A stretch of 64,000 nucleotides of DNA. Source: an uncultured Anaerolineales bacterium. GTDB taxonomy: Bacteria > Chloroflexota > Anaerolineae > Anaerolineales > Villigracilaceae. The stretch is taken from NCBI GenBank assembly GCA_937960595.1, contig CALGPL010000011.1, positions 23,194 to 87,193 of the forward strand. Direction: 5' to 3'. The notes beneath the pieces were generated by a model. That model was given only the letters and a program-made list of their open reading frames with translations. It made no database searches and had not been told where the DNA came from. Below are positions 1 through 64,000 of the stretch, piece by piece (the first letter of the stretch is position 1; the number at the start of each line of letters is the position of its first letter). The translations under genes were made by a program, and so were the position numbers.

Positions 1-2
1 TG

Positions 3-572
3 GCCGCGCGGCTGGAAGGTCATTTCGAGACGTTCGCGGTGGACGTCAATCCCTGGGCGCTGGTAAAATCGAAGGCCGTTGCCACGCGCACCCCGCTTTC
101 TCTGGCCTCGGCCGAGGCGTTGCCGTTTCGGGACGGCGTGTTCGAGGTCGTCATCATCAAGCATGTCGTCGAGCATCTGCCGCATCCGGAGCGGGCGATT
201 GCCGAGGCGGGCCGCGTCCTCGTCCCTGGCGGGAGCCTGATTCTCTCGGCGCCCAACCTGACCTCGGTGGCGCGTTCCTGGAAGAAGGAGAGATGGATCG
301 GCTACCGGGATCCAACGCACATCTCGCTCAAGGAACCCGCCGAGTGGCTCGATCTGCTGCGGACCGCCGGTTTCCGCCTCCGGCGCGTCTTCTCCGACGG
401 GCTGTGGGACGCGCCCTACATTCCGTTTGTGCCGAAGGCCCTCCAAAAACTGGCCTTTGGCGCGCCGGGCGGTCTGCAGGCAGTGACGGGAGTTGTCTTC
501 GTCCCCCTGCGCTGGGGTGAGACGATGATCGTGATCGCCCGCAAAGAACCGCTCTCCGATTCGCAAGCATGA
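3..572 (+). CDS. SAM-dependent methyltransferase (class I), 5' truncated by window edge
   Basis: Frame stays open to the window start (AARLEGHFETFAVDVNPWAL...); typical 'LPFRDGVFEVVIIKHVVEHLPHPERAIAEAGRVLVPGGSLILSAPN' methyltransferase_11 pattern. Confidence 0.8.
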   Translation, partial: AARLEGHFETFAVDVNPWALVKSKAVATRTPLSLASAEALPFRDGVFEVVIIKHVVEHLPHPERAIAEAGRVLVPGGSLILSAPNLTSVARSWKKERWIGYRDPTHISLKEPAEWLDLLRTAGFRLRRVFSDGLWDAPYIPFVPKALQKLAFGAPGGLQAVTGVVFVPLRWGETMIVIARKEPLSDSQA

Positions 573-590
573 CGATGAGGCTGTTTTAGC

Positions 591-2741
591 ATGCAGGAGC
601 CGAGCGTACTCGATTACGTCAAATCTATTTTCAAAGACTGGAGATCTTTCGCCAGATTCCTCCGCGCCGTCTTCGATGCGGCCCGGCGCGAGGAGTTCAA
701 CCGGCATTTCTTGGAGGAGATGCCGGTCGAATCGCTCGCCCCGCAGGCCGAGGCAGCGGGTCTTTCTGGAGAGGAGCAACGCCTCTTTCCCTGGCGTCCG
801 CTTCTGGCGCTCTTCCTGGCCCTGACCGGCCAGTGGTTTCTGGAACGCGGCGTCCAGAACGCCGCGGCGGGGATTCTCTTCTACCTGCTGGCTGGCGGGC
901 TGGCCGTTTGGAGCCTGGGGCGCGGCGAGTGGCGGCTGGCGAGTCCACCGGCGGCCGGTCAGCGCCGCACCGACGCTCTCGTCATCCGCCTGCTGCCTTT
1001 CCTGATCGGCGTCGTTGGGGGGACGGTCTGCGCGGTGGCGGCTTTCCTCGATTTTGATAACAACCGTTTTACCTGGCATAATGTCCTGCTCTGGGGGCTG
1101 GCCGTCGGTTTCTGGATGTTGGCTTTCTGGCAGCCGCCCCGTCGGCATCCGCGCCTGCCGCGCTCTCCTGCCGCGCGCCGCCAGGATGGACTGTGGGCGG
1201 CGCTGGTTCTGGTTGTTGCGGCTCTGGCCGTCTTCTTCCGCCTCTACCGTTTGGGCGAAGTTCCCGCCGAGCCGTTCAGCGATCACGCCGAGAAAATCCT
1301 GGACGTGTACGATCTCAGCCAGGGGCAGTACAAGATTTTCTTCGAACGCAATACCGGACGAGAGGGACTGCAGATGTACTTGACCCTGGCCGTCGCGCGT
1401 TTGTTCAAGACCGGCCTGTCCTTTCTCAGCCTGAAGATCGGCACGGTGATTTGCGGCCTGTTGACCTTGCCTTACGTTTACCTGCTGGGCCGGGAGGTTG
1501 GCAATCGCCGCGTGGCCTTGCTGGCACTTTTTCTGGTCGGGATGGCCTACTGGCCGAACGTCATCAGCCGCTCCGGTCTGCGTTTCCCGCTCTATCCGCT
1601 CTTCGTCGCGCCTGTTCTTTATTATTTGCTGCGCGGCCTGCGCAATCAGAATCGCAATGATTTCATCCTGGCCGGTTTTTTCCTCGGCCTGGGCTTGCAC
1701 GGCTACAGTCCCTTTCGCATCGTACCGTTGCTGGTCGTGGTCGGAGTGGGGCTGCACATGTTCCATCACCACCCGCGGCGCGCCTGGATGCGGGCGGTCA
1801 TCTGGATTGGCATCGTCGCGGTGATTGCCCTGTTGGTTTTCCTGCCGCTCTTGCGCTACGCTTTCGACAACCCCGGGCTGTTCTCGTACCGCGCCATGTC
1901 TCGCCTGGGGACGGTCGATCAGCCTCTGCCCGGCCCCGCCTGGCAAATCTTCCTCTCGAATGTGTGGAAGGGCTTGCTGATGTTCAACTGGGATGACGGC
2001 GAGATTTGGGTGCATTCCATCCCTCACCGCCCGGCGCTGGACTTGATCTCGGCGGCCTTGTTCTTGCTGGGAGGGGTGCTCGTCTCTGTCCGTTACTTAC
2101 GCCGGCGTCACTGGCTGGATCTCTTCCTGCTGCTCTCCATCCCCATTCTGCAACTGCCCTCGACCCTTTCTCTGGCTTTCCCGGCCGAGAATCCGGCGCT
2201 CAACCGGGCGGGCGGCGCTTATCTGCCGGCCTTGTTGCTGGCCGCCCTGGCGCTCGATGGACTGGCGGACAGCCTCCAGGCGCGTACCAGCCGCCGGCTG
2301 GGTCCGTGGCTGGCCAACGGTCTCGTCGTCCTGCTCCTGATGTGGTCTTCTTTCCAGAATTTCCATCTGGTTTTCGTTCAGTATGACCGTCAGTTCCGGG
2401 AGGGAGCGTGGAATTCGTCCGAGATGGGGTCGGTCATTGCCGAGTTCCGTCAGGATTACGGCACCACCGACACAGTCTGGATCGTGGCCTATCCCCACTG
2501 GGTGGACACGCGCCTGCCGGGCGTCTGGGCCGGCATTCCCAATCGGGATTTTGCCATCTGGCCCGAACAAATCGAAATGACCCTGCCGCTGGCCGGCCCC
2601 AAGATGTTCCTGCTCCGCCCCGATGACCTGAATGGCCTCGAGACATTGCAGACTCTCTATCCGCAGGGACAGATGCGCCGCTTCGCCTCCCAGGTGGCAA
2701 GTCATGACTTCTTGATTTACTTCGTCCCGGCCGAGCCGTGA
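591..2741 (+). CDS. Multi-pass membrane glycosyltransferase, GT39/PMT-like
   Basis: 716 aa ORF, many hydrophobic segments, 'FSDHAEKILDVYDLSQGQYKIFFERNTGREGLQMYLTLAVARL' PMT-like loop. Confidence 0.7.
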   Translation: MQEPSVLDYVKSIFKDWRSFARFLRAVFDAARREEFNRHFLEEMPVESLAPQAEAAGLSGEEQRLFPWRPLLALFLALTGQWFLERGVQNAAAGILFYLLAGGLAVWSLGRGEWRLASPPAAGQRRTDALVIRLLPFLIGVVGGTVCAVAAFLDFDNNRFTWHNVLLWGLAVGFWMLAFWQPPRRHPRLPRSPAARRQDGLWAALVLVVAALAVFFRLYRLGEVPAEPFSDHAEKILDVYDLSQGQYKIFFERNTGREGLQMYLTLAVARLFKTGLSFLSLKIGTVICGLLTLPYVYLLGREVGNRRVALLALFLVGMAYWPNVISRSGLRFPLYPLFVAPVLYYLLRGLRNQNRNDFILAGFFLGLGLHGYSPFRIVPLLVVVGVGLHMFHHHPRRAWMRAVIWIGIVAVIALLVFLPLLRYAFDNPGLFSYRAMSRLGTVDQPLPGPAWQIFLSNVWKGLLMFNWDDGEIWVHSIPHRPALDLISAALFLLGGVLVSVRYLRRRHWLDLFLLLSIPILQLPSTLSLAFPAENPALNRAGGAYLPALLLAALALDGLADSLQARTSRRLGPWLANGLVVLLLMWSSFQNFHLVFVQYDRQFREGAWNSSEMGSVIAEFRQDYGTTDTVWIVAYPHWVDTRLPGVWAGIPNRDFAIWPEQIEMTLPLAGPKMFLLRPDDLNGLETLQTLYPQGQMRRFASQVASHDFLIYFVPAEP

Positions 2742-2757
2742 CCTTCGAGGATGGTTT

Positions 2758-5700
2758 ATGGGTGTTGCCAACCGTCATGCAAGTAAACTGAATCTGGCCT
2801 GCGACCTGCTTTTCCTCCTCGTTCTGTTGATGGCCGTCCTTCTGCGCGCCACCGGCCTGGACTGGGGCGAGTTTGCCCACCAGCACCCGGACGAATTGTT
2901 CCTGACTTCCGTGACCGCCGACATCCAGCCGGTCGGCAGTTTGCGGGAATATTTCGATACCGATCGGTCCAGCCTCAACCCCCAGAATCGTGGGCATGGC
3001 TTCTTCGTGTACGGCACTCTGCCGATCTTCCTGACCCGCTATGCGGCCGAATGGAGCGGGGCGACCAACATCAAACTCATCGGCCGTCAACTCTCTGCCC
3101 TGGCCGATTTGGGGACGATCATCCTGCTCTATTTCATGGTCGCCCGCGTCTATTCTCGCGGCGTGGCGTTGCTGGCGGCCGCCTTTTCGTCGCTGGCGGT
3201 GATGCAGATTCAGCAGGCGCATTTCTACACTGCCGATCATTTCGTCAACTTCTTCCTGTTCCTGGCGCTCTGGTTTGCCGTCCTGATCGCCGAACGGCGT
3301 TGGCCGGGCGTTTCGGTCGAACTGCCTGCCAGACAGGCCGCAAACGAAGCAGAGGCCGAGGCGCAACTGCGCGAACGGCTTCGCCGCCTGCTGGCGGCCT
3401 TTCTGCGCGACCGCCTGACCTGGTACAGTCTCGCTTTCGGCGCCGCGCTCGGCATGGCGGTGGCCTGTAAGATCAACGCGGCCTTTGGGGCTCTCCTCCT
3501 GCCGGCGGCGCTGGTCGTGGCCTATTTCCGCGCCGATGAGGCCGCGGCGTCCCCTTCCGATCCGGCGCGGCAGGAAGCGTTCTGGCGCTATGTCTGGGTC
3601 TATTTGATTCTGGGCGGCCTGGCAGCGCTGCTTTTCTTCCGCATTTTCCAGCCGTATGCCTTCGATGGTCTCCTGCCCAACCCCGAATGGATTGCCAGCA
3701 TCCGTTCTCAGCGCCAGCAGGTGGGCGCCGACCTGCCCTGGAACCTGCAATGGGTGCGCCGCTCGCGGCTGTTCTCTTTCCAGAACCTGACCGTCTGGGG
3801 ACTCGGCCTGCCGCTCGGCGCGCTGGCCTGGGCCGGTTTTCTCGCCATGGGCTGGCGCATCCTGCGCCGTGACTGGAGCCGGCATCTCCTGCTGTGGGGC
3901 TGGACTCTGGCTTATTTCACCTGGCAATCGCTGCAATTTAATGCCACCATGCGCTACCAGTTGCCGGTCTATCCGCTCCTGGCCATGATGGCAGCCTGGG
4001 GCGTCTTTGCGCTCCTCGGCGGGCCGCTTCCCAAACGAGACCCCCGCCGCGCCCGTTGGCTGCGTCTTCTCGGCGGGCTGCGAAAGGCCGCCGCACTGTG
4101 GATTGCTTTCGTCGTCTTGGCCCTCACTGCTGCCTGGGCGGTGGCTTTCCATAGCATCTACCTGCGCCCCGAACCGCGCATCGCCGCCTCGCAGTGGATC
4201 TACCAAAACGTCCCCGGCCCGATCAACCTGCAAATCCGTCAGACCGACGGGCAGCGCTACCAACAGCCGCTTCCCTTTCCGAGCGGTTTCCTGATCGGGG
4301 CAGGCCAGCCTTACGAGACGGTGTTCGTTGCTCATCAGGAGGGACTTTTGGAGGGGGTGACCTTCGGCCACCTCCTCGACACGGCCGCGGCAGGAGAGGT
4401 GACCCTGCGCCTGACCGTTCTGGATCGGACCTCTGCAGACTCTCCCCTGGCCTCGGCTGTGCTGACGGCCGATTTCGCCTCCCGTACCGACCCGCGCGGC
4501 GAATCCTACACCCTGAGTTTCGACGCGCCTGTTCCTGTGCAAAACGGTCAGTTCTACGTCTTGCGCCTCGAAGCCGATGGCGGCGCGCTGACCTTCTCCG
4601 GCGCATCGCTGGTCAATGAGACGGATTACGACTACGGCCTCCCCTTCCGGGTGGCTGGCTACGACCCCTATGGCGGCATCTACCGCGGCGATCTGAACCT
4701 CCAGGTCTACTGGCCCGACAATGCCGACAAACGCACCCGCCTGCTCACCTGCCTCGAACAGGGCGATTACATCCTCATTCCCACCAACCATCAGTATGGA
4801 CAAATCACGCGCCTGCCGGAGCGTTATCCCCTGACTACACACTACTACCGCGAGTTGATCGGCTGTCCGCCCGACCGCGAGATTGCCTGGTGTTACCGCG
4901 TCGCCGAGCCGGGCATGTTCGAGGGCCGGCTGGGGTACGATCTGGTGGCAGTGTTCACCTCTTACCCGACCCTCGGCCCGTGGACGATCAACGATCAGGC
5001 AGCGGAGGAAGCCTTCACCTTTTACGATCATCCCAAGGTGCTGATCTTTCGGCGCCGACCGGACTTCGACCTTGAACGGGTGGCGGCCAGTTTGCAGTCG
5101 GTTGACCTCAGCCAGGTGGTCAACCTGACGCCCCGCCAGGCGGACGATTATCGCAGCACCCTGCTCCCGCCCGAGCGGCTGGCGGCCCAGCAGGCGGGCG
5201 GAACTTGGGCCGAGTTGTTCGACCGCCAGGTCTGGTACAACCGTTTCCCCGGCCTGGGGGCGGCGCTCTGGTATTGGGTCGTCTTTGGCGTCGGCCTGCT
5301 GGCCTACCCGCTGGTGCGGGCCGCGCTGCCGGGGTTGGCCGACAAGGGCTACCCTCTGGCGCGCATGGCCGGCTTGCTGCTGTGGGCCTGGTTCTCCTGG
5401 CTGGCAGGGTCGGCGGGCATTCCCTACAGCAAAACGACCATCGCCGTCTGTCTGGGGCTGGTGGCGCTGATCGGCGCGCTGCTGGCCTATCGTCAGCGGG
5501 ACGAGTTGCGGGAAGAGTGGCGCACGAAGAAGCAGTATTTCCTGATGGTCGAATTGCTCTTCCTGTTCTTTTTCCTGTTCGATCTCGGCATCCGCCTTGG
5601 CAATCCGGACATGTGGCATCCCTCTAAGGGCGGCGAGCGGCCGATGAATTTTTCGTACTTCAACGCCATTCTGCGCAGCACCACTTTCCCGCCCTATGAT

Positions 5701-7707
5701 CCGTGGTTTGCGGGCGGGTACATCAACTATTACTACTTCGGCTACGTGATTTTCGGCACGCCGGTCAAATTGCTCGGCATTCTGCCTTCGATTGCCTGGA
5801 ACTTGCTCCTGCCGACGCTGTATGCGCTGCTGGCGCTGAGCGCCTTCTCGGTGGGCTGGAATTTGGTCGGCAAGGGCAAAGAAGAGGGAAAAATGGGGTC
5901 TCTTCTGCGCCAGCCGGCTTTTCTGGCCGGCATGGCGGCCGCGGCGGCGATGGTTCTGTTGGGAAATCTGGGCATCGTTCGGCTGTTTTATCAGGGATTC
6001 CAGCGGGTGGGCGCGCCGGGCGGCCTCATCGTTGACGGGGATGTTTTCCGGCGGCTGGGCTGGGCGGTCAAGGGATTTTTCCAGGTGCTGGCGGGGGTTC
6101 ACCTTCCCATCGGCCGCGGCGACTGGTATTGGTTCCCCAGCCGCGTCATCCCCGCCCCGGGCGATGTGGAGCCGATCACCGAGTTCCCGGTCTTCACCTT
6201 CCTCTACTCGGACATGCACGCCCACAACTTGTCCATGCCGGTTGAGGTGCTATCGATTGCCTGGGTGCTTTCCGTCCTGCGCGGCCGGTTCCGGCGCCGC
6301 TCGCCGCTCGATCTGGCGGTGTGTTTCCTGTTCGGCGGCCTGGTCATCGGCGCTCTCTACCCCATCAACCTTTCGGACATCTACACCTACCTGCCGCTCG
6401 CGTTCGTCGCCCTGGCCTACACCGTCTGGCGCTACGTGGATGTGACCGCCATTCCATTGCTGAAACGCCTGCCGCCCTGGCTGGCCCGGCTTCTGCTGGT
6501 GGCCGTCAGCATCCTGACCCTGACTCTGCTGGCCTATCTGATGTACCAGCCTTACCGCCACTGGTACGTCCAGGCCTACGGGCGGGTGGGCTGGTGGAAG
6601 GGGACGCGCACGCCCCTTTCGTCCTATTTGACTCACTGGGGCGTCTTCCTGTTCGTGATCGTTTCGTGGATGGTTTGGGAGACGCGCGAGTGGATGGCGG
6701 CCACGCCTCTCTCGGCGCTGCGCCGTCTCAAACCCTATCTCAATCTGATCCTGGCTGCCCTCTTTTTCCTTTTCCTGCTGATGGTCGTTCAGCAAGTTTC
6801 GGTCGTTCTGCCCTCTAACTACGCGCCCTGGAAGGGAATCAGCATCATCTGGCTGGTGTTGCCGTTGGCGGCCTGGGCAGGCGTCCTTCTCTTGCGTCCC
6901 GACCTGCCGGATTCGCGTCGGCTGGTTCTCTTCCTGGTCGGTACGGCGCTCATGCTGACTTTGATGGTCGAGATGGTGGTCGTCAGCGGTGACATCGGCC
7001 GCATGAACACCGTCTTCAAGTTCTACCTTCAGGCCTGGATTTTGCTCGGCCTGAGCGCCGCAGCGGCGTTTGCCTGGCTGCTGCCCGAGATGGTCAAATG
7101 GACGTTCCGCTGGCGCACTTTCTGGCAGTTGACCGCCACGCTCCTCTTCACTTTTTCGGGGCTGTTCCTGCTGCTGGGCGGCATGGACAAGATTCAGGAC
7201 CGCATGACACCGACGGCCCCCCACAGCCTCGACAGCATGGCATACATGGCCACCTCGCAGTATTTCGACTACGGCGTGATGATGGACCTGGGCGAGGACT
7301 ATCGCGCCATCCGGTGGCTGCAGGACAACGTTGAGGGATCGCCGGTCATCGTCGAGGCTAATATCCCCGAATACCGCTGGGGATCGCGCTACACGATCTA
7401 TACCGGTCTGCCTGGCGTGGTCGGATGGAACTGGCATCAGCGCCAGCAGCGCGCCCTGACCCCCGAATGGGTCACGAACCGGGTGGAAGAGGTCAACCGC
7501 TTCTATGCCACCACCGACTCGATCATTGTGCGCGATTTCCTGGTCAGGTACAATGTCCGCTATATCATCGTTGGGCAGTTGGAGCGCGCCGTCTATGCCG
7601 GCGGCTACGGCCTTTGGAAATTCGAGTGGTTCGAGGGCCGTTTCTGGCGGGAGGTTTACCGTGACGGACAGACGGTGATTTATGAAGTGATCGAAGAGGC
7701 GAGGTAA
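2758..7707 (+). CDS. Fusion protein: N-terminal GT39-like glycosyltransferase plus C-terminal DUF2298 (Chlor_Arch_YYY) module
   Basis: 1649 aa; N-terminus 'DWGEFAHQHPDELFLTS', C-terminal half has 'GGYINYYYFGYVIFGTPVKLLGI' and 'GRMNTVFKFYLQAW', hallmark of Chlor_Arch_YYY. Confidence 0.8.
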   Translation: MGVANRHASKLNLACDLLFLLVLLMAVLLRATGLDWGEFAHQHPDELFLTSVTADIQPVGSLREYFDTDRSSLNPQNRGHGFFVYGTLPIFLTRYAAEWSGATNIKLIGRQLSALADLGTIILLYFMVARVYSRGVALLAAAFSSLAVMQIQQAHFYTADHFVNFFLFLALWFAVLIAERRWPGVSVELPARQAANEAEAEAQLRERLRRLLAAFLRDRLTWYSLAFGAALGMAVACKINAAFGALLLPAALVVAYFRADEAAASPSDPARQEAFWRYVWVYLILGGLAALLFFRIFQPYAFDGLLPNPEWIASIRSQRQQVGADLPWNLQWVRRSRLFSFQNLTVWGLGLPLGALAWAGFLAMGWRILRRDWSRHLLLWGWTLAYFTWQSLQFNATMRYQLPVYPLLAMMAAWGVFALLGGPLPKRDPRRARWLRLLGGLRKAAALWIAFVVLALTAAWAVAFHSIYLRPEPRIAASQWIYQNVPGPINLQIRQTDGQRYQQPLPFPSGFLIGAGQPYETVFVAHQEGLLEGVTFGHLLDTAAAGEVTLRLTVLDRTSADSPLASAVLTADFASRTDPRGESYTLSFDAPVPVQNGQFYVLRLEADGGALTFSGASLVNETDYDYGLPFRVAGYDPYGGIYRGDLNLQVYWPDNADKRTRLLTCLEQGDYILIPTNHQYGQITRLPERYPLTTHYYRELIGCPPDREIAWCYRVAEPGMFEGRLGYDLVAVFTSYPTLGPWTINDQAAEEAFTFYDHPKVLIFRRRPDFDLERVAASLQSVDLSQVVNLTPRQADDYRSTLLPPERLAAQQAGGTWAELFDRQVWYNRFPGLGAALWYWVVFGVGLLAYPLVRAALPGLADKGYPLARMAGLLLWAWFSWLAGSAGIPYSKTTIAVCLGLVALIGALLAYRQRDELREEWRTKKQYFLMVELLFLFFFLFDLGIRLGNPDMWHPSKGGERPMNFSYFNAILRSTTFPPYDPWFAGGYINYYYFGYVIFGTPVKLLGILPSIAWNLLLPTLYALLALSAFSVGWNLVGKGKEEGKMGSLLRQPAFLAGMAAAAAMVLLGNLGIVRLFYQGFQRVGAPGGLIVDGDVFRRLGWAVKGFFQVLAGVHLPIGRGDWYWFPSRVIPAPGDVEPITEFPVFTFLYSDMHAHNLSMPVEVLSIAWVLSVLRGRFRRRSPLDLAVCFLFGGLVIGALYPINLSDIYTYLPLAFVALAYTVWRYVDVTAIPLLKRLPPWLARLLLVAVSILTLTLLAYLMYQPYRHWYVQAYGRVGWWKGTRTPLSSYLTHWGVFLFVIVSWMVWETREWMAATPLSALRRLKPYLNLILAALFFLFLLMVVQQVSVVLPSNYAPWKGISIIWLVLPLAAWAGVLLLRPDLPDSRRLVLFLVGTALMLTLMVEMVVVSGDIGRMNTVFKFYLQAWILLGLSAAAAFAWLLPEMVKWTFRWRTFWQLTATLLFTFSGLFLLLGGMDKIQDRMTPTAPHSLDSMAYMATSQYFDYGVMMDLGEDYRAIRWLQDNVEGSPVIVEANIPEYRWGSRYTIYTGLPGVVGWNWHQRQQRALTPEWVTNRVEEVNRFYATTDSIIVRDFLVRYNVRYIIVGQLERAVYAGGYGLWKFEWFEGRFWREVYRDGQTVIYEVIEEAR

Positions 7708-7711
7708 AGGG

Positions 7712-8062
7712 ATGGGCGACTTCCTTCTCCACGTCACCACCCGTGCGGCCTGGCTGGCGGCTCAGGCAGCAGGTCGCTACGTTGCCGACTCGCTGGCAGC
7801 AGAAGGGTTCATCCACTGTTCTCTGGCCTCGCAAGTGTTGCGTGTAGCCAACACCCTCTTTCGCGATCAGAACGACCTGGTGCTGCTGGTCATCGATCCG
7901 GACCGTCTGACCTCGGCGCTGCGGTGGGAGCCGGCTGCCGACCAGCCGGACGAAATCTTCCCGCACATCTACGGTCCGCTGAACCCGGAGGCAGTCGTGG
8001 GGGTTTTGCCTTTCGAACAGGACGAGGCGGGCTTCCATTTGCCTGCCGAATTGACCGAGTGA
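7712..8062 (+). CDS. DUF952 domain protein
   Basis: 116 aa, 'LLHVTTRAAWLAAQAAGRYVADSLAAEGFIHCS' pattern; starts 4 nt after the preceding stop. Confidence 0.75.
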   Translation: MGDFLLHVTTRAAWLAAQAAGRYVADSLAAEGFIHCSLASQVLRVANTLFRDQNDLVLLVIDPDRLTSALRWEPAADQPDEIFPHIYGPLNPEAVVGVLPFEQDEAGFHLPAELTE

Positions 8063-8077
8063 CTGGGCGGCTTCGAG

Positions 8078-10879
8078 ATGCTTGCTTTTCTTGCCTGGTA
8101 TTTGCTGATTTCCTTTCTTGGCTGGCTGAGTTTTCCGCTGGCCTACCGTCTCTTCCCGGCGCTGGCCGACCGCGGTTATGCGCTGGGGCGCGCCCTTGGC
8201 CTGCTGGGGTGGGGCGTGCTCTTCTGGCTGCTGACCTCGTTGGGCTTCCTCCGCAACGACCTCAGCGGTCTCTTGCTGGCGCTCTTCCTCCTGGCTGCGC
8301 TCAGCGCCTGGGCGTTGAGGCAGCCGGCCCGTGTCGGGGAGCAGGACGCTCGTTCGCAGCCGTCGCTGGCGGCGGGTCTCGATTCGCTCGCTGCCTGGCT
8401 AAAAGCCAATCTTCGCCTGGTGATCGTTGTCGAGGCGGTTTTCTTGCTGGCTTTTGCGGGCTGGGCAGGGGTGCGGGCGGCCAATCCCGAGATCGTCGGG
8501 ACCGAGAAGCCGATGGAATTGGCCTTCATCAACGCCATCCTGCGCTCGGAGACTTTCCCGCCTCACGACCCCTGGCTTTCGGGTTATGCCATCTCGTACT
8601 ATTACTTCGGCTATGTATTGACCGCCATGCTGGCCAAATTGACCGGCACGCTCGGCAGCGTGGCTTTCAACCTGATGCTGGCGCTGGTCTTTGGGCTGGG
8701 GGCGATCGGCGCCTATGGGTTGCTCTATAATCTGCTGGCTCTTTGGCGGCAACGGCGCGGCAGCAGCGGCGAGAGTTCTCCTTCGCTGTCCCTGCCTCTG
8801 CTGGCGCCGCTTTTCCTGCTCCTGATGGGAAACGCGGAGGGCTTTTTGGAAGTCCTCCACCGGGCGGGTTTGTTCTGGCGCCGGAACGCCGCCGGGGCGG
8901 CCTCGTCTTCCTTCTGGACCTGGCTCAACATCAAAGATCTCAACGTGCCGCCCTCCCCGCTGCCCGGCTGGATGCCCGATCGCTACCTTTGGTGGTGGCG
9001 CGCCTCGCGCGTCCTGCAGGATTTCAATCTGCGGGGCGTGCCGTTCGGCGAGGTGATTGATGAATTCCCCTTCTTCTCGTTCCTTTTGGGCGACCTGCAT
9101 CCGCACGTCCTGGCCATCCCGTTTGGATTGCTGGCCCTGGCCGCGGCGCTGAATCTTTTCCTGGGCGGCTGGCGCGCCCGCCCGGAGCATTGGCGCATTC
9201 GCCTCGATCTGCGCACCTGGGCCTGGATCGGAGCCGGGATGATTCTGCTCGGCGCCGTGGTGCTCGGTCTTGCCGTTGGACAGACAGTGGAGACGATCCG
9301 TGAAGTCCGTCAGGACATGGCGCCTCTTCGGTCGCCGCTCTTCGACCTGTTTCCGGCGTTTCTGATCGTGCTGATGTGTTTGTGGGCCTCCGCGTTCATT
9401 TTGGAAGAGATCGTCCCCTTCTCGGTTTACGGCTGGACGGTCTTTGCGCGCCGCGACCTAGGCGAGTACGTGTTCCGCTATCCTCTCGAGATTTCTCCTG
9501 TGGGATTGCTGTTCCTCGGCTTGCTGGCCGGCGGGATGGCGTTCCTGAACATTTGGGACATCCTGTTTGGGCTGACTCTGTTTTGCGGCGCCTATCTTCT
9601 GGAACGCCTCTCGCAGCGCGGTTGGGGCTGGGGCCGCCTGGCCGAGACGATTCTCTTGGGCCTGCCGGTGATCGGCCTGGCCGGGCTGTTCTATCTGCCG
9701 TTCTTCGTCAGTTTTTCTTCGCAGGCGGGCGGCATTCTGCCGAATCTGGTCACCCCCACGCGCGGCGCGCATCTGTGGATCATGTTTGCGCCTCTTCTGC
9801 TGCCGATCTTTGCGTACCTGCTGCTCTACCTGCGCCGCGGCGAGGGTCAGCCCGCTGCTTGGCGAGACGGTTTCGGGCTGGCCGCCGCGATCGGCGCCTT
9901 CTTGTGGGGCTTCTCCTGGCTCGTGGCGCTGCTGGTCAATGGCCTGCATCCCGAAATCGTCTCCGCTTTCCTCGACCAGAACGGGGTCGCCAGCCTGGGA
10001 GACCTGTTTGTCGGGGCGCTGCGCGCCCGCCTCGCCGCGCCCGGCGCGTGGTTGACGCTGCTCCTGCTGCTGGGGCTGGCGCTGGCTTATTTCCTTCGCC
10101 TGGCGGCTCGGCCGCGGCAGGCCGTTGCCCGGTCCTCGGATGACTCGCCCCCGTCGGCAGCGGTCTTCGCCCTCTTCTTGATCCTCGTCGGCGGGCTGCT
10201 CGTCCTGGGACCGGAATACCTGTACCTGCGCGATTTGTTCGGGACGCGCATGAACACCGTGTTCAAATTCTATTATCAGGCCTGGATGGTCTGGAGCCTG
10301 GCGGCGGCCTTTGGGACGGCCGTCCTGCTGCAACGTCTGCGGGCGGCGGGGGGCGTTCTCTTCCGCCTCGGCCTTGGTCTGCTCCTGATCGTCGGCCTCA
10401 CCTACCCGGTCCTCAGCCTGCTGACCAAGACGAACAATTTTCGTCCCTTCTACGGTTGGACGCTGGACGGGGCGGCGCATCTCGATTACGAGAATCCCGG
10501 CGACGCCGACGCCGTCCGCTGGCTGCGCTCGGCGCCGTTTGGGGTCGTGGCCGAAGCCGGTTCTCCCGGCGGGAGTTACACGTATTACAGCCGCATCTCC
10601 ACCCACAGCGGCCTGCCAACCGTGCTGGGCTGGCCCGGCCACGAAGGACAATGGCGCGGCGGCTACGAAGTGCAGGGCAGCCGTCAGGCTGACTTGCAGC
10701 GCCTGTATGTGACCACCGACTGGCAGGAGGCGCAGGCCATCTTGAGCCGCTATGCCATCCGCTACGTGGTAGTCGGGCCGCTCGAGCGCGGCACCTATCC
10801 CGTCGAGGAGGCCAAGTTCCAGCAGTACCTGATTGTCGGCTATCGTAACGCCGAGGTCACCATTTACGTCGTCCCCTGA
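8078..10879 (+). CDS. DUF2298 (Chlor_Arch_YYY) membrane protein
   Basis: 933 aa; 'GYAISYYYFGYVLTAMLAKLTG' and 'TRMNTVFKFYYQAWMVWSL', paralogous to C-terminal half of 2758..7707. Confidence 0.82.
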   Translation: MLAFLAWYLLISFLGWLSFPLAYRLFPALADRGYALGRALGLLGWGVLFWLLTSLGFLRNDLSGLLLALFLLAALSAWALRQPARVGEQDARSQPSLAAGLDSLAAWLKANLRLVIVVEAVFLLAFAGWAGVRAANPEIVGTEKPMELAFINAILRSETFPPHDPWLSGYAISYYYFGYVLTAMLAKLTGTLGSVAFNLMLALVFGLGAIGAYGLLYNLLALWRQRRGSSGESSPSLSLPLLAPLFLLLMGNAEGFLEVLHRAGLFWRRNAAGAASSSFWTWLNIKDLNVPPSPLPGWMPDRYLWWWRASRVLQDFNLRGVPFGEVIDEFPFFSFLLGDLHPHVLAIPFGLLALAAALNLFLGGWRARPEHWRIRLDLRTWAWIGAGMILLGAVVLGLAVGQTVETIREVRQDMAPLRSPLFDLFPAFLIVLMCLWASAFILEEIVPFSVYGWTVFARRDLGEYVFRYPLEISPVGLLFLGLLAGGMAFLNIWDILFGLTLFCGAYLLERLSQRGWGWGRLAETILLGLPVIGLAGLFYLPFFVSFSSQAGGILPNLVTPTRGAHLWIMFAPLLLPIFAYLLLYLRRGEGQPAAWRDGFGLAAAIGAFLWGFSWLVALLVNGLHPEIVSAFLDQNGVASLGDLFVGALRARLAAPGAWLTLLLLLGLALAYFLRLAARPRQAVARSSDDSPPSAAVFALFLILVGGLLVLGPEYLYLRDLFGTRMNTVFKFYYQAWMVWSLAAAFGTAVLLQRLRAAGGVLFRLGLGLLLIVGLTYPVLSLLTKTNNFRPFYGWTLDGAAHLDYENPGDADAVRWLRSAPFGVVAEAGSPGGSYTYYSRISTHSGLPTVLGWPGHEGQWRGGYEVQGSRQADLQRLYVTTDWQEAQAILSRYAIRYVVVGPLERGTYPVEEAKFQQYLIVGYRNAEVTIYVVP

Positions 10880-10901
10880 GTTGCGGGTAAAATTAGGCAT
10901 C

Positions 10902-12599
10902 ATGTCCACTTCACGCAGTTTCACGGTCGAACACGCTCTCTACGGATTGGCCGCCGCGCTGGGCCTGGGGGTGCGACTGCTCCACCTGGGGCGGCTGCCG
11001 CTCTCCGATTTCGAGGCCGGTTGGGCTTTGCAGGCCCTCGACCTGGCTCAGGGCGCCGCTCCGCAGGCGGGCGCCCACCCGGCCTATGTTCATCTGACGG
11101 CGATCCTGTTCTATCTGCTGCCGGCCTCCAATTTCCTGGCGCGGCTGTGGCCGGCCCTGGCGGGGGCCAGTCTCGCCCTCCTGCCGTTCTTTTGGCGTCA
11201 CCGCCTGGGCCGTTTGGCGGCGCTGCTCCTGGCCTTTGGCCTGGCCCTCGACCCCGGCCTGGCGGCGCTCTCGCGGCTGGCGGGCGGGCCGATGCTGGCC
11301 CTGGCGGCTCTGTTGTGGGGCGGGACGGCCTGGCGGAACGGTCGTCCGGCGCTGGCAGGCGTCGGGGCGGGGCTGGCGCTGCTTTCCGGACCGGCAGCCT
11401 GGTTCGGGCTGTTGACCTTTGCTCTGGCCGCAGGCCTGGCCGAGGCTTTCCTGATCCGGCGGCCGCGCTCAGGCGACGGGGAATCGGCTTCGGCCCGCGT
11501 CGACTGGACCCAGGCGCGGACGGCCGGACTGGCCGGGCTGGCGACAGTCCTCCTGCTCGGCACGCTGGCTTTCCTCTCGCCGGTTGGCTTGAGCGGCCTC
11601 TTCACCGCCTTGCTGGAGTTCTTGCGCGGCTGGCGGAGCGCTCCACAGGTTCTCCTGAGTCATCTGTTGATCGCCCTGCCGGCCTATGCGCCGCTGGCGC
11701 TGCTCCTGGCGCTGACGGCCGCGGTGCGCGCCGCAGTCGAGCGCGACCGGCGGGCTGCCGCGCCTGGGCTGTGGGCGCTGGCGGCCTTTCTGCTGGCAGC
11801 CGTCTATCCTGGCCGGCAGGCGGGCGATCTGATCTGGCTGCTGGTGCCGCTCTGGACGCTGGCGGCCGGGGAATTGAGCCGTCATTTCGATTTCGAAGGA
11901 CGCAGTTTCTGGGGCGTGGCCGGGACGGCGGTGCTGACGTTTGCTTTGCTGGCCTCCACCTGGCTCTACCTGCTGAATGCCGTCAGCCTGCCCGGCGAAC
12001 TCGGCCAGGCGCGCTCTTTGATCTTGGTCGGCCTGCTGCTGGTGCTGGCCCTGACGCTGGTGCTGATCGCCTACGGCTGGTCGCTGGCGCTGGCCCGTCT
12101 CGGGTTGGTCTGGGGTGGGGGGGCGATTCTGCTCCTGCTGACGATCGCGGCCCTGACCGGCGCGATCGGCGTGCGCGAACCGCTGACGGCCGAGTTGTGG
12201 ACTCCCGCGCCGCGCATCGCCCAGGCCGATTTGCTGCTCGAAACGGTGGAGGAACTTTCGGCCTGGAACGCTCGGGATCCGCGCGGCCTGCCGGTGACGG
12301 TAGCCGGGGTCGATTCGCCGGCCCTGCGCTGGCTGCTGCGCGACCGCCCGCTCGAATTCGTCGCGGCCCCGCCCGTGAACGAGACCGTTCCCCTGCTGAT
12401 CACGACCGACACCCAGCCCAGTCTGACGGCCGATTACCGCGGCCAGGATTTCGTCTGGTGGCAGGCGCCCGACTGGGCGAATGCCCAATCAACCGATTGG
12501 ATGCGCTGGTACCTCTTCCGTCAGATCGGCGTCCGGTCGCAGAATATCATCTTGTGGGCGCGCAGCGACCTGCTGTTCGAGTCGCCGGCGGCCCCCTGA
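10902..12599 (+). CDS. Membrane glycosyltransferase-like protein (TIGR03663-like family)
   Basis: Start at ATG 10902 (ORF 10833 is an upstream extension into the previous gene); 'DFEAGWALQALDLAQG...HPAYVHLTAILFYLLPASNFLARLWPALAG'. Confidence 0.65.
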   Translation: MSTSRSFTVEHALYGLAAALGLGVRLLHLGRLPLSDFEAGWALQALDLAQGAAPQAGAHPAYVHLTAILFYLLPASNFLARLWPALAGASLALLPFFWRHRLGRLAALLLAFGLALDPGLAALSRLAGGPMLALAALLWGGTAWRNGRPALAGVGAGLALLSGPAAWFGLLTFALAAGLAEAFLIRRPRSGDGESASARVDWTQARTAGLAGLATVLLLGTLAFLSPVGLSGLFTALLEFLRGWRSAPQVLLSHLLIALPAYAPLALLLALTAAVRAAVERDRRAAAPGLWALAAFLLAAVYPGRQAGDLIWLLVPLWTLAAGELSRHFDFEGRSFWGVAGTAVLTFALLASTWLYLLNAVSLPGELGQARSLILVGLLLVLALTLVLIAYGWSLALARLGLVWGGGAILLLLTIAALTGAIGVREPLTAELWTPAPRIAQADLLLETVEELSAWNARDPRGLPVTVAGVDSPALRWLLRDRPLEFVAAPPVNETVPLLITTDTQPSLTADYRGQDFVWWQAPDWANAQSTDWMRWYLFRQIGVRSQNIILWARSDLLFESPAAP

Positions 12600-12614
12600 A
12601 CAGAAAGGCGAAAG

Positions 12615-13289
12615 ATGCCCATTCCAAACATCATTGCCATTGACGGCCCGGCTGCTTCGGGCAAGTCCACCCTCGGCAAGCGCCTGGCCGACGCGCTCGG
12701 CTATTTGTTCTTCGACACCGGCGTCATGTACCGCGCCGTCACGTGGGCCGCGTTGCAGCGCGGCATTCCCATCGAGGACGAGGCGGGTGTGACGCGCCTG
12801 GCCGAGACGGCCCAAATCGACGTCCGCCCGCCCTCGCGGCAGGACGGGCGGGCCTGCGACGTGCTGGTGGACGGGGTGGATTGCACCTGGGAGACGCGCC
12901 GCCCGGAGGTGGACGCCAACGTCTCGCCCGTCTCCGCTTATGCCGGGGTGCGGCGGGCGCTGGCAGCCCAGCAGCGACGCATCGGCTTGCGCGGCCGGGT
13001 GGTCATGGTCGGGCGCGACATCGGCACGGTCGTCCTGCCGGAGGCCGATCTGAAGATTTATCTGGATGCCTCGCCCGAGGAACGCGCCCGCCGCCGCTAC
13101 CGCGAGATTCTCGGACGCGGCGAGCAGGCCGATTACGAGGACATTCTGGCGGGCGTCCGCCGCCGCGACCAGATCGATTCGACCCGCGCGGTGGCCCCGC
13201 TGCGCCCGGCCGAGGACGCCGTCATCCTCGACTCGGACCGCCTGGACGCCGACGAAGTCTTTGCCCGCGTGGAGGCTCTTTGCCGATGA
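12615..13289 (+). CDS. cmk: Cytidylate kinase
   Basis: 'IIAIDGPAASGKSTLGKRLADALGYLFFDTGVMYRAVTWAAL', 'GRVVMVGRDIGTVVLPEADLKIYLDASPEERARRRY'. Confidence 0.96.
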   Translation: MPIPNIIAIDGPAASGKSTLGKRLADALGYLFFDTGVMYRAVTWAALQRGIPIEDEAGVTRLAETAQIDVRPPSRQDGRACDVLVDGVDCTWETRRPEVDANVSPVSAYAGVRRALAAQQRRIGLRGRVVMVGRDIGTVVLPEADLKIYLDASPEERARRRYREILGRGEQADYEDILAGVRRRDQIDSTRAVAPLRPAEDAVILDSDRLDADEVFARVEALCR

Positions 13290-13978
13290 AAATGGATTAT
13301 CGCGTTGCCTGGTGGCGGCGCTGGATCAGCCGCCCGCTGATTCGAGGGGGGTTGAGGGCGATCTTTCGCCTGTTGGCGCCGGTGACGATCACCGGGCGGG
13401 AAAACGTGCCGCGCCGCCAGGCTTACCTCGTGGCCATCAATCATGTCTCGCTTTTCGATCCGCCCTTTGTTGGCGTTTTCTGGCCGGAACAACTGGAGGC
13501 GATGGGCGCGGTGGACATCTGGTCCAAGCCGGGGCAAAATATCCTGGCCCGGCTGTGGGGCGGAATCAAGGTCCACCGCGGCGAGTATGACCGGGCGATG
13601 TTCGAGAAGGTGCTGGCCGCCCTGCGCGCCGGCTACCCGCTGCTGATTGCGCCGGAGGGAGGGCGGTCGCATGCGCCGGGGATGCGGCGCGCCCGCCCAG
13701 GGGTGGCCTACCTGGCGGAGGAGTCGGGCGTGCCGGTCGTACCGGTCGGCATCGTCGGCACAACCGACGATTTCTGGCACAAAGCCAGCCGCGGTCAGCG
13801 GCCGCGTCTGGAGATGCACATCGGCCAGCCGATCCATCTGCCGCCGGTGGAGGGGCGCGGCGCGGCGCGGCGGGAGGCGCGTCAACGCAATGCCGACCTG
13901 GTCATGCAAAAGATTGCCGAATTGCTTCCGGAGGACTATCGCGGTGTCTATGGAGATTCCCCAAAAACCCGTCAGTGA
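13286..13978 (+). CDS. 1-acyl-sn-glycerol-3-phosphate acyltransferase (PlsC family), copy 1
   Basis: ATGA overlap with cmk; 'NHVSLFDPPF' (HX4D) and 'IAPEGGRSHAPGMRRARPGVAYLA'. Confidence 0.88.
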   Translation: MKMDYRVAWWRRWISRPLIRGGLRAIFRLLAPVTITGRENVPRRQAYLVAINHVSLFDPPFVGVFWPEQLEAMGAVDIWSKPGQNILARLWGGIKVHRGEYDRAMFEKVLAALRAGYPLLIAPEGGRSHAPGMRRARPGVAYLAEESGVPVVPVGIVGTTDDFWHKASRGQRPRLEMHIGQPIHLPPVEGRGAARREARQRNADLVMQKIAELLPEDYRGVYGDSPKTRQ

Positions 13979-14669
13979 AGTTTGGCGGCCCGAACTGGTG
14001 CGTCTGCCGAGGCTCACTCTGGCCCGAAGATTCTTTCGGCTTTTCATGCGCGGCTTTTGCCGCTTGGTGACCGTCCTCTGTACCAGGCCGACGGTGCGCG
14101 GGCTGGAGAATTATCCTCGTCAGGGGCCGGCGCTGATCGCCATGAATCACTTGGGCGATCCCGACGCTTTTCTCATCCTGGGCTACTTGCCCGAAGTGCC
14201 CGAATCGATGGGCAAGATCGAACTGCGCGACATCCCCGTCTTGGGGGCGGTGATGGAGGCGCTGGGCGTCATCTGGGTTCACCGCGGCCGGCCCGACCGA
14301 CGGGCAATCGCCGCCGCGCTGGAGGGTTTCCGCCAGGGACGGCGCATCCTGATCGCCCCCGAGGGCCGCGAGTCGTTGACCGGCGCCCTCGAGCCGGGCA
14401 CCGATGGGGCTGCTTTTCTGGCGCTCAAGGCCGGGGTGCCGGTCGTGCCGCTGGTCGTCACCGGCACGGAAACCTGGCGGATTTTGGGCAATCTCAAACG
14501 GCTGCGCCGCACGCCGGTCTCGCTGACGGTTGGCCGGCCGTTTTCCTTGCCGGCGGGAGGTCGGGAGGCGGTTCGGGAGGGCACCCGTCTGATCATGGAG
14601 GCGCTGGCTCGCCTGCTGCCGCCGGAATATCGCGGCGTTTATCGTTATGTAGAGGAAAACCATGCCTGA
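13950..14669 (+). CDS. PlsC-family acyltransferase, copy 2
   Basis: 'NHLGDPDAFLI', 'IAPEGRESLTGALEPGTDGAAFLA'; overlaps both neighbours; start ATG 13950 or GTG 13944. Confidence 0.85.
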   Translation: MEIPQKPVSEVWRPELVRLPRLTLARRFFRLFMRGFCRLVTVLCTRPTVRGLENYPRQGPALIAMNHLGDPDAFLILGYLPEVPESMGKIELRDIPVLGAVMEALGVIWVHRGRPDRRAIAAALEGFRQGRRILIAPEGRESLTGALEPGTDGAAFLALKAGVPVVPLVVTGTETWRILGNLKRLRRTPVSLTVGRPFSLPAGGREAVREGTRLIMEALARLLPPEYRGVYRYVEENHA

Positions 14670-15372
14670 GTCGCGTCCCTACATTCATGCCGACCATGAA
14701 CGCATCCGGCGTATCCTGCGCTTCTGGATCAAGGTGGCGGCCTCCTTCCTGGTCAAGATGGGGCCGTTCGAGGGGGCCGAGCGGGTGCCGGCCGAGGGCC
14801 CGCTCCTGCTCTACAGCAACCACATCTCGATGATTGATCCCATCCTGATCATTCATGCCGTCAAGCGCAACATCGTCCCGCTGGCAAAAGCAGAAGCCTA
14901 TGACTATCCGTTCATCGGCATTTTTCCGCGCCTGTGGCGTGTCATCACCGTCCAACGCGGCGAGGTGGATCGCCAAGCCCTGCAGGCCTGTCTGGCTGTG
15001 CTGCGGGCGGGCGAGATTCTCTGGATCGCCCCCGAGGGGACCCGCCGCCCGGCGCTCCTGGAGGCCAAGGACGGTATGGCCTACCTGGCTGCCCGAACCG
15101 GAGTCCCGCTGATGCCGGTCGCGGTGGACGGGACGCGCGGCTTCCCGGCCCTGCCGCTCAGCAAGCGCTGGCGGGAGGGGCCGCCGGCCACCCTCAAGTT
15201 CGGGCGCATGTTCCGTTTCAAGCCGCTTGAAGACCCGCGTGACCGCTTGGGGCTGGCAAAGAGGACCCGCGAGGCTATGTACGTCCTCAGCGCGATGCTC
15301 CCGCCCGAACGGCGCGGCGCTTTTTCCGACCTCTCGCAGGCGAGCGAGGAGACGATCGAGTGGCTCGAATGA
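14662..15372 (+). CDS. PlsC-family acyltransferase, copy 3
   Basis: 'YSNHISMIDPILI', 'WIAPEGTRRPALLEAKDGMAYLAARTGVPLMPVAVDG'. Confidence 0.88.
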   Translation: MPESRPYIHADHERIRRILRFWIKVAASFLVKMGPFEGAERVPAEGPLLLYSNHISMIDPILIIHAVKRNIVPLAKAEAYDYPFIGIFPRLWRVITVQRGEVDRQALQACLAVLRAGEILWIAPEGTRRPALLEAKDGMAYLAARTGVPLMPVAVDGTRGFPALPLSKRWREGPPATLKFGRMFRFKPLEDPRDRLGLAKRTREAMYVLSAMLPPERRGAFSDLSQASEETIEWLE

Positions 15373-15378
15373 GAGGAC

Positions 15379-15405
15379 TTGATTTTTTGGGCGTCATGCT
15401 ATAAT
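15379..15405 (+). promoter_or_regulatory. Candidate sigma-70 promoter for the 15558 sensor kinase
   Basis: TTGATT (15379) - 15 nt - TATAAT (15400-15405). Confidence 0.5.
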
Positions 15406-15557
15406 TGATTTTATTCGCAACTTCTTCACTGCCAGGATGCCAAGCAAATTTGAAAGTCATTCTTGGCCGAGTTAGAAACAGGCTTGGCGTCCTCCGTCTC
15501 TTGGCGGTGCTGACGGACGGAGTCCAATGATTGCACGGGGTCACCCGTAGTGTGCTT

Positions 15558-18500
15558 ATGACACCCCTGCTGACGCTTCTGGCGGAACCTGCCTATATCG
15601 TCCCCTTGACCAATCTGCCGGGATGGTTGGCGTGGTTCCTTTTGCTGGGGTTGACGATCCAGGCGGCGGTGCGCGGGCGCTCCTACCAGGTGCGGGGGAA
15701 ATACCGCTGGTGGCTGATGTTGGTTTTCATTGCCATGATCCCGCTGACGGGGCTTTTCGTGGGGGCGCGTTTGCCGGTGGGCGCGGCCCTGCCTCAACCG
15801 GGGATTCCCGAAGCGCCGCACAGTCCGGCTCTGATTGTCTTTGCAGCCCTGCCCTGGATGCTGGCGGGCGGTTTCCTGGGGCCGATCCAGGCGGTCATCG
15901 TCGGTCTGCTGGCCGGGCTGACGCGCAGTCTGTGGGATACACACAACCTGTTCACCGTCCTCGAACCGGCCATTCTGGCCGTGCTTTTCAGCGTGGCGGT
16001 TCGTCAGCGCTATCGCACGCTTTTCTACCGCGCCCTGCGCCAGCCTTTGTTGGTGGCGCTCTTTCTCGTCCCTGTGTATGCCCTGATCTTTGTCATTGGG
16101 GCTTTCTCGTCGGTGGCTGGCGCGCTGGCGGCCCGTCTCGACTATGCTTTCACCAACGTCTGGCCGGCGACTCAGGCAGGCGGCGGGGAGTTGATCCTGG
16201 GAGGCCTGTTTGTGCAGTTCATCGCCCTGGCCGCCGGGCGCGCCTGGAGTCAGAAAGAGGCCATCCACCCCTCGCCGGGCGAACGCAGCCTGGAAGCGCG
16301 TTTCCTGATCGGCGGCGGAGCCTTCATCGTTCTCCTGCTGCTCTCGCTGCTCATCGGCGATTGGATCGTAGCCGGAAACGCCGCCCAGCGCATGCTGCGG
16401 GAACGGTTGTCCAGCACGGCTCAATCGGCAGCCGAAAGTGTGCCTTTCTTCCTCGAGACCGGCCAAAACCTGACCGTTCGATTGGCCAGCGAGCCGCGTT
16501 TGTTGAGCGAATCGGGCGAGGCGCTCAGTCAGGTCTTGGGTGAACAAATCCGCTCGGTCCCCTATTTCGATCAACTGATGGTCCTCGATGGGCAGGGCAA
16601 TGTCATCGGCGGCTATCCGCTGGCCGAAGCCCAGACGCTGGTGCTGATGCCGGAGGAGAGCATCGGCCTGAGCATCGCTTTCCAGGGAGTGGCGATCCAG
16701 ATCTATCCCATCCCGCCTGCCGCAGGGGGAACCGCGGCGCGCATTTCCTTCCTGGCCGCCATCCCCGACGCCAGTGGCCAGGCCCAGCGCGTCTTGCTCG
16801 GCCGCACCGACTTGAACAACAATCCTCTCACCCAGCCGCTGCTCAACAGTTTGCGCGGCATGGAAGCGCTGGACGGCGTTGGGATCTTGCTCGATGAACA
16901 GGGGCGTATTCTCTTCCATCCCAGCCCCGACCTGCTGATGAGCACTTATCCCGACGGGGCGTTGCACGCCGAGGCGGATTTCTACACCGTCCCTGCCCCC
17001 GGCGGGACGCGCAACCTGGTCTATTACCAGCCGGTGCCGGGCCGGGCGTGGGCGGTGGTCCTGATCGTTCCGGCCGAAAAGGCCCAGCAACTTTCGCTGG
17101 ATATTGCCGCGCCGCTTTCGGCGATGATCATCGTCCTGGCGCTGATCACCCTGCTCTCGTTCCGGCTCAGCCTGCGAGCGGTGACTTCTTCCCTGCAGAG
17201 TCTGGCGACTGAGGCGGCCCGCATCGCTCAAGGCCAACTCGATCATCCTTTGCAGGTTGAGGGGGTGGACGAGGTCGGGCAATTGCGGCGGGCTTTCGAG
17301 CAGATGCGCGTCAGCCTGCATGCCCGTCTGGAGGAACTCAATCAGTTGTTGTTGGTCAGCCAGGGGGTGGCCTCCAGCCTCGAGATGGAGGATGCCGTCC
17401 AGCCGGTCCTGGAGGCGGTCCTGGCGACCGGGGCCAGCGCGGTACGGGTGGTGCTGCTACCGGCGCCCTCTCAATTGTCGGACGAGGGTGGCCTGCATTT
17501 TGCCCTCGGGCCCGATAAGGATGTGTATGCTTCCCTGGACGATCAGATTCTGACGCTGGCCCAGCGTCAGGGCCGCTTGGTGTTGAACAACCTGGCCCGG
17601 GCGCGCCTGCCAGAACTGCAAGCCGGGCAGCCTCTGCCGGCGGCGCTGATCGCAGTTTCTCTCTATCATGAAAACCGTTATTATGGCGCGCTGTGGGCAG
17701 CCTACAATCAGCCCCGTCAGTTCTCCGAGGAAGACGTGCGTTTCCTGACCACCCTGGCCGGACAGGCCGCCGTGGCCGCTTCCAACGCCCGCCTGTTCCG
17801 CACCGCCGAAGTCGGGCGCCAGCGCCTGGCGGCGATTCTGGCCTCCACTCCCGACCCCGTGCTGGTCACCGATCAACAGAATCACCTGCTGTTGGCCAAC
17901 CCGGCTGCCAAGCAGGCCCTGGGCGCTACGCTGGGGGCGGCCGAGGGCCAACCGACCGAAAAGGTCATCAGCCAGCAGGAGTTGCGCGACCTGCTCAAAG
18001 TGCTGGAGGACGCCACCAAGCAGTCTGCCGAACTGATCATGCCGGATGGCAAAGTCTATTTTGCCACGGCTTCTTCGGTCATCGCGGATGGCCGGCCGGT
18101 CGGGCGGGTGTGCGTGATGCGCGACGTGACTCATTTCAAGGAATTGGATGCTCTCAAGTCGGATTTTGTCTCCACCGTCAGCCACGACCTGCGCTCCCCG
18201 CTTACGCTGATGCGCGGCTATGCCACCATGCTCGAAATGGTGGGCGATTTGAACGAGCAACAGCGCAGTTATGTCGCCAAGATCATCACGGGCGTGGAGA
18301 GCATGTCCCGCCTGGTGAACAACCTGCTAGACCTGGGTCGTATTGATGCCGGCGTCGGACTGCAGGTTGAGCAAATGCCCATCCTGGAGGTGGTCGAGAA
18401 CGTCGTCGGCACGCTGCAAATGCAGGCCGACCAGAAGGAAATCAGCCTGGGGGTGGAAATCGACCGCGACCTGCCGCAGTTGATTGCCGCCGACCGGGCG

Positions 18501-18851
18501 CTGATTCAGCAGGCGCTCTATAATCTGGTCGAGAATGCTGTCAAGTACACGCCCAACGGCGGCCGGGTCATTTTGCGCCTGCGCAAACGCCAGGAAGGCA
18601 TCCAGTTCGAGGTGCAGGATAACGGCATCGGCATTCCGCCTGCCGATCAACCGCGTCTGTTCGAGAAATTCTTCCGCGGCACCAACCGCGAGGCCCGTCA
18701 GCAGCGCGGCAGCGGACTGGGGCTGGCCATCGTCCGTTCGATCGCCGAGCGCCACGGTGGACGGGTATGGGTGGAGAGTCAGGTCGGGCAAGGCAGCACG
18801 TTCTATCTTTTCATCCCTTTCCGGCCTGCCGGAGAAAAGAAGAAAGATTGA
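15558..18851 (+). CDS. Large sensor histidine kinase (membrane N-terminus, extracytoplasmic sensor, HAMP, GAF, PAS, HisKA, HATPase)
   Basis: 'DFVSTVSHDLRSPLTLMRGYATML' H-box, 'NLVENAVKYTPNGGRV', 'GSGLGLAIVRSIAERHGGRVWVES'; start ATG 15558 (TTG 15531 is alternative). Confidence 0.9.
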   Translation: MTPLLTLLAEPAYIVPLTNLPGWLAWFLLLGLTIQAAVRGRSYQVRGKYRWWLMLVFIAMIPLTGLFVGARLPVGAALPQPGIPEAPHSPALIVFAALPWMLAGGFLGPIQAVIVGLLAGLTRSLWDTHNLFTVLEPAILAVLFSVAVRQRYRTLFYRALRQPLLVALFLVPVYALIFVIGAFSSVAGALAARLDYAFTNVWPATQAGGGELILGGLFVQFIALAAGRAWSQKEAIHPSPGERSLEARFLIGGGAFIVLLLLSLLIGDWIVAGNAAQRMLRERLSSTAQSAAESVPFFLETGQNLTVRLASEPRLLSESGEALSQVLGEQIRSVPYFDQLMVLDGQGNVIGGYPLAEAQTLVLMPEESIGLSIAFQGVAIQIYPIPPAAGGTAARISFLAAIPDASGQAQRVLLGRTDLNNNPLTQPLLNSLRGMEALDGVGILLDEQGRILFHPSPDLLMSTYPDGALHAEADFYTVPAPGGTRNLVYYQPVPGRAWAVVLIVPAEKAQQLSLDIAAPLSAMIIVLALITLLSFRLSLRAVTSSLQSLATEAARIAQGQLDHPLQVEGVDEVGQLRRAFEQMRVSLHARLEELNQLLLVSQGVASSLEMEDAVQPVLEAVLATGASAVRVVLLPAPSQLSDEGGLHFALGPDKDVYASLDDQILTLAQRQGRLVLNNLARARLPELQAGQPLPAALIAVSLYHENRYYGALWAAYNQPRQFSEEDVRFLTTLAGQAAVAASNARLFRTAEVGRQRLAAILASTPDPVLVTDQQNHLLLANPAAKQALGATLGAAEGQPTEKVISQQELRDLLKVLEDATKQSAELIMPDGKVYFATASSVIADGRPVGRVCVMRDVTHFKELDALKSDFVSTVSHDLRSPLTLMRGYATMLEMVGDLNEQQRSYVAKIITGVESMSRLVNNLLDLGRIDAGVGLQVEQMPILEVVENVVGTLQMQADQKEISLGVEIDRDLPQLIAADRALIQQALYNLVENAVKYTPNGGRVILRLRKRQEGIQFEVQDNGIGIPPADQPRLFEKFFRGTNREARQQRGSGLGLAIVRSIAERHGGRVWVESQVGQGSTFYLFIPFRPAGEKKKD

Positions 18852-18858
18852 AACCGGT

Positions 18859-18888
18859 TTGACCATTCTTGCACCTATACGGTATAAT
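18859..18888 (+). promoter_or_regulatory. Sigma-70 promoter of the rpmH operon
   Basis: TTGACC (18859-18864), 18 nt, TATAAT (18883-18888). Confidence 0.75.
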
Positions 18889-18973
18889 AGCGTGCCGGTC
18901 TGAACCTGGTGTGAAAAACTCCCGGCGGGAATGGCCGCCTGGTGTTGAACTTTTTGATTTTTGAGGAAAGTGA

Positions 18974-19147
18974 ATGGCAACCAAACGTACTTATCAACCG
19001 AGAATCAGGCGGCGGGTGCGCGTGCATGGCTTCCGCCAGCGCATGTCTACGGCGGATGGCCGTCAGGTGCTCAAGCGTCGCCGTCAGCGCGGTCGCTATC
19101 GTCTGACCGTCCGCAGCAATCAGCATGTCAAGCGGGTGCGCTGGTAG
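18974..19147 (+). CDS. rpmH: 50S ribosomal protein L34
   Basis: Read directly from DNA (not in supplied ORF track): [57 protein letters not shown]. Confidence 0.95.
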
Positions 19148-19227
19148 GAGGCCCGGGCGCGGCTGCGACAGCGCGTCGCTGCGGCTGACCGCGATGGAAC
19201 TTCCGATCCGTAGACATCGAGGCCCAG

Positions 19228-19578
19228 GTGAAGCGTCGCTTTCGCCTGACCCGGTCACAAGACCTCAAGCGGGTGCGACAGGCAGGCAAATCTTACGCGC
19301 ACCCGCTTGTCGTGTTGTACGTGGTGGCGGCTGAGCGGCCCGGCGTGCGCATCGGCGTGACGGCCGGCCGGGGGATTGGCCATGCCGTGCGGCGCAATCG
19401 CGCCAAGCGTTTGCTGCGGGCGGCTGTCTCTGCCTTGCTCCCCCGCCTCGTTTCTGGCTTCGATTTGTTGTTGATTGCCCGGACGCCTCTGCCGGCCTCG
19501 GATTTCTCGCAGACAAAACAGGCGCTCGAAACCCTCTTCGCCCGCGCCGGCTTGCTTACCCCTTTGGACCATGGCTGA
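19228..19578 (+). CDS. rnpA: Ribonuclease P protein component
   Basis: '[32 protein letters not shown]', '[24 protein letters not shown]'. Confidence 0.95.
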
Positions 19579-19864
19579 TTTTTCGTATCTACCGCGTGAA
19601 TACCCTCACGAGCCGCGCCTGCGCGATCTGCCGCGCTCGCCGCTCTACTGGCCGCGCTGGATCGTTCTGGCGCTCATCCGTCTGTACCAGATGACGGTCT
19701 CGCAGGCGCTGCCTCCCGACACTTGCCGTTTTTATCCATCCTGCTCCCATTACGGCTATCAGGCGATCTACAAGTACGGCGTCCTGAAAGGCGGCCTGAT
19801 GGCGGCCTGGCGCGTTTTGCGCTGCAATCCGTTCAATCCGGGCGGATACGATCCTGTCCCTTAG
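19571..19864 (+). CDS. yidD: Membrane protein insertion efficiency factor YidD
   Basis: ATG 19571; '[63 protein letters not shown]'. Confidence 0.96.
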
Positions 19865-19880
19865 GAGAGTGAAACACTCC

Positions 19881-20951
19881 ATGAAAATCAAAATTCTGAT
19901 GACGTTGCTTTCCCTTGCTGCTCTCAGCCTGCTGGCCAGCGGCTGCGCCAGTCACTTGGTGGCCGGTTCCTGGCCGGGCGTCATTGCGGACGAGGAGCGG
20001 GCCTACGTGGCCGCCGGTCCGTTCGTCTATGCCGTCAACCTGCGCACCGGCATCGAAGAGTGGCGCTTCCCCGAAAAAGCCTCGACGGCCAATCCCTTCT
20101 ATGCGGCCCCTGCCCTGACCCCTGACGGCCAGCAGTTGATCGTCGCCGGCTTCAATCACATCCTCTACAGCCTCGATCCCCTGACCGGCACGACGAACTG
20201 GGAATTCACGGCCTCGCGCGACCGCTACTATGCCGCTCCGTTGATTGCGAACGATCTCATTTATGCTGCCTCGGCCGACTACACCCTCTATGCGGTGACT
20301 TTCGAGGGCGATCTTGCTTGGCAGTTCTCGGCTACGCAGGCGATTTGGGCTGCCCCGGTCAGCGACGGGGCGCAGGTCTATTTCGGCGCCCTCGACCGCA
20401 CCGTCTATGCCGTCGAGGCCCGGCGCGGCACCCTGGCCTGGAAACAGACGCTCGACAGCGCCATCCTCGGCTCTCCGGCGCTGGGGACGGACGGCGAGGT
20501 GTTCGTCGCTTCGATGAACGGTCGGGTCTATGCGCTCGATGGTCAAAGCGGCGATTTGCTCTGGCCGCAGCCTTTCCAGGCCCAGGCCCAAATCTGGGCC
20601 GGCCCGCTGGTCTTCGACGGCGGCCTCTACATTGCCGATGTGGATGGCGCCGTCTATCGGCTCGACCCGGCCACGGGTCAGGAGACCCAGCCCCGGCTGC
20701 GCGCCGGCAGCGCCATCGTCAGCAGGCCGCTCATCTACGAGCAGACTCTCCTCTTCGGCACCGAGAACGGTTCGTTATTCCTGCTGACCGTCCCCGACGA
20801 GATTCAGACCCTGGAAGTGGACGGGCAACTGTATGGGACGCCGGCGCTGGCCGGTGAGATCATCCTCGTCGCGCCGCAGAATGCCGATTCACCGCTCGTT
20901 GCTCTGAACATCCAGGGCGTCCGCCGTTGGACGTTCACGCCGGAAAAATAA
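19881..20951 (+). CDS. PQQ-repeat beta-propeller lipoprotein (BamB-like fold)
   Basis: Signal peptide with lipobox 'LALLASGC'-type (SLLASGC); repeated '(V)YA(V)..(G)..W.F' blades such as 'FVYAVNLRTGIEEWRFPEKAS' and 'VYAVEARRGTLAWKQTLDS'. Confidence 0.85.
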   Translation: MKIKILMTLLSLAALSLLASGCASHLVAGSWPGVIADEERAYVAAGPFVYAVNLRTGIEEWRFPEKASTANPFYAAPALTPDGQQLIVAGFNHILYSLDPLTGTTNWEFTASRDRYYAAPLIANDLIYAASADYTLYAVTFEGDLAWQFSATQAIWAAPVSDGAQVYFGALDRTVYAVEARRGTLAWKQTLDSAILGSPALGTDGEVFVASMNGRVYALDGQSGDLLWPQPFQAQAQIWAGPLVFDGGLYIADVDGAVYRLDPATGQETQPRLRAGSAIVSRPLIYEQTLLFGTENGSLFLLTVPDEIQTLEVDGQLYGTPALAGEIILVAPQNADSPLVALNIQGVRRWTFTPEK

Positions 20952-20963
20952 GGAAGAAATGCC

Positions 20964-21752
20964 ATGTGGGAAACCCTGATTGTCAACCCGTTTACCAATG
21001 TCCTGCTTCTGATCTACAATCTTGTCGGCCAGAATTTCGGCGTGGCGATCATCCTCTTCACGGTCTTGATTCGCTTGATCACCCATCCCTTGATGGTCAA
21101 GCAGATCAAATCCACCCAGGCCATGCAGCAAATGCAGCAATCGAAAGAATGGCAGGCGATCCAAAAGAAGTACAAAGACGATAAAGAGAAACTGGGCCAG
21201 GAACAAATCAGACTGTATAAGGAAATGGGCATCAGCCCGTTTGGCTCCTGTCTGCCGACCTTCATTCAACTGCCGATCATGCTGGGCCTGTATCAGAGCG
21301 TGATCCGCGCCCTGGCCGCCTCGCCGATGCAATTGCTCGTCCTGACCCGCGCTCTGTGGCCGCTGCCGGGGCTGTCGGAACTGATTCCGATCAACAGCCA
21401 ATTTCTGTGGATGAATCTCGGTCAGCCGGAACGCGTCTACATTGGCGGCATCGGCATTCCGTTCTTGGCGATCATCGTTGCCGTGACGACCTACATTCAA
21501 TCGAAGGTGACCATTCCGCCGGTCACCAATCCGAATGACCAGTCGGCCCAGATGAATCAATCCATGGCCCTGATGATGCCGCTGATGATGGCCTATTTTG
21601 CCCTGAGTTTTGCTTCAGGCCTGGCGCTTTATATCGTGGTCAGCAACCTGCTCAGCGTGGGGCAATATGCCTTGCTGGGAAAGGTCTATTGGAGCAATTT
21701 GCTGCCCAAGAGCCGCCGGTCGGATGGCGGTAAGACGGAGAAAGCAAAATGA
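20964..21752 (+). CDS. yidC: YidC/Oxa1 family membrane protein insertase
   Basis: 'NFGVAIILFTVLIRLITHPLMVKQIKSTQAMQQMQ', 'PFGSCLPTFIQLPIMLGLYQSV'. Confidence 0.95.
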   Translation: MWETLIVNPFTNVLLLIYNLVGQNFGVAIILFTVLIRLITHPLMVKQIKSTQAMQQMQQSKEWQAIQKKYKDDKEKLGQEQIRLYKEMGISPFGSCLPTFIQLPIMLGLYQSVIRALAASPMQLLVLTRALWPLPGLSELIPINSQFLWMNLGQPERVYIGGIGIPFLAIIVAVTTYIQSKVTIPPVTNPNDQSAQMNQSMALMMPLMMAYFALSFASGLALYIVVSNLLSVGQYALLGKVYWSNLLPKSRRSDGGKTEKAK

Positions 21753-22468
21753 GCGAACGTGCTACACTCGAAATCATTGCCCCCACCGTGGAGGAGGCGG
21801 TCAGCCAGGGGTTGAACGAACTGGGCTTGCCGCCTGAAGCGGTGGAGGTCGAGGTGCTCGATTCGGGGGCGCGCGGACTGTTCGGCCTGGGAGGCCGCCA
21901 GGTGCGCGTCCGCCTGACGGTCAAGGGTGATCAGCCTCCCGTCGAAGCAGAAAGCCGCCGCGAGCCGGCCGGCCCCGAGACGCTCGAGCCGCCGACCGAA
22001 ACGGACGAGTTGCTGCGCCTTTCCGAGCAGACGGTGGCCGATCTGTTGAACCGCATGAAAATCCAGGCCCGCCTGGAGACCCGTTACGGCGAAGCAGATG
22101 AGGAGGGCCAGCAAGCCGTCCTGGTGGATATTCGCGGCAACGATCTGGGGGTGCTGATCGGCCGTCGGGCCGAGATTCTGAATGCCCTGCAGTACATCGT
22201 CAATTTGATGGTCAGCAAACAGTTGGAACGCTGGGTGCAGATCGTGATTGACGTGGAAGGCTACCGCACCCGCCGCGACCGGCAACTGCGGCAGATGGCG
22301 CGCCGGATGGCCGAGCAGGCTGTCCGCACCGGACGCCGTCAGGTGCTGGAACCGATGGCGGCCAGCGAACGGCGCATCATCCACCTCGAACTGCGCGACC
22401 ATCCCCAGGTTATCACCCAAAGCATCGGCGAGGAGCCGGCCCGCAAGGTGACCATCGTGCCGAAATAG
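21749..22468 (+). CDS. jag: Jag/KhpB-type RNA-binding protein (Jag-N, KH, R3H)
   Basis: ATGA overlap with yidC; 'LEIIAPTVEEAVSQGLNELGLPPEAVEVEVLDSGARGLFGLGGRQVRVR' and R3H-like 'RRQVLEPMAASERRIIHLELRDHPQVITQSIGEEPARKVTI'. Confidence 0.92.
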   Translation: MSERATLEIIAPTVEEAVSQGLNELGLPPEAVEVEVLDSGARGLFGLGGRQVRVRLTVKGDQPPVEAESRREPAGPETLEPPTETDELLRLSEQTVADLLNRMKIQARLETRYGEADEEGQQAVLVDIRGNDLGVLIGRRAEILNALQYIVNLMVSKQLERWVQIVIDVEGYRTRRDRQLRQMARRMAEQAVRTGRRQVLEPMAASERRIIHLELRDHPQVITQSIGEEPARKVTIVPK

Positions 22469-22490
22469 GCGCCTTTCTCCTTTTCCCCTT

Positions 22491-22523
22491 CGCGCAACGC
22501 GGCTGACGTTGCGCGCTTTTTTT
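22491..22523 (+). terminator. Rho-independent terminator after jag
   Basis: CGCGCAACG (22491-22499) / CGTTGCGCG (22507-22515), 9 bp, then TTTTTTT (22517-22523). Confidence 0.88.
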
Positions 22524-22532
22524 GCCCTCAGG

Positions 22533-22538
22533 TATAAT
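22533..22538 (+). promoter_or_regulatory. -10 element TATAAT, 6 nt before ATG 22545 (leaderless candidate)
   Basis: ggTATAATgtatctATG; no Shine-Dalgarno possible between -10 and ATG. Confidence 0.6.
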
Positions 22539-22544
22539 GTATCT

Positions 22545-23393
22545 ATGCCCGATCCGTTCCCGCAAGAGACGGTCGATTATCTTGTCATTGGACATCTTTC
22601 TCATGATCTGACGCCCCAGGGGCCGCGTCTCGGCGGGACGGCGGCCTACGCGGCTCTGACGGCGCGCGCCCTCGGCCTGCGGGTGGGCATCGTCACGGCC
22701 TGGGCAGGCGAAATCGGCCTCGACATCTTGGATGGAATTCAGGTCTGGAACATTCCCGCCGACCACAGCACCACTTTCGAAAACGTCTACACACCGCAGG
22801 GCCGCCTCCAATATCTGCACCGCCGCGCCCCCGACCTGTTGCCGGAACATATCCCGCCTGCCTGGCGGGAGGCTGCAATCGTCCATCTTGGGCCGATCGC
22901 CCAGGAGGCCAAACAATTGTCTTCGCTCGCGTTTGACTCATCGCTGTTGGGGCTGACGCCGCAAGGCTGGTTCCGCAACTGGGATCCGAGCGGCCGCGTC
23001 TCGCCGTGCGCCTGGCCTGAAGCGGCCGAAGTCCTGCCGCGGGCCGACGCGGTGGTCATCAGCGTCGAGGATGTGGGCGGGGATGAGGAGGAGATCGAAT
23101 CGATGGCGCTGGCCAGCCGCATCCTGGCGGTGACGGAGGGCCCGTGTGGGGCGCGTCTCTACTGGCATGGCGATTTGCGCCGCTTCCGCGCCCCCAAAAT
23201 GGAGGAGGTGGATGCCACCGGCGCGGGGGACATCTTCGCAGCGGCCTTTTTCTGCCGTCTGCGGGTCACGCGCGACCCGTGGGAGGCGGCGCGTTTTGCC
23301 ACCCGGCTGGCGTCGTTCTCGGTCGCCCGTCCCGGCTTGCTCGGCATCCCTTCCCAAAGCGAGATTCAAAACAGTCTGGTGGAGGTGTTCTAG
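22545..23393 (+). CDS. PfkB-family carbohydrate/nucleoside kinase
   Basis: 'LVIGHLSHDL...RLGGTAAYAALTARALGLRVGIVTA', C-terminal 'EEVDATGAGDIFAAAFFCRLR'. Confidence 0.88.
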   Translation: MPDPFPQETVDYLVIGHLSHDLTPQGPRLGGTAAYAALTARALGLRVGIVTAWAGEIGLDILDGIQVWNIPADHSTTFENVYTPQGRLQYLHRRAPDLLPEHIPPAWREAAIVHLGPIAQEAKQLSSLAFDSSLLGLTPQGWFRNWDPSGRVSPCAWPEAAEVLPRADAVVISVEDVGGDEEEIESMALASRILAVTEGPCGARLYWHGDLRRFRAPKMEEVDATGAGDIFAAAFFCRLRVTRDPWEAARFATRLASFSVARPGLLGIPSQSEIQNSLVEVF

Positions 23394-24184
23394 TGGGACG
23401 CGTCTACACCCTGGTCAACCAGAAAGGCGGCGTGGGCAAGACGACGACCGCCATCAACCTCGGCGCCTACCTGGCTCAGTATGGCCTCAACGTGCTGGTT
23501 GTGGATATCGATCCGCAGGCCAATGCCACTTCTTCCCTCGGCGTGGACAAGCACGCGGTCAGCAATGGCATGTATGAGTGCTTGGTTGGCAGCGCCCCGG
23601 CAGCGGCCGGCATCCTCTACAATGCCCGCCTGAAATTATCTCTCCTGCCCTCCTCGCCGGCGCTGGCCGGCGCCGAAGTGGAACTCGTTGACCTGGACGG
23701 CCGCGAGGCGCGCCTCAAGACTGCCCTGGCCCCCTTGCTCGACCGCTATGACTACTTGCTGATCGACTGCCCGCCCTCCCTCGGCCTGTTGACGGTGAAC
23801 GGCCTGGTGGCCGCCCGCGACGGGGTCATCATCCCTGTTCAGTGCGAATATCTGGCGTTGGAGGGCCTGGGCGAATTGACCCGCACCCTCCAGCGCGTGC
23901 GCTCGTCGCTGTTCCTGGGCCTCAAGGTGCGCGGGGTGGTGCTGACCATGTTCGATGGGCGGACGCATCTCTCGGCCGATGTGGTGAACGAAGTCCGCAA
24001 GTATTTCGGCGAACAGGTCTTCCAAACGGTGATTCCGCGCAGCATTCGCCTGGCGGAGGCGCCGTCTTACGGTTTGCCGATCTCGGCCTATGCGCCCGGC
24101 TCGAGCGCGGCTGCTGCCTATGCCAGCCTGGCCCGCGAACTGATGCTCGGCGACGGCTTGCCGGTTCCTGATGGGAAGGAGTAG
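23393..24184 (+). CDS. parA: Chromosome partitioning ATPase ParA/Soj
   Basis: GTG start overlapping pfkB stop (TAGTG); 'GRVYTLVNQKGGVGKTTTAINLGAYLAQYGLNVLVVDIDPQANATSSLG'. Confidence 0.94.
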   Translation: MGRVYTLVNQKGGVGKTTTAINLGAYLAQYGLNVLVVDIDPQANATSSLGVDKHAVSNGMYECLVGSAPAAAGILYNARLKLSLLPSSPALAGAEVELVDLDGREARLKTALAPLLDRYDYLLIDCPPSLGLLTVNGLVAARDGVIIPVQCEYLALEGLGELTRTLQRVRSSLFLGLKVRGVVLTMFDGRTHLSADVVNEVRKYFGEQVFQTVIPRSIRLAEAPSYGLPISAYAPGSSAAAAYASLARELMLGDGLPVPDGKE

Positions 24185-24187
24185 ACG

Positions 24188-25045
24188 ATGCCCCAGAAAA
24201 CAGGTCTCGGACGTGGATTGGGCGCCCTGATTCCCGGCAGCGAGGCGGCCCTTGCCGAGCAGGGAGGGGTGAGCATGGTGGCGGTGGATAAGGTCTTGCC
24301 CAATCCCCGCCAACCGCGCGGCAGCCTCGACCCTGCCGAACTGGAAGATCTGACCGCCTCGGTGCGCGAACATGGCGTCTTGCAGCCTCTCATCGTCACG
24401 CCGAGCGAGGCAGACGGCAAGTACGTGCTGATTGCCGGCGAGCGCCGTCTGCAGGCCGCCCGGTTGGCCGGCTTGACGAGCGTGCCGGTCATCATCCGCC
24501 CGGCCTCCGATCAGCAGCGCCTGGAATTGGCGATCATCGAGAACGTCCAGCGCGCCGACCTCAGCCCGCTCGAGGAGGCGGAGGCCTATCGTCAACTGGC
24601 GGTGGATTTCAACCTTTCGCACGAGGAGATCGCGGCGCGGGTCGGCAAGAGCCGGGTGGCGGTTACCAACACCCTGCGTCTGCTCAAGTTGCCCGACTCG
24701 GTCAAGAATGCCCTCATCGAGCGGCGCATCAGTGAGGGACACGCGCGGGCCTTGTTAGCCCTGCCCACCGCGGCCGCTCAGACGGCGGCTCTGCGCACCA
24801 TCCTGAGTCAGGAACTCAACGTCCGTCAGACGGAAGACCTGGTGCGGAAATTGACCGGCGAGAAGCCGGCTGCCCGCCCCAAGCCTGTTCCTGCCCCCGA
24901 AGTGACTGAACTGGAAGAGCGCCTGCGGACCAGCCTGGGTACCAAAGTCAGCCTGCGGGCGGGCCGCAAAGGCGGCACGATTACCATTCATTACTACTCC
25001 GATGAGGAATTGGACGCTCTGTTGGAACGGCTTCTGCGGGACTGA
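24188..25045 (+). CDS. parB: Chromosome partitioning protein ParB
   Basis: 'GLGRGLGALIPGSE', 'LIAGERRLQAARLAGL', 'IENVQRADLSPLEEAEAYRQL'. Confidence 0.94.
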   Translation: MPQKTGLGRGLGALIPGSEAALAEQGGVSMVAVDKVLPNPRQPRGSLDPAELEDLTASVREHGVLQPLIVTPSEADGKYVLIAGERRLQAARLAGLTSVPVIIRPASDQQRLELAIIENVQRADLSPLEEAEAYRQLAVDFNLSHEEIAARVGKSRVAVTNTLRLLKLPDSVKNALIERRISEGHARALLALPTAAAQTAALRTILSQELNVRQTEDLVRKLTGEKPAARPKPVPAPEVTELEERLRTSLGTKVSLRAGRKGGTITIHYYSDEELDALLERLLRD

Positions 25046-25060
25046 CCTGGCAGGAGGAGC

Positions 25061-26638
25061 ATGAAACTTCTCTACAATGCCCGCATCTACACCCTCGCCC
25101 GCTCCAGGCCCACGGCCTCGGCGCTGGCCTGCGAGCGCGAGCGGGTCGTGGCCGTCGGCGGAGAAGAGTTGTTGGCCGAATTCCCCCACGCCGAGAAGGA
25201 AAACATGGGCGGGCGGATCCTCCTGCCCGGCCTGACCGACGCCCACATCCATTTGATGCGTTACGCCCTGGCTTTGCAGCAAGTGGATTGTGAGACGGTC
25301 AGTAAAGAAGAATGTCTGCGGCGGGTGGCGGCGCGTGTGGCCGAGGCCCGGCCCGGCGCATGGGTCTGCGGTCATGGCTGGAACCAGAACGAATGGGATG
25401 GCGCCTGGCCGACCGCCGCCGAACTCGACCGGATCGCCCCCCACACGCCGGTCTTCCTGACCGCCAAATCTTTGCACGCTGCCTGGGCCAACTCGGCGGC
25501 GCTGCGCCTGGCGGGGGTGGATGCGGCCACACCCGACCCGCCCAACGGCCAATTCCTGCGCGATGAACACGGCCAGCCGACCGGCATCCTGCTGGAAGAA
25601 GCCTACCTGCAGGTGCAACAGGCCATCCCGCTGCCGACGCCGGAGGAAGTCGCTGTTGCCTTGCGGGCCGTCCAGCCACGGCTGTGGCAGATGGGGCTGA
25701 CGGGCGTTCACGATTTCGATCCGCTCCTTTCCTTCCAGGCGCTGCAATATTTGCAGGAGAGGGGTGAATTGACGCTGCGGGTGGTCAAGAGCATCCCGCT
25801 TGAAAACCTGTCGGCTGCCCTGGAGATTGGCTTGCGCACCGGCTTTGGCAATGACCTTCTGCGGATTGGCTCGGTCAAAGCCTTTGCCGATGGGGCGCTC
25901 GGTCCGCGCACGGCGGCGATGCTCGATCCCTATATTGACGAACCTCAGAATTGTGGTATTCTCAACTTGACGGCCGATCAGGTTTTCGAGATTGGCCGGC
26001 GCGCGGCTGCAGGCGGTCTCAGCCTGGCGGTCCACGCCATTGGCGACCGCGCCAACCGCGAGGTGCTGGACGGCTTTGCTCGTCTGAGGCAGTACGAACG
26101 GCAACGCGGCCTGCCGGCGCTGCGCCACCGCATCGAACATGTCCAGGTGATTCATCCAGACGACGCCGGCCGGCTGGGGCAACTGGGGCTGGCCGCCTCG
26201 ATGCAGCCGCTCCACGCTCCCTCGGACATGCTCATGGCCGACCGCTTCTTGGGCGAACGAGCGGCCTGGTCATACGGCTGGCAGACTCAGGTTCGCCGCG
26301 GCGCCCGGCTGGCTTTCGGCTCGGACGCCCCGGTCGAATCGCCTAACCCGTTCTGGGGCTTGTACGCTGCCGTGACCCGTCGTCGGCTGGACGGTTCGCC
26401 GGGGCCGCAGGGCTGGCATCCCGAAGAGCGCCTTTCGCTGCAGACGGCGCTGGAGGCCTTCACCGGCGGGCCGGCCTACCTGGCCGGGATGGAAAACCGC
26501 CTCGGTCGGCTGGCGGACGGGTATCTCGCCGATTTGATTGTGTTGGACGCCGACCCGTTTGCCTGTCCGGCTGACGATCTTCATCTTATCAAGCCCATTG
26601 CCACCATGCTAGGCGGCGACTGGGTGTGGCGATCGTGA
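25061..26638 (+). CDS. Amidohydrolase family 3 (YtcJ-like)
   Basis: 'LLPGLTDAHIHLMRYALALQQVDCE', 'SVKAFADGALGPRTAAM', 'AFGSDAPVESPNPFWGLYAAVTR'. Confidence 0.9.
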   Translation: MKLLYNARIYTLARSRPTASALACERERVVAVGGEELLAEFPHAEKENMGGRILLPGLTDAHIHLMRYALALQQVDCETVSKEECLRRVAARVAEARPGAWVCGHGWNQNEWDGAWPTAAELDRIAPHTPVFLTAKSLHAAWANSAALRLAGVDAATPDPPNGQFLRDEHGQPTGILLEEAYLQVQQAIPLPTPEEVAVALRAVQPRLWQMGLTGVHDFDPLLSFQALQYLQERGELTLRVVKSIPLENLSAALEIGLRTGFGNDLLRIGSVKAFADGALGPRTAAMLDPYIDEPQNCGILNLTADQVFEIGRRAAAGGLSLAVHAIGDRANREVLDGFARLRQYERQRGLPALRHRIEHVQVIHPDDAGRLGQLGLAASMQPLHAPSDMLMADRFLGERAAWSYGWQTQVRRGARLAFGSDAPVESPNPFWGLYAAVTRRRLDGSPGPQGWHPEERLSLQTALEAFTGGPAYLAGMENRLGRLADGYLADLIVLDADPFACPADDLHLIKPIATMLGGDWVWRS

Positions 26639-26645
26639 GGAAACG

Positions 26646-27668
26646 ATGGCATCTCGACCTCCGCTCACTCCTGAAATCCTGGTGCCAAGACTGGGGGAAT
26701 ATCTGGTTCAGGCCGGTCATATCACCGAAGAGGACCTGCAAAAGGCGCTGGAATATCAGAAAAAGAGCAGGTCTCCCGGACGGTATTTGCTGGGGCAGGC
26801 TTTGCTGGAACTCCAATTGATCGACCGTGAAACGCTCGATCGCGCCATTACCGAGCAGATCATCCGATTGCGGACGGCGCTGGAAGACGCCAATCGTTTT
26901 CTGGAGAAGCGCGTTCAGGAGCGGACGGCCGAGTTGCAGGAGGCGTTGCATAAACTCTCCGAACTCAGCCAGATCAAGGCCAATTTTGTTGCCAACGTTT
27001 CTCACGAACTGCGCACCCCGCTGACGCATATCAAAGGGTACATGGAACTCCTGGCGACAGAGGCGCTCGGGCCGTTGACCGCCGAGCAGAAAAACGCGCT
27101 GCAGGTCAGCCAGCGCGCCGCCTCCCGTCTGGAGAGTCTGATCGACAACTTGATTGTCTTCTCGTTGGCGGCGCGCGGCGAAATGAGCCTAAAACTGGGC
27201 CCGGTCAACCTCAACAAGGTGGCCGGCGATGTGATCAATTATTCCCGCGCCAAGGCGGCCGACCGCAATGTGGCTTTGCATGTGGAGATTCCGCCCGATT
27301 TACCGCTGGTTCAGGCGGACGAGCAGAAGATTTCGTGGGTCATCCTGCAACTCTTGGATAATGCCATCAAGTTCACGCCGCCTGGGGGGAAGGTGACGCT
27401 CTCGATCTTTCCAGAGACCACCGAACTGGTCGTTGTCTCGGTGGCCGATACCGGTATTGGCATTCCTGAGAATCGCCGCGACGAGATCTTCGAGCCGTTC
27501 CATCAATTGGATGGCTCGTCGACGCGCCGCTACAGCGGCACCGGGCTGGGGCTGGCGCTGGTCCGTGAGATTTTGGACGCGCATGGCTCGCTGATCGAGT
27601 TCGACTCGGTCGAGGGCCAGGGAACGACGTTCCGCTTCCCGCTGCTGGCGGTTTTTCCGCCAGACTGA
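26646..27668 (+). CDS. Histidine kinase with MshEN-like N-terminal domain
   Basis: N-terminus 'RLGEYLVQAGHITEEDLQKALEYQ' + 'LLGQALLELQLIDRETLDRAITEQ'; then coiled coil, 'ANVSHELRTPLTHIKGYMELL', 'GTGLGLALVREILDAHG'. Confidence 0.88.
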   Translation: MASRPPLTPEILVPRLGEYLVQAGHITEEDLQKALEYQKKSRSPGRYLLGQALLELQLIDRETLDRAITEQIIRLRTALEDANRFLEKRVQERTAELQEALHKLSELSQIKANFVANVSHELRTPLTHIKGYMELLATEALGPLTAEQKNALQVSQRAASRLESLIDNLIVFSLAARGEMSLKLGPVNLNKVAGDVINYSRAKAADRNVALHVEIPPDLPLVQADEQKISWVILQLLDNAIKFTPPGGKVTLSIFPETTELVVVSVADTGIGIPENRRDEIFEPFHQLDGSSTRRYSGTGLGLALVREILDAHGSLIEFDSVEGQGTTFRFPLLAVFPPD

Positions 27669-27678
27669 CAGGCGCATC

Positions 27679-28869
27679 ATGAGCAGCGAACAACTCGATT
27701 ATTTCACCACCCTCACGAGTACGGTTTCACGGGGAGAATGGAAATCTTCCCTGGATACGTTGTTCGTTGTTTTGCGCAAGCGCTTCCTTTTCGATAACCT
27801 GGCCATCTATCGCTCTGACGAAAAAGGCAGCCTGGCCGAGGTGGTGTATGCCCGCGCGGCCGGACGCGGCAAGAGCCGCGAGGCCGACGCCTCTTGGGGA
27901 GAGAATATTGCCACGCAGGTGATCTCGACCCGGCGGATCGTAATGCTGGCCCCTGAGCAGCCCTCGGAAGACCGCATCGCCATGCCGTATCTCCTCGGCC
28001 TGCCGCTTGACTTTGTCGAGGGAAAGGGAGTGCTGGTCTTTGTCCGTTTTGGCGGCCCTCCCTACTTGGATGAACAAATTCCCCTGGCGGCGCTGGCTGC
28101 CTCGTTGGCGGCGCGCATCCTGGAACGCCGCCAGGTCCAGGAGCATATCCATCAACTCGAACAGGCCCGCTACCGGGCCCAGTTGCAGGACGATTTCATC
28201 GCCACCATCTCGCATGATTTGCATACCCCGCTTGGCTTCATTAAGGGATACACTACTTCTCTCCTGCGTTCTGATACCAGTTGGGACGCGGCCACCCAGC
28301 GCGAGTTCCTGACCATCATTGACGAGGAGACCGATCACCTGATTGCCCTGATCGACCGCCTGCTCGATTCCTCCCGTCTGCAGACGGGCATGCTGACTAT
28401 GGATTTTCAGCCGGTCGCGCTCGAGAAACTGGTGCGGGATGTGGCTCTGCGGGTCCAGGGGCGCTCTCCGGGGTTTGAGGTGGTCTTCGATCTGGAAAAT
28501 TTGCCTACCATCCAGGGCGATAACGTCCGCCTGGGACAGGTCTTCGAGAATCTGTTGGACAACGCCGTCAAGTATGCCTCCCATTCGAGGGTGACGATCG
28601 GGGCGCGAAAGCGGGAACGTTCGGTGGTGTTGACGGTCGCCGACCAGGGGCCGGGCATCCCTTTCGAGCATCTGCCTTACATCTTCGAGCGTTTCTACCG
28701 AGTGCCGTCGGAGACGGGGCAGCGCGGCACCGGCCTGGGGCTTTTCATCTGCAGGCAAATCGTCCAGGCGCATCATGGCCGGATTACTGTTGAGACCGTT
28801 CCGGGCAAGGGAACAACCTTTCGGATCGAACTTCCGATCCGGCAAAACGAACAAGGAGGGCCGGCATGA
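27679..28869 (+). CDS. Soluble sensor histidine kinase (GAF-like N-terminus)
   Basis: 'ATISHDLHTPLGFIKGYTTSLL', 'LLDNAVKYASHS', 'GQRGTGLGLFICRQIVQAHHG'. Confidence 0.88.
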   Translation: MSSEQLDYFTTLTSTVSRGEWKSSLDTLFVVLRKRFLFDNLAIYRSDEKGSLAEVVYARAAGRGKSREADASWGENIATQVISTRRIVMLAPEQPSEDRIAMPYLLGLPLDFVEGKGVLVFVRFGGPPYLDEQIPLAALAASLAARILERRQVQEHIHQLEQARYRAQLQDDFIATISHDLHTPLGFIKGYTTSLLRSDTSWDAATQREFLTIIDEETDHLIALIDRLLDSSRLQTGMLTMDFQPVALEKLVRDVALRVQGRSPGFEVVFDLENLPTIQGDNVRLGQVFENLLDNAVKYASHSRVTIGARKRERSVVLTVADQGPGIPFEHLPYIFERFYRVPSETGQRGTGLGLFICRQIVQAHHGRITVETVPGKGTTFRIELPIRQNEQGGPA

Positions 28870-29558
28870 CCACTCGTATTTTGGTGGTGGATGACGAACC
28901 GCGTTATCTGCGCCTTCTGGAGGCCAATCTGGTCACCGAGGGGTACGAAGTCATTTCCGCCTCCGACGGAGCCGAGGCGCTGGAGATTTTTTCCTCCAGA
29001 CCGACCGACCTGATCCTGCTCGACATCATGCTGCCCGGCATGGACGGTTTCACCGTCTGTCAGCGCATTCGCCAGTTCTCGAGCGTGCCGATCATCATGC
29101 TGACGGCCAAAGGCGAGGAACAGGATCGGGTGCGCGGCCTGGACGTGGGTGCCGATGACTATCTGGTCAAGCCGTTCTCGGTGATGGAACTGCTGGCGCG
29201 CGTCCGGGCGGTGCTGCGCCGGGCGCAGGTGACGGAGGTCGGGCAGGACCGCTTCTTTACCCATGGCGACCTGCGTATTGACTTTGCCCGCGCCGAAGTC
29301 TGGCTGGGCGACCAACCGGTGTATTTGTCTGCCACCGAATACCGCTTGCTGTTACAATTCTCTCACAATATCGGCAAGATCCTGACGGCCGAAGACTTGC
29401 TGACCAGCGTCTGGGGGCCGGAATATCGGGAGGACAAAGAGATTCTGTGGGTCACCATTGCCCGCCTGCGCCAGAAAGTCGAGCCGGACCCCCATACGCC
29501 CCGTCACATCGTCACCCGCTCGGGGCTGGGCTATTTGATGCCGCCGCTGGAGGAATGA
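28866..29558 (+). CDS. OmpR-family response regulator
   Basis: ATGA overlap with kinase; 'ILVVDDEPRYLRLL', 'LILLDIMLPGMDGFTVCQRIR', 'GADDYLVKPFS', winged-helix C-terminus 'LRQKVEPDPHTPRHIVTRSGLGYLMPP'. Confidence 0.95.
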   Translation: MTTRILVVDDEPRYLRLLEANLVTEGYEVISASDGAEALEIFSSRPTDLILLDIMLPGMDGFTVCQRIRQFSSVPIIMLTAKGEEQDRVRGLDVGADDYLVKPFSVMELLARVRAVLRRAQVTEVGQDRFFTHGDLRIDFARAEVWLGDQPVYLSATEYRLLLQFSHNIGKILTAEDLLTSVWGPEYREDKEILWVTIARLRQKVEPDPHTPRHIVTRSGLGYLMPPLEE

Positions 29559-29578
29559 AATTGGGGAGGTGATCACGA

Positions 29579-30736
29579 ATGGAAAATGAAGTTCTGAGCG
29601 TTCTCATCATCGATCAAGACGCCGCCAGCCGCAATTATCTCTCGGTCATGCTGCGCAAAGCCGGCTACGCGGTCCTGACGGCCGCCTCGGCTCGGGAGGG
29701 CCTGATCTCCGTCTGGAAGGATTTGCCCTCTCTGGCCATCTTCGACCCGGCCTTGAGCGACATGCCGGCGACCGAGATGGTGCGGCGCCTGCGTCAGGAC
29801 CGGCGGACGGAAAACCTGCCGCTCGTGGTCCTGAGCAGCCAGGAAAACGTTGACGAGATGAGCGCTCTCCTCTCGGCCGGTTGCAACGAGTATCTGGTCA
29901 AGTCCAGCCAGGCGGTGACCAAACTGCTCGAACTCATCCCGCGTTTGCTTCACCAGCAAAGGGATGTCAAAAAGGGCGGGATGTTGATCGTTTTCCTGAG
30001 CGCCAAGGGCGGGACGGGCACCTCCTCGCTGTGCGCCAATGTGGCCATGTGCCTGGGCAAGAACAAACCGGAGACCTCGGTGGCGGTGGTGGACATGGTC
30101 TTGCCGATTGGCTCGATTGCCCACATCGTCGGCTATCGCGAGCGGCTCAATTTGATCAGCGTGGCCATGCAGAATCCGGACCAGATTACGGCCCGCTATT
30201 TCAAAGAAAATCTGCCCAAGATCAACGAATGGTATTTCCGACTTCTGGCCGGTTCGCCCGATCCGGACGTCGCCAACCAGTTGGCCGGCGACCGGCTGAA
30301 GCCGGTAGTCGCTGCCCTGCAGGAGGCGTTCGATTTCGTTTTCGTTGACCTGGGCCGTTCGCTCTCGCGCCTCAGCCTGCCGGTCATCCTGCATGCCGAT
30401 GTGCTGGCGTTGGTGCTCAGCACCGAAGTCGCCTCCGTGACCCTCACCCAGACGGTCTGGTCTTACCTGCAAGCACAAGGGGTGGACCCGCGCCGGGTGT
30501 ATGCCATCCTGAACCGCGCCGTCGGCCTGGAGGGGCTGACCAAGGCGGAGGCGGAACAGATGCTCAATTTGCCGATTCAATATGCCATGCCTTATATGGG
30601 CGGCAATTTCTCGTTGGCCAACAACCGCCACGAGCCGGTGGCCGTCAAGTTCCCGCTCGACGCGGCCGCGCTGACCCTCAATCAGATGGCCGATCAAATC
30701 GCCGACCTGGCCCAGCGGCTGCGTCACGGCGGCTGA
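29579..30736 (+). CDS. Response-regulator receiver fused to CpaE/TadZ-like MinD-type protein with atypical Walker A
   Basis: Receiver 'VLIIDQDAASRNYL...AIFDPALSD...VVLSSQ...LVKSS'; then 'MLIVFLSAKGGTGTSSLCANVAMCLGK', 'FDFVFVDLGRSLS'. Confidence 0.85.
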   Translation: MENEVLSVLIIDQDAASRNYLSVMLRKAGYAVLTAASAREGLISVWKDLPSLAIFDPALSDMPATEMVRRLRQDRRTENLPLVVLSSQENVDEMSALLSAGCNEYLVKSSQAVTKLLELIPRLLHQQRDVKKGGMLIVFLSAKGGTGTSSLCANVAMCLGKNKPETSVAVVDMVLPIGSIAHIVGYRERLNLISVAMQNPDQITARYFKENLPKINEWYFRLLAGSPDPDVANQLAGDRLKPVVAALQEAFDFVFVDLGRSLSRLSLPVILHADVLALVLSTEVASVTLTQTVWSYLQAQGVDPRRVYAILNRAVGLEGLTKAEAEQMLNLPIQYAMPYMGGNFSLANNRHEPVAVKFPLDAAALTLNQMADQIADLAQRLRHGG

Positions 30737-30753
30737 ACGGGGTGCTTCTCTGC

Positions 30754-30759
30754 TATAAT
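30754..30759 (+). promoter_or_regulatory. -10 element TATAAT upstream of HTH-TPR-GNAT-V4R operon
   Basis: gcTATAATgat, 38 nt before ATG 30798; no clear -35. Confidence 0.45.
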
Positions 30760-30797
30760 GATCTCGTCGGCTCTCCATCCGATCATTCGAGGCGCTT

Positions 30798-31475
30798 ATG
30801 AGCATAAAAGATCAGATCAACATCCGAACCCGTAAACTGGGCGTGCTGATTCGGGATGCCCGTCTGGCCACCCGCAAGACCCTCAGCGAGTGCGCCCGGG
30901 CGATTGGCGTCACCCCCGGCATTCTGCGCGCCTGGGAGGAAGGCCGCCGGGCGCCGTCGCTGCCCGAATTGGAAGTGCTGGCTTATTTCCTGGATTTGCC
31001 GATCCGCCATTTTTGGGGCAAGGAGGCGATGTCGGACAATCCGCCGCCCACCGAGGCGCTCAACCTGCCGATCCTGGTGGGAGTGCGTCAGCGCATGATC
31101 GGCGCCCTGTTGCGTCAGGAGCGCGAGAAAGCCAGTCTCTCTCTGCGGGCGCTCTCCGAGCAGACCGGGCTTTCCACGGCGCGCCTCAAGGCCTACGAAT
31201 TGGGCGAGCGCCCCATCCCCTTGCCGGACCTGGAGGTGATCATGAACGTCCTGGGCGGGCAGGTCGAAACTCTCTTCGATCAGACCGGCCCGATTGGTCT
31301 GTGGATGATCCAGCAGCGCGCCATTCAGGATTTCCTGCAATTGCCCGCCGATCTGCAGGCCTTTGTTTGCAAGCCGGTCAATCGTCCCTACCTGGAACTG
31401 GCGCTCAAACTCAGCACCCTTTCGACCGACCGTCTCCGTTCGGTGGCGGAGGGTCTGCTCGACATTACTTTCTGA
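30798..31475 (+). CDS. Protein with two tandem XRE-type HTH domains
   Basis: 'LGVLIRDARLATRKTLSECARAIGVTPGILRAWEEGRRAPSLPELEVLAYFL' and 'IGALLRQEREKASLSLRALSEQTGLSTARLKAYELGERPIPLPDLEVIMNVLG'. Confidence 0.88.
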   Translation: MSIKDQINIRTRKLGVLIRDARLATRKTLSECARAIGVTPGILRAWEEGRRAPSLPELEVLAYFLDLPIRHFWGKEAMSDNPPPTEALNLPILVGVRQRMIGALLRQEREKASLSLRALSEQTGLSTARLKAYELGERPIPLPDLEVIMNVLGGQVETLFDQTGPIGLWMIQQRAIQDFLQLPADLQAFVCKPVNRPYLELALKLSTLSTDRLRSVAEGLLDITF

Positions 31476-31477
31476 CC

Positions 31478-32011
31478 ATGAAAACGACTTCGCTTCCCGA
31501 TCCACTGGCCGATGAGGCCCGCCGTCTTTATCAGAGGGGGGAGTTTGCCGCTGCGGCCGAGGCCTACGGACGCGCCGCCGAAGCCTTCGCCGCGGCGGGC
31601 GATGCCCTGATGGCGGCCGAGATGCGCAACAACCAGGCCGTCAGCCTGCTGCGCGGCCGTCAACCTGCGGCTGCCCTTGCCGCCCTGGAGGGGACGGAGC
31701 AGGTCTTCGCCCAGGCCGGCGACCTGAGGCGTCAGGGCATGGCGCTGGCCAATCTGGCCGGCGCGCTGGAAGCCTTGAAACGCAAGAAAGAGGCCGTGGA
31801 GTATTATCAGCGTGCCGGAGAGGTGCTCGAAAAAGCCGGCGAGGGCGATCTGCGCGTCGAGGTCATGCAATTGCTGGCCATTCATTATCTCCGTCAGGGC
31901 AAATTCTTCGATGCGGTGCTGGCGCTTCAATCGGGTTTGGCAGGCGTCAAGAACCCAACTCCCCGCCAAAAACTCTTCAAGAAATTGCTGTTCCTGCGTC
32001 TATGGCGTTAG
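31478..32011 (+). CDS. Tetratricopeptide-repeat protein
   Basis: ATG 31478; 'EARRLYQRGEFAAAAEAYGRAAEAFAAAGDALMAAEMRNNQAVSLLRGRQPAAALAALEGTEQVFAQAGDLRRQGMALANLAGALEALKRKKEAVEYYQRA'. Confidence 0.82.
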   Translation: MKTTSLPDPLADEARRLYQRGEFAAAAEAYGRAAEAFAAAGDALMAAEMRNNQAVSLLRGRQPAAALAALEGTEQVFAQAGDLRRQGMALANLAGALEALKRKKEAVEYYQRAGEVLEKAGEGDLRVEVMQLLAIHYLRQGKFFDAVLALQSGLAGVKNPTPRQKLFKKLLFLRLWR

Positions 32012-32868
32012 GGCCTGATTTCCAAATCCGCCCGGCGGTTTTTCCCGACCAGCGGCGGTTGCTCGGCTTGTTGAATCATGCTCCGCTGATTCACCGTCAT
32101 CTGGACTGGCGCAAGCCGCTCGACTGGCTTGGTATCCCGCCCTTCTTGGTGCTGGAAAAGGACGGCCGCATCCTTTCGGCGCTGGCCTGTCCCCCCGATC
32201 CGCCGGGGATTGCCTGGTTGCGTCTGTTTCTCGCCGCTGGCGAGTTGCCGGCGGAAGAGGGCTGGTTCCCGTTGTGGGAGGCCGCCCGGGCAGAACTGGC
32301 TGGACAGGGCGATTTCCTGGTAGCAGCCATTGCCCTGAGTCAGCGGTTTGTGCAACTGCTGGAGGCCAGCCGGTTCGAGTTGCGTCAGCACATTGTCATG
32401 CTCGAACGGGAGGCGCAACCGCAGGCCGATTATTTCCTGCCGGCGGGCGTCTCGCTGCGGCTGATGATGCCCTACGATTTGCCCGGCGTGGCCGAGGTGG
32501 ACGCGGCGGCCTTTGAGTTGCTCTGGCAGAATAGCCTGGTCGCCCTCGAGCGAGCCTATCCTCAGGCGGTCGTGGCGACGGTGGCGGAGCAGGATGGCCG
32601 CCTGGTGGGCTATCAGATCAGCACGCCCAACCCGCTGGGGGCGCACCTGGCCCGTCTGGCGGTCCGGCCCGAGATGCAGGGCCAGGGGCTGGGATTCGCC
32701 CTGATCGCCGATCTCAGCCAGCGGCTGGCGCGCCGCCGCATCTATCGGTTGACCGTCAATACCCAGAGCGACAATGCCGCCTCGTTGAAATTGTATCAGC
32801 AGGTCGGCTTTCGTCTGACCGATGAACGTTACCCTGTGTATCTTTTTCGGGTCCGAGGAGGTTCGTGA
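32002..32868 (+). CDS. GNAT-family N-acetyltransferase
   Basis: 'ARLAVRPEMQGQGLGFALIADLSQRLARRRIYRLTVNTQSDNAASLKLYQQVGFRLT'. Confidence 0.88.
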   Translation: MALGPDFQIRPAVFPDQRRLLGLLNHAPLIHRHLDWRKPLDWLGIPPFLVLEKDGRILSALACPPDPPGIAWLRLFLAAGELPAEEGWFPLWEAARAELAGQGDFLVAAIALSQRFVQLLEASRFELRQHIVMLEREAQPQADYFLPAGVSLRLMMPYDLPGVAEVDAAAFELLWQNSLVALERAYPQAVVATVAEQDGRLVGYQISTPNPLGAHLARLAVRPEMQGQGLGFALIADLSQRLARRRIYRLTVNTQSDNAASLKLYQQVGFRLTDERYPVYLFRVRGGS

Positions 32869-33488
32869 TGGTAAGTACAGATGAGGCCGTCATTGTTAAC
32901 GCTCTCGTGCGGCAGGCGCTGGTGGCTGCCCAGGAAGTGATGGGCGAGAACGGACTGCACGCCGTCTTGCGCAGCAGCGGGCTGGAACGTTTCATCGGCA
33001 ATCTGCCGCCCGACAACTTGGAACCGGGAATCAAGACCGTCGAATATGCCCGCCTGAACGAGGCCATCGAGGCTTTCTACGGCCGCGGTGGCCGTGGCAT
33101 GCTGCGCCGGATCGGAAAAGCCTCCTTTCAGTACGGCGTGCGCGAACAGGGCGCGCTGCTCGGCCTGGCCGGCGCGGCGCTCAAACTGATGCCTCAGCAT
33201 GGGCGCATCAAATTCATCCTCAATGCCCTGGTGAATGCCCTCAAGAAGACCAATTCCCAGGTGGAGGCCTGGGTCGAGGACGAAGGCGGCAAACTGGCCT
33301 ACGTCGAGTCGACCTGCGCCATCTGCAAGGGCCGCACCAGCGATGCGCCGATTTGCCATCTCTACGTCGGTTCGATCGGCGAAGCGGTCCGCTGGGCCAC
33401 CGACCAGGAATATGAAATCATCGAGACGCATTGCATCGCCAAAGGCGACCCCTATTGCCGTTTTGAAGTAGGAGAGGCCAAGACATGA
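32865..33488 (+). CDS. V4R (4-vinyl reductase/hydrocarbon-binding) domain protein 1
   Basis: C-terminal 'CAICKGRTSDAPICHLYVGSIGEAVRWATDQEYEIIETHCIAKGDPYCRFEV'. Confidence 0.72.
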   Translation: MMVSTDEAVIVNALVRQALVAAQEVMGENGLHAVLRSSGLERFIGNLPPDNLEPGIKTVEYARLNEAIEAFYGRGGRGMLRRIGKASFQYGVREQGALLGLAGAALKLMPQHGRIKFILNALVNALKKTNSQVEAWVEDEGGKLAYVESTCAICKGRTSDAPICHLYVGSIGEAVRWATDQEYEIIETHCIAKGDPYCRFEVGEAKT

Positions 33489-34105
33489 CTGCCGAGGGTG
33501 TAGCACGCATCTTATCGGTGAATCTCCTGGCGCATTTCGTAGAGGTTCTTCGCCAGGAGGTGGGGGCAGACAAGTGGCCGCTCATCCTGGCGGGCGTGAG
33601 TCTTTCGCCTGCCATGTTCGAACCAGAGAACCTGTCTTTTCTGGATGGGGCCGGCGCGGCAGACCTGTTCGCCCGCGCCCAACAGGCGCTGCGTCTCTTC
33701 TATGGACGCGGGGCGCGCGGCCTATTGATTCGCGTCGGCTTCGGCCTTTGGGAGCGGCTGAATTCTTCTGCCTCTTTCGTGGAAAGAACCGAACTGCGCG
33801 TGTTGCGCAGCCTGCCGGCTCCGGCCCGGCCGCGGCGGGCGCTGGAGGTCCTGGCGGCGCGTTTGCGCGAGGGCGGCGGGACAATTTCGGTCCATTCCCT
33901 GGATATGGATTTGCTGCTGGCCGATTTTTCCAGCCCCACCACTCTCGGTCAGGCCGAGCAGACGCCGATTTGCTACGTGACGGTGGGTCTGATTCAGGGG
34001 GCGCTGGTCTGGGCGACGGGGCGCGAGATGGATGTCGAGGAAGTCGGTTGCCGGGCGATGGGTCAACCGGCCTGTGAATTCAAAATCAAAACAGGAGGTT
34101 CATGA
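33485..34105 (+). CDS. V4R domain protein 2 (paralogue)
   Basis: 'FYGRGARGLLIRVG' shared with copy 1 ('FYGRGGRGMLRRIG'); C-terminal 'ICYVTVGLIQGALVWATGREMDVEEVGCRAMGQPACEFKI'. Confidence 0.68.
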   Translation: MTAEGVARILSVNLLAHFVEVLRQEVGADKWPLILAGVSLSPAMFEPENLSFLDGAGAADLFARAQQALRLFYGRGARGLLIRVGFGLWERLNSSASFVERTELRVLRSLPAPARPRRALEVLAARLREGGGTISVHSLDMDLLLADFSSPTTLGQAEQTPICYVTVGLIQGALVWATGREMDVEEVGCRAMGQPACEFKIKTGGS

Positions 34106-34929
34106 GTATGGAATGGAATTGGAAGTCGTTCGACGGCCTGGACATGTTCGGCCGCGGTTGGGTCCCCCAGGGCAAGCCCAAAGCGGTCCTCATCCTCGTC
34201 CATGGCCTGGGTGAGCATTGCGGACGGTATGACCACGTTGGCAAGATGCTGGCCGAAAACGGCTATGCTTTGCTGGCCTTCGATCTGCGCGGCCACGGCC
34301 AATCTGGCGGTCAGCGCGGTCACACGCCTTCCATCGAAGCCTTCATGAAGGATATTGATGAGATGATCGCCCAGGCTTCGGCCCGTTACCCGGGCGCGCC
34401 GCAATTCATCTACGGTCACAGCCTGGGGGGGATTCTGGTCTTGAATTACGTTTTGCGCCGCAAGCCGGGTCTGGCCGGGGCGCTGGTCTCCTCGCCGGGT
34501 CTGCGCACGGCGCTCGAGGCGCAGAAAGCCAAAGTGGCGCTGGCCCGCCTCTTGGGTTCTCTGATGCCGACCGGCGGCCTGCCCAGCGGGCTGGACGCCA
34601 ACATGATTTCGCGCGATCCGCAGGTTGTGGAGCGCTACAAGCAGGATCCTCTGGTGCATGACAAGATCACCTTCGGCATGGCCAAGCAATTGATGGACGC
34701 CATCACCTGGGCTTTCGAGCATGCCGGGGAGTTTTCCATTCCTCTCCTGCTGATGCATGGGACGGCCGACCAGATCGCTTTCGACCGCGGCAGCAAGGAA
34801 TTCGCCGCCAGCGTCAAAGGCGACTGCACGCTGAAATTGTGGGACGGTTTGTATCACGAACCCCACAACGAACCGGAAAAGCAGGAAGTCTTCCAGTTCA
34901 TGCTGGACTGGCTGAAGGCGCATTGCTGA
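34102..34929 (+). CDS. Alpha/beta hydrolase, monoacylglycerol-lipase-like
   Basis: 'AVLILVHGLGEHCGRYDHVGKMLAENGYALLAFDLRGHGQSGGQRGH', 'FIYGHSLGGILVLNY', 'LLMHGTADQIAF'. Confidence 0.92.
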   Translation: MSMEWNWKSFDGLDMFGRGWVPQGKPKAVLILVHGLGEHCGRYDHVGKMLAENGYALLAFDLRGHGQSGGQRGHTPSIEAFMKDIDEMIAQASARYPGAPQFIYGHSLGGILVLNYVLRRKPGLAGALVSSPGLRTALEAQKAKVALARLLGSLMPTGGLPSGLDANMISRDPQVVERYKQDPLVHDKITFGMAKQLMDAITWAFEHAGEFSIPLLLMHGTADQIAFDRGSKEFAASVKGDCTLKLWDGLYHEPHNEPEKQEVFQFMLDWLKAHC

Positions 34930-34967
34930 GCGGGTTTCGATTCCCAGAATAGATTGATTCGTTTGCG

Positions 34968-35849
34968 ATGACCGTCGGCGAATGGCTCGAAGCAGTCGCT
35001 GCCCGCCTGCGAAAGAGGAGCGACACCGCCGAACTGGACGCCCAGGTGCTGCTGGCAAAGATCATCGGCCGGCCGCGTTCCTGGCTGCTGGCTCACCCGG
35101 AGACCGTTCTCGATGCGGAGCAGGAGGCGGATCTCCGGTCGGCGGTCAGGCGCCTGGAGCGGGGCGAGCCGCTGCCTTATGTGCTGGGCGAGTGGGAATT
35201 CTTCGGCCTGCCTTTTCTGGTCACGCCGGATGTGTTGATTCCCCGGCCCGAGACGGAACTGCTCGTTGAGCGTGCCCTGACCTGGCTGCGGGCGCGCCCC
35301 TCGCGCCGCCGTCTCCTGGACGTCGGCACCGGCTCGGGGTGCATCGCGATTGCTCTGGCGGTCAACGTCCCCGATTTGCAGGTGCTGGCCACCGACATTT
35401 CTCCCGCTGCCCTCGAGGTGGCGCGGCGTAATGCCTCCCGCCTGGGCCTCGAGGAGCGGATTGAGTTCGTCCAGTGCGACTTGCTGCCCGGCTGCGGCGC
35501 GCCAGCCGGGGGGGAGAAATTCTCCCCGGCCGCACCGGGCCGCGAGCCGTTCGACTTGCTGGTCGCCAATTTGCCCTACCTCCCTACCCATGTCTTGCGC
35601 CGATTGCCCGTCTATCGCCGCGAGCCGACCGTCGCCCTCGACGGCGGCCCGGACGGCCTCGACCTCGTCCGCCGCCTGTTGACCGCGGCCCCCGCCTGGC
35701 TGGCGCCCGCCGGGTTGATGCTGCTCGAGATCGAGGCCTCGCAGGGGCCGGCGGCCATGGCGCTGGCGTTCGACTTGTTTTCCGGCGCAACGATCCATCT
35801 GCATCAGGATTTGGCCGGCCATGACCGTTTATTGGAGATTTGTACCTGA
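34968..35849 (+). CDS. prmC: Peptide chain release factor N5-glutamine methyltransferase
   Basis: 'PLPYVLGEWEFFGLPFLVTPDVLIPRPETELLVE', 'LLDVGTGSGCIAIALAV', 'FDLLVANLPYLP'. Confidence 0.9.
   Translation: MTVGEWLEAVAARLRKRSDTAELDAQVLLAKIIGRPRSWLLAHPETVLDAEQEADLRSAVRRLERGEPLPYVLGEWEFFGLPFLVTPDVLIPRPETELLVERALTWLRARPSRRRLLDVGTGSGCIAIALAVNVPDLQVLATDISPAALEVARRNASRLGLEERIEFVQCDLLPGCGAPAGGEKFSPAAPGREPFDLLVANLPYLPTHVLRRLPVYRREPTVALDGGPDGLDLVRRLLTAAPAWLAPAGLMLLEIEASQGPAAMALAFDLFSGATIHLHQDLAGHDRLLEICT
35487..35527. repeat. Two adjacent perfect palindromes inside prmC
   Basis: CCCGGCTG (35487-35494)/CAGCCGGG (35503-35510), then GGGGAGAA (35511-35518)/TTCTCCCC (35520-35527). Confidence 0.8.
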
Positions 35850-36494
35850 ATGAATATGGAGACCATGTTTCTGAAGGCCGAAGACCCGCAGGCTTTGCTC
35901 CTTGCCCAGTCTGTCCTGGCGGCGGGCGGCCTGGTGGTTTTCCCGACCGATACGGTCTATGGAGTAGCCGCCCGCGCCTTCGACGGCGCGGCAGTCGAAC
36001 GTCTCTACGCGGCCAAGGAGCGGCCGGTCGAGAAGGCCATTCCTGTTTTGTTGGGCGAGGCCGGGGATTTGGAACAAGTGGCTGCGGAGGTGCCGCCGAT
36101 GGCCCTGACGCTGGCGGCTCGCTTCTGGCCTGGACCGCTGACGATCGTCGTCCCCAAACATCCCAATTTACCGGAGGCGGTGTCGGCGACTGCGACGGTG
36201 GGGGTGCGCATCCCTGACCATCCCGTGGCGCGGTCGCTGCTCCGGGCGGCCGGACCGTTGGCGGTCACTTCGGCCAACCGTTCGGGCCTGCCGGCGCCCT
36301 CTCTGGCCGACGAAGTCCGGGCGCAATTGGGCGGCCGCGTGGCGTTGATCCTGGATGGCGGTCGGACGCCCGGCGGCGCACCCTCGACAGTCGTGGATTG
36401 CACCGGCCCCGAGCCGCGAATCTTGCGGGCCGGGCCGGTGGGGCGCGAGGCGATCTTGGCTTGTCTTGGCCTGGATTCTTTCCCCGAGGCCTGA
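35850..36494 (+). CDS. Threonylcarbamoyl-AMP synthase (Sua5/YciO/YrdC family)
   Basis: 'GGLVVFPTDTVYGVAARAFDGAAVERLYAAKERPVEKAIPVLL', 'FWPGPLTIVVPK', 'PLAVTSANRSGLPAP'. Confidence 0.93.
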   Translation: MNMETMFLKAEDPQALLLAQSVLAAGGLVVFPTDTVYGVAARAFDGAAVERLYAAKERPVEKAIPVLLGEAGDLEQVAAEVPPMALTLAARFWPGPLTIVVPKHPNLPEAVSATATVGVRIPDHPVARSLLRAAGPLAVTSANRSGLPAPSLADEVRAQLGGRVALILDGGRTPGGAPSTVVDCTGPEPRILRAGPVGREAILACLGLDSFPEA

Positions 36495-36525
36495 GCCGGC
36501 CGGATTTTGATCCGGTCGAGCAGAG

Positions 36526-37074
36526 TCATTCGTTCTTGGCCAGGCTGAGCGCCTGGCCGGCGTGTTGATTCTCGACCAATTCCAGGACAAAACACAAGGA
36601 GGAAAGCCGGTTCAGATACTTCAACAGCAGGGGGTTGGCGATCTCTCCCCGCGCCAGCAAATCGGAGAGGCGCCGCTCGGCGCGGCGGACGATGGTGCGC
36701 GCCAGCGCCAGGGCTGCGCCGGCGGCCGAGTCGCCGGGCAGGATGAATTCGGGCGGGATCGAGACGGCCGCGGCCAGGGCCTCGGTCTGCGCTTCCAGCC
36801 AGTCCAGACGCCCCGATTCCAGCATCCGGAATCGCTCGGCCTGTTCGGGAGCCGCGGCCACTTCGGCCATGATTTTGTACAGGTCGCGCTGGATTTCCAG
36901 GAGGAGCGGAGCAGACGGCGGGGCGGCGGTCAGGGCGCGGGCCAAGCCGAGGGCGGCGCTGGCTTCGTCGAGCGAGCCCAGCGCCTCGAAGCGCGGATGA
37001 TGTTTGGGCAGGCGGCCCTCGCCGAGCAGTCCGGTCGTGCCATCATCGCCGGCGCGGGTGAAGAAGGGGGACAT
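36526..37074 (-). CDS. Cob(I)yrinic acid a,c-diamide adenosyltransferase, PduO type
   Basis: Start ATG at 37074; 'FFTRAGDDGTTGLLGEGRLPKHHPRFEALGSLDEASAALGLARA', 'ARTIVRRAERRLSDL', 'LKYLNRLSSLCFVLEL'. Confidence 0.92.
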   Translation of the reverse strand: MSPFFTRAGDDGTTGLLGEGRLPKHHPRFEALGSLDEASAALGLARALTAAPPSAPLLLEIQRDLYKIMAEVAAAPEQAERFRMLESGRLDWLEAQTEALAAAVSIPPEFILPGDSAAGAALALARTIVRRAERRLSDLLARGEIANPLLLKYLNRLSSLCFVLELVENQHAGQALSLAKNE

Positions 37075-37080
37075 GCTCGA

Positions 37081-37086
37081 ATTATA
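37081..37086 (-). promoter_or_regulatory. -10 element TATAAT (minus strand) 6 nt before ATG 37074; leaderless candidate
   Basis: Reverse complement reads gtTATAATtcgagcATGtccccc. Confidence 0.6.
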
Positions 37087-37119
37087 ACCAGATTGGTGGG
37101 AAATTGGGCTTATTTGGCT

Positions 37120-37125
37120 TATAAT
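37120..37125 (+). promoter_or_regulatory. -10 element TATAAT upstream of cyclase gene
   Basis: gctTATAATatttgc, 41 nt before the 37166 start; divergent with the minus-strand -10 at 37081. Confidence 0.5.
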
Positions 37126-37165
37126 ATTTGCAGAGCCCACGAGACCAGAAGCGATTGTCCCGACT

Positions 37166-39928
37166 ATGAATAAAAAGCCTTCCTTTGCCTGGCTGTTTCA
37201 TCTTCCCACTCTATTGATTGCCTCGATCGCTGTGGCCATGCTGGTGCTGACGCCCGTTTGGGCGGTTCGATATTATCGAACTCCTTTCCTGGGGATGCTG
37301 CTCGAGCCGAACGGGGTGGTCAGCAAGATTTCGGGGGAGGGTTGGCCGGCCCGTCAGGCGGGAGCCGAATGGCCGGACCGTTTGATCAGCATCAACGGTC
37401 ATCTCCTGGCATTTGACGACCGGCCCGATCACTGGCTGGCCGAAGGTGACTACCGGCCGGTGGAACTGGTCTTCGAGCAGCACAACATGGGGCGCTATTA
37501 CCTGATAGTGACGCCCATTCCCATGCCGCGCAGCAATTTCATCGAGTTGTTTGTCGTTCCCTATCTGGTTGGGTTGATTTTCCAGGGGATCGGCATTTGG
37601 GCGTACAGTCTGCGCCGCGATCTGCGTTCCAGCCGGGCGCTGCTGGTGTTCACCTCGGCGGTCAGCATCACGACGACCACATTCTTCGATATGAATACCA
37701 CCCATCATGTGGTGACCATGTGGTCGGTCAGTCTTCCGATCGCCGCGACGGCACTGATCTACCTGGCGCTGGTGTTCCCGCGCGAAGTCTATCTGGTGCA
37801 GCGCTGGCCGTGGGCGCGTTTTCTCCCGTGGTTCCTCTGCCTGGGCATTGTCATCCCGGCCTGGCGGGAAGTGACGGCGCCCTCCTCGGCGCTGGCGTAC
37901 ATCACGGTCTGGCAGGCCAGTTATGCCTACATGGCGCTGGGCATCTCGACCTTTCTGTTCATGCTCGTCTGGCACATCCTGCGCAGCGATTCGGCCATTG
38001 TGCGTCAGCAGAGCCGCGTCATCGTCTTCGGCGCGGCGCTGGCCTTCGCGCCGATGATGATCTTCTACCTCCTGCCGACCGCTTTCGGCAGCAGCCCGCA
38101 GGAATTTCGGGCGGCAATTTATTTTCCTCTCCTCATCTTGCTGCCGCTCTCCATCACCTACGCCATCCTGCGTTACCGCCTGCTCGATGTGGATCGCGTC
38201 TTGGGAAAGGCGCTCACCTATGCCATGACGACCGCGGCGGCCCTGGCTGCCTTCTATGGTCTGATTGCCGTCCTCTCCTATGCCTTGCGGCGCAATGTGC
38301 AGGCCGACAATCCCTGGCTGATTGCGCTCTATCTGCTCTTGCTGGTCTTTGGGCTGATGCCGCTGCGCAATCTTGTCCAGCGGTTGATCGACCGCCTGTT
38401 CTACCGTTCACCGGCGGATTATCAGCGTGTCCTCAACAACCTGGCTGCCGGCCTCGTCATCACCCCCGACATCGAGCGGACCGTTGAACTCCTGCAGAAG
38501 CAGATCGGCTTGGCGCTGGCGCCGGAGGATTTCGTCATTTACCTCTATGACGATGACCGGGCGCTCTACCTTGCCAGTTCGCGCCTGGAGCGGGAGTGGC
38601 CTTCGTTCCAGACCGATGACCCCCTTGTCCGTCTGCTGCGCCAGGCCAAAGCCGCGCTTTGGTTTCCTCCCGAGGCGGATCTGCCCCCCGATCTGGCCGT
38701 CTCCGACGACTTTCGCCGCCTGCGCTGCCGAACTTTTGTGCCGCTGTGTTACGAAGGCAGCCTGATCGGTTTCATGGCTTTGGGAATGCGCCGCTCCGGT
38801 GATCCTTACAGTCAGGACGATTTGAACTTCCTGACGACGGTCGGCGGGCAATCCACGCTGGCGCTCGAAAACGCCCGCCTGTTTGCCAACCTGCGCCGCA
38901 CCCTCGACCAGACCCTCGAAATGAAGAATTTGATGGACGACATCTTTGCCTCCATCGCCACCGGCGTCATCACGACCGACATCCAGCGTCAGGTGACGCT
39001 CTTCAACCGGGCTGCCGAGCGTATTCTGGGCGTTTCTATCGATCAGGTGATCGGCAAGCGGCTGCCGCAAATCTGCGAGGAACTCGAACAGGCAGCCAGC
39101 AGTGCCGTCGAGCGCGGCGAAGTCACCCTCGGCCGCGACGTGGCCGCCCGCCTGCCCTCGCGCGGTGACCTCTATCTGCGCCTGTCCTGTTCTCCGCTGC
39201 GGGACGCTTACTTGGGCACCAAAGGCGCCACGATTGTCCTGGAGGATCTTACCGAGCGTCGTCGGCTGGAGGCCGAACAGGAGCGCATCCGCCAGACCTT
39301 TGGCCGGGTCGTGGCGCCGCGCGTCCGCGACCGTTTGCTCTCCGATCCCAGCCACCTGCGCCTCGACGGCACGCGCCAACAGGTAACCGTCCTTTTCGCC
39401 GATCTGAAAGGGTTCACCGGTTTCAGCGAGGTCCATGATCCCGAACTGATCTTCCGGGTGCTGAACGATTACCTCTCCCTGGCGGCACAGGCCATTCTCG
39501 AGGAGGAAGGCACGCTGGATAAGTTCATGGGTGATGCAGTCATGGCGCTCTGGAATGTGCCCGATCCTCAGGAGGATCATGCCCTGCGCGCCGTGCGCGC
39601 TGCCTTCGGAATCATGGAACGCGCCCGCCAGGCGCATCTGCGTCTGAGGGACCCTTCTCACCATTTGCTGTTCCGCATCGGCGTGACCACCGGGGAGGCC
39701 ATGGTGGGCAACGTCGGCACGCGCGAACTGTTCAATTACACCGCGATTGGCGACATCGTCAACCTGGCGCAGCGGCTGGAGACGACGGCGCGGCCGGGCC
39801 AGATCCTCATCGATCATGCCACCTTTGCGCTGGCCGGAAACCACGTGATCGCCGCGCCCATGGAACCGGTCCAGGTGCGGGGCCGCACCCAGCCGGTGAT
39901 TGTCTATGCCCTGGAACGATTGAAATAG
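37166..39928 (+). CDS. Multi-domain class III adenylate/guanylate cyclase (PDZ-like, multi-TM, GAF, PAS, CHD)
   Basis: 'EPNGVVSKISGEGWPARQAGAEWPDRLISINGHLL' PDZ-like; C-terminal 'VTVLFADLKGFTGFSEVHDPELIFRVLNDYLSLAAQAILEEEGTLDKFMGDAVMALWNVPDPQEDHALRAVRAA' and 'IGVTTGEAMVGNVGTRELFNYTAIGDIVNLAQRLE'. Confidence 0.9.
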   Translation: MNKKPSFAWLFHLPTLLIASIAVAMLVLTPVWAVRYYRTPFLGMLLEPNGVVSKISGEGWPARQAGAEWPDRLISINGHLLAFDDRPDHWLAEGDYRPVELVFEQHNMGRYYLIVTPIPMPRSNFIELFVVPYLVGLIFQGIGIWAYSLRRDLRSSRALLVFTSAVSITTTTFFDMNTTHHVVTMWSVSLPIAATALIYLALVFPREVYLVQRWPWARFLPWFLCLGIVIPAWREVTAPSSALAYITVWQASYAYMALGISTFLFMLVWHILRSDSAIVRQQSRVIVFGAALAFAPMMIFYLLPTAFGSSPQEFRAAIYFPLLILLPLSITYAILRYRLLDVDRVLGKALTYAMTTAAALAAFYGLIAVLSYALRRNVQADNPWLIALYLLLLVFGLMPLRNLVQRLIDRLFYRSPADYQRVLNNLAAGLVITPDIERTVELLQKQIGLALAPEDFVIYLYDDDRALYLASSRLEREWPSFQTDDPLVRLLRQAKAALWFPPEADLPPDLAVSDDFRRLRCRTFVPLCYEGSLIGFMALGMRRSGDPYSQDDLNFLTTVGGQSTLALENARLFANLRRTLDQTLEMKNLMDDIFASIATGVITTDIQRQVTLFNRAAERILGVSIDQVIGKRLPQICEELEQAASSAVERGEVTLGRDVAARLPSRGDLYLRLSCSPLRDAYLGTKGATIVLEDLTERRRLEAEQERIRQTFGRVVAPRVRDRLLSDPSHLRLDGTRQQVTVLFADLKGFTGFSEVHDPELIFRVLNDYLSLAAQAILEEEGTLDKFMGDAVMALWNVPDPQEDHALRAVRAAFGIMERARQAHLRLRDPSHHLLFRIGVTTGEAMVGNVGTRELFNYTAIGDIVNLAQRLETTARPGQILIDHATFALAGNHVIAAPMEPVQVRGRTQPVIVYALERLK

Positions 39929-39974
39929 GCCGCAGTGCCGGAGCGAGAAAGACCGCCAGAGTGGAGGAACATCC

Positions 39975-40613
39975 ATGTTGAAGCGCTATCATCGCCTCAT
40001 CACCGAACGGGCGCTGGGGGCGGTCTTCGGGCCGCAGGCGCTGGAAGAGATCATCGCCGCCAATTTACACCAGGACCACCTTTTGACGGGGCAGATCGGC
40101 CATCCTGAATTCCATTTCGATGAAAATGCGTTTGCTGCCGGCCTGGCCTATATGGAGGCCCAGCGCGGCCGAATTGGGGAGGCCCTGATGGCCGGCCGCC
40201 CGCGGCCAGCGCGGCGCGCCTTTGGACGCCTGGTCCATGCCGCCCAGGATTTTTATGCGCATAGCAATTATGTTCGCTTGTGGCTGGCGCGCCATCCTGA
40301 CGGTCGGCCTCCGTCGGCGGAGAGGATCGAGCCGTGCGACCCCGACCTGTTGACCAGCCCCGAATTGCGTTCCGGCCGGCTGTATTACCCTCTCGAAGTG
40401 TTGAGTTTCATCCCGTTTTCCCGCGCCTGGGCGATGGCGCGCCTGCCGCGCGACTCGCACGCCTGGATGAATCTGGACACCCCTGAGTGCGGCCCCCTCT
40501 TTGACTATGCGGTCGAGGCGGCGGTCAAACGCACCCGCCTCGAGTACGATCGGACGGTGGACGGCCTGTCGCCTGAGGAGATGCACCTGTTCGTCCATTC
40601 CCTCACTCCCTGA
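39975..40613 (+). CDS. HET-C / zinc-dependent phospholipase C-like protein
   Basis: 'YHRLITERAL', 'HQDHLLTGQIGHPEFHFDE', 'GRLVHAAQDFYAHSNYVRLWL' histidine/aspartate pattern. Confidence 0.55.
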   Translation: MLKRYHRLITERALGAVFGPQALEEIIAANLHQDHLLTGQIGHPEFHFDENAFAAGLAYMEAQRGRIGEALMAGRPRPARRAFGRLVHAAQDFYAHSNYVRLWLARHPDGRPPSAERIEPCDPDLLTSPELRSGRLYYPLEVLSFIPFSRAWAMARLPRDSHAWMNLDTPECGPLFDYAVEAAVKRTRLEYDRTVDGLSPEEMHLFVHSLTP

Positions 40614-40631
40614 AACAGGCAGGCCTCGCGG

Positions 40632-40637
40632 TATAAT
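40632..40637 (+). promoter_or_regulatory. -10 element TATAAT 7 nt before ATG 40645; leaderless candidate
   Basis: cggTATAATggttctcATGgac. Confidence 0.6.
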
Positions 40638-40644
40638 GGTTCTC

Positions 40645-41091
40645 ATGGACACAAAAACCAAACTGGAAACTGCCCTGAAAGAAGCCATGAAATCCGGCGA
40701 CGAGGTCCGCAAGCGCACCATCCGCATGGCGCTGGCAGCCATCAAACAGGCCGAAATCGACCGCCGGACGGCGCTGGACGAGGCGGCGGTGATCGCCCTG
40801 CTCCAGAAGGAAATCAAGTTGCGCAAGGAGGCGCTGGAGGAGGCCCGCACCGCCAATCGTTCGGATTTGGCTGCCGCGGCCGAGGCCGAACTGGCCGTGG
40901 TCGGCGAGTTCCTGCCCGAGGGGTTGAGCGAGCAGGAACTGCGTTCGTTGGTCGAGGCGGCCATCGCCGAGACGGGCGCGGCTTCGCCGGCCGACATGGG
41001 CAAGGTCATGAAAGCGCTCATGCCGCGCCTGGCCGGGCGCGCCCCCGGCGACCAGGTCAGCGCCCTCGTCCGGCAGTTGCTGCAAAAGTAG
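40645..41091 (+). CDS. GatB/YqeY domain protein
   Basis: 'MDTKTKLETALKEAMKSGDEVRKRTIRMALAAIKQAEIDRR...LQKEIKLRKEALEEA...EFLPEGLSEQELRSLVEAAIAETGAASPADMGKVMKALMPRLAGRAPG'. Confidence 0.94.
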   Translation: MDTKTKLETALKEAMKSGDEVRKRTIRMALAAIKQAEIDRRTALDEAAVIALLQKEIKLRKEALEEARTANRSDLAAAAEAELAVVGEFLPEGLSEQELRSLVEAAIAETGAASPADMGKVMKALMPRLAGRAPGDQVSALVRQLLQK

Positions 41092-41107
41092 GCCCATCCC
41101 CTTGGCG

Positions 41108-43225
41108 ATGAACCGATCCCGCGCCGCGCGGCGAGTCTCTGCTTTCTCGATCCTGATTCTGGTCTGCGTCAGTATTCTGTCGTACGTGGTCCTGATCCAG
41201 CCGTGGTCATTGCGCCAGGATCAAGCGCCGATTATGGAGAACGAGGTCGCCGTTCAGGATTTGCGCGCCCCTTACGATTTTCAGTACATCAGCGAGGTGC
41301 GCACCGAGCAGGCCCGTCTGGCGGCGGAGCGGGCTGTCCAGCCGGTTTACGCGCCGCCCGATCCGCGTCTGGCCCGCCAACAGTTCGACCTGCTCGATTC
41401 GGCGTTGAGGAATGTGACCCTCATTCGGGCCGACCAGAATTTGAGCATCGAAGAAAAGAAGGCGGCGCTGGAGACCATCGAGGCGCTCGATTTGCGCCCC
41501 GAGTCGGTGGACTTGCTCCTGCGCCTGTCGACGACGCGCTGGGAGAAGGTGCGCACGACCGCCCTCGCCGTCCTGGAACAAGCCATGCGCAGTCCGATTC
41601 GCAGCGAGGAGTTGGAGATCGTTCGCCAGGGACTGCCGGTGCTCGTCAGCCCCAGCCTCGGCCTGACGCAGACCGAGATCGATCTGGTCGTCGAACTGGC
41701 CGCGCCGCTGATCGTCCCGAACAGTTTCTACAGCCCCGAATTGACCGAAGCGGCCCGTCGGGCGGCCCGCCAGGCCGTCGAGCCGGTCGTTCAATCCTAT
41801 AAGCAGGGTCAGACGATCGTTTCGAGCGGCGAGATTGTCACCGCCGCCCATTATGAAGCCCTGGTGGAATGCGGTCTGGTCACCTCGGCCGAGCCGACCA
41901 AACGCTATGCCGGGGCGGCTGCGGTGGTGGCGGCAGCGGTGCTCTTCACCGTTCTCTACTTCATGCGTCGTCGAACGCCGCCGCTCCAAGATTTGCGCGG
42001 CCTGCTCCTGTTTTCGGCCGTCCTGCTGGTCTTTTTGGTGGGTGCGCGGGTGATCTTGCCCAATCGCAGCGTCTTGCCGTACCTTTACCCCGTCCCGGCC
42101 TTCGGCCTGCTCGTCTCTGTCCTCTTCGGCATGGAGAGCGGCATGGTCTTCAGCCTGCTGATGAGTATGCTGGTGGCCTATGGCATGCCCGATGACATGT
42201 GGCTGCTGCCCTACTATCTCTTGAGCAGCCTGTGCGGCGTGCTGGCGCTTGGTCGTGCCCGCCGCCTGGGGCAATTCCTCTACGCCACCGCCGCGATCGC
42301 CGGCTCTGGCATGGTCTTGATCATGGCGTACCGCTATCCGTTTACCGACATCGACTGGGTGGGCATCCTGACCTTGCTCGGCGCGGCGATTTTTTGCGGG
42401 GTGGCTTCTGCCAGCCTGACCCTCCCGCTCCAGTACATCCTTTCCCAGTTTCTAGGCTTGACCACTGCTCTTCAACTGCTGGAGGTCTCGCGGCCCGATT
42501 CGCCGCTGCTCAAATATTTCTTGCAGCGCGCCCCCGGCACCTACCAGCACAGTCTGCAGGTGGCCAATCTGGCCGAGCAGGCGGCCGAACGAATCGGAGC
42601 CGACGGCCTGTTGACGCGCGTGGCGGCTCTCTTCCATGATGTCGGCAAGGCGGCCAACCCGCTCTTCTTCGTCGAGAACCAGCCTCCCGATCGGATCGAT
42701 TCGCACGATGAGATGAACCCGGTCGAGGCCGCTGCTCACATCATCCGCCATGTGGAAGACGGCCTCAAACTGGCCCGCAAATATCGTCTGCCGCGCCGCC
42801 TGCTCGATTTCATTTCCGAGCACCATGGGACGCTGGTGGCCCGTTATCAATACAATCGGGCGGTCGAAGCGGCTGGCGGTGACGCCTCCAAAGTGGACAT
42901 TGACCGCTTCCGCTATCCCGGCCCGACGCCGCGCTCGCGCGAGACGGCCATCCTGATGCTGGCCGACGGAGTCGAGGCGCGGGCCCGCGCCGAGCGTCCG
43001 CAAAGCGACGATGAAATGTACGCCATGGTGCGCAACGTCATTGCCAGCGTCCAGAAAGACGGCCAACTCGACCATGCGCCGCTCACCCAGAAAGACATGT
43101 GGGATATTACCGAGTCCTTTGTCGCCACCCTGCGGGTCGCCTACCATCCTCGCCTCGAATATCCCAAGGACCAGCCTGCTGCTGCCGAGACGCCAACCCG
43201 GGCCCACTCCAGGAGCCGCAAATGA
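41108..43225 (+). CDS. 7TM-HD family phosphohydrolase (PgpH/YqfF-like)
   Basis: 'SPLLKYFLQRAPGTYQHSLQVANLAEQAAERIGADGLLTRVAALFHDVGKAANPLFFVENQ' HD domain after a multi-TM region. Confidence 0.93.
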   Translation: MNRSRAARRVSAFSILILVCVSILSYVVLIQPWSLRQDQAPIMENEVAVQDLRAPYDFQYISEVRTEQARLAAERAVQPVYAPPDPRLARQQFDLLDSALRNVTLIRADQNLSIEEKKAALETIEALDLRPESVDLLLRLSTTRWEKVRTTALAVLEQAMRSPIRSEELEIVRQGLPVLVSPSLGLTQTEIDLVVELAAPLIVPNSFYSPELTEAARRAARQAVEPVVQSYKQGQTIVSSGEIVTAAHYEALVECGLVTSAEPTKRYAGAAAVVAAAVLFTVLYFMRRRTPPLQDLRGLLLFSAVLLVFLVGARVILPNRSVLPYLYPVPAFGLLVSVLFGMESGMVFSLLMSMLVAYGMPDDMWLLPYYLLSSLCGVLALGRARRLGQFLYATAAIAGSGMVLIMAYRYPFTDIDWVGILTLLGAAIFCGVASASLTLPLQYILSQFLGLTTALQLLEVSRPDSPLLKYFLQRAPGTYQHSLQVANLAEQAAERIGADGLLTRVAALFHDVGKAANPLFFVENQPPDRIDSHDEMNPVEAAAHIIRHVEDGLKLARKYRLPRRLLDFISEHHGTLVARYQYNRAVEAAGGDASKVDIDRFRYPGPTPRSRETAILMLADGVEARARAERPQSDDEMYAMVRNVIASVQKDGQLDHAPLTQKDMWDITESFVATLRVAYHPRLEYPKDQPAAAETPTRAHSRSRK

Positions 43226-43674
43226 TCTTTCTCGATCTGCGTTCTGGGGAGACTTCGCTCCCCGATCCTGCTCTGCTCGAACGGGCGGCGCAGGCGACCC
43301 TCGACCTGCAGGCTGCCCTGGATGCCGACCTGACCCTCGTCCTCACCGAGGATGAGCAGGTGCGGGAACTCAACCGCCTCTACCGCGGCGTCGACGCGTC
43401 CACCGATGTGCTTGCCTTCCCGGCGGGCGAACCGGACCCCGAAACCGGTCGCCTCTATCTGGGCGACGTCATCCTCTCGGTGCAGCGCGCCGCCTCCCAG
43501 GCTGCTGCTGGCGGGCATTCGCTGGAGGCCGAATTGCAGTTGCTGGTCGTGCATGGCGTCCTGCATCTCCTCGGCCACGATCATGCCGGCGGCGAAGACA
43601 AAGCCCGCATGTGGGCAGCCCAGTCCGAGGTCCTCGAGCATCTGGGTATTTCTCCTGCCATCGTTCATGAATAA
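43222..43674 (+). CDS. ybeY: Endoribonuclease YbeY
   Basis: ATGA overlap; 'LNRLYRGVDASTDVLAFPAGEPD...YLGDVILSVQRA...LLVVHGVLHLLGHDHAGGED'. Confidence 0.95.
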   Translation: MIFLDLRSGETSLPDPALLERAAQATLDLQAALDADLTLVLTEDEQVRELNRLYRGVDASTDVLAFPAGEPDPETGRLYLGDVILSVQRAASQAAAGGHSLEAELQLLVVHGVLHLLGHDHAGGEDKARMWAAQSEVLEHLGISPAIVHE

Positions 43675-44056
43675 ATTCACTTATTTCTTCGTCTCCCGCT
43701 ATCGGGCTTTTGGCCATGCGTTTCGAGGATGGTGGTACGTCATCCGTACCCAGCGCAACGCCTGGATCCACGCCCTGGCCACCACCCTGGTCGTTTTGCT
43801 GGCTTTCTGGCTGCGGCTGCCGGCGCGAGACTGGGCCGTTCTGTTCGTGACCATCGCCCTGGTCTGGACGTCGGAATTCATCAACACGGCCCTGGAAGCG
43901 GTGGTCGATCTGGCCAGCCCGCGGCATCATCCGCTTGCCAGGGTCGGCAAAGACGTCGGCGCGGCGGCGGTGTTGATTGCTGCCCTGACCTCGATCCTGG
44001 TTGGGGTGCTGATCCTCGGCCCGCCGTTGTGGGCGCGCTTGTTCCCCGCTCTCTGA
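43667..44056 (+). CDS. Diacylglycerol/undecaprenol kinase
   Basis: 'FGHAFRGWWYVIRTQRNAWIHALATTLVVLLAFWL', 'SEFINTALEAVVDLASPRHHPLARVGKDVGAAAVLIAA'. Confidence 0.93.
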   Translation: MNKFTYFFVSRYRAFGHAFRGWWYVIRTQRNAWIHALATTLVVLLAFWLRLPARDWAVLFVTIALVWTSEFINTALEAVVDLASPRHHPLARVGKDVGAAAVLIAALTSILVGVLILGPPLWARLFPAL

Positions 44057-44077
44057 TTTTTCTCTCAAACCGTTTCT

Positions 44078-44935
44078 ATGACCCTTTCCTTTCGTTTCGG
44101 CACGGTCGGTTCGCCGCTGGCGACTCCGCCCCGGCCCGGCGGGACGGTCGGCGGGGTCCGTTACGCTGCCTCGCTCGGGCTGGATGCCCTTGAACTGGCC
44201 TGGGTGCAGGGGGTGCGCCTCGGCGAGGCGGCCTGCGCGGCGATCCGGGCGGCCGCGCAGCAATGCGGCGTGGCGCTGTCGGTTCACGCCCCGTATTACA
44301 TCAACCTGAATGCGGACGAGGAAAAGTGGCCGCGCCTGCGCAAGTACTTGATGGACGCGGCCCATTACGGCAATCTGGCCGGCGCGACCGACATTGTCTT
44401 CCACCCTGGCACGTACTTTGGCCGCCCGGCCTCCGAAGTGCTGGGGCGTGTCCTGCCGCGCTTACAGGCTTGCGTGGACGAACTGCGCGCCGCCGGCAAT
44501 CCGGTGATTCTGCGCCCCGAAACGAGCGGCAAGGCGGCGATGCTCGGCTCGCTGGAGGATGTCCTCGAACTGGCCAAAATCCCCGGGGTGGTTCCCTGCC
44601 TCGATTTCGCCCATTTGCACGCCCGCCTGGGTGACGGCTCGATGAACACTTACGAAGAATGGATGGATGCGCTCGACCGGTATCGGGCGGCTCTTGGCAG
44701 CCAGGCGCTGAAGAGTCTTCATATTCACCTCTCCGGCATTGACTACGGCCCAAAGGGCGAGAAGAACCACCTCGTTTTGGAAGAAGCCGATCTGAACTTC
44801 CGCGATCTGATGCGCGCCTTGCACGATTCTGGCGCCAGGGGCCGGATGTTGAGCGAAAGCCCCATTCTGGAGGAAGACGCCCTCAAATTGCGGGCCTTGT
44901 GGTGCGAAATCAGCGGGGAGGCAGAAGTTCCCTGA
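44078..44935 (+). CDS. AP endonuclease 2/deoxyribonuclease IV-like TIM-barrel protein
   Basis: 'SVHAPYYINLNADEEK', 'IVFHPGTYFGRP', 'VPCLDFAHLHARLGDG', 'LKSLHIHLSGIDYGPKGEKNHLVLEEADLNF'. Confidence 0.85.
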   Translation: MTLSFRFGTVGSPLATPPRPGGTVGGVRYAASLGLDALELAWVQGVRLGEAACAAIRAAAQQCGVALSVHAPYYINLNADEEKWPRLRKYLMDAAHYGNLAGATDIVFHPGTYFGRPASEVLGRVLPRLQACVDELRAAGNPVILRPETSGKAAMLGSLEDVLELAKIPGVVPCLDFAHLHARLGDGSMNTYEEWMDALDRYRAALGSQALKSLHIHLSGIDYGPKGEKNHLVLEEADLNFRDLMRALHDSGARGRMLSESPILEEDALKLRALWCEISGEAEVP

Positions 44936-45061
44936 GCGACAACCGGAACGGGTTGTTTTTGGGTGAACGGAGGGTAGTCGGCCTCTGTCTCGCGGAAGCG
45001 GTCGTTGGGGTGTGGCGGGCACGTCCTTCGGGCTTTCGGGCTGCTGCGGGGCTGGAAACGA

Positions 45062-45081
45062 AAACGCCCCGGAGGGCGTTT
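45062..45081. terminator. Bidirectional terminator hairpin between convergent genes
   Basis: AAACGCCC-cgga-GGGCGTTT; 8 bp stem between 44935(+) and 45095(-). Confidence 0.7.
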
Positions 45082-45094
45082 CTGGTGGGGGTGC

Positions 45095-45493
45095 CTAGTT
45101 CATCGCCGGCCGGAACTTGTAGCCATAGATGAGCATGCCTCTTTCGTCGCCGTCCTGGCGCAGGCGGCGGGTGACCATTTCGACCGGCATGCCGATCTCG
45201 ACCGGGGTATCGCCCAGATCGGTCAATTGGGCGGTCACCAGCGGCCCCTCGTCCAGTTTCACCAGGGCGACGGTGTAAGGCGCTTTGTCTTCAAAGCCGG
45301 CCGGAGCTTCATAGATCGTGGTGTACGAATAGACCTCCCCTCGACCGCTAAATGTGTAGGGCGTGTTGGCCTCGCCGCCGCAGTTCGGGCAGACATCGCG
45401 AGGCGGGAAGATTTTGACCTGGCAATGCGGGCAGATTTCGCCAACCAGACTATACCGTTGTTGTTTGAGACGCCAATGGCGGGGAATTTCCAT
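45095..45493 (-). CDS. DUF35 zinc-ribbon/OB-fold protein (acyl-CoA/thiolase-HMGCS associated)
   Basis: 'GEICPHCQVKIFPPRDVCPNCGGEANTPYTFSGRGEVYSYTTIYEAPAGFEDKAPYTVALVKLDEGPLVTAQL'. Confidence 0.92.
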   Translation of the reverse strand: MEIPRHWRLKQQRYSLVGEICPHCQVKIFPPRDVCPNCGGEANTPYTFSGRGEVYSYTTIYEAPAGFEDKAPYTVALVKLDEGPLVTAQLTDLGDTPVEIGMPVEMVTRRLRQDGDERGMLIYGYKFRPAMN

Positions 45494-45577
45494 GTTTCAC
45501 TCCTTTTTCGACCTAATCAAGTCCAATTTTACGAAACAGGGCTATCAGGAACTATCAGGCTGTTGGGGCGATCCTGT

Positions 45578-46738
45578 TCAACTGGCTACCGTTAGGACAT
45601 GCGTGACGGCCGTGGCCGCCGGGCCGCCCAGCGCCTGGATGAGAGCGCAGCGGGCTTTGGGGATCTGATTGGGGCCGGCCTGACCGCGCAATTGAAGAGT
45701 GGCCTCGACCGCCTGGTAGACGCCGGTCGCGCCGCCGGGGTTGCCGCGCGCTTTCAGTCCGCCCATTGTTGCGCAGGGGATTTTGCCCTGCAGGCCGATT
45801 GCCCCCTCGGCGGCCAGTTTCCAGCCCTGGCCGCGGGCGGCGAATCCGGCCGCTTCGAGAGAAAGCGCCGCGTAGATCGAGTAGGCATCGTAATATTCGA
45901 ACAGGTCAATTTGCTCGCGACTCAGGCCGGCCTTTTTGAGGGCTTGTTCGACCGAGGCCTGGGCGGCGGCGAACCACAGCGGTTCGGGGCGGTTGTGCAG
46001 GCCAAGGGTATCTGAAACCGAGGCCGAAGCGGCGATTCGCACCAGGGGGTGGGCAAAATCCTTGGGGAGTAGATTGGGACGAGTCAGAATCAGGGCGGCG
46101 GCGCCGTCGGCGTTCGGGGCAATATCGAACAGGGTGAGCGGCTCGCTGACCATCTCGGCTTTTTGATAGGCCTCTCGCGAAAGCGGCTTGCGGTACATGG
46201 CGTTTGGGTTGCCTGCCCCATTGGCATGGGCGGTCAGGACGAATTCGGCCAGGCCGTTGGGAGGCAGGTCAAATTCGTGTTGGTAGCGGCGCATCAACAG
46301 GGCGGCTTGTGAGGTGGGAGTCAGTCCATGAATGGCCTCGAAGTCGCTGTCGGTGGTCGTTGCCAGGGCGGCTTCAATTTCCGGCCCGATCACGTCGGTG
46401 TATTTTTCGACGCCGACCACCAGGGCCACGTCCACCAGGCCGCTGGCAACGGCCAGGTAACCCTGACGGAGAGCCGCCGCGCCCGAAGCGCCTGCCGCCT
46501 CGAGCGTCTCGGCTTCGATGCCGACCAGGCCGCTGAAGTCGGCCAGCAGCGTTCCCAGGTGGGCCTGACGCGAAAGATTGGCAGCCAGCATGTTGCCGGC
46601 GTAGAGCGCCTGAGGGCGGAGTCCGCCTGAGTCTTTGATCGCAGCCAGAATGGCTCGAACGGCCAGCGAACGAAGGGAAATGTCCCAAAATTCACCAACC
46701 CGCGTCTGGCCGATTCCGGCAATGACGACATCAGTCAT
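45578..46738 (-). CDS. Thiolase-family acetyl-CoA acetyltransferase (archaeal-type)
   Basis: 'MTDVVIAGIGQTRVGEFWDISLRSLAVRAILAAI', 'LEAAGASGAAALRQGYLAVASGLVDVALVVGVEKYTDV'. Confidence 0.9.
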   Translation of the reverse strand: MTDVVIAGIGQTRVGEFWDISLRSLAVRAILAAIKDSGGLRPQALYAGNMLAANLSRQAHLGTLLADFSGLVGIEAETLEAAGASGAAALRQGYLAVASGLVDVALVVGVEKYTDVIGPEIEAALATTTDSDFEAIHGLTPTSQAALLMRRYQHEFDLPPNGLAEFVLTAHANGAGNPNAMYRKPLSREAYQKAEMVSEPLTLFDIAPNADGAAALILTRPNLLPKDFAHPLVRIAASASVSDTLGLHNRPEPLWFAAAQASVEQALKKAGLSREQIDLFEYYDAYSIYAALSLEAAGFAARGQGWKLAAEGAIGLQGKIPCATMGGLKARGNPGGATGVYQAVEATLQLRGQAGPNQIPKARCALIQALGGPAATAVTHVLTVAS

Positions 46739-46755
46739 GATTCACCTCTCCGCCT

Positions 46756-47826
46756 TCATTTCATTCTGATCTTGCCGCGGTAACGGGCATAGGTGGCGTA
46801 ATCGATCTCGGTGCGGCGGGCAATGTAGTCTTGCGTTTTGAGGGCTTTGTCGCGCCGTTCGAGCAGTTTGTCGGTGACGACGATATCGAAGGCGTCGGAT
46901 CCGGCCCCGGAGCCGAACGAGACGACCAGGATGCGGTCGCCGGGCCGAGCGATATCCAGAATGGCAGTCAGGCCCAGGATGGCCGCGCCGGCGTAGGTGT
47001 TGCCGATCACGGGCGAGAGCAGGCCGGGGGTAATTTGTTCCGGCGAGAAGCCCAGCATCTGAGCCACTTTTTGGGGGAATTTGGTGTTCGGCTGATGGAA
47101 GACTGCCCAGGTGTAGTCCTTGGCGCTCGTCCCACTGGATTCCAGCATGGCTTTGCCGGCCTCCAGGATGTGATGAAAGTAAGCCGGGTCGCCGGTGAAA
47201 CGCTGGCCATGTTCAGGATAAATCTGATATTCGCGCCGCCAGAAGTCGGGCGTGTCGGTGACGAACGAGTAGGAGGCGTTGATTACGGCCAGGCTTTCGT
47301 CGGCCGGCCCAATGATGAAAGCGGCGCCGCCGGCAGCGGCGGTGTATTCCAGGGCGTCGCCGGGCTTGCCCTGGGCGGTATCGATGCCGATGGCCACGGC
47401 GTATTTGGCCATTGACGAACCGACCAACCCCATTGCCATGACCATGGCTTCTGTGCCGGCTTTGCAGGCGAATTCCATGTCGGCAGCCTGGACGTGGGGG
47501 GCGGCCCCGATGGCCTCGGCAATGATCGTCGAACTGGGCTTGACCGCATAGGGGTGCGATTCGGAGCCGATCCACACTGCTCGAATCTCGGCCGGATCGA
47601 TTTCGGCCCGTTTCATGGCATTGCGGGCTGCTTCGATAGACATGGTGATCACGTCTTCATCCAACCCTGGAACGGCTTTTTCTTTGATCGGCAAGCCGGC
47701 CGACCGTTCCCCGGCCCACATGCGGTCAACTTCTTTGGCCGGCAGGCGGTAGCGCGGCACGTAGGCTCCATAGCCGACGATTCCTACTGGTCGGGATGGT
47801 TTGAGCAGCGTTTTGTTTTCGGTCAT
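46756..47826 (-). CDS. Hydroxymethylglutaryl-CoA synthase (archaeal-type)
   Basis: Start 47826; '[27 protein letters not shown]', '[20 protein letters not shown]', '[44 protein letters not shown]'. Confidence 0.92.
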
Positions 47827-47849
47827 GATGTTTTCTCCTGCGCGAATGT

Positions 47850-48062
47850 CTACTGATATTCGATTTGGCGCGCTTGTTTTGCGCATAGTCTTAGGGTGAT
47901 GTCGATTTTTTGTTCGGGGCAAATCATCGAGATGGAATGCCCCAGTTCGTCAATGCCTTCGACGCGATACATGCCAGACTCGAGTCTCTCGTAGCGGAAG
48001 AACCAGCCGTCCAGCAAGCCGTCGATGGGGTATTTGGATTTCAGTGCCATCGGAAGCGCCAT
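47850..48062 (-). CDS. Small uncharacterised protein (70 aa) in mevalonate operon
   Basis: [75 protein letters not shown] upstream of ATG 48062 (supplied 139-aa ORF is an overextended start). Confidence 0.65.
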
Positions 48063-48063
48063 T

Positions 48064-49341
<1,278 letters not shown>

Positions 49342-49591
49342 GTCTGTTTCGATGATCCTCTAGAGGTTATTTTATGGGGCCTTGCTGGCAAAACCTATCA
49401 AGTTTGAGAAAGAACGACAGGCGCAAAATTGTATTTTCGAGACGCGATCACGTGGTCTCAGGAGTTGTTAGCAGGATGGCTCTGGAGTACAATTTCTAGG
49501 AGTTGGATTCGGCTTTTGCGTGCCCCTCGGGACCCCTAACTTGCCCGAAAATGGATATATGGGGTACAATTATCCAAATTGAGGTGTCCGG

Positions 49592-51286
49592 ATGCTCCTG
49601 ACGCGGGAACAATTGCAAGAGCGCTTGATCGCCTTGCATAAAGCCAGCCTCGAACTCATCAAGATCAAGGAAGTCAGTCTCGAGACGTTGCTGGAACGGA
49701 TCGCTGCACTGGCCTGTGAGCAGGCCGGGGCGCGTTATGCTGCCCTGGGGGTGCTCGATGGAGAGGGCCGGCTCAAACAGTTCATCACGGTCGGCATGAC
49801 GCCGGAGGAGATCAAGCGCATTCCGCATCCGCCGCGCGGCCGGGGGCTGATCGGCGCCTTGATGCACAGCGCCGAGAACATCCGCCTGCCAGAAATCAAG
49901 GAAGATCCCCGCAGTGTGGGTTTCCCCGCCGGCCATCCGGAAATGCATTCTTTTCTTGGCGTGCCGATCCGTCTGGGGGACAAGCAACTGGGTCAAATCT
50001 ATCTGACCGAGAAACAGGATGGTCTCGAGTTCACCCCCGACGACGAGAAGATCATCGAAATGCTGGCAGCCTATGCCGGCATTGCGATTCAAAATGCACG
50101 CCTGTATGCCGAACTGCAGCAGCGTGATCGCAGCCTGACCCGCCGGACGAACGAATTGGCCCTGCTCAATCATATCGGCCGCGCCCTGGCCGACTCGCTC
50201 GAACTGGACGAGATCCTCGACATGACGCTCTCCCAGTTGCTCATTCACTTCAAAGTAGAGGCGGGCGAGATCTTTCTGCTCGAAGAAGACGGCCAGACGC
50301 TGCGCCTGGTTCTGCACCGCGGCGAGGCGGCCGAGGCTTTCTGGACCCGCAACCGTTTCAAGATGGGGGAGGGCGGGGTCGGCGAGGCGGCGGCGACGCG
50401 CCAGCCGGTAATCGTCACCGATCTGGAGCGCAGTGAACGTTTTGCCCGTCAGGCCGTGGCAGAGGCCGGTTTCCGCCAGATTGCCTGCATTCCTCTGATC
50501 GGGCGCGGCGAACTGGCCGGTGTGCTGACGATTGCCACCCGCAGCGACAAGCCGCTCGAGGAAAACGAGATCCAGTTGCTGCTCTCGGTTGCCGCGGCGG
50601 CCGGGACGGCCATCGAGAATGCCCGTCTGCACATCAACGCCCGCCGCCTGGCGGTGCTGGAGGAGCGTCAGCGCATCGGCATGGATTTGCATGACGGCGT
50701 GATCCAGTCGATCTATGGGGCCGGGCTGGCGCTCGAAAATGCCCGTCTGGCGCTGCGCGAAAACGCAGACGAGGCCGAGGCGCGCATCCGTAAAGTGATC
50801 GAAGACCTCAACCGCACGATTGCCGACATCCGCGCTTATATTCTGGATTTGCGGCCGCGCCAGTTGGGCGGCGAGAACCTGATCGAGGGGTTGCAGCGTT
50901 TGCTGGCCGAGTTCCGGCAGAACACGCAGGCCCAGGCGGTCTTGACCGGTCCGCGTCCCAACCAGTTACGGGATTTACCATTGAGTCACATGGACGCCCT
51001 CTTTCATATCTGTCAGGAGGCGCTGGCCAATGCCGCCAAACATGCGCGTCCCCGCCGCGTCTCGGTGGATCTGTGGCTGACCTCTGACCGGGTGCTGCTC
51101 GAGATTCGCGATGACGGCAAAGGCTTCGATGTGGCCAAGGCGCGCAAGACGGTTGGCCACGGCTTGTCCAATATGCTGTCGCGGGTTCATAGTGTGGGGG
51201 GCGATCTGGAGATCACTTCGGGCCTCGGAGAGGGGACGACCATTCTTGCTTGGGTACCGCGCGCACCCGGCCCGCGCAGCGCTTGA
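49592..51286 (+). CDS. Double-GAF sensor histidine kinase, HisKA_3 (NarX/DegS-like)
   Basis: 'EERQRIGMDLHDGVIQSIYGAGLALENARLAL', 'ICQEALANAAKHARPRRVSVDLWL', 'DGKGFDVAKARKTVGHGLSNMLSRV'. Confidence 0.9.
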   Translation: MLLTREQLQERLIALHKASLELIKIKEVSLETLLERIAALACEQAGARYAALGVLDGEGRLKQFITVGMTPEEIKRIPHPPRGRGLIGALMHSAENIRLPEIKEDPRSVGFPAGHPEMHSFLGVPIRLGDKQLGQIYLTEKQDGLEFTPDDEKIIEMLAAYAGIAIQNARLYAELQQRDRSLTRRTNELALLNHIGRALADSLELDEILDMTLSQLLIHFKVEAGEIFLLEEDGQTLRLVLHRGEAAEAFWTRNRFKMGEGGVGEAAATRQPVIVTDLERSERFARQAVAEAGFRQIACIPLIGRGELAGVLTIATRSDKPLEENEIQLLLSVAAAAGTAIENARLHINARRLAVLEERQRIGMDLHDGVIQSIYGAGLALENARLALRENADEAEARIRKVIEDLNRTIADIRAYILDLRPRQLGGENLIEGLQRLLAEFRQNTQAQAVLTGPRPNQLRDLPLSHMDALFHICQEALANAAKHARPRRVSVDLWLTSDRVLLEIRDDGKGFDVAKARKTVGHGLSNMLSRVHSVGGDLEITSGLGEGTTILAWVPRAPGPRSA

Positions 51287-51599
51287 TTCTCCCCAAAAGC
51301 GCCAGCCGAAACGCCGGTTCGTGAGTTTCACGCTCGGCTGAATGCCTGTGTTGATGAGCAAACAATTTTTAAGTTTTACCCCCCAGATATTGGTTGATAA
51401 CCGAGCAAAGGCAATCCCCTCCCATAGATGGGACTATGTTGACTCGTCGCCGGCATGGATGGGGGGTGGAGGAATGGCAGGCTTTTTTCGCGTCCCGAAA
51501 ATCTTACCGCCTTTTCTTAAGGTAATCGGCGTCTTAAAAATCAAAAATATTTTAGGATAGCGTAGGTTTGTCGTATTGGAAATTGGGGGGTCTTTCTGC

Positions 51600-51704
51600 T
51601 AAAATAGGGACAACGTGAATGGGTAGTAGGCACTACCCCCTCCCAAAGTAAGTCGGTACTCAATCTATTTCTTTGATCGGTGGGCCCACTGCATTTGCAG
51701 TGGG
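51600..51704 (+). promoter_or_regulatory. dnaA promoter (-10 TAAAAT) and structured 5' leader
   Basis: TAAAAT 51600-51605; hairpins GGGTAGT-aggc-ACTACCC (51621-51638) and CCCACTGCA-tt-TGCAGTGGG (51685-51704). Confidence 0.6.
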
Positions 51705-51755
51705 TTTGCATCCCTGTGTCTCGTTGCAGGAATCATAGCGGTTTTGGAGGAAGAG

Positions 51756-53120
51756 ATGAACGCCGAACATGCCTGGCAGTCTGTGCTTGGCCAGTTGCAG
51801 ATGGAAATGCCGCGTGCATCCTATGATACCTGGGTGCGTGATACAAGAGTGCTTTCTTATGAGGACGGTGTTTTCACCGTAGGCGTGCGCAATGCTTATG
51901 CCCGCGATTGGTTAGACAGCCGTCTATCCAGCACCGTGACCCGCTTGCTGGTGGGGATCGTCAACCGCGAAGTCGAGGTCCGATTCGTCGTTGCCCCGAA
52001 TGGACGCGAGGAGACCGAAACGGGGGCGGCTGGCGAGTCTGAGGTGGAGGCCCTCGATTCCTCCGATAGTCTTTTGCCTTCCGTTCACTCTTCTTCCGAT
52101 TTCCTCAATCCGCGCTACACCTTCGAGAATTTCGTTGTTGGCCCCAATAACCGTCTGGCGCATGCCGCCTCCCTGGCGGTCGCCGAGAACCCGGCCAACG
52201 CTTACAATCCGCTCTTTCTCTACGGCGGAGTCGGGCTGGGCAAGACCCATCTCTTGCATGCCATCGGCAATGCCTGCCATGCGCGCGGCCTGCATGTCCG
52301 CTACGTTTCGTCCGAAGAGTTCACCAACGATCTGATCAATGCTATTCGCACGCATACCACGCCGGCATTCCGCGAAAAGTACCGCGCCGTTGACGTGCTG
52401 CTTATTGACGATATTCAATTCATTGCCGGCAAGGAAGCCACCCAGGAAGAATTCTTCCACACATTCAACTGCCTGCATGGGCAGAACAAGCAGATTATCA
52501 TCTCGTCCGACCGACCCCCCAAATCCCTGGTCACACTCGAGGAACGCCTGCGTTCGCGGTTCGAGTGGGGCCTGACGGCCGATATTCAACTCCCCGATCT
52601 GGAGACGCGCCTGGCCATCTTGCGGGCCAAGGCCGAGAAATTCGGCCGCGCCATCCCGCCCGAAATCATGGATCTGATTGCCCGCCGCGTCCAGTCCAAC
52701 ATCCGTGAATTGGAGGGCGCCCTCAATCGCATCATCGCTTTCGCCGACCTGAGTGGCCTGGCTCTCACCCCCCAACTGGCCGAGGTGGCGCTGGCCGATC
52801 TGCTGCCGCAGCGCGGCGATGTCAAGCCCGATGCCGTTGTGGACGTGGTCGCACGCGCTTTCAACCTCTCGGTCGAGCGGCTGCTCTCCGCCGAGCGTTC
52901 GCGGGATGTGGCCCTGCCGCGCCAGATTGCCATGTACCTGTTGCGCGAGAGCAACATCTCTCTGCCGCAGATTGGGCAAGTCCTGGGCGGGCGCGACCAC
53001 ACTACTGTAATGTATGCCTGCGAAAAGGTGGCCGACCTGCTCGAACGCGACGACCGCCTGCGCCGCCAGGTGGTCCAGATCCGACAGCAATTGTACGGCG
53101 GAGCGACCGCCGCCGCTTGA
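51756..53120 (+). CDS. dnaA: Chromosomal replication initiator protein DnaA
   Basis: 'NPRYTFENFVVGPNNRLAHAASLAVAENPANAYNPLFLYGGVGLGKTHLLHAIGN', 'VLLIDDIQFIAGKEATQEEFFHTFN', 'LPRQIAMYLLRESNISLPQIGQVLGGRDHTTVMYACEKV'. Confidence 0.97.
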   Translation: MNAEHAWQSVLGQLQMEMPRASYDTWVRDTRVLSYEDGVFTVGVRNAYARDWLDSRLSSTVTRLLVGIVNREVEVRFVVAPNGREETETGAAGESEVEALDSSDSLLPSVHSSSDFLNPRYTFENFVVGPNNRLAHAASLAVAENPANAYNPLFLYGGVGLGKTHLLHAIGNACHARGLHVRYVSSEEFTNDLINAIRTHTTPAFREKYRAVDVLLIDDIQFIAGKEATQEEFFHTFNCLHGQNKQIIISSDRPPKSLVTLEERLRSRFEWGLTADIQLPDLETRLAILRAKAEKFGRAIPPEIMDLIARRVQSNIRELEGALNRIIAFADLSGLALTPQLAEVALADLLPQRGDVKPDAVVDVVARAFNLSVERLLSAERSRDVALPRQIAMYLLRESNISLPQIGQVLGGRDHTTVMYACEKVADLLERDDRLRRQVVQIRQQLYGGATAAA

Positions 53121-53205
53121 GTTGCGACCTTTCTCTGTGGGTGTTTGGCTCAGTCAGCCGTCCCGGTTCAGGCCGGGACGGCGCGCGTCGGGGACAAGTC
53201 GCCGC

Positions 53206-53493
53206 TCATTCGACGAACTCGCCGCCGCTAATCTGGCGGTCAATCACCCGGCGCGGCTCATCGAACTTGAAGACGACCTCGATCGGCTGGAAGCAGCGCC
53301 CGCTGCCGATCAACACCTTGCGGCAAAGGTAAAAGGGCTGATCGTTGGCGTCGTATTCCAGGCTGGGATCGTTGTAGATGTCCACCTGGCCGTGAATGAC
53401 CTCCCCGCAGCGTTTGCAGCGGACGGAGAAATTGTAGAATCTACCTTTGGGGGCAGGGGCAAAGGCTCGAGCAAGTTTCTGAAAGAAGTTCAT
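53206..53493 (-). CDS. Small zinc-ribbon protein
   Basis: 'MNFFQKLARAFAPAPKGRFYNFSVRCKRCGEVIHGQVDIYNDPSLEYDANDQPFYLCRKVLIGSGRCFQPIEVVFKFDEPRRVIDRQISGGEFVE'; four Cys. Confidence 0.75.
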   Translation of the reverse strand: MNFFQKLARAFAPAPKGRFYNFSVRCKRCGEVIHGQVDIYNDPSLEYDANDQPFYLCRKVLIGSGRCFQPIEVVFKFDEPRRVIDRQISGGEFVE

Positions 53494-53666
53494 GGACGCT
53501 TCCTTGGAAGAGGTGGGACAAGTATAGCCCAATGTGCTTCAAGGCGCAATCTTGGGCGCAGAAAGGGCTCGCAGAAAAATGTAGCACAAACGAAGAGTTG
53601 TCCTACAGAACCATGCCGCCGAGGCCACAGGTCGGAGGAGCGGCCTGACCGGCGCGAAAATTGTGG

Positions 53667-53672
53667 TATACT
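53667..53672 (+). promoter_or_regulatory. -10 element TATACT of rpsB operon
   Basis: gtggTATACTtgcgcc about 140 nt upstream of rpsB ATG. Confidence 0.5.
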
Positions 53673-53705
53673 TGCGCCGCTTCCGCAGGAAGCATCATCT
53701 TGCCT

Positions 53706-53793
53706 GGGACGGGCATCGAGCGTCCCTGAGCGGGAAAGCGATCCCGCTAAACCCATCCCGTCCCGCGCCGTCCTTGCGGCGCTGGAGGACGGG
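53706..53793 (+). promoter_or_regulatory. rpsB 5' UTR with three strong hairpins (candidate autoregulatory leader)
   Basis: GGGACG/CGTCCC (53706-11/53721-26); AGCGGGA/TCCCGCT (53729-35/53742-48); CCCGTCC/GGACGGG (53757-63/53787-93) enclosing GCGCCG/CGGCGC (53765-70/53777-82). Confidence 0.7.
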
Positions 53794-53809
53794 GCAGAAG
53801 GAGAAAAAG

Positions 53810-54691
53810 ATGGCAGTTGTTTCTATGAAGGCGCTGCTCGAGAGCGGCGTCCACTTTGGGCACCGGACCAACAAATGGAATCCGGGCATGAAACCCTATA
53901 TTTTCACCGAACGCAACGGCATCCACATCATTGACCTGCAGCAGACGGTCAAGGCGATCAACAATGCCTATAATGTCATCCGCGACACGGTTGCGGGCGG
54001 CGGCGTGGTGCTTTTCGTCGGCACCAAACGTCAGGCGCAGGAGACTGTCCGTGACGAGGCGATCCGTTGCGGCATGCCCTACGTCACCGAGCGCTGGCTG
54101 GGCGGCATGTTGACCAACTGGCCGACGATGTATCAGCGCATCCAGGAACTGGATCGCCTGGAGAGGTTGCTGTCCAGCGGCGAGGTCGAGAAATTGACCA
54201 AGAAGGAAGGCCTGCTCATCCAGCGGGAGGTCAACCGCCTCAATATCCGTCTGGGAGGGGTGCGTTCGATGACCCGTCTGCCCAATTTGCTCTTTGTGGT
54301 GGACGTGATGCGCGAGGCGGCGGCGGTGCATGAGGCCAACCTGCTCGACATCCCGGTGGTGGCGCTGGTGGATACCAACTGCGACCCCTCGCATGTGGAT
54401 TATGTCATCCCCTCCAATGATGACGCCATTCGGGCGATCAAACTACTGGTCGGCAAGATGGCCGACGCCGTGCTTGAGGGCAAAGCAATTCGCAAGGACG
54501 AAGAACTGGAGGTGCCTGCCGAAGAGGCTGCCGGCAAGGCGATGATGGTCGGACGCGGCAAGCAGCCGGTCGAGGAAGAGATCGAACTCCAGGACGAGGA
54601 ACTGCTGGGCGAAGCGACGCTGGCGAAACTAGCCCCGCTCCCCAAAGACGACGAGATTGATATCGAGGATATTGAAGAAGAGGACGAATAA
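53810..54691 (+). CDS. rpsB: 30S ribosomal protein S2
   Basis: '[47 protein letters not shown]'; ATG 53810. Confidence 0.97.
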
Positions 54692-54714
54692 TCCATTCGA
54701 GGTGCATGTAAATT

Positions 54715-55317
54715 ATGGAAATTACAACCGAAATGATCAAGGAACTGCGCGCCGCCACCAACGCCGGTGTGCTGGATTGCCGCAAGGCGCTGACCGAGGC
54801 CAACGGCGACTTTCAGAAGGCAGTGGATTACCTGCGCGAGAAGGGCCTGGCCACCGCAGCCAAACGCGCCGACCGGGTTGCCTCTAACGGCGTGGTGGAA
54901 TTGTATTCGCACGGCAACGGCCGGGTGGGGGTGATGGTTGAGGTCAACTGCGAGACGGATTTTGTCGCCCGCTCCGAGTCGTTCCGCAAGTTTGCCCACG
55001 AGATTGCTTTGCAGATTGCCGCTGCTGCGCCGCGCTACATCCGGCCGGAGGAGATCCCGGCCGAGGAACTTGCCCACGAGACCGAGATTGCCAAGGCGCG
55101 CGCCCGCGAAGAGGGCAAGCCCGAGAACATGCTCGACCGCATCGCCGAGGGCCGCGTCGAAAAGTACAAGGATGAAGTTTGCCTGTTGCGCCAGACCTAC
55201 ATCCGCGACGAAAAGACGCCGATCGAGAAACTCCTGCTCGATCAGATTGCCGCGATCGGTGAGAATATCGTCATCCGGCGCTTCGTCCGCTGGGAATTGG
55301 GCGAAGTCAGTCAGTAG
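54715..55317 (+). CDS. tsf: Elongation factor Ts
   Basis: 'MIKELRAATNAGVLDCRKALTEANGDFQKAVDYLREKGLATAAKRADR', 'VNCETDFVARSESFRKF'. Confidence 0.97.
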   Translation: MEITTEMIKELRAATNAGVLDCRKALTEANGDFQKAVDYLREKGLATAAKRADRVASNGVVELYSHGNGRVGVMVEVNCETDFVARSESFRKFAHEIALQIAAAAPRYIRPEEIPAEELAHETEIAKARAREEGKPENMLDRIAEGRVEKYKDEVCLLRQTYIRDEKTPIEKLLLDQIAAIGENIVIRRFVRWELGEVSQ

Positions 55318-56085
<768 letters not shown>

Positions 56086-56208
56086 AACGTAAACCTTTCA
56101 CGGAACGGGTCCGCCGGTGACGAGACCGGCGTCCCGGCCGTTTAAGTGGCAATTTTTCCGGTTTTAGGGTATCCTTAGGGCAACCTGGCTCATTTCCCGG
56201 AGGTTGAC

Positions 56209-56766
56209 GTGATAAACGATATTTTGAAAGAAGCCCAGACTCGCATGCACGCCACCATCCAGAATTTGCAGGATGACCTGGCTGCCATTCGCACCGGACG
56301 CGCCAGCCCGGCGCTGGTCGAGAAGTTGCCGGTCGATTATTATGGCACCACCACCCCGTTGATCCAATTGGCTTCCATTTCGGTGCCGGAGCCGCGCCAA
56401 TTGCTGATCAAGCCGTTTGACCCGGCCGCCTTGCGCAGCATCGAAAAGGCGATCTTGGCCTCGGACCTCGGCCTGACGCCCAACAACGATGGCAAACAGA
56501 TCCGCCTCAACCTGCCTGCTCTGACCGAGGAGCGCCGCCGTGAACTGGTGCGCGTCGTCCATGCTCGCCTGGAAGATGCGCGGGTCGCCATCCGCAACGT
56601 GCGGCGCGACCTGCACAACGACTTGCGCGATTTCGAGCGCGAGAAAATGATCTCCAAGGACGACCTCGAGCGCGGCGAAGAAGAATTGCAGAAAGTGACC
56701 GATAAATTCATCGAGGAAGTGAACAAGGTCGGAATGCACAAAGAACAGGAGATCATGGAGATTTAG
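56209..56766 (+). CDS. frr: Ribosome recycling factor
   Basis: GTG start; 'LAAIRTGRASPALVEKLPVDYYGTTTPLIQLASISVPEPRQLLIKPFD'. Confidence 0.97.
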   Translation: MINDILKEAQTRMHATIQNLQDDLAAIRTGRASPALVEKLPVDYYGTTTPLIQLASISVPEPRQLLIKPFDPAALRSIEKAILASDLGLTPNNDGKQIRLNLPALTEERRRELVRVVHARLEDARVAIRNVRRDLHNDLRDFEREKMISKDDLERGEEELQKVTDKFIEEVNKVGMHKEQEIMEI

Positions 56767-56842
56767 CCGCCGCGTGCGCGCCGAACGAAGGGCGCCGGTC
56801 GGTTTTTCGCCGCCCGTCGGTTGCGGATCTCCTGTCTGCCTT

Positions 56843-57574
56843 ATGACTCCGAGACGTTCCATTCCTCCCCAAAAAATCCCGCGCCATGTTGCCATCATCA
56901 TGGACGGCAACGGTCGTTGGGCCTTGCAGCGCGGCCTGCCGCGTTTGGCGGGTCACCGCGCCGGCACCGAAAATCTGCGCCGCATCATCACGGCCAGCGT
57001 GGAGTTCGGCGTCAAGTATTTGACCATCTATGCTTTTTCGACCGAAAACTGGGGCCGGCCGCGCGAGGAAGTCGAAGGGTTGATGCGCATCCTGGAGGAT
57101 GTCATCGACCGGGAACTGGACGAGTTGCACCGCGAGGGGGTCCAGTTACGCCACATCGGGCGTCTCGAGCGCCTCGACCCGGCGATTCAGGAGAAGGTCT
57201 TGGCGGCGATCGATTTGACTCGCAACAACGAACGGCTGGTGCTGAGTGTGGCTTTCAACTACGGCGGGCGGGATGAAATCGTCTGCGCGATCCAAAAGAT
57301 GATCCGCGACGGCGTCAGGCCCGAAGAGGTGACCGACGAACTGGTCAGCCGCTATTTGTTCACGGCCGGCGTCCCCGACCCCGATCTGATCATCCGCACT
57401 TCGGGTGAACTGCGCGTCTCGAATTTTCTCATCTGGCAGGCGGCCTACTCGGAGTGGTACATTACTCCCATCTATTGGCCCGATTTCGACAAAGAGGAAT
57501 ACCGCAAGGCGCTCGAAGCCTATGCCCGCCGCGACCGCCGTTATGGCGGCCTGTCCGACTCCACCAAGGATTGA
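56843..57574 (+). CDS. uppS: Isoprenyl transferase (undecaprenyl diphosphate synthase)
   Basis: 'PRHVAIIMDGNGRWALQRGLPRLAGHRAGTENLRRI', 'DLIIRTSGELRVSNFLIWQAAYSEWY'. Confidence 0.96.
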   Translation: MTPRRSIPPQKIPRHVAIIMDGNGRWALQRGLPRLAGHRAGTENLRRIITASVEFGVKYLTIYAFSTENWGRPREEVEGLMRILEDVIDRELDELHREGVQLRHIGRLERLDPAIQEKVLAAIDLTRNNERLVLSVAFNYGGRDEIVCAIQKMIRDGVRPEEVTDELVSRYLFTAGVPDPDLIIRTSGELRVSNFLIWQAAYSEWYITPIYWPDFDKEEYRKALEAYARRDRRYGGLSDSTKD

Positions 57575-57577
57575 TCC

Positions 57578-58387
57578 ATGCTGGGAACCCGCGTCATCGC
57601 TGCGCTCATTCTAGCCGCAATCGGCATCCCGGCTGTTATCTTGGGGGGCATGCCGTATTTCCTTGTGATCACGCTTTTCCTGTGCCTGGCGGCCTGGGAA
57701 TATGTCCAGTTGTTCAAGACTGCCGGTTTCCAGGCCTCGTCCCTGTTCGTCGTCGGCGGGACGGCGGCGCTGTTGGTCAGCCGCGCCTATTTTCCGGCCG
57801 ATGCCGGGGCGGTGCTGGCCATTCTGATCCTGGCCGGCATGGGGTGGCATCTGGTCGCCTATGAAGAAGGCCGCGATCAGGCGGCCACCGACTTCGCCGT
57901 GACGCTGGGCGGTTTCCTGTATCTGGGGTGGCTGGGCGCTTATTTGATCGACTTGCGCAATCTGCCGAATGGCATGTGGTGGTTTTGGCTGATCCTGCCC
58001 TCCGTCTGGATTGCCGATTCGGCGGCATACTTCATCGGCAAGGCCTTCGGCAAGCAGCCGCTCAGTCCGCGTCTCAGCCCCAAGAAGACCTGGGAGGGGT
58101 ACTGGGGCGGCGTACTTTTTGGGACCCTCGGCGGGGCGGGGCTGGCCATGCTGTGTCATTGGCTGGGCGGCTTGGACATTCTCTGGTGGAAGGGGGCTGC
58201 TGTTGGCCTGATGCTGGCCGTGCTGACCACCCTCGGCGATCTGGGCGAGAGCATGATCAAGCGTCAGGCGGGCGTCAAGGATTCCAGCAACTTGATTCCC
58301 GGGCACGGCGGTTTCTTCGACCGCTTTGATACCTGGCTGTGGGGCGGGGTGATCGGCTATTTTCTGATCGTATGGTTCCTGTTATAG
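57578..58387 (+). CDS. cdsA: Phosphatidate cytidylyltransferase
   Basis: 'DSAAYFIGKAFGKQPLSPRLSPKKTWEGYWGG', 'LGDLGESMIKRQAGVKDSSNLIPGHGGFFDRFDT'. Confidence 0.96.
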   Translation: MLGTRVIAALILAAIGIPAVILGGMPYFLVITLFLCLAAWEYVQLFKTAGFQASSLFVVGGTAALLVSRAYFPADAGAVLAILILAGMGWHLVAYEEGRDQAATDFAVTLGGFLYLGWLGAYLIDLRNLPNGMWWFWLILPSVWIADSAAYFIGKAFGKQPLSPRLSPKKTWEGYWGGVLFGTLGGAGLAMLCHWLGGLDILWWKGAAVGLMLAVLTTLGDLGESMIKRQAGVKDSSNLIPGHGGFFDRFDTWLWGGVIGYFLIVWFLL

Positions 58388-58405
58388 ACTCGTAAGGAGG
58401 CTGAT

Positions 58406-59389
58406 GTGAATTCCGAACCAACACGCAACCTGGCTCTCGAACTGGTGCGCGTGACGGAGGCGGCCGCGCTGGCGGCCGGTCGCCTGATGGGCCGCGGCGA
58501 CAAGATCGCCGCCGATCGCGCCGCGGTCGAAGCCATGCGAATCGTTTTGAATTCCATTCAGATGAACGCCGTCATTGTCATTGGGGAGGGCGAAAAGGAT
58601 CAGGCCCCCATGCTGTTCAACGGCGAGCGGGTGGGGACCGGCCAGGGGATGGAGATGGACATCGCCGTCGATCCCATCGACGGGACGCGTCCGGTGGCCA
58701 ACGGCACTTCGAATGCGATTGCGACGGTCGCGCTGGCCCCGCGCGGCACGATGTTCAACCCCGGTCCATTTCTCTACATGCACAAGATCGCGGTCGGGCC
58801 GGAGGCGCGCGGCCAGGTGGATATCGAAGCGCCCGTGGAAGTCAATCTGCGCGCTGTGGCCAAAGCCAAGGGGAAGGAGGTGGAGGATTTGACCCTCGTC
58901 ATCCTCGACCGGCCGCGGCATGCCGAACTGATCGCCGAGGTGCGCCGCCTCGGGGCGCGCATCCGCCTGCTGGCGGACGGCGATGTGGCCGGCGCCCTGA
59001 TGACCTGCTGGCCCGATTCGGGTATCGACATGCTCTATGGCATCGGCGGGACGCCGGAGGGGGTGCTGGCGGCCTGCGCTTTGCGGGCAATGGGCGGCGA
59101 AATCCAGGGCAAACTCTACGCCCGCAACGAGGACGAACTGCGCCGCGGCCGCGAGATGGGTTACAATTTCCAGAAAGTCCTGACCATGGACGACCTGGTC
59201 GCCTCGGACGATGTCTTTTTTGCCGCAACCGGCATCACCAACGGCGAGTTCCTGGACGGCGTCAAATATTTTGGCAATGGCGCCCGCACCGACAGCCTGG
59301 TCGTGCGTGGCCTGACCGGGACGGTGCGCGAAATCATCGCCACCCACCGCCTCGAAAAACTCAGCCGTTTGAGCGCCATCAAGTATTGA
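58406..59389 (+). CDS. glpX: Fructose-1,6-bisphosphatase class II
   Basis: 'EAAALAAGRLMGRGDKIAADRAAVEAMR', 'IGEGEKDQAPMLFNGERVGTGQGMEMDIAVDPIDGTRPVANG'. Confidence 0.95.
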   Translation: MNSEPTRNLALELVRVTEAAALAAGRLMGRGDKIAADRAAVEAMRIVLNSIQMNAVIVIGEGEKDQAPMLFNGERVGTGQGMEMDIAVDPIDGTRPVANGTSNAIATVALAPRGTMFNPGPFLYMHKIAVGPEARGQVDIEAPVEVNLRAVAKAKGKEVEDLTLVILDRPRHAELIAEVRRLGARIRLLADGDVAGALMTCWPDSGIDMLYGIGGTPEGVLAACALRAMGGEIQGKLYARNEDELRRGREMGYNFQKVLTMDDLVASDDVFFAATGITNGEFLDGVKYFGNGARTDSLVVRGLTGTVREIIATHRLEKLSRLSAIKY

Positions 59390-59414
59390 CAGCAATCCGG
59401 CTTGCCTATATAAT
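59386..59414 (+). promoter_or_regulatory. Consensus sigma-70 promoter of tRNA-Asn
   Basis: TTGACA (59386-59391) - 17 nt - TATAAT (59409-59414). Confidence 0.88.
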
Positions 59415-59425
59415 CCCGCCTGCTT

Positions 59426-59498
59426 TCCTCGCTAGCTCAATCGGCAGAGCGGGCGGCTGTTAACCGCTAGGTTCGAGGTTCAAGTCCTCGGCGAGGAG
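59426..59498 (+). tRNA. tRNA-Asn (GTT)
   Basis: Acceptor TCCTCGC/GCGAGGA, D-arm GCTC..GAGC, anticodon loop CTGTTAA, T-arm CGAGG-TTCAAGT-CCTCG; CCA not encoded. Confidence 0.95.
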
Positions 59499-59502
59499 CC
59501 TG

Positions 59503-59526
59503 GCCCTCTCTGTGAGAGGGCTTTTC
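59503..59526 (+). terminator. Intrinsic terminator after tRNA-Asn
   Basis: GCCCTCTC-tgt-GAGAGGGC followed by TTTTCATTTT. Confidence 0.85.
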
Positions 59527-59606
59527 ATTTTGAGAGTAGCGACTCTGGCGCGGGCATCTGCCGGGCAGGTAGTTGAGAAATTTACTGATCGGCATTTGTC
59601 GCCGGT

Positions 59607-60038
59607 CTATTTCCACCAGTCGGGTTGTTCCCGCCGGGCGGTTTCGAGCAGAAAGGATCGTTGCGTCTCGTTCAGGTCAACGTATTCGCTGTTCTCCCGA
59701 CAGGTATTCTGATTTTCCACCAGCAGGATGGTGGCATCGCCGCTCAAGATAACGTTATGCCACGTGTTCCTCTTTACATTATATAACTTGCCAGGCTGCA
59801 TGATCAGGGGCTCAAGGGTAGCGATTCGCGCCGCGTTCCCGCCGATGAATAGGATCGCCTGGCCAGAGAGCAGCACGAAGACCTCGTCGGTTTCACAATG
59901 ACGTTCCAGAAAACGAACAGCATCGGGTCTTAATTCGTCAATGTATCGCAGGATTGCTACGCGCCAACTGCCGTAATCCACCATCGGCTTGTAGCCGATG
60001 CCGGTATATTCGAGGATCTCGATCAGTTCATCGTCCAT
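59607..60038 (-). CDS. Cupin-domain protein
   Basis: 'HCETDEVFVLLSGQAILFIGGN...IMQPGKLYNVKRNTWHNVILSGDATILLVEN'. Confidence 0.8.
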   Translation of the reverse strand: MDDELIEILEYTGIGYKPMVDYGSWRVAILRYIDELRPDAVRFLERHCETDEVFVLLSGQAILFIGGNAARIATLEPLIMQPGKLYNVKRNTWHNVILSGDATILLVENQNTCRENSEYVDLNETQRSFLLETARREQPDWWK

Positions 60039-62767
60039 CCCTGCTCTCCTTTTTCGCCAAGTTCAATTGTCAGTCGGACATGTGCTGGCCAGGCTTTGAT
60101 TTCCTCGCCGCAGATTCTCGCCTGCGCCGCGCCGGCCGGGACGGAGACGGACTTTCCGTTTACGGTCAGCGAGGCGATTCGGTAGGCGCCGTAATCGAGC
60201 CTCTGAGGGTTGATATATTCTACGTCGAGCGCTTTGCCGGCAAAGACGGTCCGTACGGCAAGACGCTCCGCTGCTGCAAACTGAGCGCCGGTCAGTTTGG
60301 GAGCCAGGATGAGATCGCCCAGGTCGCCGCGCACCCCAAACGCTTCGGTCAACAACGTGAAGAGGTACCAGGCTGCCGAACCGGTCAGGTAAGGGTATCG
60401 GCCTCGGCCGCGCGGGTCAAAGTATTCTGGGACGCCCGGATAGATTCGGCTGCGGGCAAAATCCTGACTTTGACGGTAGATGCCATCCAGAATGCGCCAG
60501 CCGGCAGCGCTCATTCCGCGCCGGTAGAGAGCGCAGGCGTACATCACTGCCATATGGCTGAACATTGCGCCGTTCTCTTTGTGGCCAAAGGCAAAGCCAA
60601 ACATGCGCCCCAGGCGAGGCGGATGGTTGCCGAAATCTGTATTCAAACGATAGCCGCCGACATTCTCATCGTAGAGATAATGATCTGCTGCCCGAACGAT
60701 TTGCGCTGCCTGTTCGTCGCTGGCGATCCCGCCCATCAACGTAAATACCTGCCCGGTCAGGGTCATACGAACCCCGTCGGGATGCTCTCCTTCGACCCGC
60801 CGACCGTCCTCGTCGTAATAACCATTGAACCAGCCGAACCCGGCTTTATCGGTTACCCATTCCTGTTGGCGGATATGCTCTGCCAGCCAATTGGCTTTGC
60901 CGATCAAATCGTGGCCCAATTCAACCAGATTGACCGGCCGTTTCTGGCCGCTGATTGCGCCGGCAACGCGGTCAAAATACTCTTGCAGGCGTGCCGTCTT
61001 GGCCTCTACCGAGGGGGTCGGTTGGGCTTGAAGGTCGAGCAGAAGGGTCAATTCGTCGGCCAGCAAAGTCTCGCGGACTCCTTTTTCTGCCAGGCGCAGA
61101 CAGAGTTCACCCAATGTGCGCAGATTGGCGGCATACAGGGCGCTAAAAGCAACGCTCTCGCCTCGACGAGGGGCCATGTCCAGGGCATCGTTCCAATCAG
61201 CGCCTTCGAGCAGGATGAGATTGTGCTGGCCAACGTTGTGAAAAGCGGTCAGATGTTGGACAAGCAAGTGCTCAAGGATGGAACCTTGTGCTACTTCCCC
61301 GTCGACCGTCCGCAGGCGGGTTCCCATTTCGGGCGACCAATGGGGATTGAGTTTTTGGCAGCGATGAGTCAGATGATCGCTGAAGTAGGTCTGTGGGCGC
61401 AGCAGAAAGTCCAGGTTGCCGCTCTGGTCCAGGTGCAATTTGACGGTCAGCAGCGGCCAGGCCCCGTGATCCATCCAGACGCGCGGGATCCCGTTTCGGT
61501 CGGCCTTGAACTCGCCCGGGCGGTCACCGATGATTGTGGCATTGCTTCCGTCCATCCGGACGCCGGCGAAATTTTCCAGCAGCATTCTCTCGATGTCGTT
61601 GGCTTCGGTCAGGAGCAGAGCCAGAGCGTCTTGCCACAGGTCGCGCCAGCCTCGTCCGCCGCGCCCATAGTCGTGATAGGGCAGGAAGGAGTTGCCCATC
61701 ATGCGTCTTAATATAGGTTGAACGGTTACCCACCGGAGCCAGCCATCGTAGCGGGCGTTGCCGGAGGTAAAGCGCAATGTTTCGGTCTGTTTTGCCCAGA
61801 AAGCCTGCGTCTTTTCCAGCCAGGTATCGAATTGTTGGGTCGAACCGTACAGGTCGATCAGCGTCTCAGGGAGACAGCCATCGTGCAGGATGCTCAAGAG
61901 CAGGATATAGTCGCTCGATTCGCCGGGATCAAGATGGAGGTCGGCAAAGCGCAGGCCGCCGATCGACTCGTAACCTGGGGGAACCGGGTCCCCGGCTTGG
62001 AACATCGCCGCCTCGGCCACGACGGCTGCCGGCCAATCCAGAGTGCCGCCCTCGCCGACGAAATCCTGGAGCAGGGGGAAGAAGCCGACGGGCGGGCGGC
62101 CGTCTCCCTCCACTCCGAGGACGGCATAGGTGAGCCGATTGGGCAAGTGACCGCGTTCATCGAAGGAAAGTGTCGGGCGGACCAAGACACCGTAGCGGTG
62201 GCAAGCGGTGCGATGTAGCAGCGAGGTGACGTGGCGGTGGTCGCGCAAATTGTCTGCCGAACGGCCGAAGAGAGGAATGGCGGCGGTGGGCGTCAGAGCG
62301 AGGGGCTGACTGCCGGTGTTTTTCAATCTGACGCGCATCAGTTCGACCGGGTGCTGTGTGCTGACCGGCACAAAACTGGTGACTTCGGCCTCTAAACCGC
62401 TGCGCGGGTCGAGACGCCGGACGGTCTGCCAGAGCAAGCCGGCGGTTAGGGTCACGGCGTCTTGTTCGCCAGACAGGCGGCGGGCGATTTGGTCTGCGCT
62501 GTTGCCGGTGGCCGACCAGGGCCGCCCGCCGTGAATGCGCACCCAGAAATTGCGCGCCAGGCGGGTGGTGTGCAGGTCTTCGACCGAGACCGGTTGGAGC
62601 AGGTAACTGTTTTGATCGGTCTTTGCATCCCCATGGGCGTTCGGAGTGATTGCAGATATCATACCGGCCTCGTTCGCCAGAGGCAGGTAAAGATAACTGC
62701 TGCCTTCAGGATCGGGCAGTTCGAAAGTGCCGTTTTCGTCAATGAATTGCCATCCGGCTATGGTCAT
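60023..62767 (-). CDS. GH94-like glycoside phosphorylase / glucan phosphorylase
   Basis: 'FLPYHDYGRGGRGWRDLWQDALALLL', 'LLEGADWNDALDMAPRRGESV', C-terminal 'YPYLTGSAAWYLFTLLTEAFGVRGDLGDLILAPKL'. Confidence 0.82.
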   Translation of the reverse strand: MTIAGWQFIDENGTFELPDPEGSSYLYLPLANEAGMISAITPNAHGDAKTDQNSYLLQPVSVEDLHTTRLARNFWVRIHGGRPWSATGNSADQIARRLSGEQDAVTLTAGLLWQTVRRLDPRSGLEAEVTSFVPVSTQHPVELMRVRLKNTGSQPLALTPTAAIPLFGRSADNLRDHRHVTSLLHRTACHRYGVLVRPTLSFDERGHLPNRLTYAVLGVEGDGRPPVGFFPLLQDFVGEGGTLDWPAAVVAEAAMFQAGDPVPPGYESIGGLRFADLHLDPGESSDYILLLSILHDGCLPETLIDLYGSTQQFDTWLEKTQAFWAKQTETLRFTSGNARYDGWLRWVTVQPILRRMMGNSFLPYHDYGRGGRGWRDLWQDALALLLTEANDIERMLLENFAGVRMDGSNATIIGDRPGEFKADRNGIPRVWMDHGAWPLLTVKLHLDQSGNLDFLLRPQTYFSDHLTHRCQKLNPHWSPEMGTRLRTVDGEVAQGSILEHLLVQHLTAFHNVGQHNLILLEGADWNDALDMAPRRGESVAFSALYAANLRTLGELCLRLAEKGVRETLLADELTLLLDLQAQPTPSVEAKTARLQEYFDRVAGAISGQKRPVNLVELGHDLIGKANWLAEHIRQQEWVTDKAGFGWFNGYYDEDGRRVEGEHPDGVRMTLTGQVFTLMGGIASDEQAAQIVRAADHYLYDENVGGYRLNTDFGNHPPRLGRMFGFAFGHKENGAMFSHMAVMYACALYRRGMSAAGWRILDGIYRQSQDFARSRIYPGVPEYFDPRGRGRYPYLTGSAAWYLFTLLTEAFGVRGDLGDLILAPKLTGAQFAAAERLAVRTVFAGKALDVEYINPQRLDYGAYRIASLTVNGKSVSVPAGAAQARICGEEIKAWPAHVRLTIELGEKGEQGWTMN

Positions 62768-62809
62768 GGGGGCCCTCTCGTTGTAGCGGATTGGAAAGGA
62801 AGGGAGTGG

Positions 62810-63790
62810 TCAGGCAGGCCAGATCTTGCGCCCCTTGCCTGGCAGGACTAAGTTGTCAATGAAGCGCATTTCATCGGCGCTGAGAGGCGGTAACTGGCCG
62901 GCCCGGATGTTCTTCTGCGCCTGAGAAATATCCTTGATACCGGGGATGACCGTTGTCACTGCCGGGTGTTGAAGGACGAATTGCAAGGCCAACTGCGCCA
63001 GGTTTCTTTCTGGCCGTTCCAATTGGCGCAGGCGCTCGACCGTTTCCAAGTCTTTCAGGAAGACTTGATATTCGTCGGGGTGATCGTGCCAGCGTTGGCG
63101 GAAATCCCCTTTGGCGAAGCGGGTTTCGGGGGTGAATTTGCCTGTCAGGATGCCCATCGCCAGAGCGCCGCGTACGATCACACCGATGTTGTTCTGCTGG
63201 CAATAAGGCAGAATTTCCTGTTCGGCGGTGCGGTTGAGAATGCTGTAATCAATTTGCAGGCCGGCGCAGCGACCGTCGGCATTGAAGGCTTTCAGGTACT
63301 CGAAGTCGCTGGTGCTGACTCCGTAGGCCCGGACTTTACCGGCCTGTTGCAGACGCTGAAAGCCTTCCAGGAAAATTTCCATGGTGGGGTCGCGGAAATC
63401 AATATGACTCTGGATGACGTCAATATAATCGGTGGCCAGTCGGCGGAGATTGCTCTCTACGCCGGCGATCAATTTTTCGACGCTGGTATAGGCCGACCGG
63501 CCGCGCTCGCCATCGAAGTTCTGCCAGCCGATCTTGGTGGCCACGATGAATTTTTCGCGGCGTCCGCGCATGGCCTGGCCGAGCAATTCCTCGCTGTGAC
63601 CGGCGCCGTATACATCGGCGGTATCGTAAAAATTGATGCCTTGATCAAGAGCATATTCGATAGCAGCCAACACTTGTTGGTCATCGGTCGCGCCCCAGGC
63701 ATCTCCGCCGGCGGCCCACAGGCCAAAACCGATTTCAGAGACCTGCAGGCCGCTTTTACCGAGCATACGATAACGTAGAGTGGTCATCAC
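62810..63790 (-). CDS. Aldo/keto reductase
   Basis: 'RYRMLGKSGLQVSEIGFGLWAAGG', 'ALDQGINFYDTADVYGAGHSEELLGQAM', 'ATKIGW'. Confidence 0.93.
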   Translation of the reverse strand: MMTTLRYRMLGKSGLQVSEIGFGLWAAGGDAWGATDDQQVLAAIEYALDQGINFYDTADVYGAGHSEELLGQAMRGRREKFIVATKIGWQNFDGERGRSAYTSVEKLIAGVESNLRRLATDYIDVIQSHIDFRDPTMEIFLEGFQRLQQAGKVRAYGVSTSDFEYLKAFNADGRCAGLQIDYSILNRTAEQEILPYCQQNNIGVIVRGALAMGILTGKFTPETRFAKGDFRQRWHDHPDEYQVFLKDLETVERLRQLERPERNLAQLALQFVLQHPAVTTVIPGIKDISQAQKNIRAGQLPPLSADEMRFIDNLVLPGKGRKIWPA

Positions 63791-63855
63791 AAATTTCTCC
63801 TTTTTCTATGAAGTGATTTAAACTTTCAAGAAACCATTCGGTAATTCTCATAAAA

Positions 63856-63984
63856 CCACAGATCAACGCGGATGAACGCGGATGAAAAGATGAACGTTTC
63901 TCTATTAGTCAACATACTTCGCCGAAATCAAAGATTCTGTGACGTTTATCAAACCAATCTGCGTTTATCTGTGTTCATCTGTGG
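63856..63984. repeat. Imperfect inverted repeat with ~10-nt internal periodicity
   Basis: Left arm CCACAGATCAACGCGGATGAACGCGGATG; right arm CTGCGTTTATCTGTGTTCATCTGTGG (reverse complement CCACAGATGAACACAGATAAACGCAG). Confidence 0.8.
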
Positions 63985-64000
63985 CCGAAATTAAGTTACC

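Follow-up and report, generated by a model that had tools for sequence, protein, structure and literature searches.

MshEN domains, which correspond to Pfam PF05157 and are also termed GSPII domains, sit on the ATPases MshE, PilB and PilF. Further fusions of the domain, with REC, HD-GYP, CheA, CheX, cyclase and Ser/Thr kinase partners, are named in the main text of Wang et al. 2016 (PMC5013675). Histidine kinases controlled by c-di-GMP are also already known: the passages of PMC10519070 devoted to them cover CckA, ShkA, SgmT and PdtaS, with a pseudo-receiver as the module in ShkA, a GGDEF domain in SgmT, a GAF domain in PdtaS and none named for CckA.

Here, we analysed a window of 64,000 nucleotides (the whole stretch of DNA under study) and found on a kinase the two 24-residue motifs, the four-helix bundle (in a predicted model) and the Arg/Lys-Leu-Gly, Leu, Leu and Gln residues of the MshEN/GSPII domains of MshE, PilB and PilF. 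Unlike in these proteins, a kinase domain takes the place of the ATPase, the MshEN_C subdomain is absent, and the spacer between the motifs comprises 9 residues in the window copy and 10 in most orthologues, compared with 5 in MshE. As in the fusions of Wang et al. 2016 (PMC5013675), MshEN appears away from secretion ATPases, as a sensor module that can be detached; a HisKA sensor kinase, however, is missing from the list in their main text. Among the papers covered by our literature search, which for Wang et al. means the main text, none has both MshEN and HisKA. We predict that the kinase resembles CckA, ShkA, SgmT and PdtaS in being under direct c-di-GMP control, here through MshEN_N. If c-di-GMP is bound, the kinase would be a case in which MshEN feeds directly into a two-component sensor kinase.

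Tandem motifs, profile and predicted fold of the input domain

The kinase gene (26646..27668, + strand, as are all features of the cluster whose coordinates are given below) starts with ATG and encodes 340 amino acids. An earlier note on this DNA had read the open reading frame as a histidine kinase; we recovered the same coordinates, and Pfam places HisKA at residues 111-173 (E 2e-17; HisKA/DHp domain, 26976..27164) and HATPase_c at residues 225-332 (E 2e-27; 27318..27641), with no further domain predicted. The H-box histidine, the N and G boxes and the HATPase fold identify a HisKA sensor histidine kinase: the N, G1, F and G2 boxes are readable, and the phosphoacceptor His120 (27003-27005) is conserved in 146 of 146 orthologues. 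The kinase is a soluble protein. Pfam and NCBIfam scans of the protein named the kinase core alone and left the N-terminus without a name.

Two 24-residue repeats had been reported ahead of the core, and their letters are as quoted: motif 1 spans residues 15-38 (RLGEYLVQAGHITEEDLQKALEYQ; 26688..26759) and motif 2 residues 48-71 (LLGQALLELQLIDRETLDRAITEQ; 26787..26858). Scoring 24-residue segments at the 11 constrained positions of the MshEN pattern, we obtained 10/11 and 9/11 for the two motifs and 6 for the next best segment of the kinase. Among 20,000 shuffles of the kinase, a score of at least 10 occurred in one, and a score of 10 together with a second of at least 8 in none. Both tandem motifs carry the key residues of MshEN_N (R/K/L-L-G, L, L, Q), with small deviations in motif 2, where Ile or Val replaces the second key Leu in the kinase family and where Gln57 stands in place of the turn Gly in the window copy, although 57 of 146 orthologues have Gly at this position, more than have any other residue.

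A single-sequence phmmer search against PDB sequences aligned the kinase with all three GSPII domains of Thermus PilF (E 2e-9). Homology to MshEN_N is likewise found by a profile of 16 family members, which matched V. cholerae MshE in its c-di-GMP complex (5HTL, E 5.7e-9), PilB (6e-8) and PilF (1.5e-16). The full Pfam MshEN model, PF05157, stayed below its cut-off for the kinase N-terminus, which we therefore class as an MshEN_N module and not as a full MshEN domain. Thus, the MshEN similarity on which the earlier note had made its proposal depend is detected by the family profile and missed by the plain Pfam model.

The AlphaFold model of the kinase, built on 59 orthologues, shows helices at residues 16-22, 28-40, 49-55 and 61-137, and the isolated N-terminal domain was modelled (AF2) with a pLDDT of 87. 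When this domain model was compared with the PDB by Foldseek, ranks 1-11 were all MshE, PilF GSPII-B or PilB, and ranks 1-10 were c-di-GMP-bound structures (probability 0.99-1.00, rmsd 1.2-1.8 Å over about 58 residues, with one outlier at 3.3). The E-values are weak to modest (0.02-0.15) because the domain is tiny, with about 60 residues. The predicted model superposes on MshE and PilF as a compact four-helix bundle.

Could the repeats instead be a generic helical hairpin, such as DUF4388/PATAN-like helices, unrelated to MshEN? Weak DUF4388 matches do appear in 15 of the 16 family members; on the kinase, however, the match lies under the cut-off and covers about 25 residues, whereas the MshE, PilF and PilB matches are stronger and span both motifs. 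We rejected the hairpin, which is largely refuted and in our judgement hardly credible. Since sequence profile, predicted fold and the conservation of ligand-contact residues agree, they support the identification of the kinase N-terminus as an MshEN_N (GSPII) domain on a HisKA kinase, in line with the sensor module first proposed for it.

Conservation of the putative c-di-GMP site

The key residues of MshE are R9, L10, G11, L25, L29 and Q32, followed by R38, L39, G40, L54, L58 and Q61, according to the sections of Wang et al. 2016 (PMC5013675) on this site; they also describe that mutation of G11 abrogates binding, that the G40I variant shows no ligand stabilisation and that MshEN_N alone binds c-di-GMP at 0.35 uM. 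Among 146 orthologues of the kinase, the matching positions of motif 1 hold R/K in 146 (position 15, 140 R and 6 K), L in 130 (M in 10), G in 146 (G17), L in 145 (L31), L in 145 (L35) and Q in 140 (Q38, 96%). Those of motif 2 hold L in 116 with R in 12, L in 123, G in 146 (G50), L in 133 (L64), V/I in 144 and Q in 136 (Q71, 93%). Both glycines that are critical in MshE, G11 and G40, are thus invariant at the corresponding G17 and G50.

The main systematic departure from the MshE site is the Leu that opens motif 2 in place of Arg, and the earlier note had cautioned that it may alter binding. This caution is answered by Thermus PilF GSPII-B, which like the kinase opens its motif 2 with a natural Leu (L196) and binds c-di-GMP with a KD of 6 nM; L196R brings the KD up to 23 nM and K167L brings it down to 2 nM, and the authors widened the consensus to (R/K/L)LG (PMC11731258). 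By analogy, the Leu of the kinase appears compatible with c-di-GMP binding and is perhaps favourable.

A further constraint concerns Pro14 (26685..26687), the residue preceding motif 1, which does not vary among the 59 aligned orthologues and lies in the break of helix 1 in both the full-length and the isolated N-domain model. Helix 1 of MshE is broken, as an unbroken helix would clash with the ligand (site description in PMC5013675), and in the non-binding PilF GSPII-A helix 1 is elongated and obstructs the site (PMC12002112). By comparison with these two, Pro14 would keep the putative site open.

Non-binding members of the family do exist, namely XpsE (as described in PMC5013675) and PilF GSPII-A (PMC12002112), and the kinase might similarly have kept the MshEN_N fold as a protein-protein or dimer-capping module after loss of c-di-GMP binding. 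Partner docking could be the role of the conserved N-terminus, and the missing turn Gly in motif 2 of the window copy would fit such a loss. We nevertheless consider it unlikely: the contacts that XpsE has lost, including G11, G40, L29, L54 and Q61 in the account of PMC5013675, are kept at 91-100% across the 146 orthologues, a structural role of the two conserved Gln is not obvious, and the helix break at Pro14 speaks against a blocking extension of helix 1. As a small and soluble module, the domain lends itself readily to a test of the binding claim.

Signalling helix and gene neighbourhood

The coiled coil that the earlier note had placed after the repeats can be made more precise. In the model, the signalling helix (residues 72-110, 26859..26975) belongs to one long helix (61-137) that begins as helix 4 of the MshEN bundle and continues unbroken into DHp helix 1, with no extra globular domain in between.

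The kinase gene stands in a conserved cluster, where genes for an amidohydrolase, the kinase, the GAF kinase, the regulator and the receiver-ParA protein follow one another; three of the junctions are gaps (7, 10 and 20 bp) and one is a 4-bp overlap. The next gene encodes a second kinase (GAF-HisKA-HATPase, 27679..28869) and overlaps by 4 bp with that of an OmpR/PhoB-type response regulator (28866..29558), which is followed by a receiver plus ParA/MinD-type ATPase (CpaE-like, 29579..30736) and a double XRE-type HTH protein (30798..31475), which is often the closest of the conserved partners in distant families. Counting downstream neighbours on the same strand at 117 loci, we found the regulator in at least 88, the GAF kinase in at least 86, DUF6812 in at least 56, the receiver-ParA protein in at least 51, the double XRE protein in at least 38 and a T2SSE (CpaF-like) ATPase in at least 32, all of them lower bounds because of contig ends. 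Pilus-type genes (CpaF, CpaE-like) accordingly belong to the cluster in many relatives. At some loci the regulator directly follows the kinase and the GAF kinase is missing, which favours the regulator as the partner and likely output of the kinase.

From the domain identity, predicted fold, site conservation, continuous helix, gene cluster and phyletic pattern, all obtained by computation, we infer how binding, sign of regulation, partner and output may be connected. c-di-GMP would sit between motif 1 and motif 2 of the four-helix bundle that forms the input of the soluble kinase, with each motif holding one guanine, and would tighten the bundle. As helix 4 extends without interruption into the coiled coil and from there into DHp helix 1, the dimer stem would rotate or change its register in response, which would alter the autophosphorylation of His120 (or the phosphatase activity there). 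From His120, the phosphoryl group would pass to the OmpR-type regulator (28866-29558), a target presumably shared with the adjacent GAF kinase; the receiver of the CpaE-like protein is perhaps a second recipient. A plausible output is surface attachment or pilus-type functions. We consider it likely that the protein is a c-di-GMP-responsive kinase with MshEN_N input that signals through the helix to His120 and the neighbouring regulator.

The own genome holds one T2SSE ATPase above the cut-off, on a different contig and in a run resembling a Tad locus. A probable Tad pilus locus of this genome (L217, G000:C61) has genes for a CpaF-like ATPase and for a CpaE-like protein that bears a receiver. 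Elsewhere in the window, a GAF-PAS-adenylate/guanylate cyclase protein of 920 aa is encoded at 37166-39928, and two overlapping tandem genes (32865-33488 and 33485-34105) each end in a C-terminal V4R domain.

Distribution and co-occurrence with GGDEF

How widely is this domain pair distributed? The earlier note had suggested looking for it in other genomes, and we found the kinase in 240 of 330 Anaerolineales genomes (E 1e-30); its front half was matched in 111 of 121 relatives (E 1e-15 or better). Almost all named records with the kinase are MAGs of Anaerolineales, Anaerolineae or Chloroflexi, and across a sample of the phylum strong matches over the full length were confined to Anaerolineales. 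Beyond the order, the domain pairs with TPR-like, FHA-like and receiver-like partners, as labelled from their sequences.

Of the 330 genomes, 284 contain GGDEF domains, and 44 of these 284 are without the kinase; therefore all 240 kinase genomes have GGDEF, and the kinase is absent from each of the 46 genomes that lack GGDEF (Fisher p 2e-31, kinship ignored). The co-absence may reflect general loss, because GGDEF-less genomes are poor in HisKA kinases (3-10 per genome in those tested vs 10-30 in the kinase-positive genomes sampled) and mostly lack the neighbouring XRE gene. As these losses confound the comparison and the listed GGDEF-less genomes fall in three families, we take the co-occurrence as support and not as proof.

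The domain might instead sense another nucleotide, for example c-di-AMP or cGAMP. All 31 genomes of the order that were tested have a c-di-AMP cyclase domain, and the window encodes a 7TMR-HD protein (41102-43225). Proteins of this kind are known as c-di-AMP phosphodiesterases (PgpH). However, all 20 genomes tested that lack both GGDEF and the kinase retain the cyclase domain, and the distribution of the kinase is therefore not tied to c-di-AMP. The binding data described in PMC5013675 give weak binding of cGAMP by MshEN and no detectable binding of c-di-AMP. We regard a different ligand as very unlikely.

For c-di-GMP, 8 GGDEF matches were counted in the own genome, with the GG[DE]EF motif intact in at least 5, and a PF05157 search of this genome gave nothing above the cut-off (54 genomes were also scanned). 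Most Anaerolineales genomes sampled have GGDEF proteins and no Pfam-recognisable MshEN domain. If c-di-GMP is bound, the kinase would be a near order-wide receptor, and from sequence and modelling it probably lets c-di-GMP control a gene-switching relay in most members of Anaerolineales. A wider reading, to which we give even weight for and against, is an order-wide class of c-di-GMP receptors in Anaerolineales, joined by related Chloroflexota with similar fusions, in which a stand-alone MshEN_N-HisKA kinase would turn the c-di-GMP level into an OmpR-type transcriptional output tied to pilus-type genes and would replace the MshEN of the pilus ATPase.

Several variant architectures were observed. 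Outside the order, a 750-aa PAS-HisKA kinase (L189) has an MshEN-like module in mid-protein and is probably an independent MshEN-kinase fusion, and in other Chloroflexota proteins of about 250-270 aa (L185, L186, L188) have a repeat-like N-terminus followed by two MshEN-like modules. In distant families (L055:5172-6377, L061:1138-2301, L066:4971-6116, L043:95-1243), a CxxC...CxxC zinc-ribbon-like segment precedes MshEN_N, with sub-threshold Pfam matches in the two such kinases scanned. In two paralogues near an OmpR-type regulator gene (L077:3845-5947, L078:4317-6542), MshEN_N and a linker are followed by two GAF domains, and the kinase domain was not found in either. At one further locus (L010, G017:C170:14491-15027), a second frame of 187 aa directly upstream of the full copy matches the front half of the kinase.
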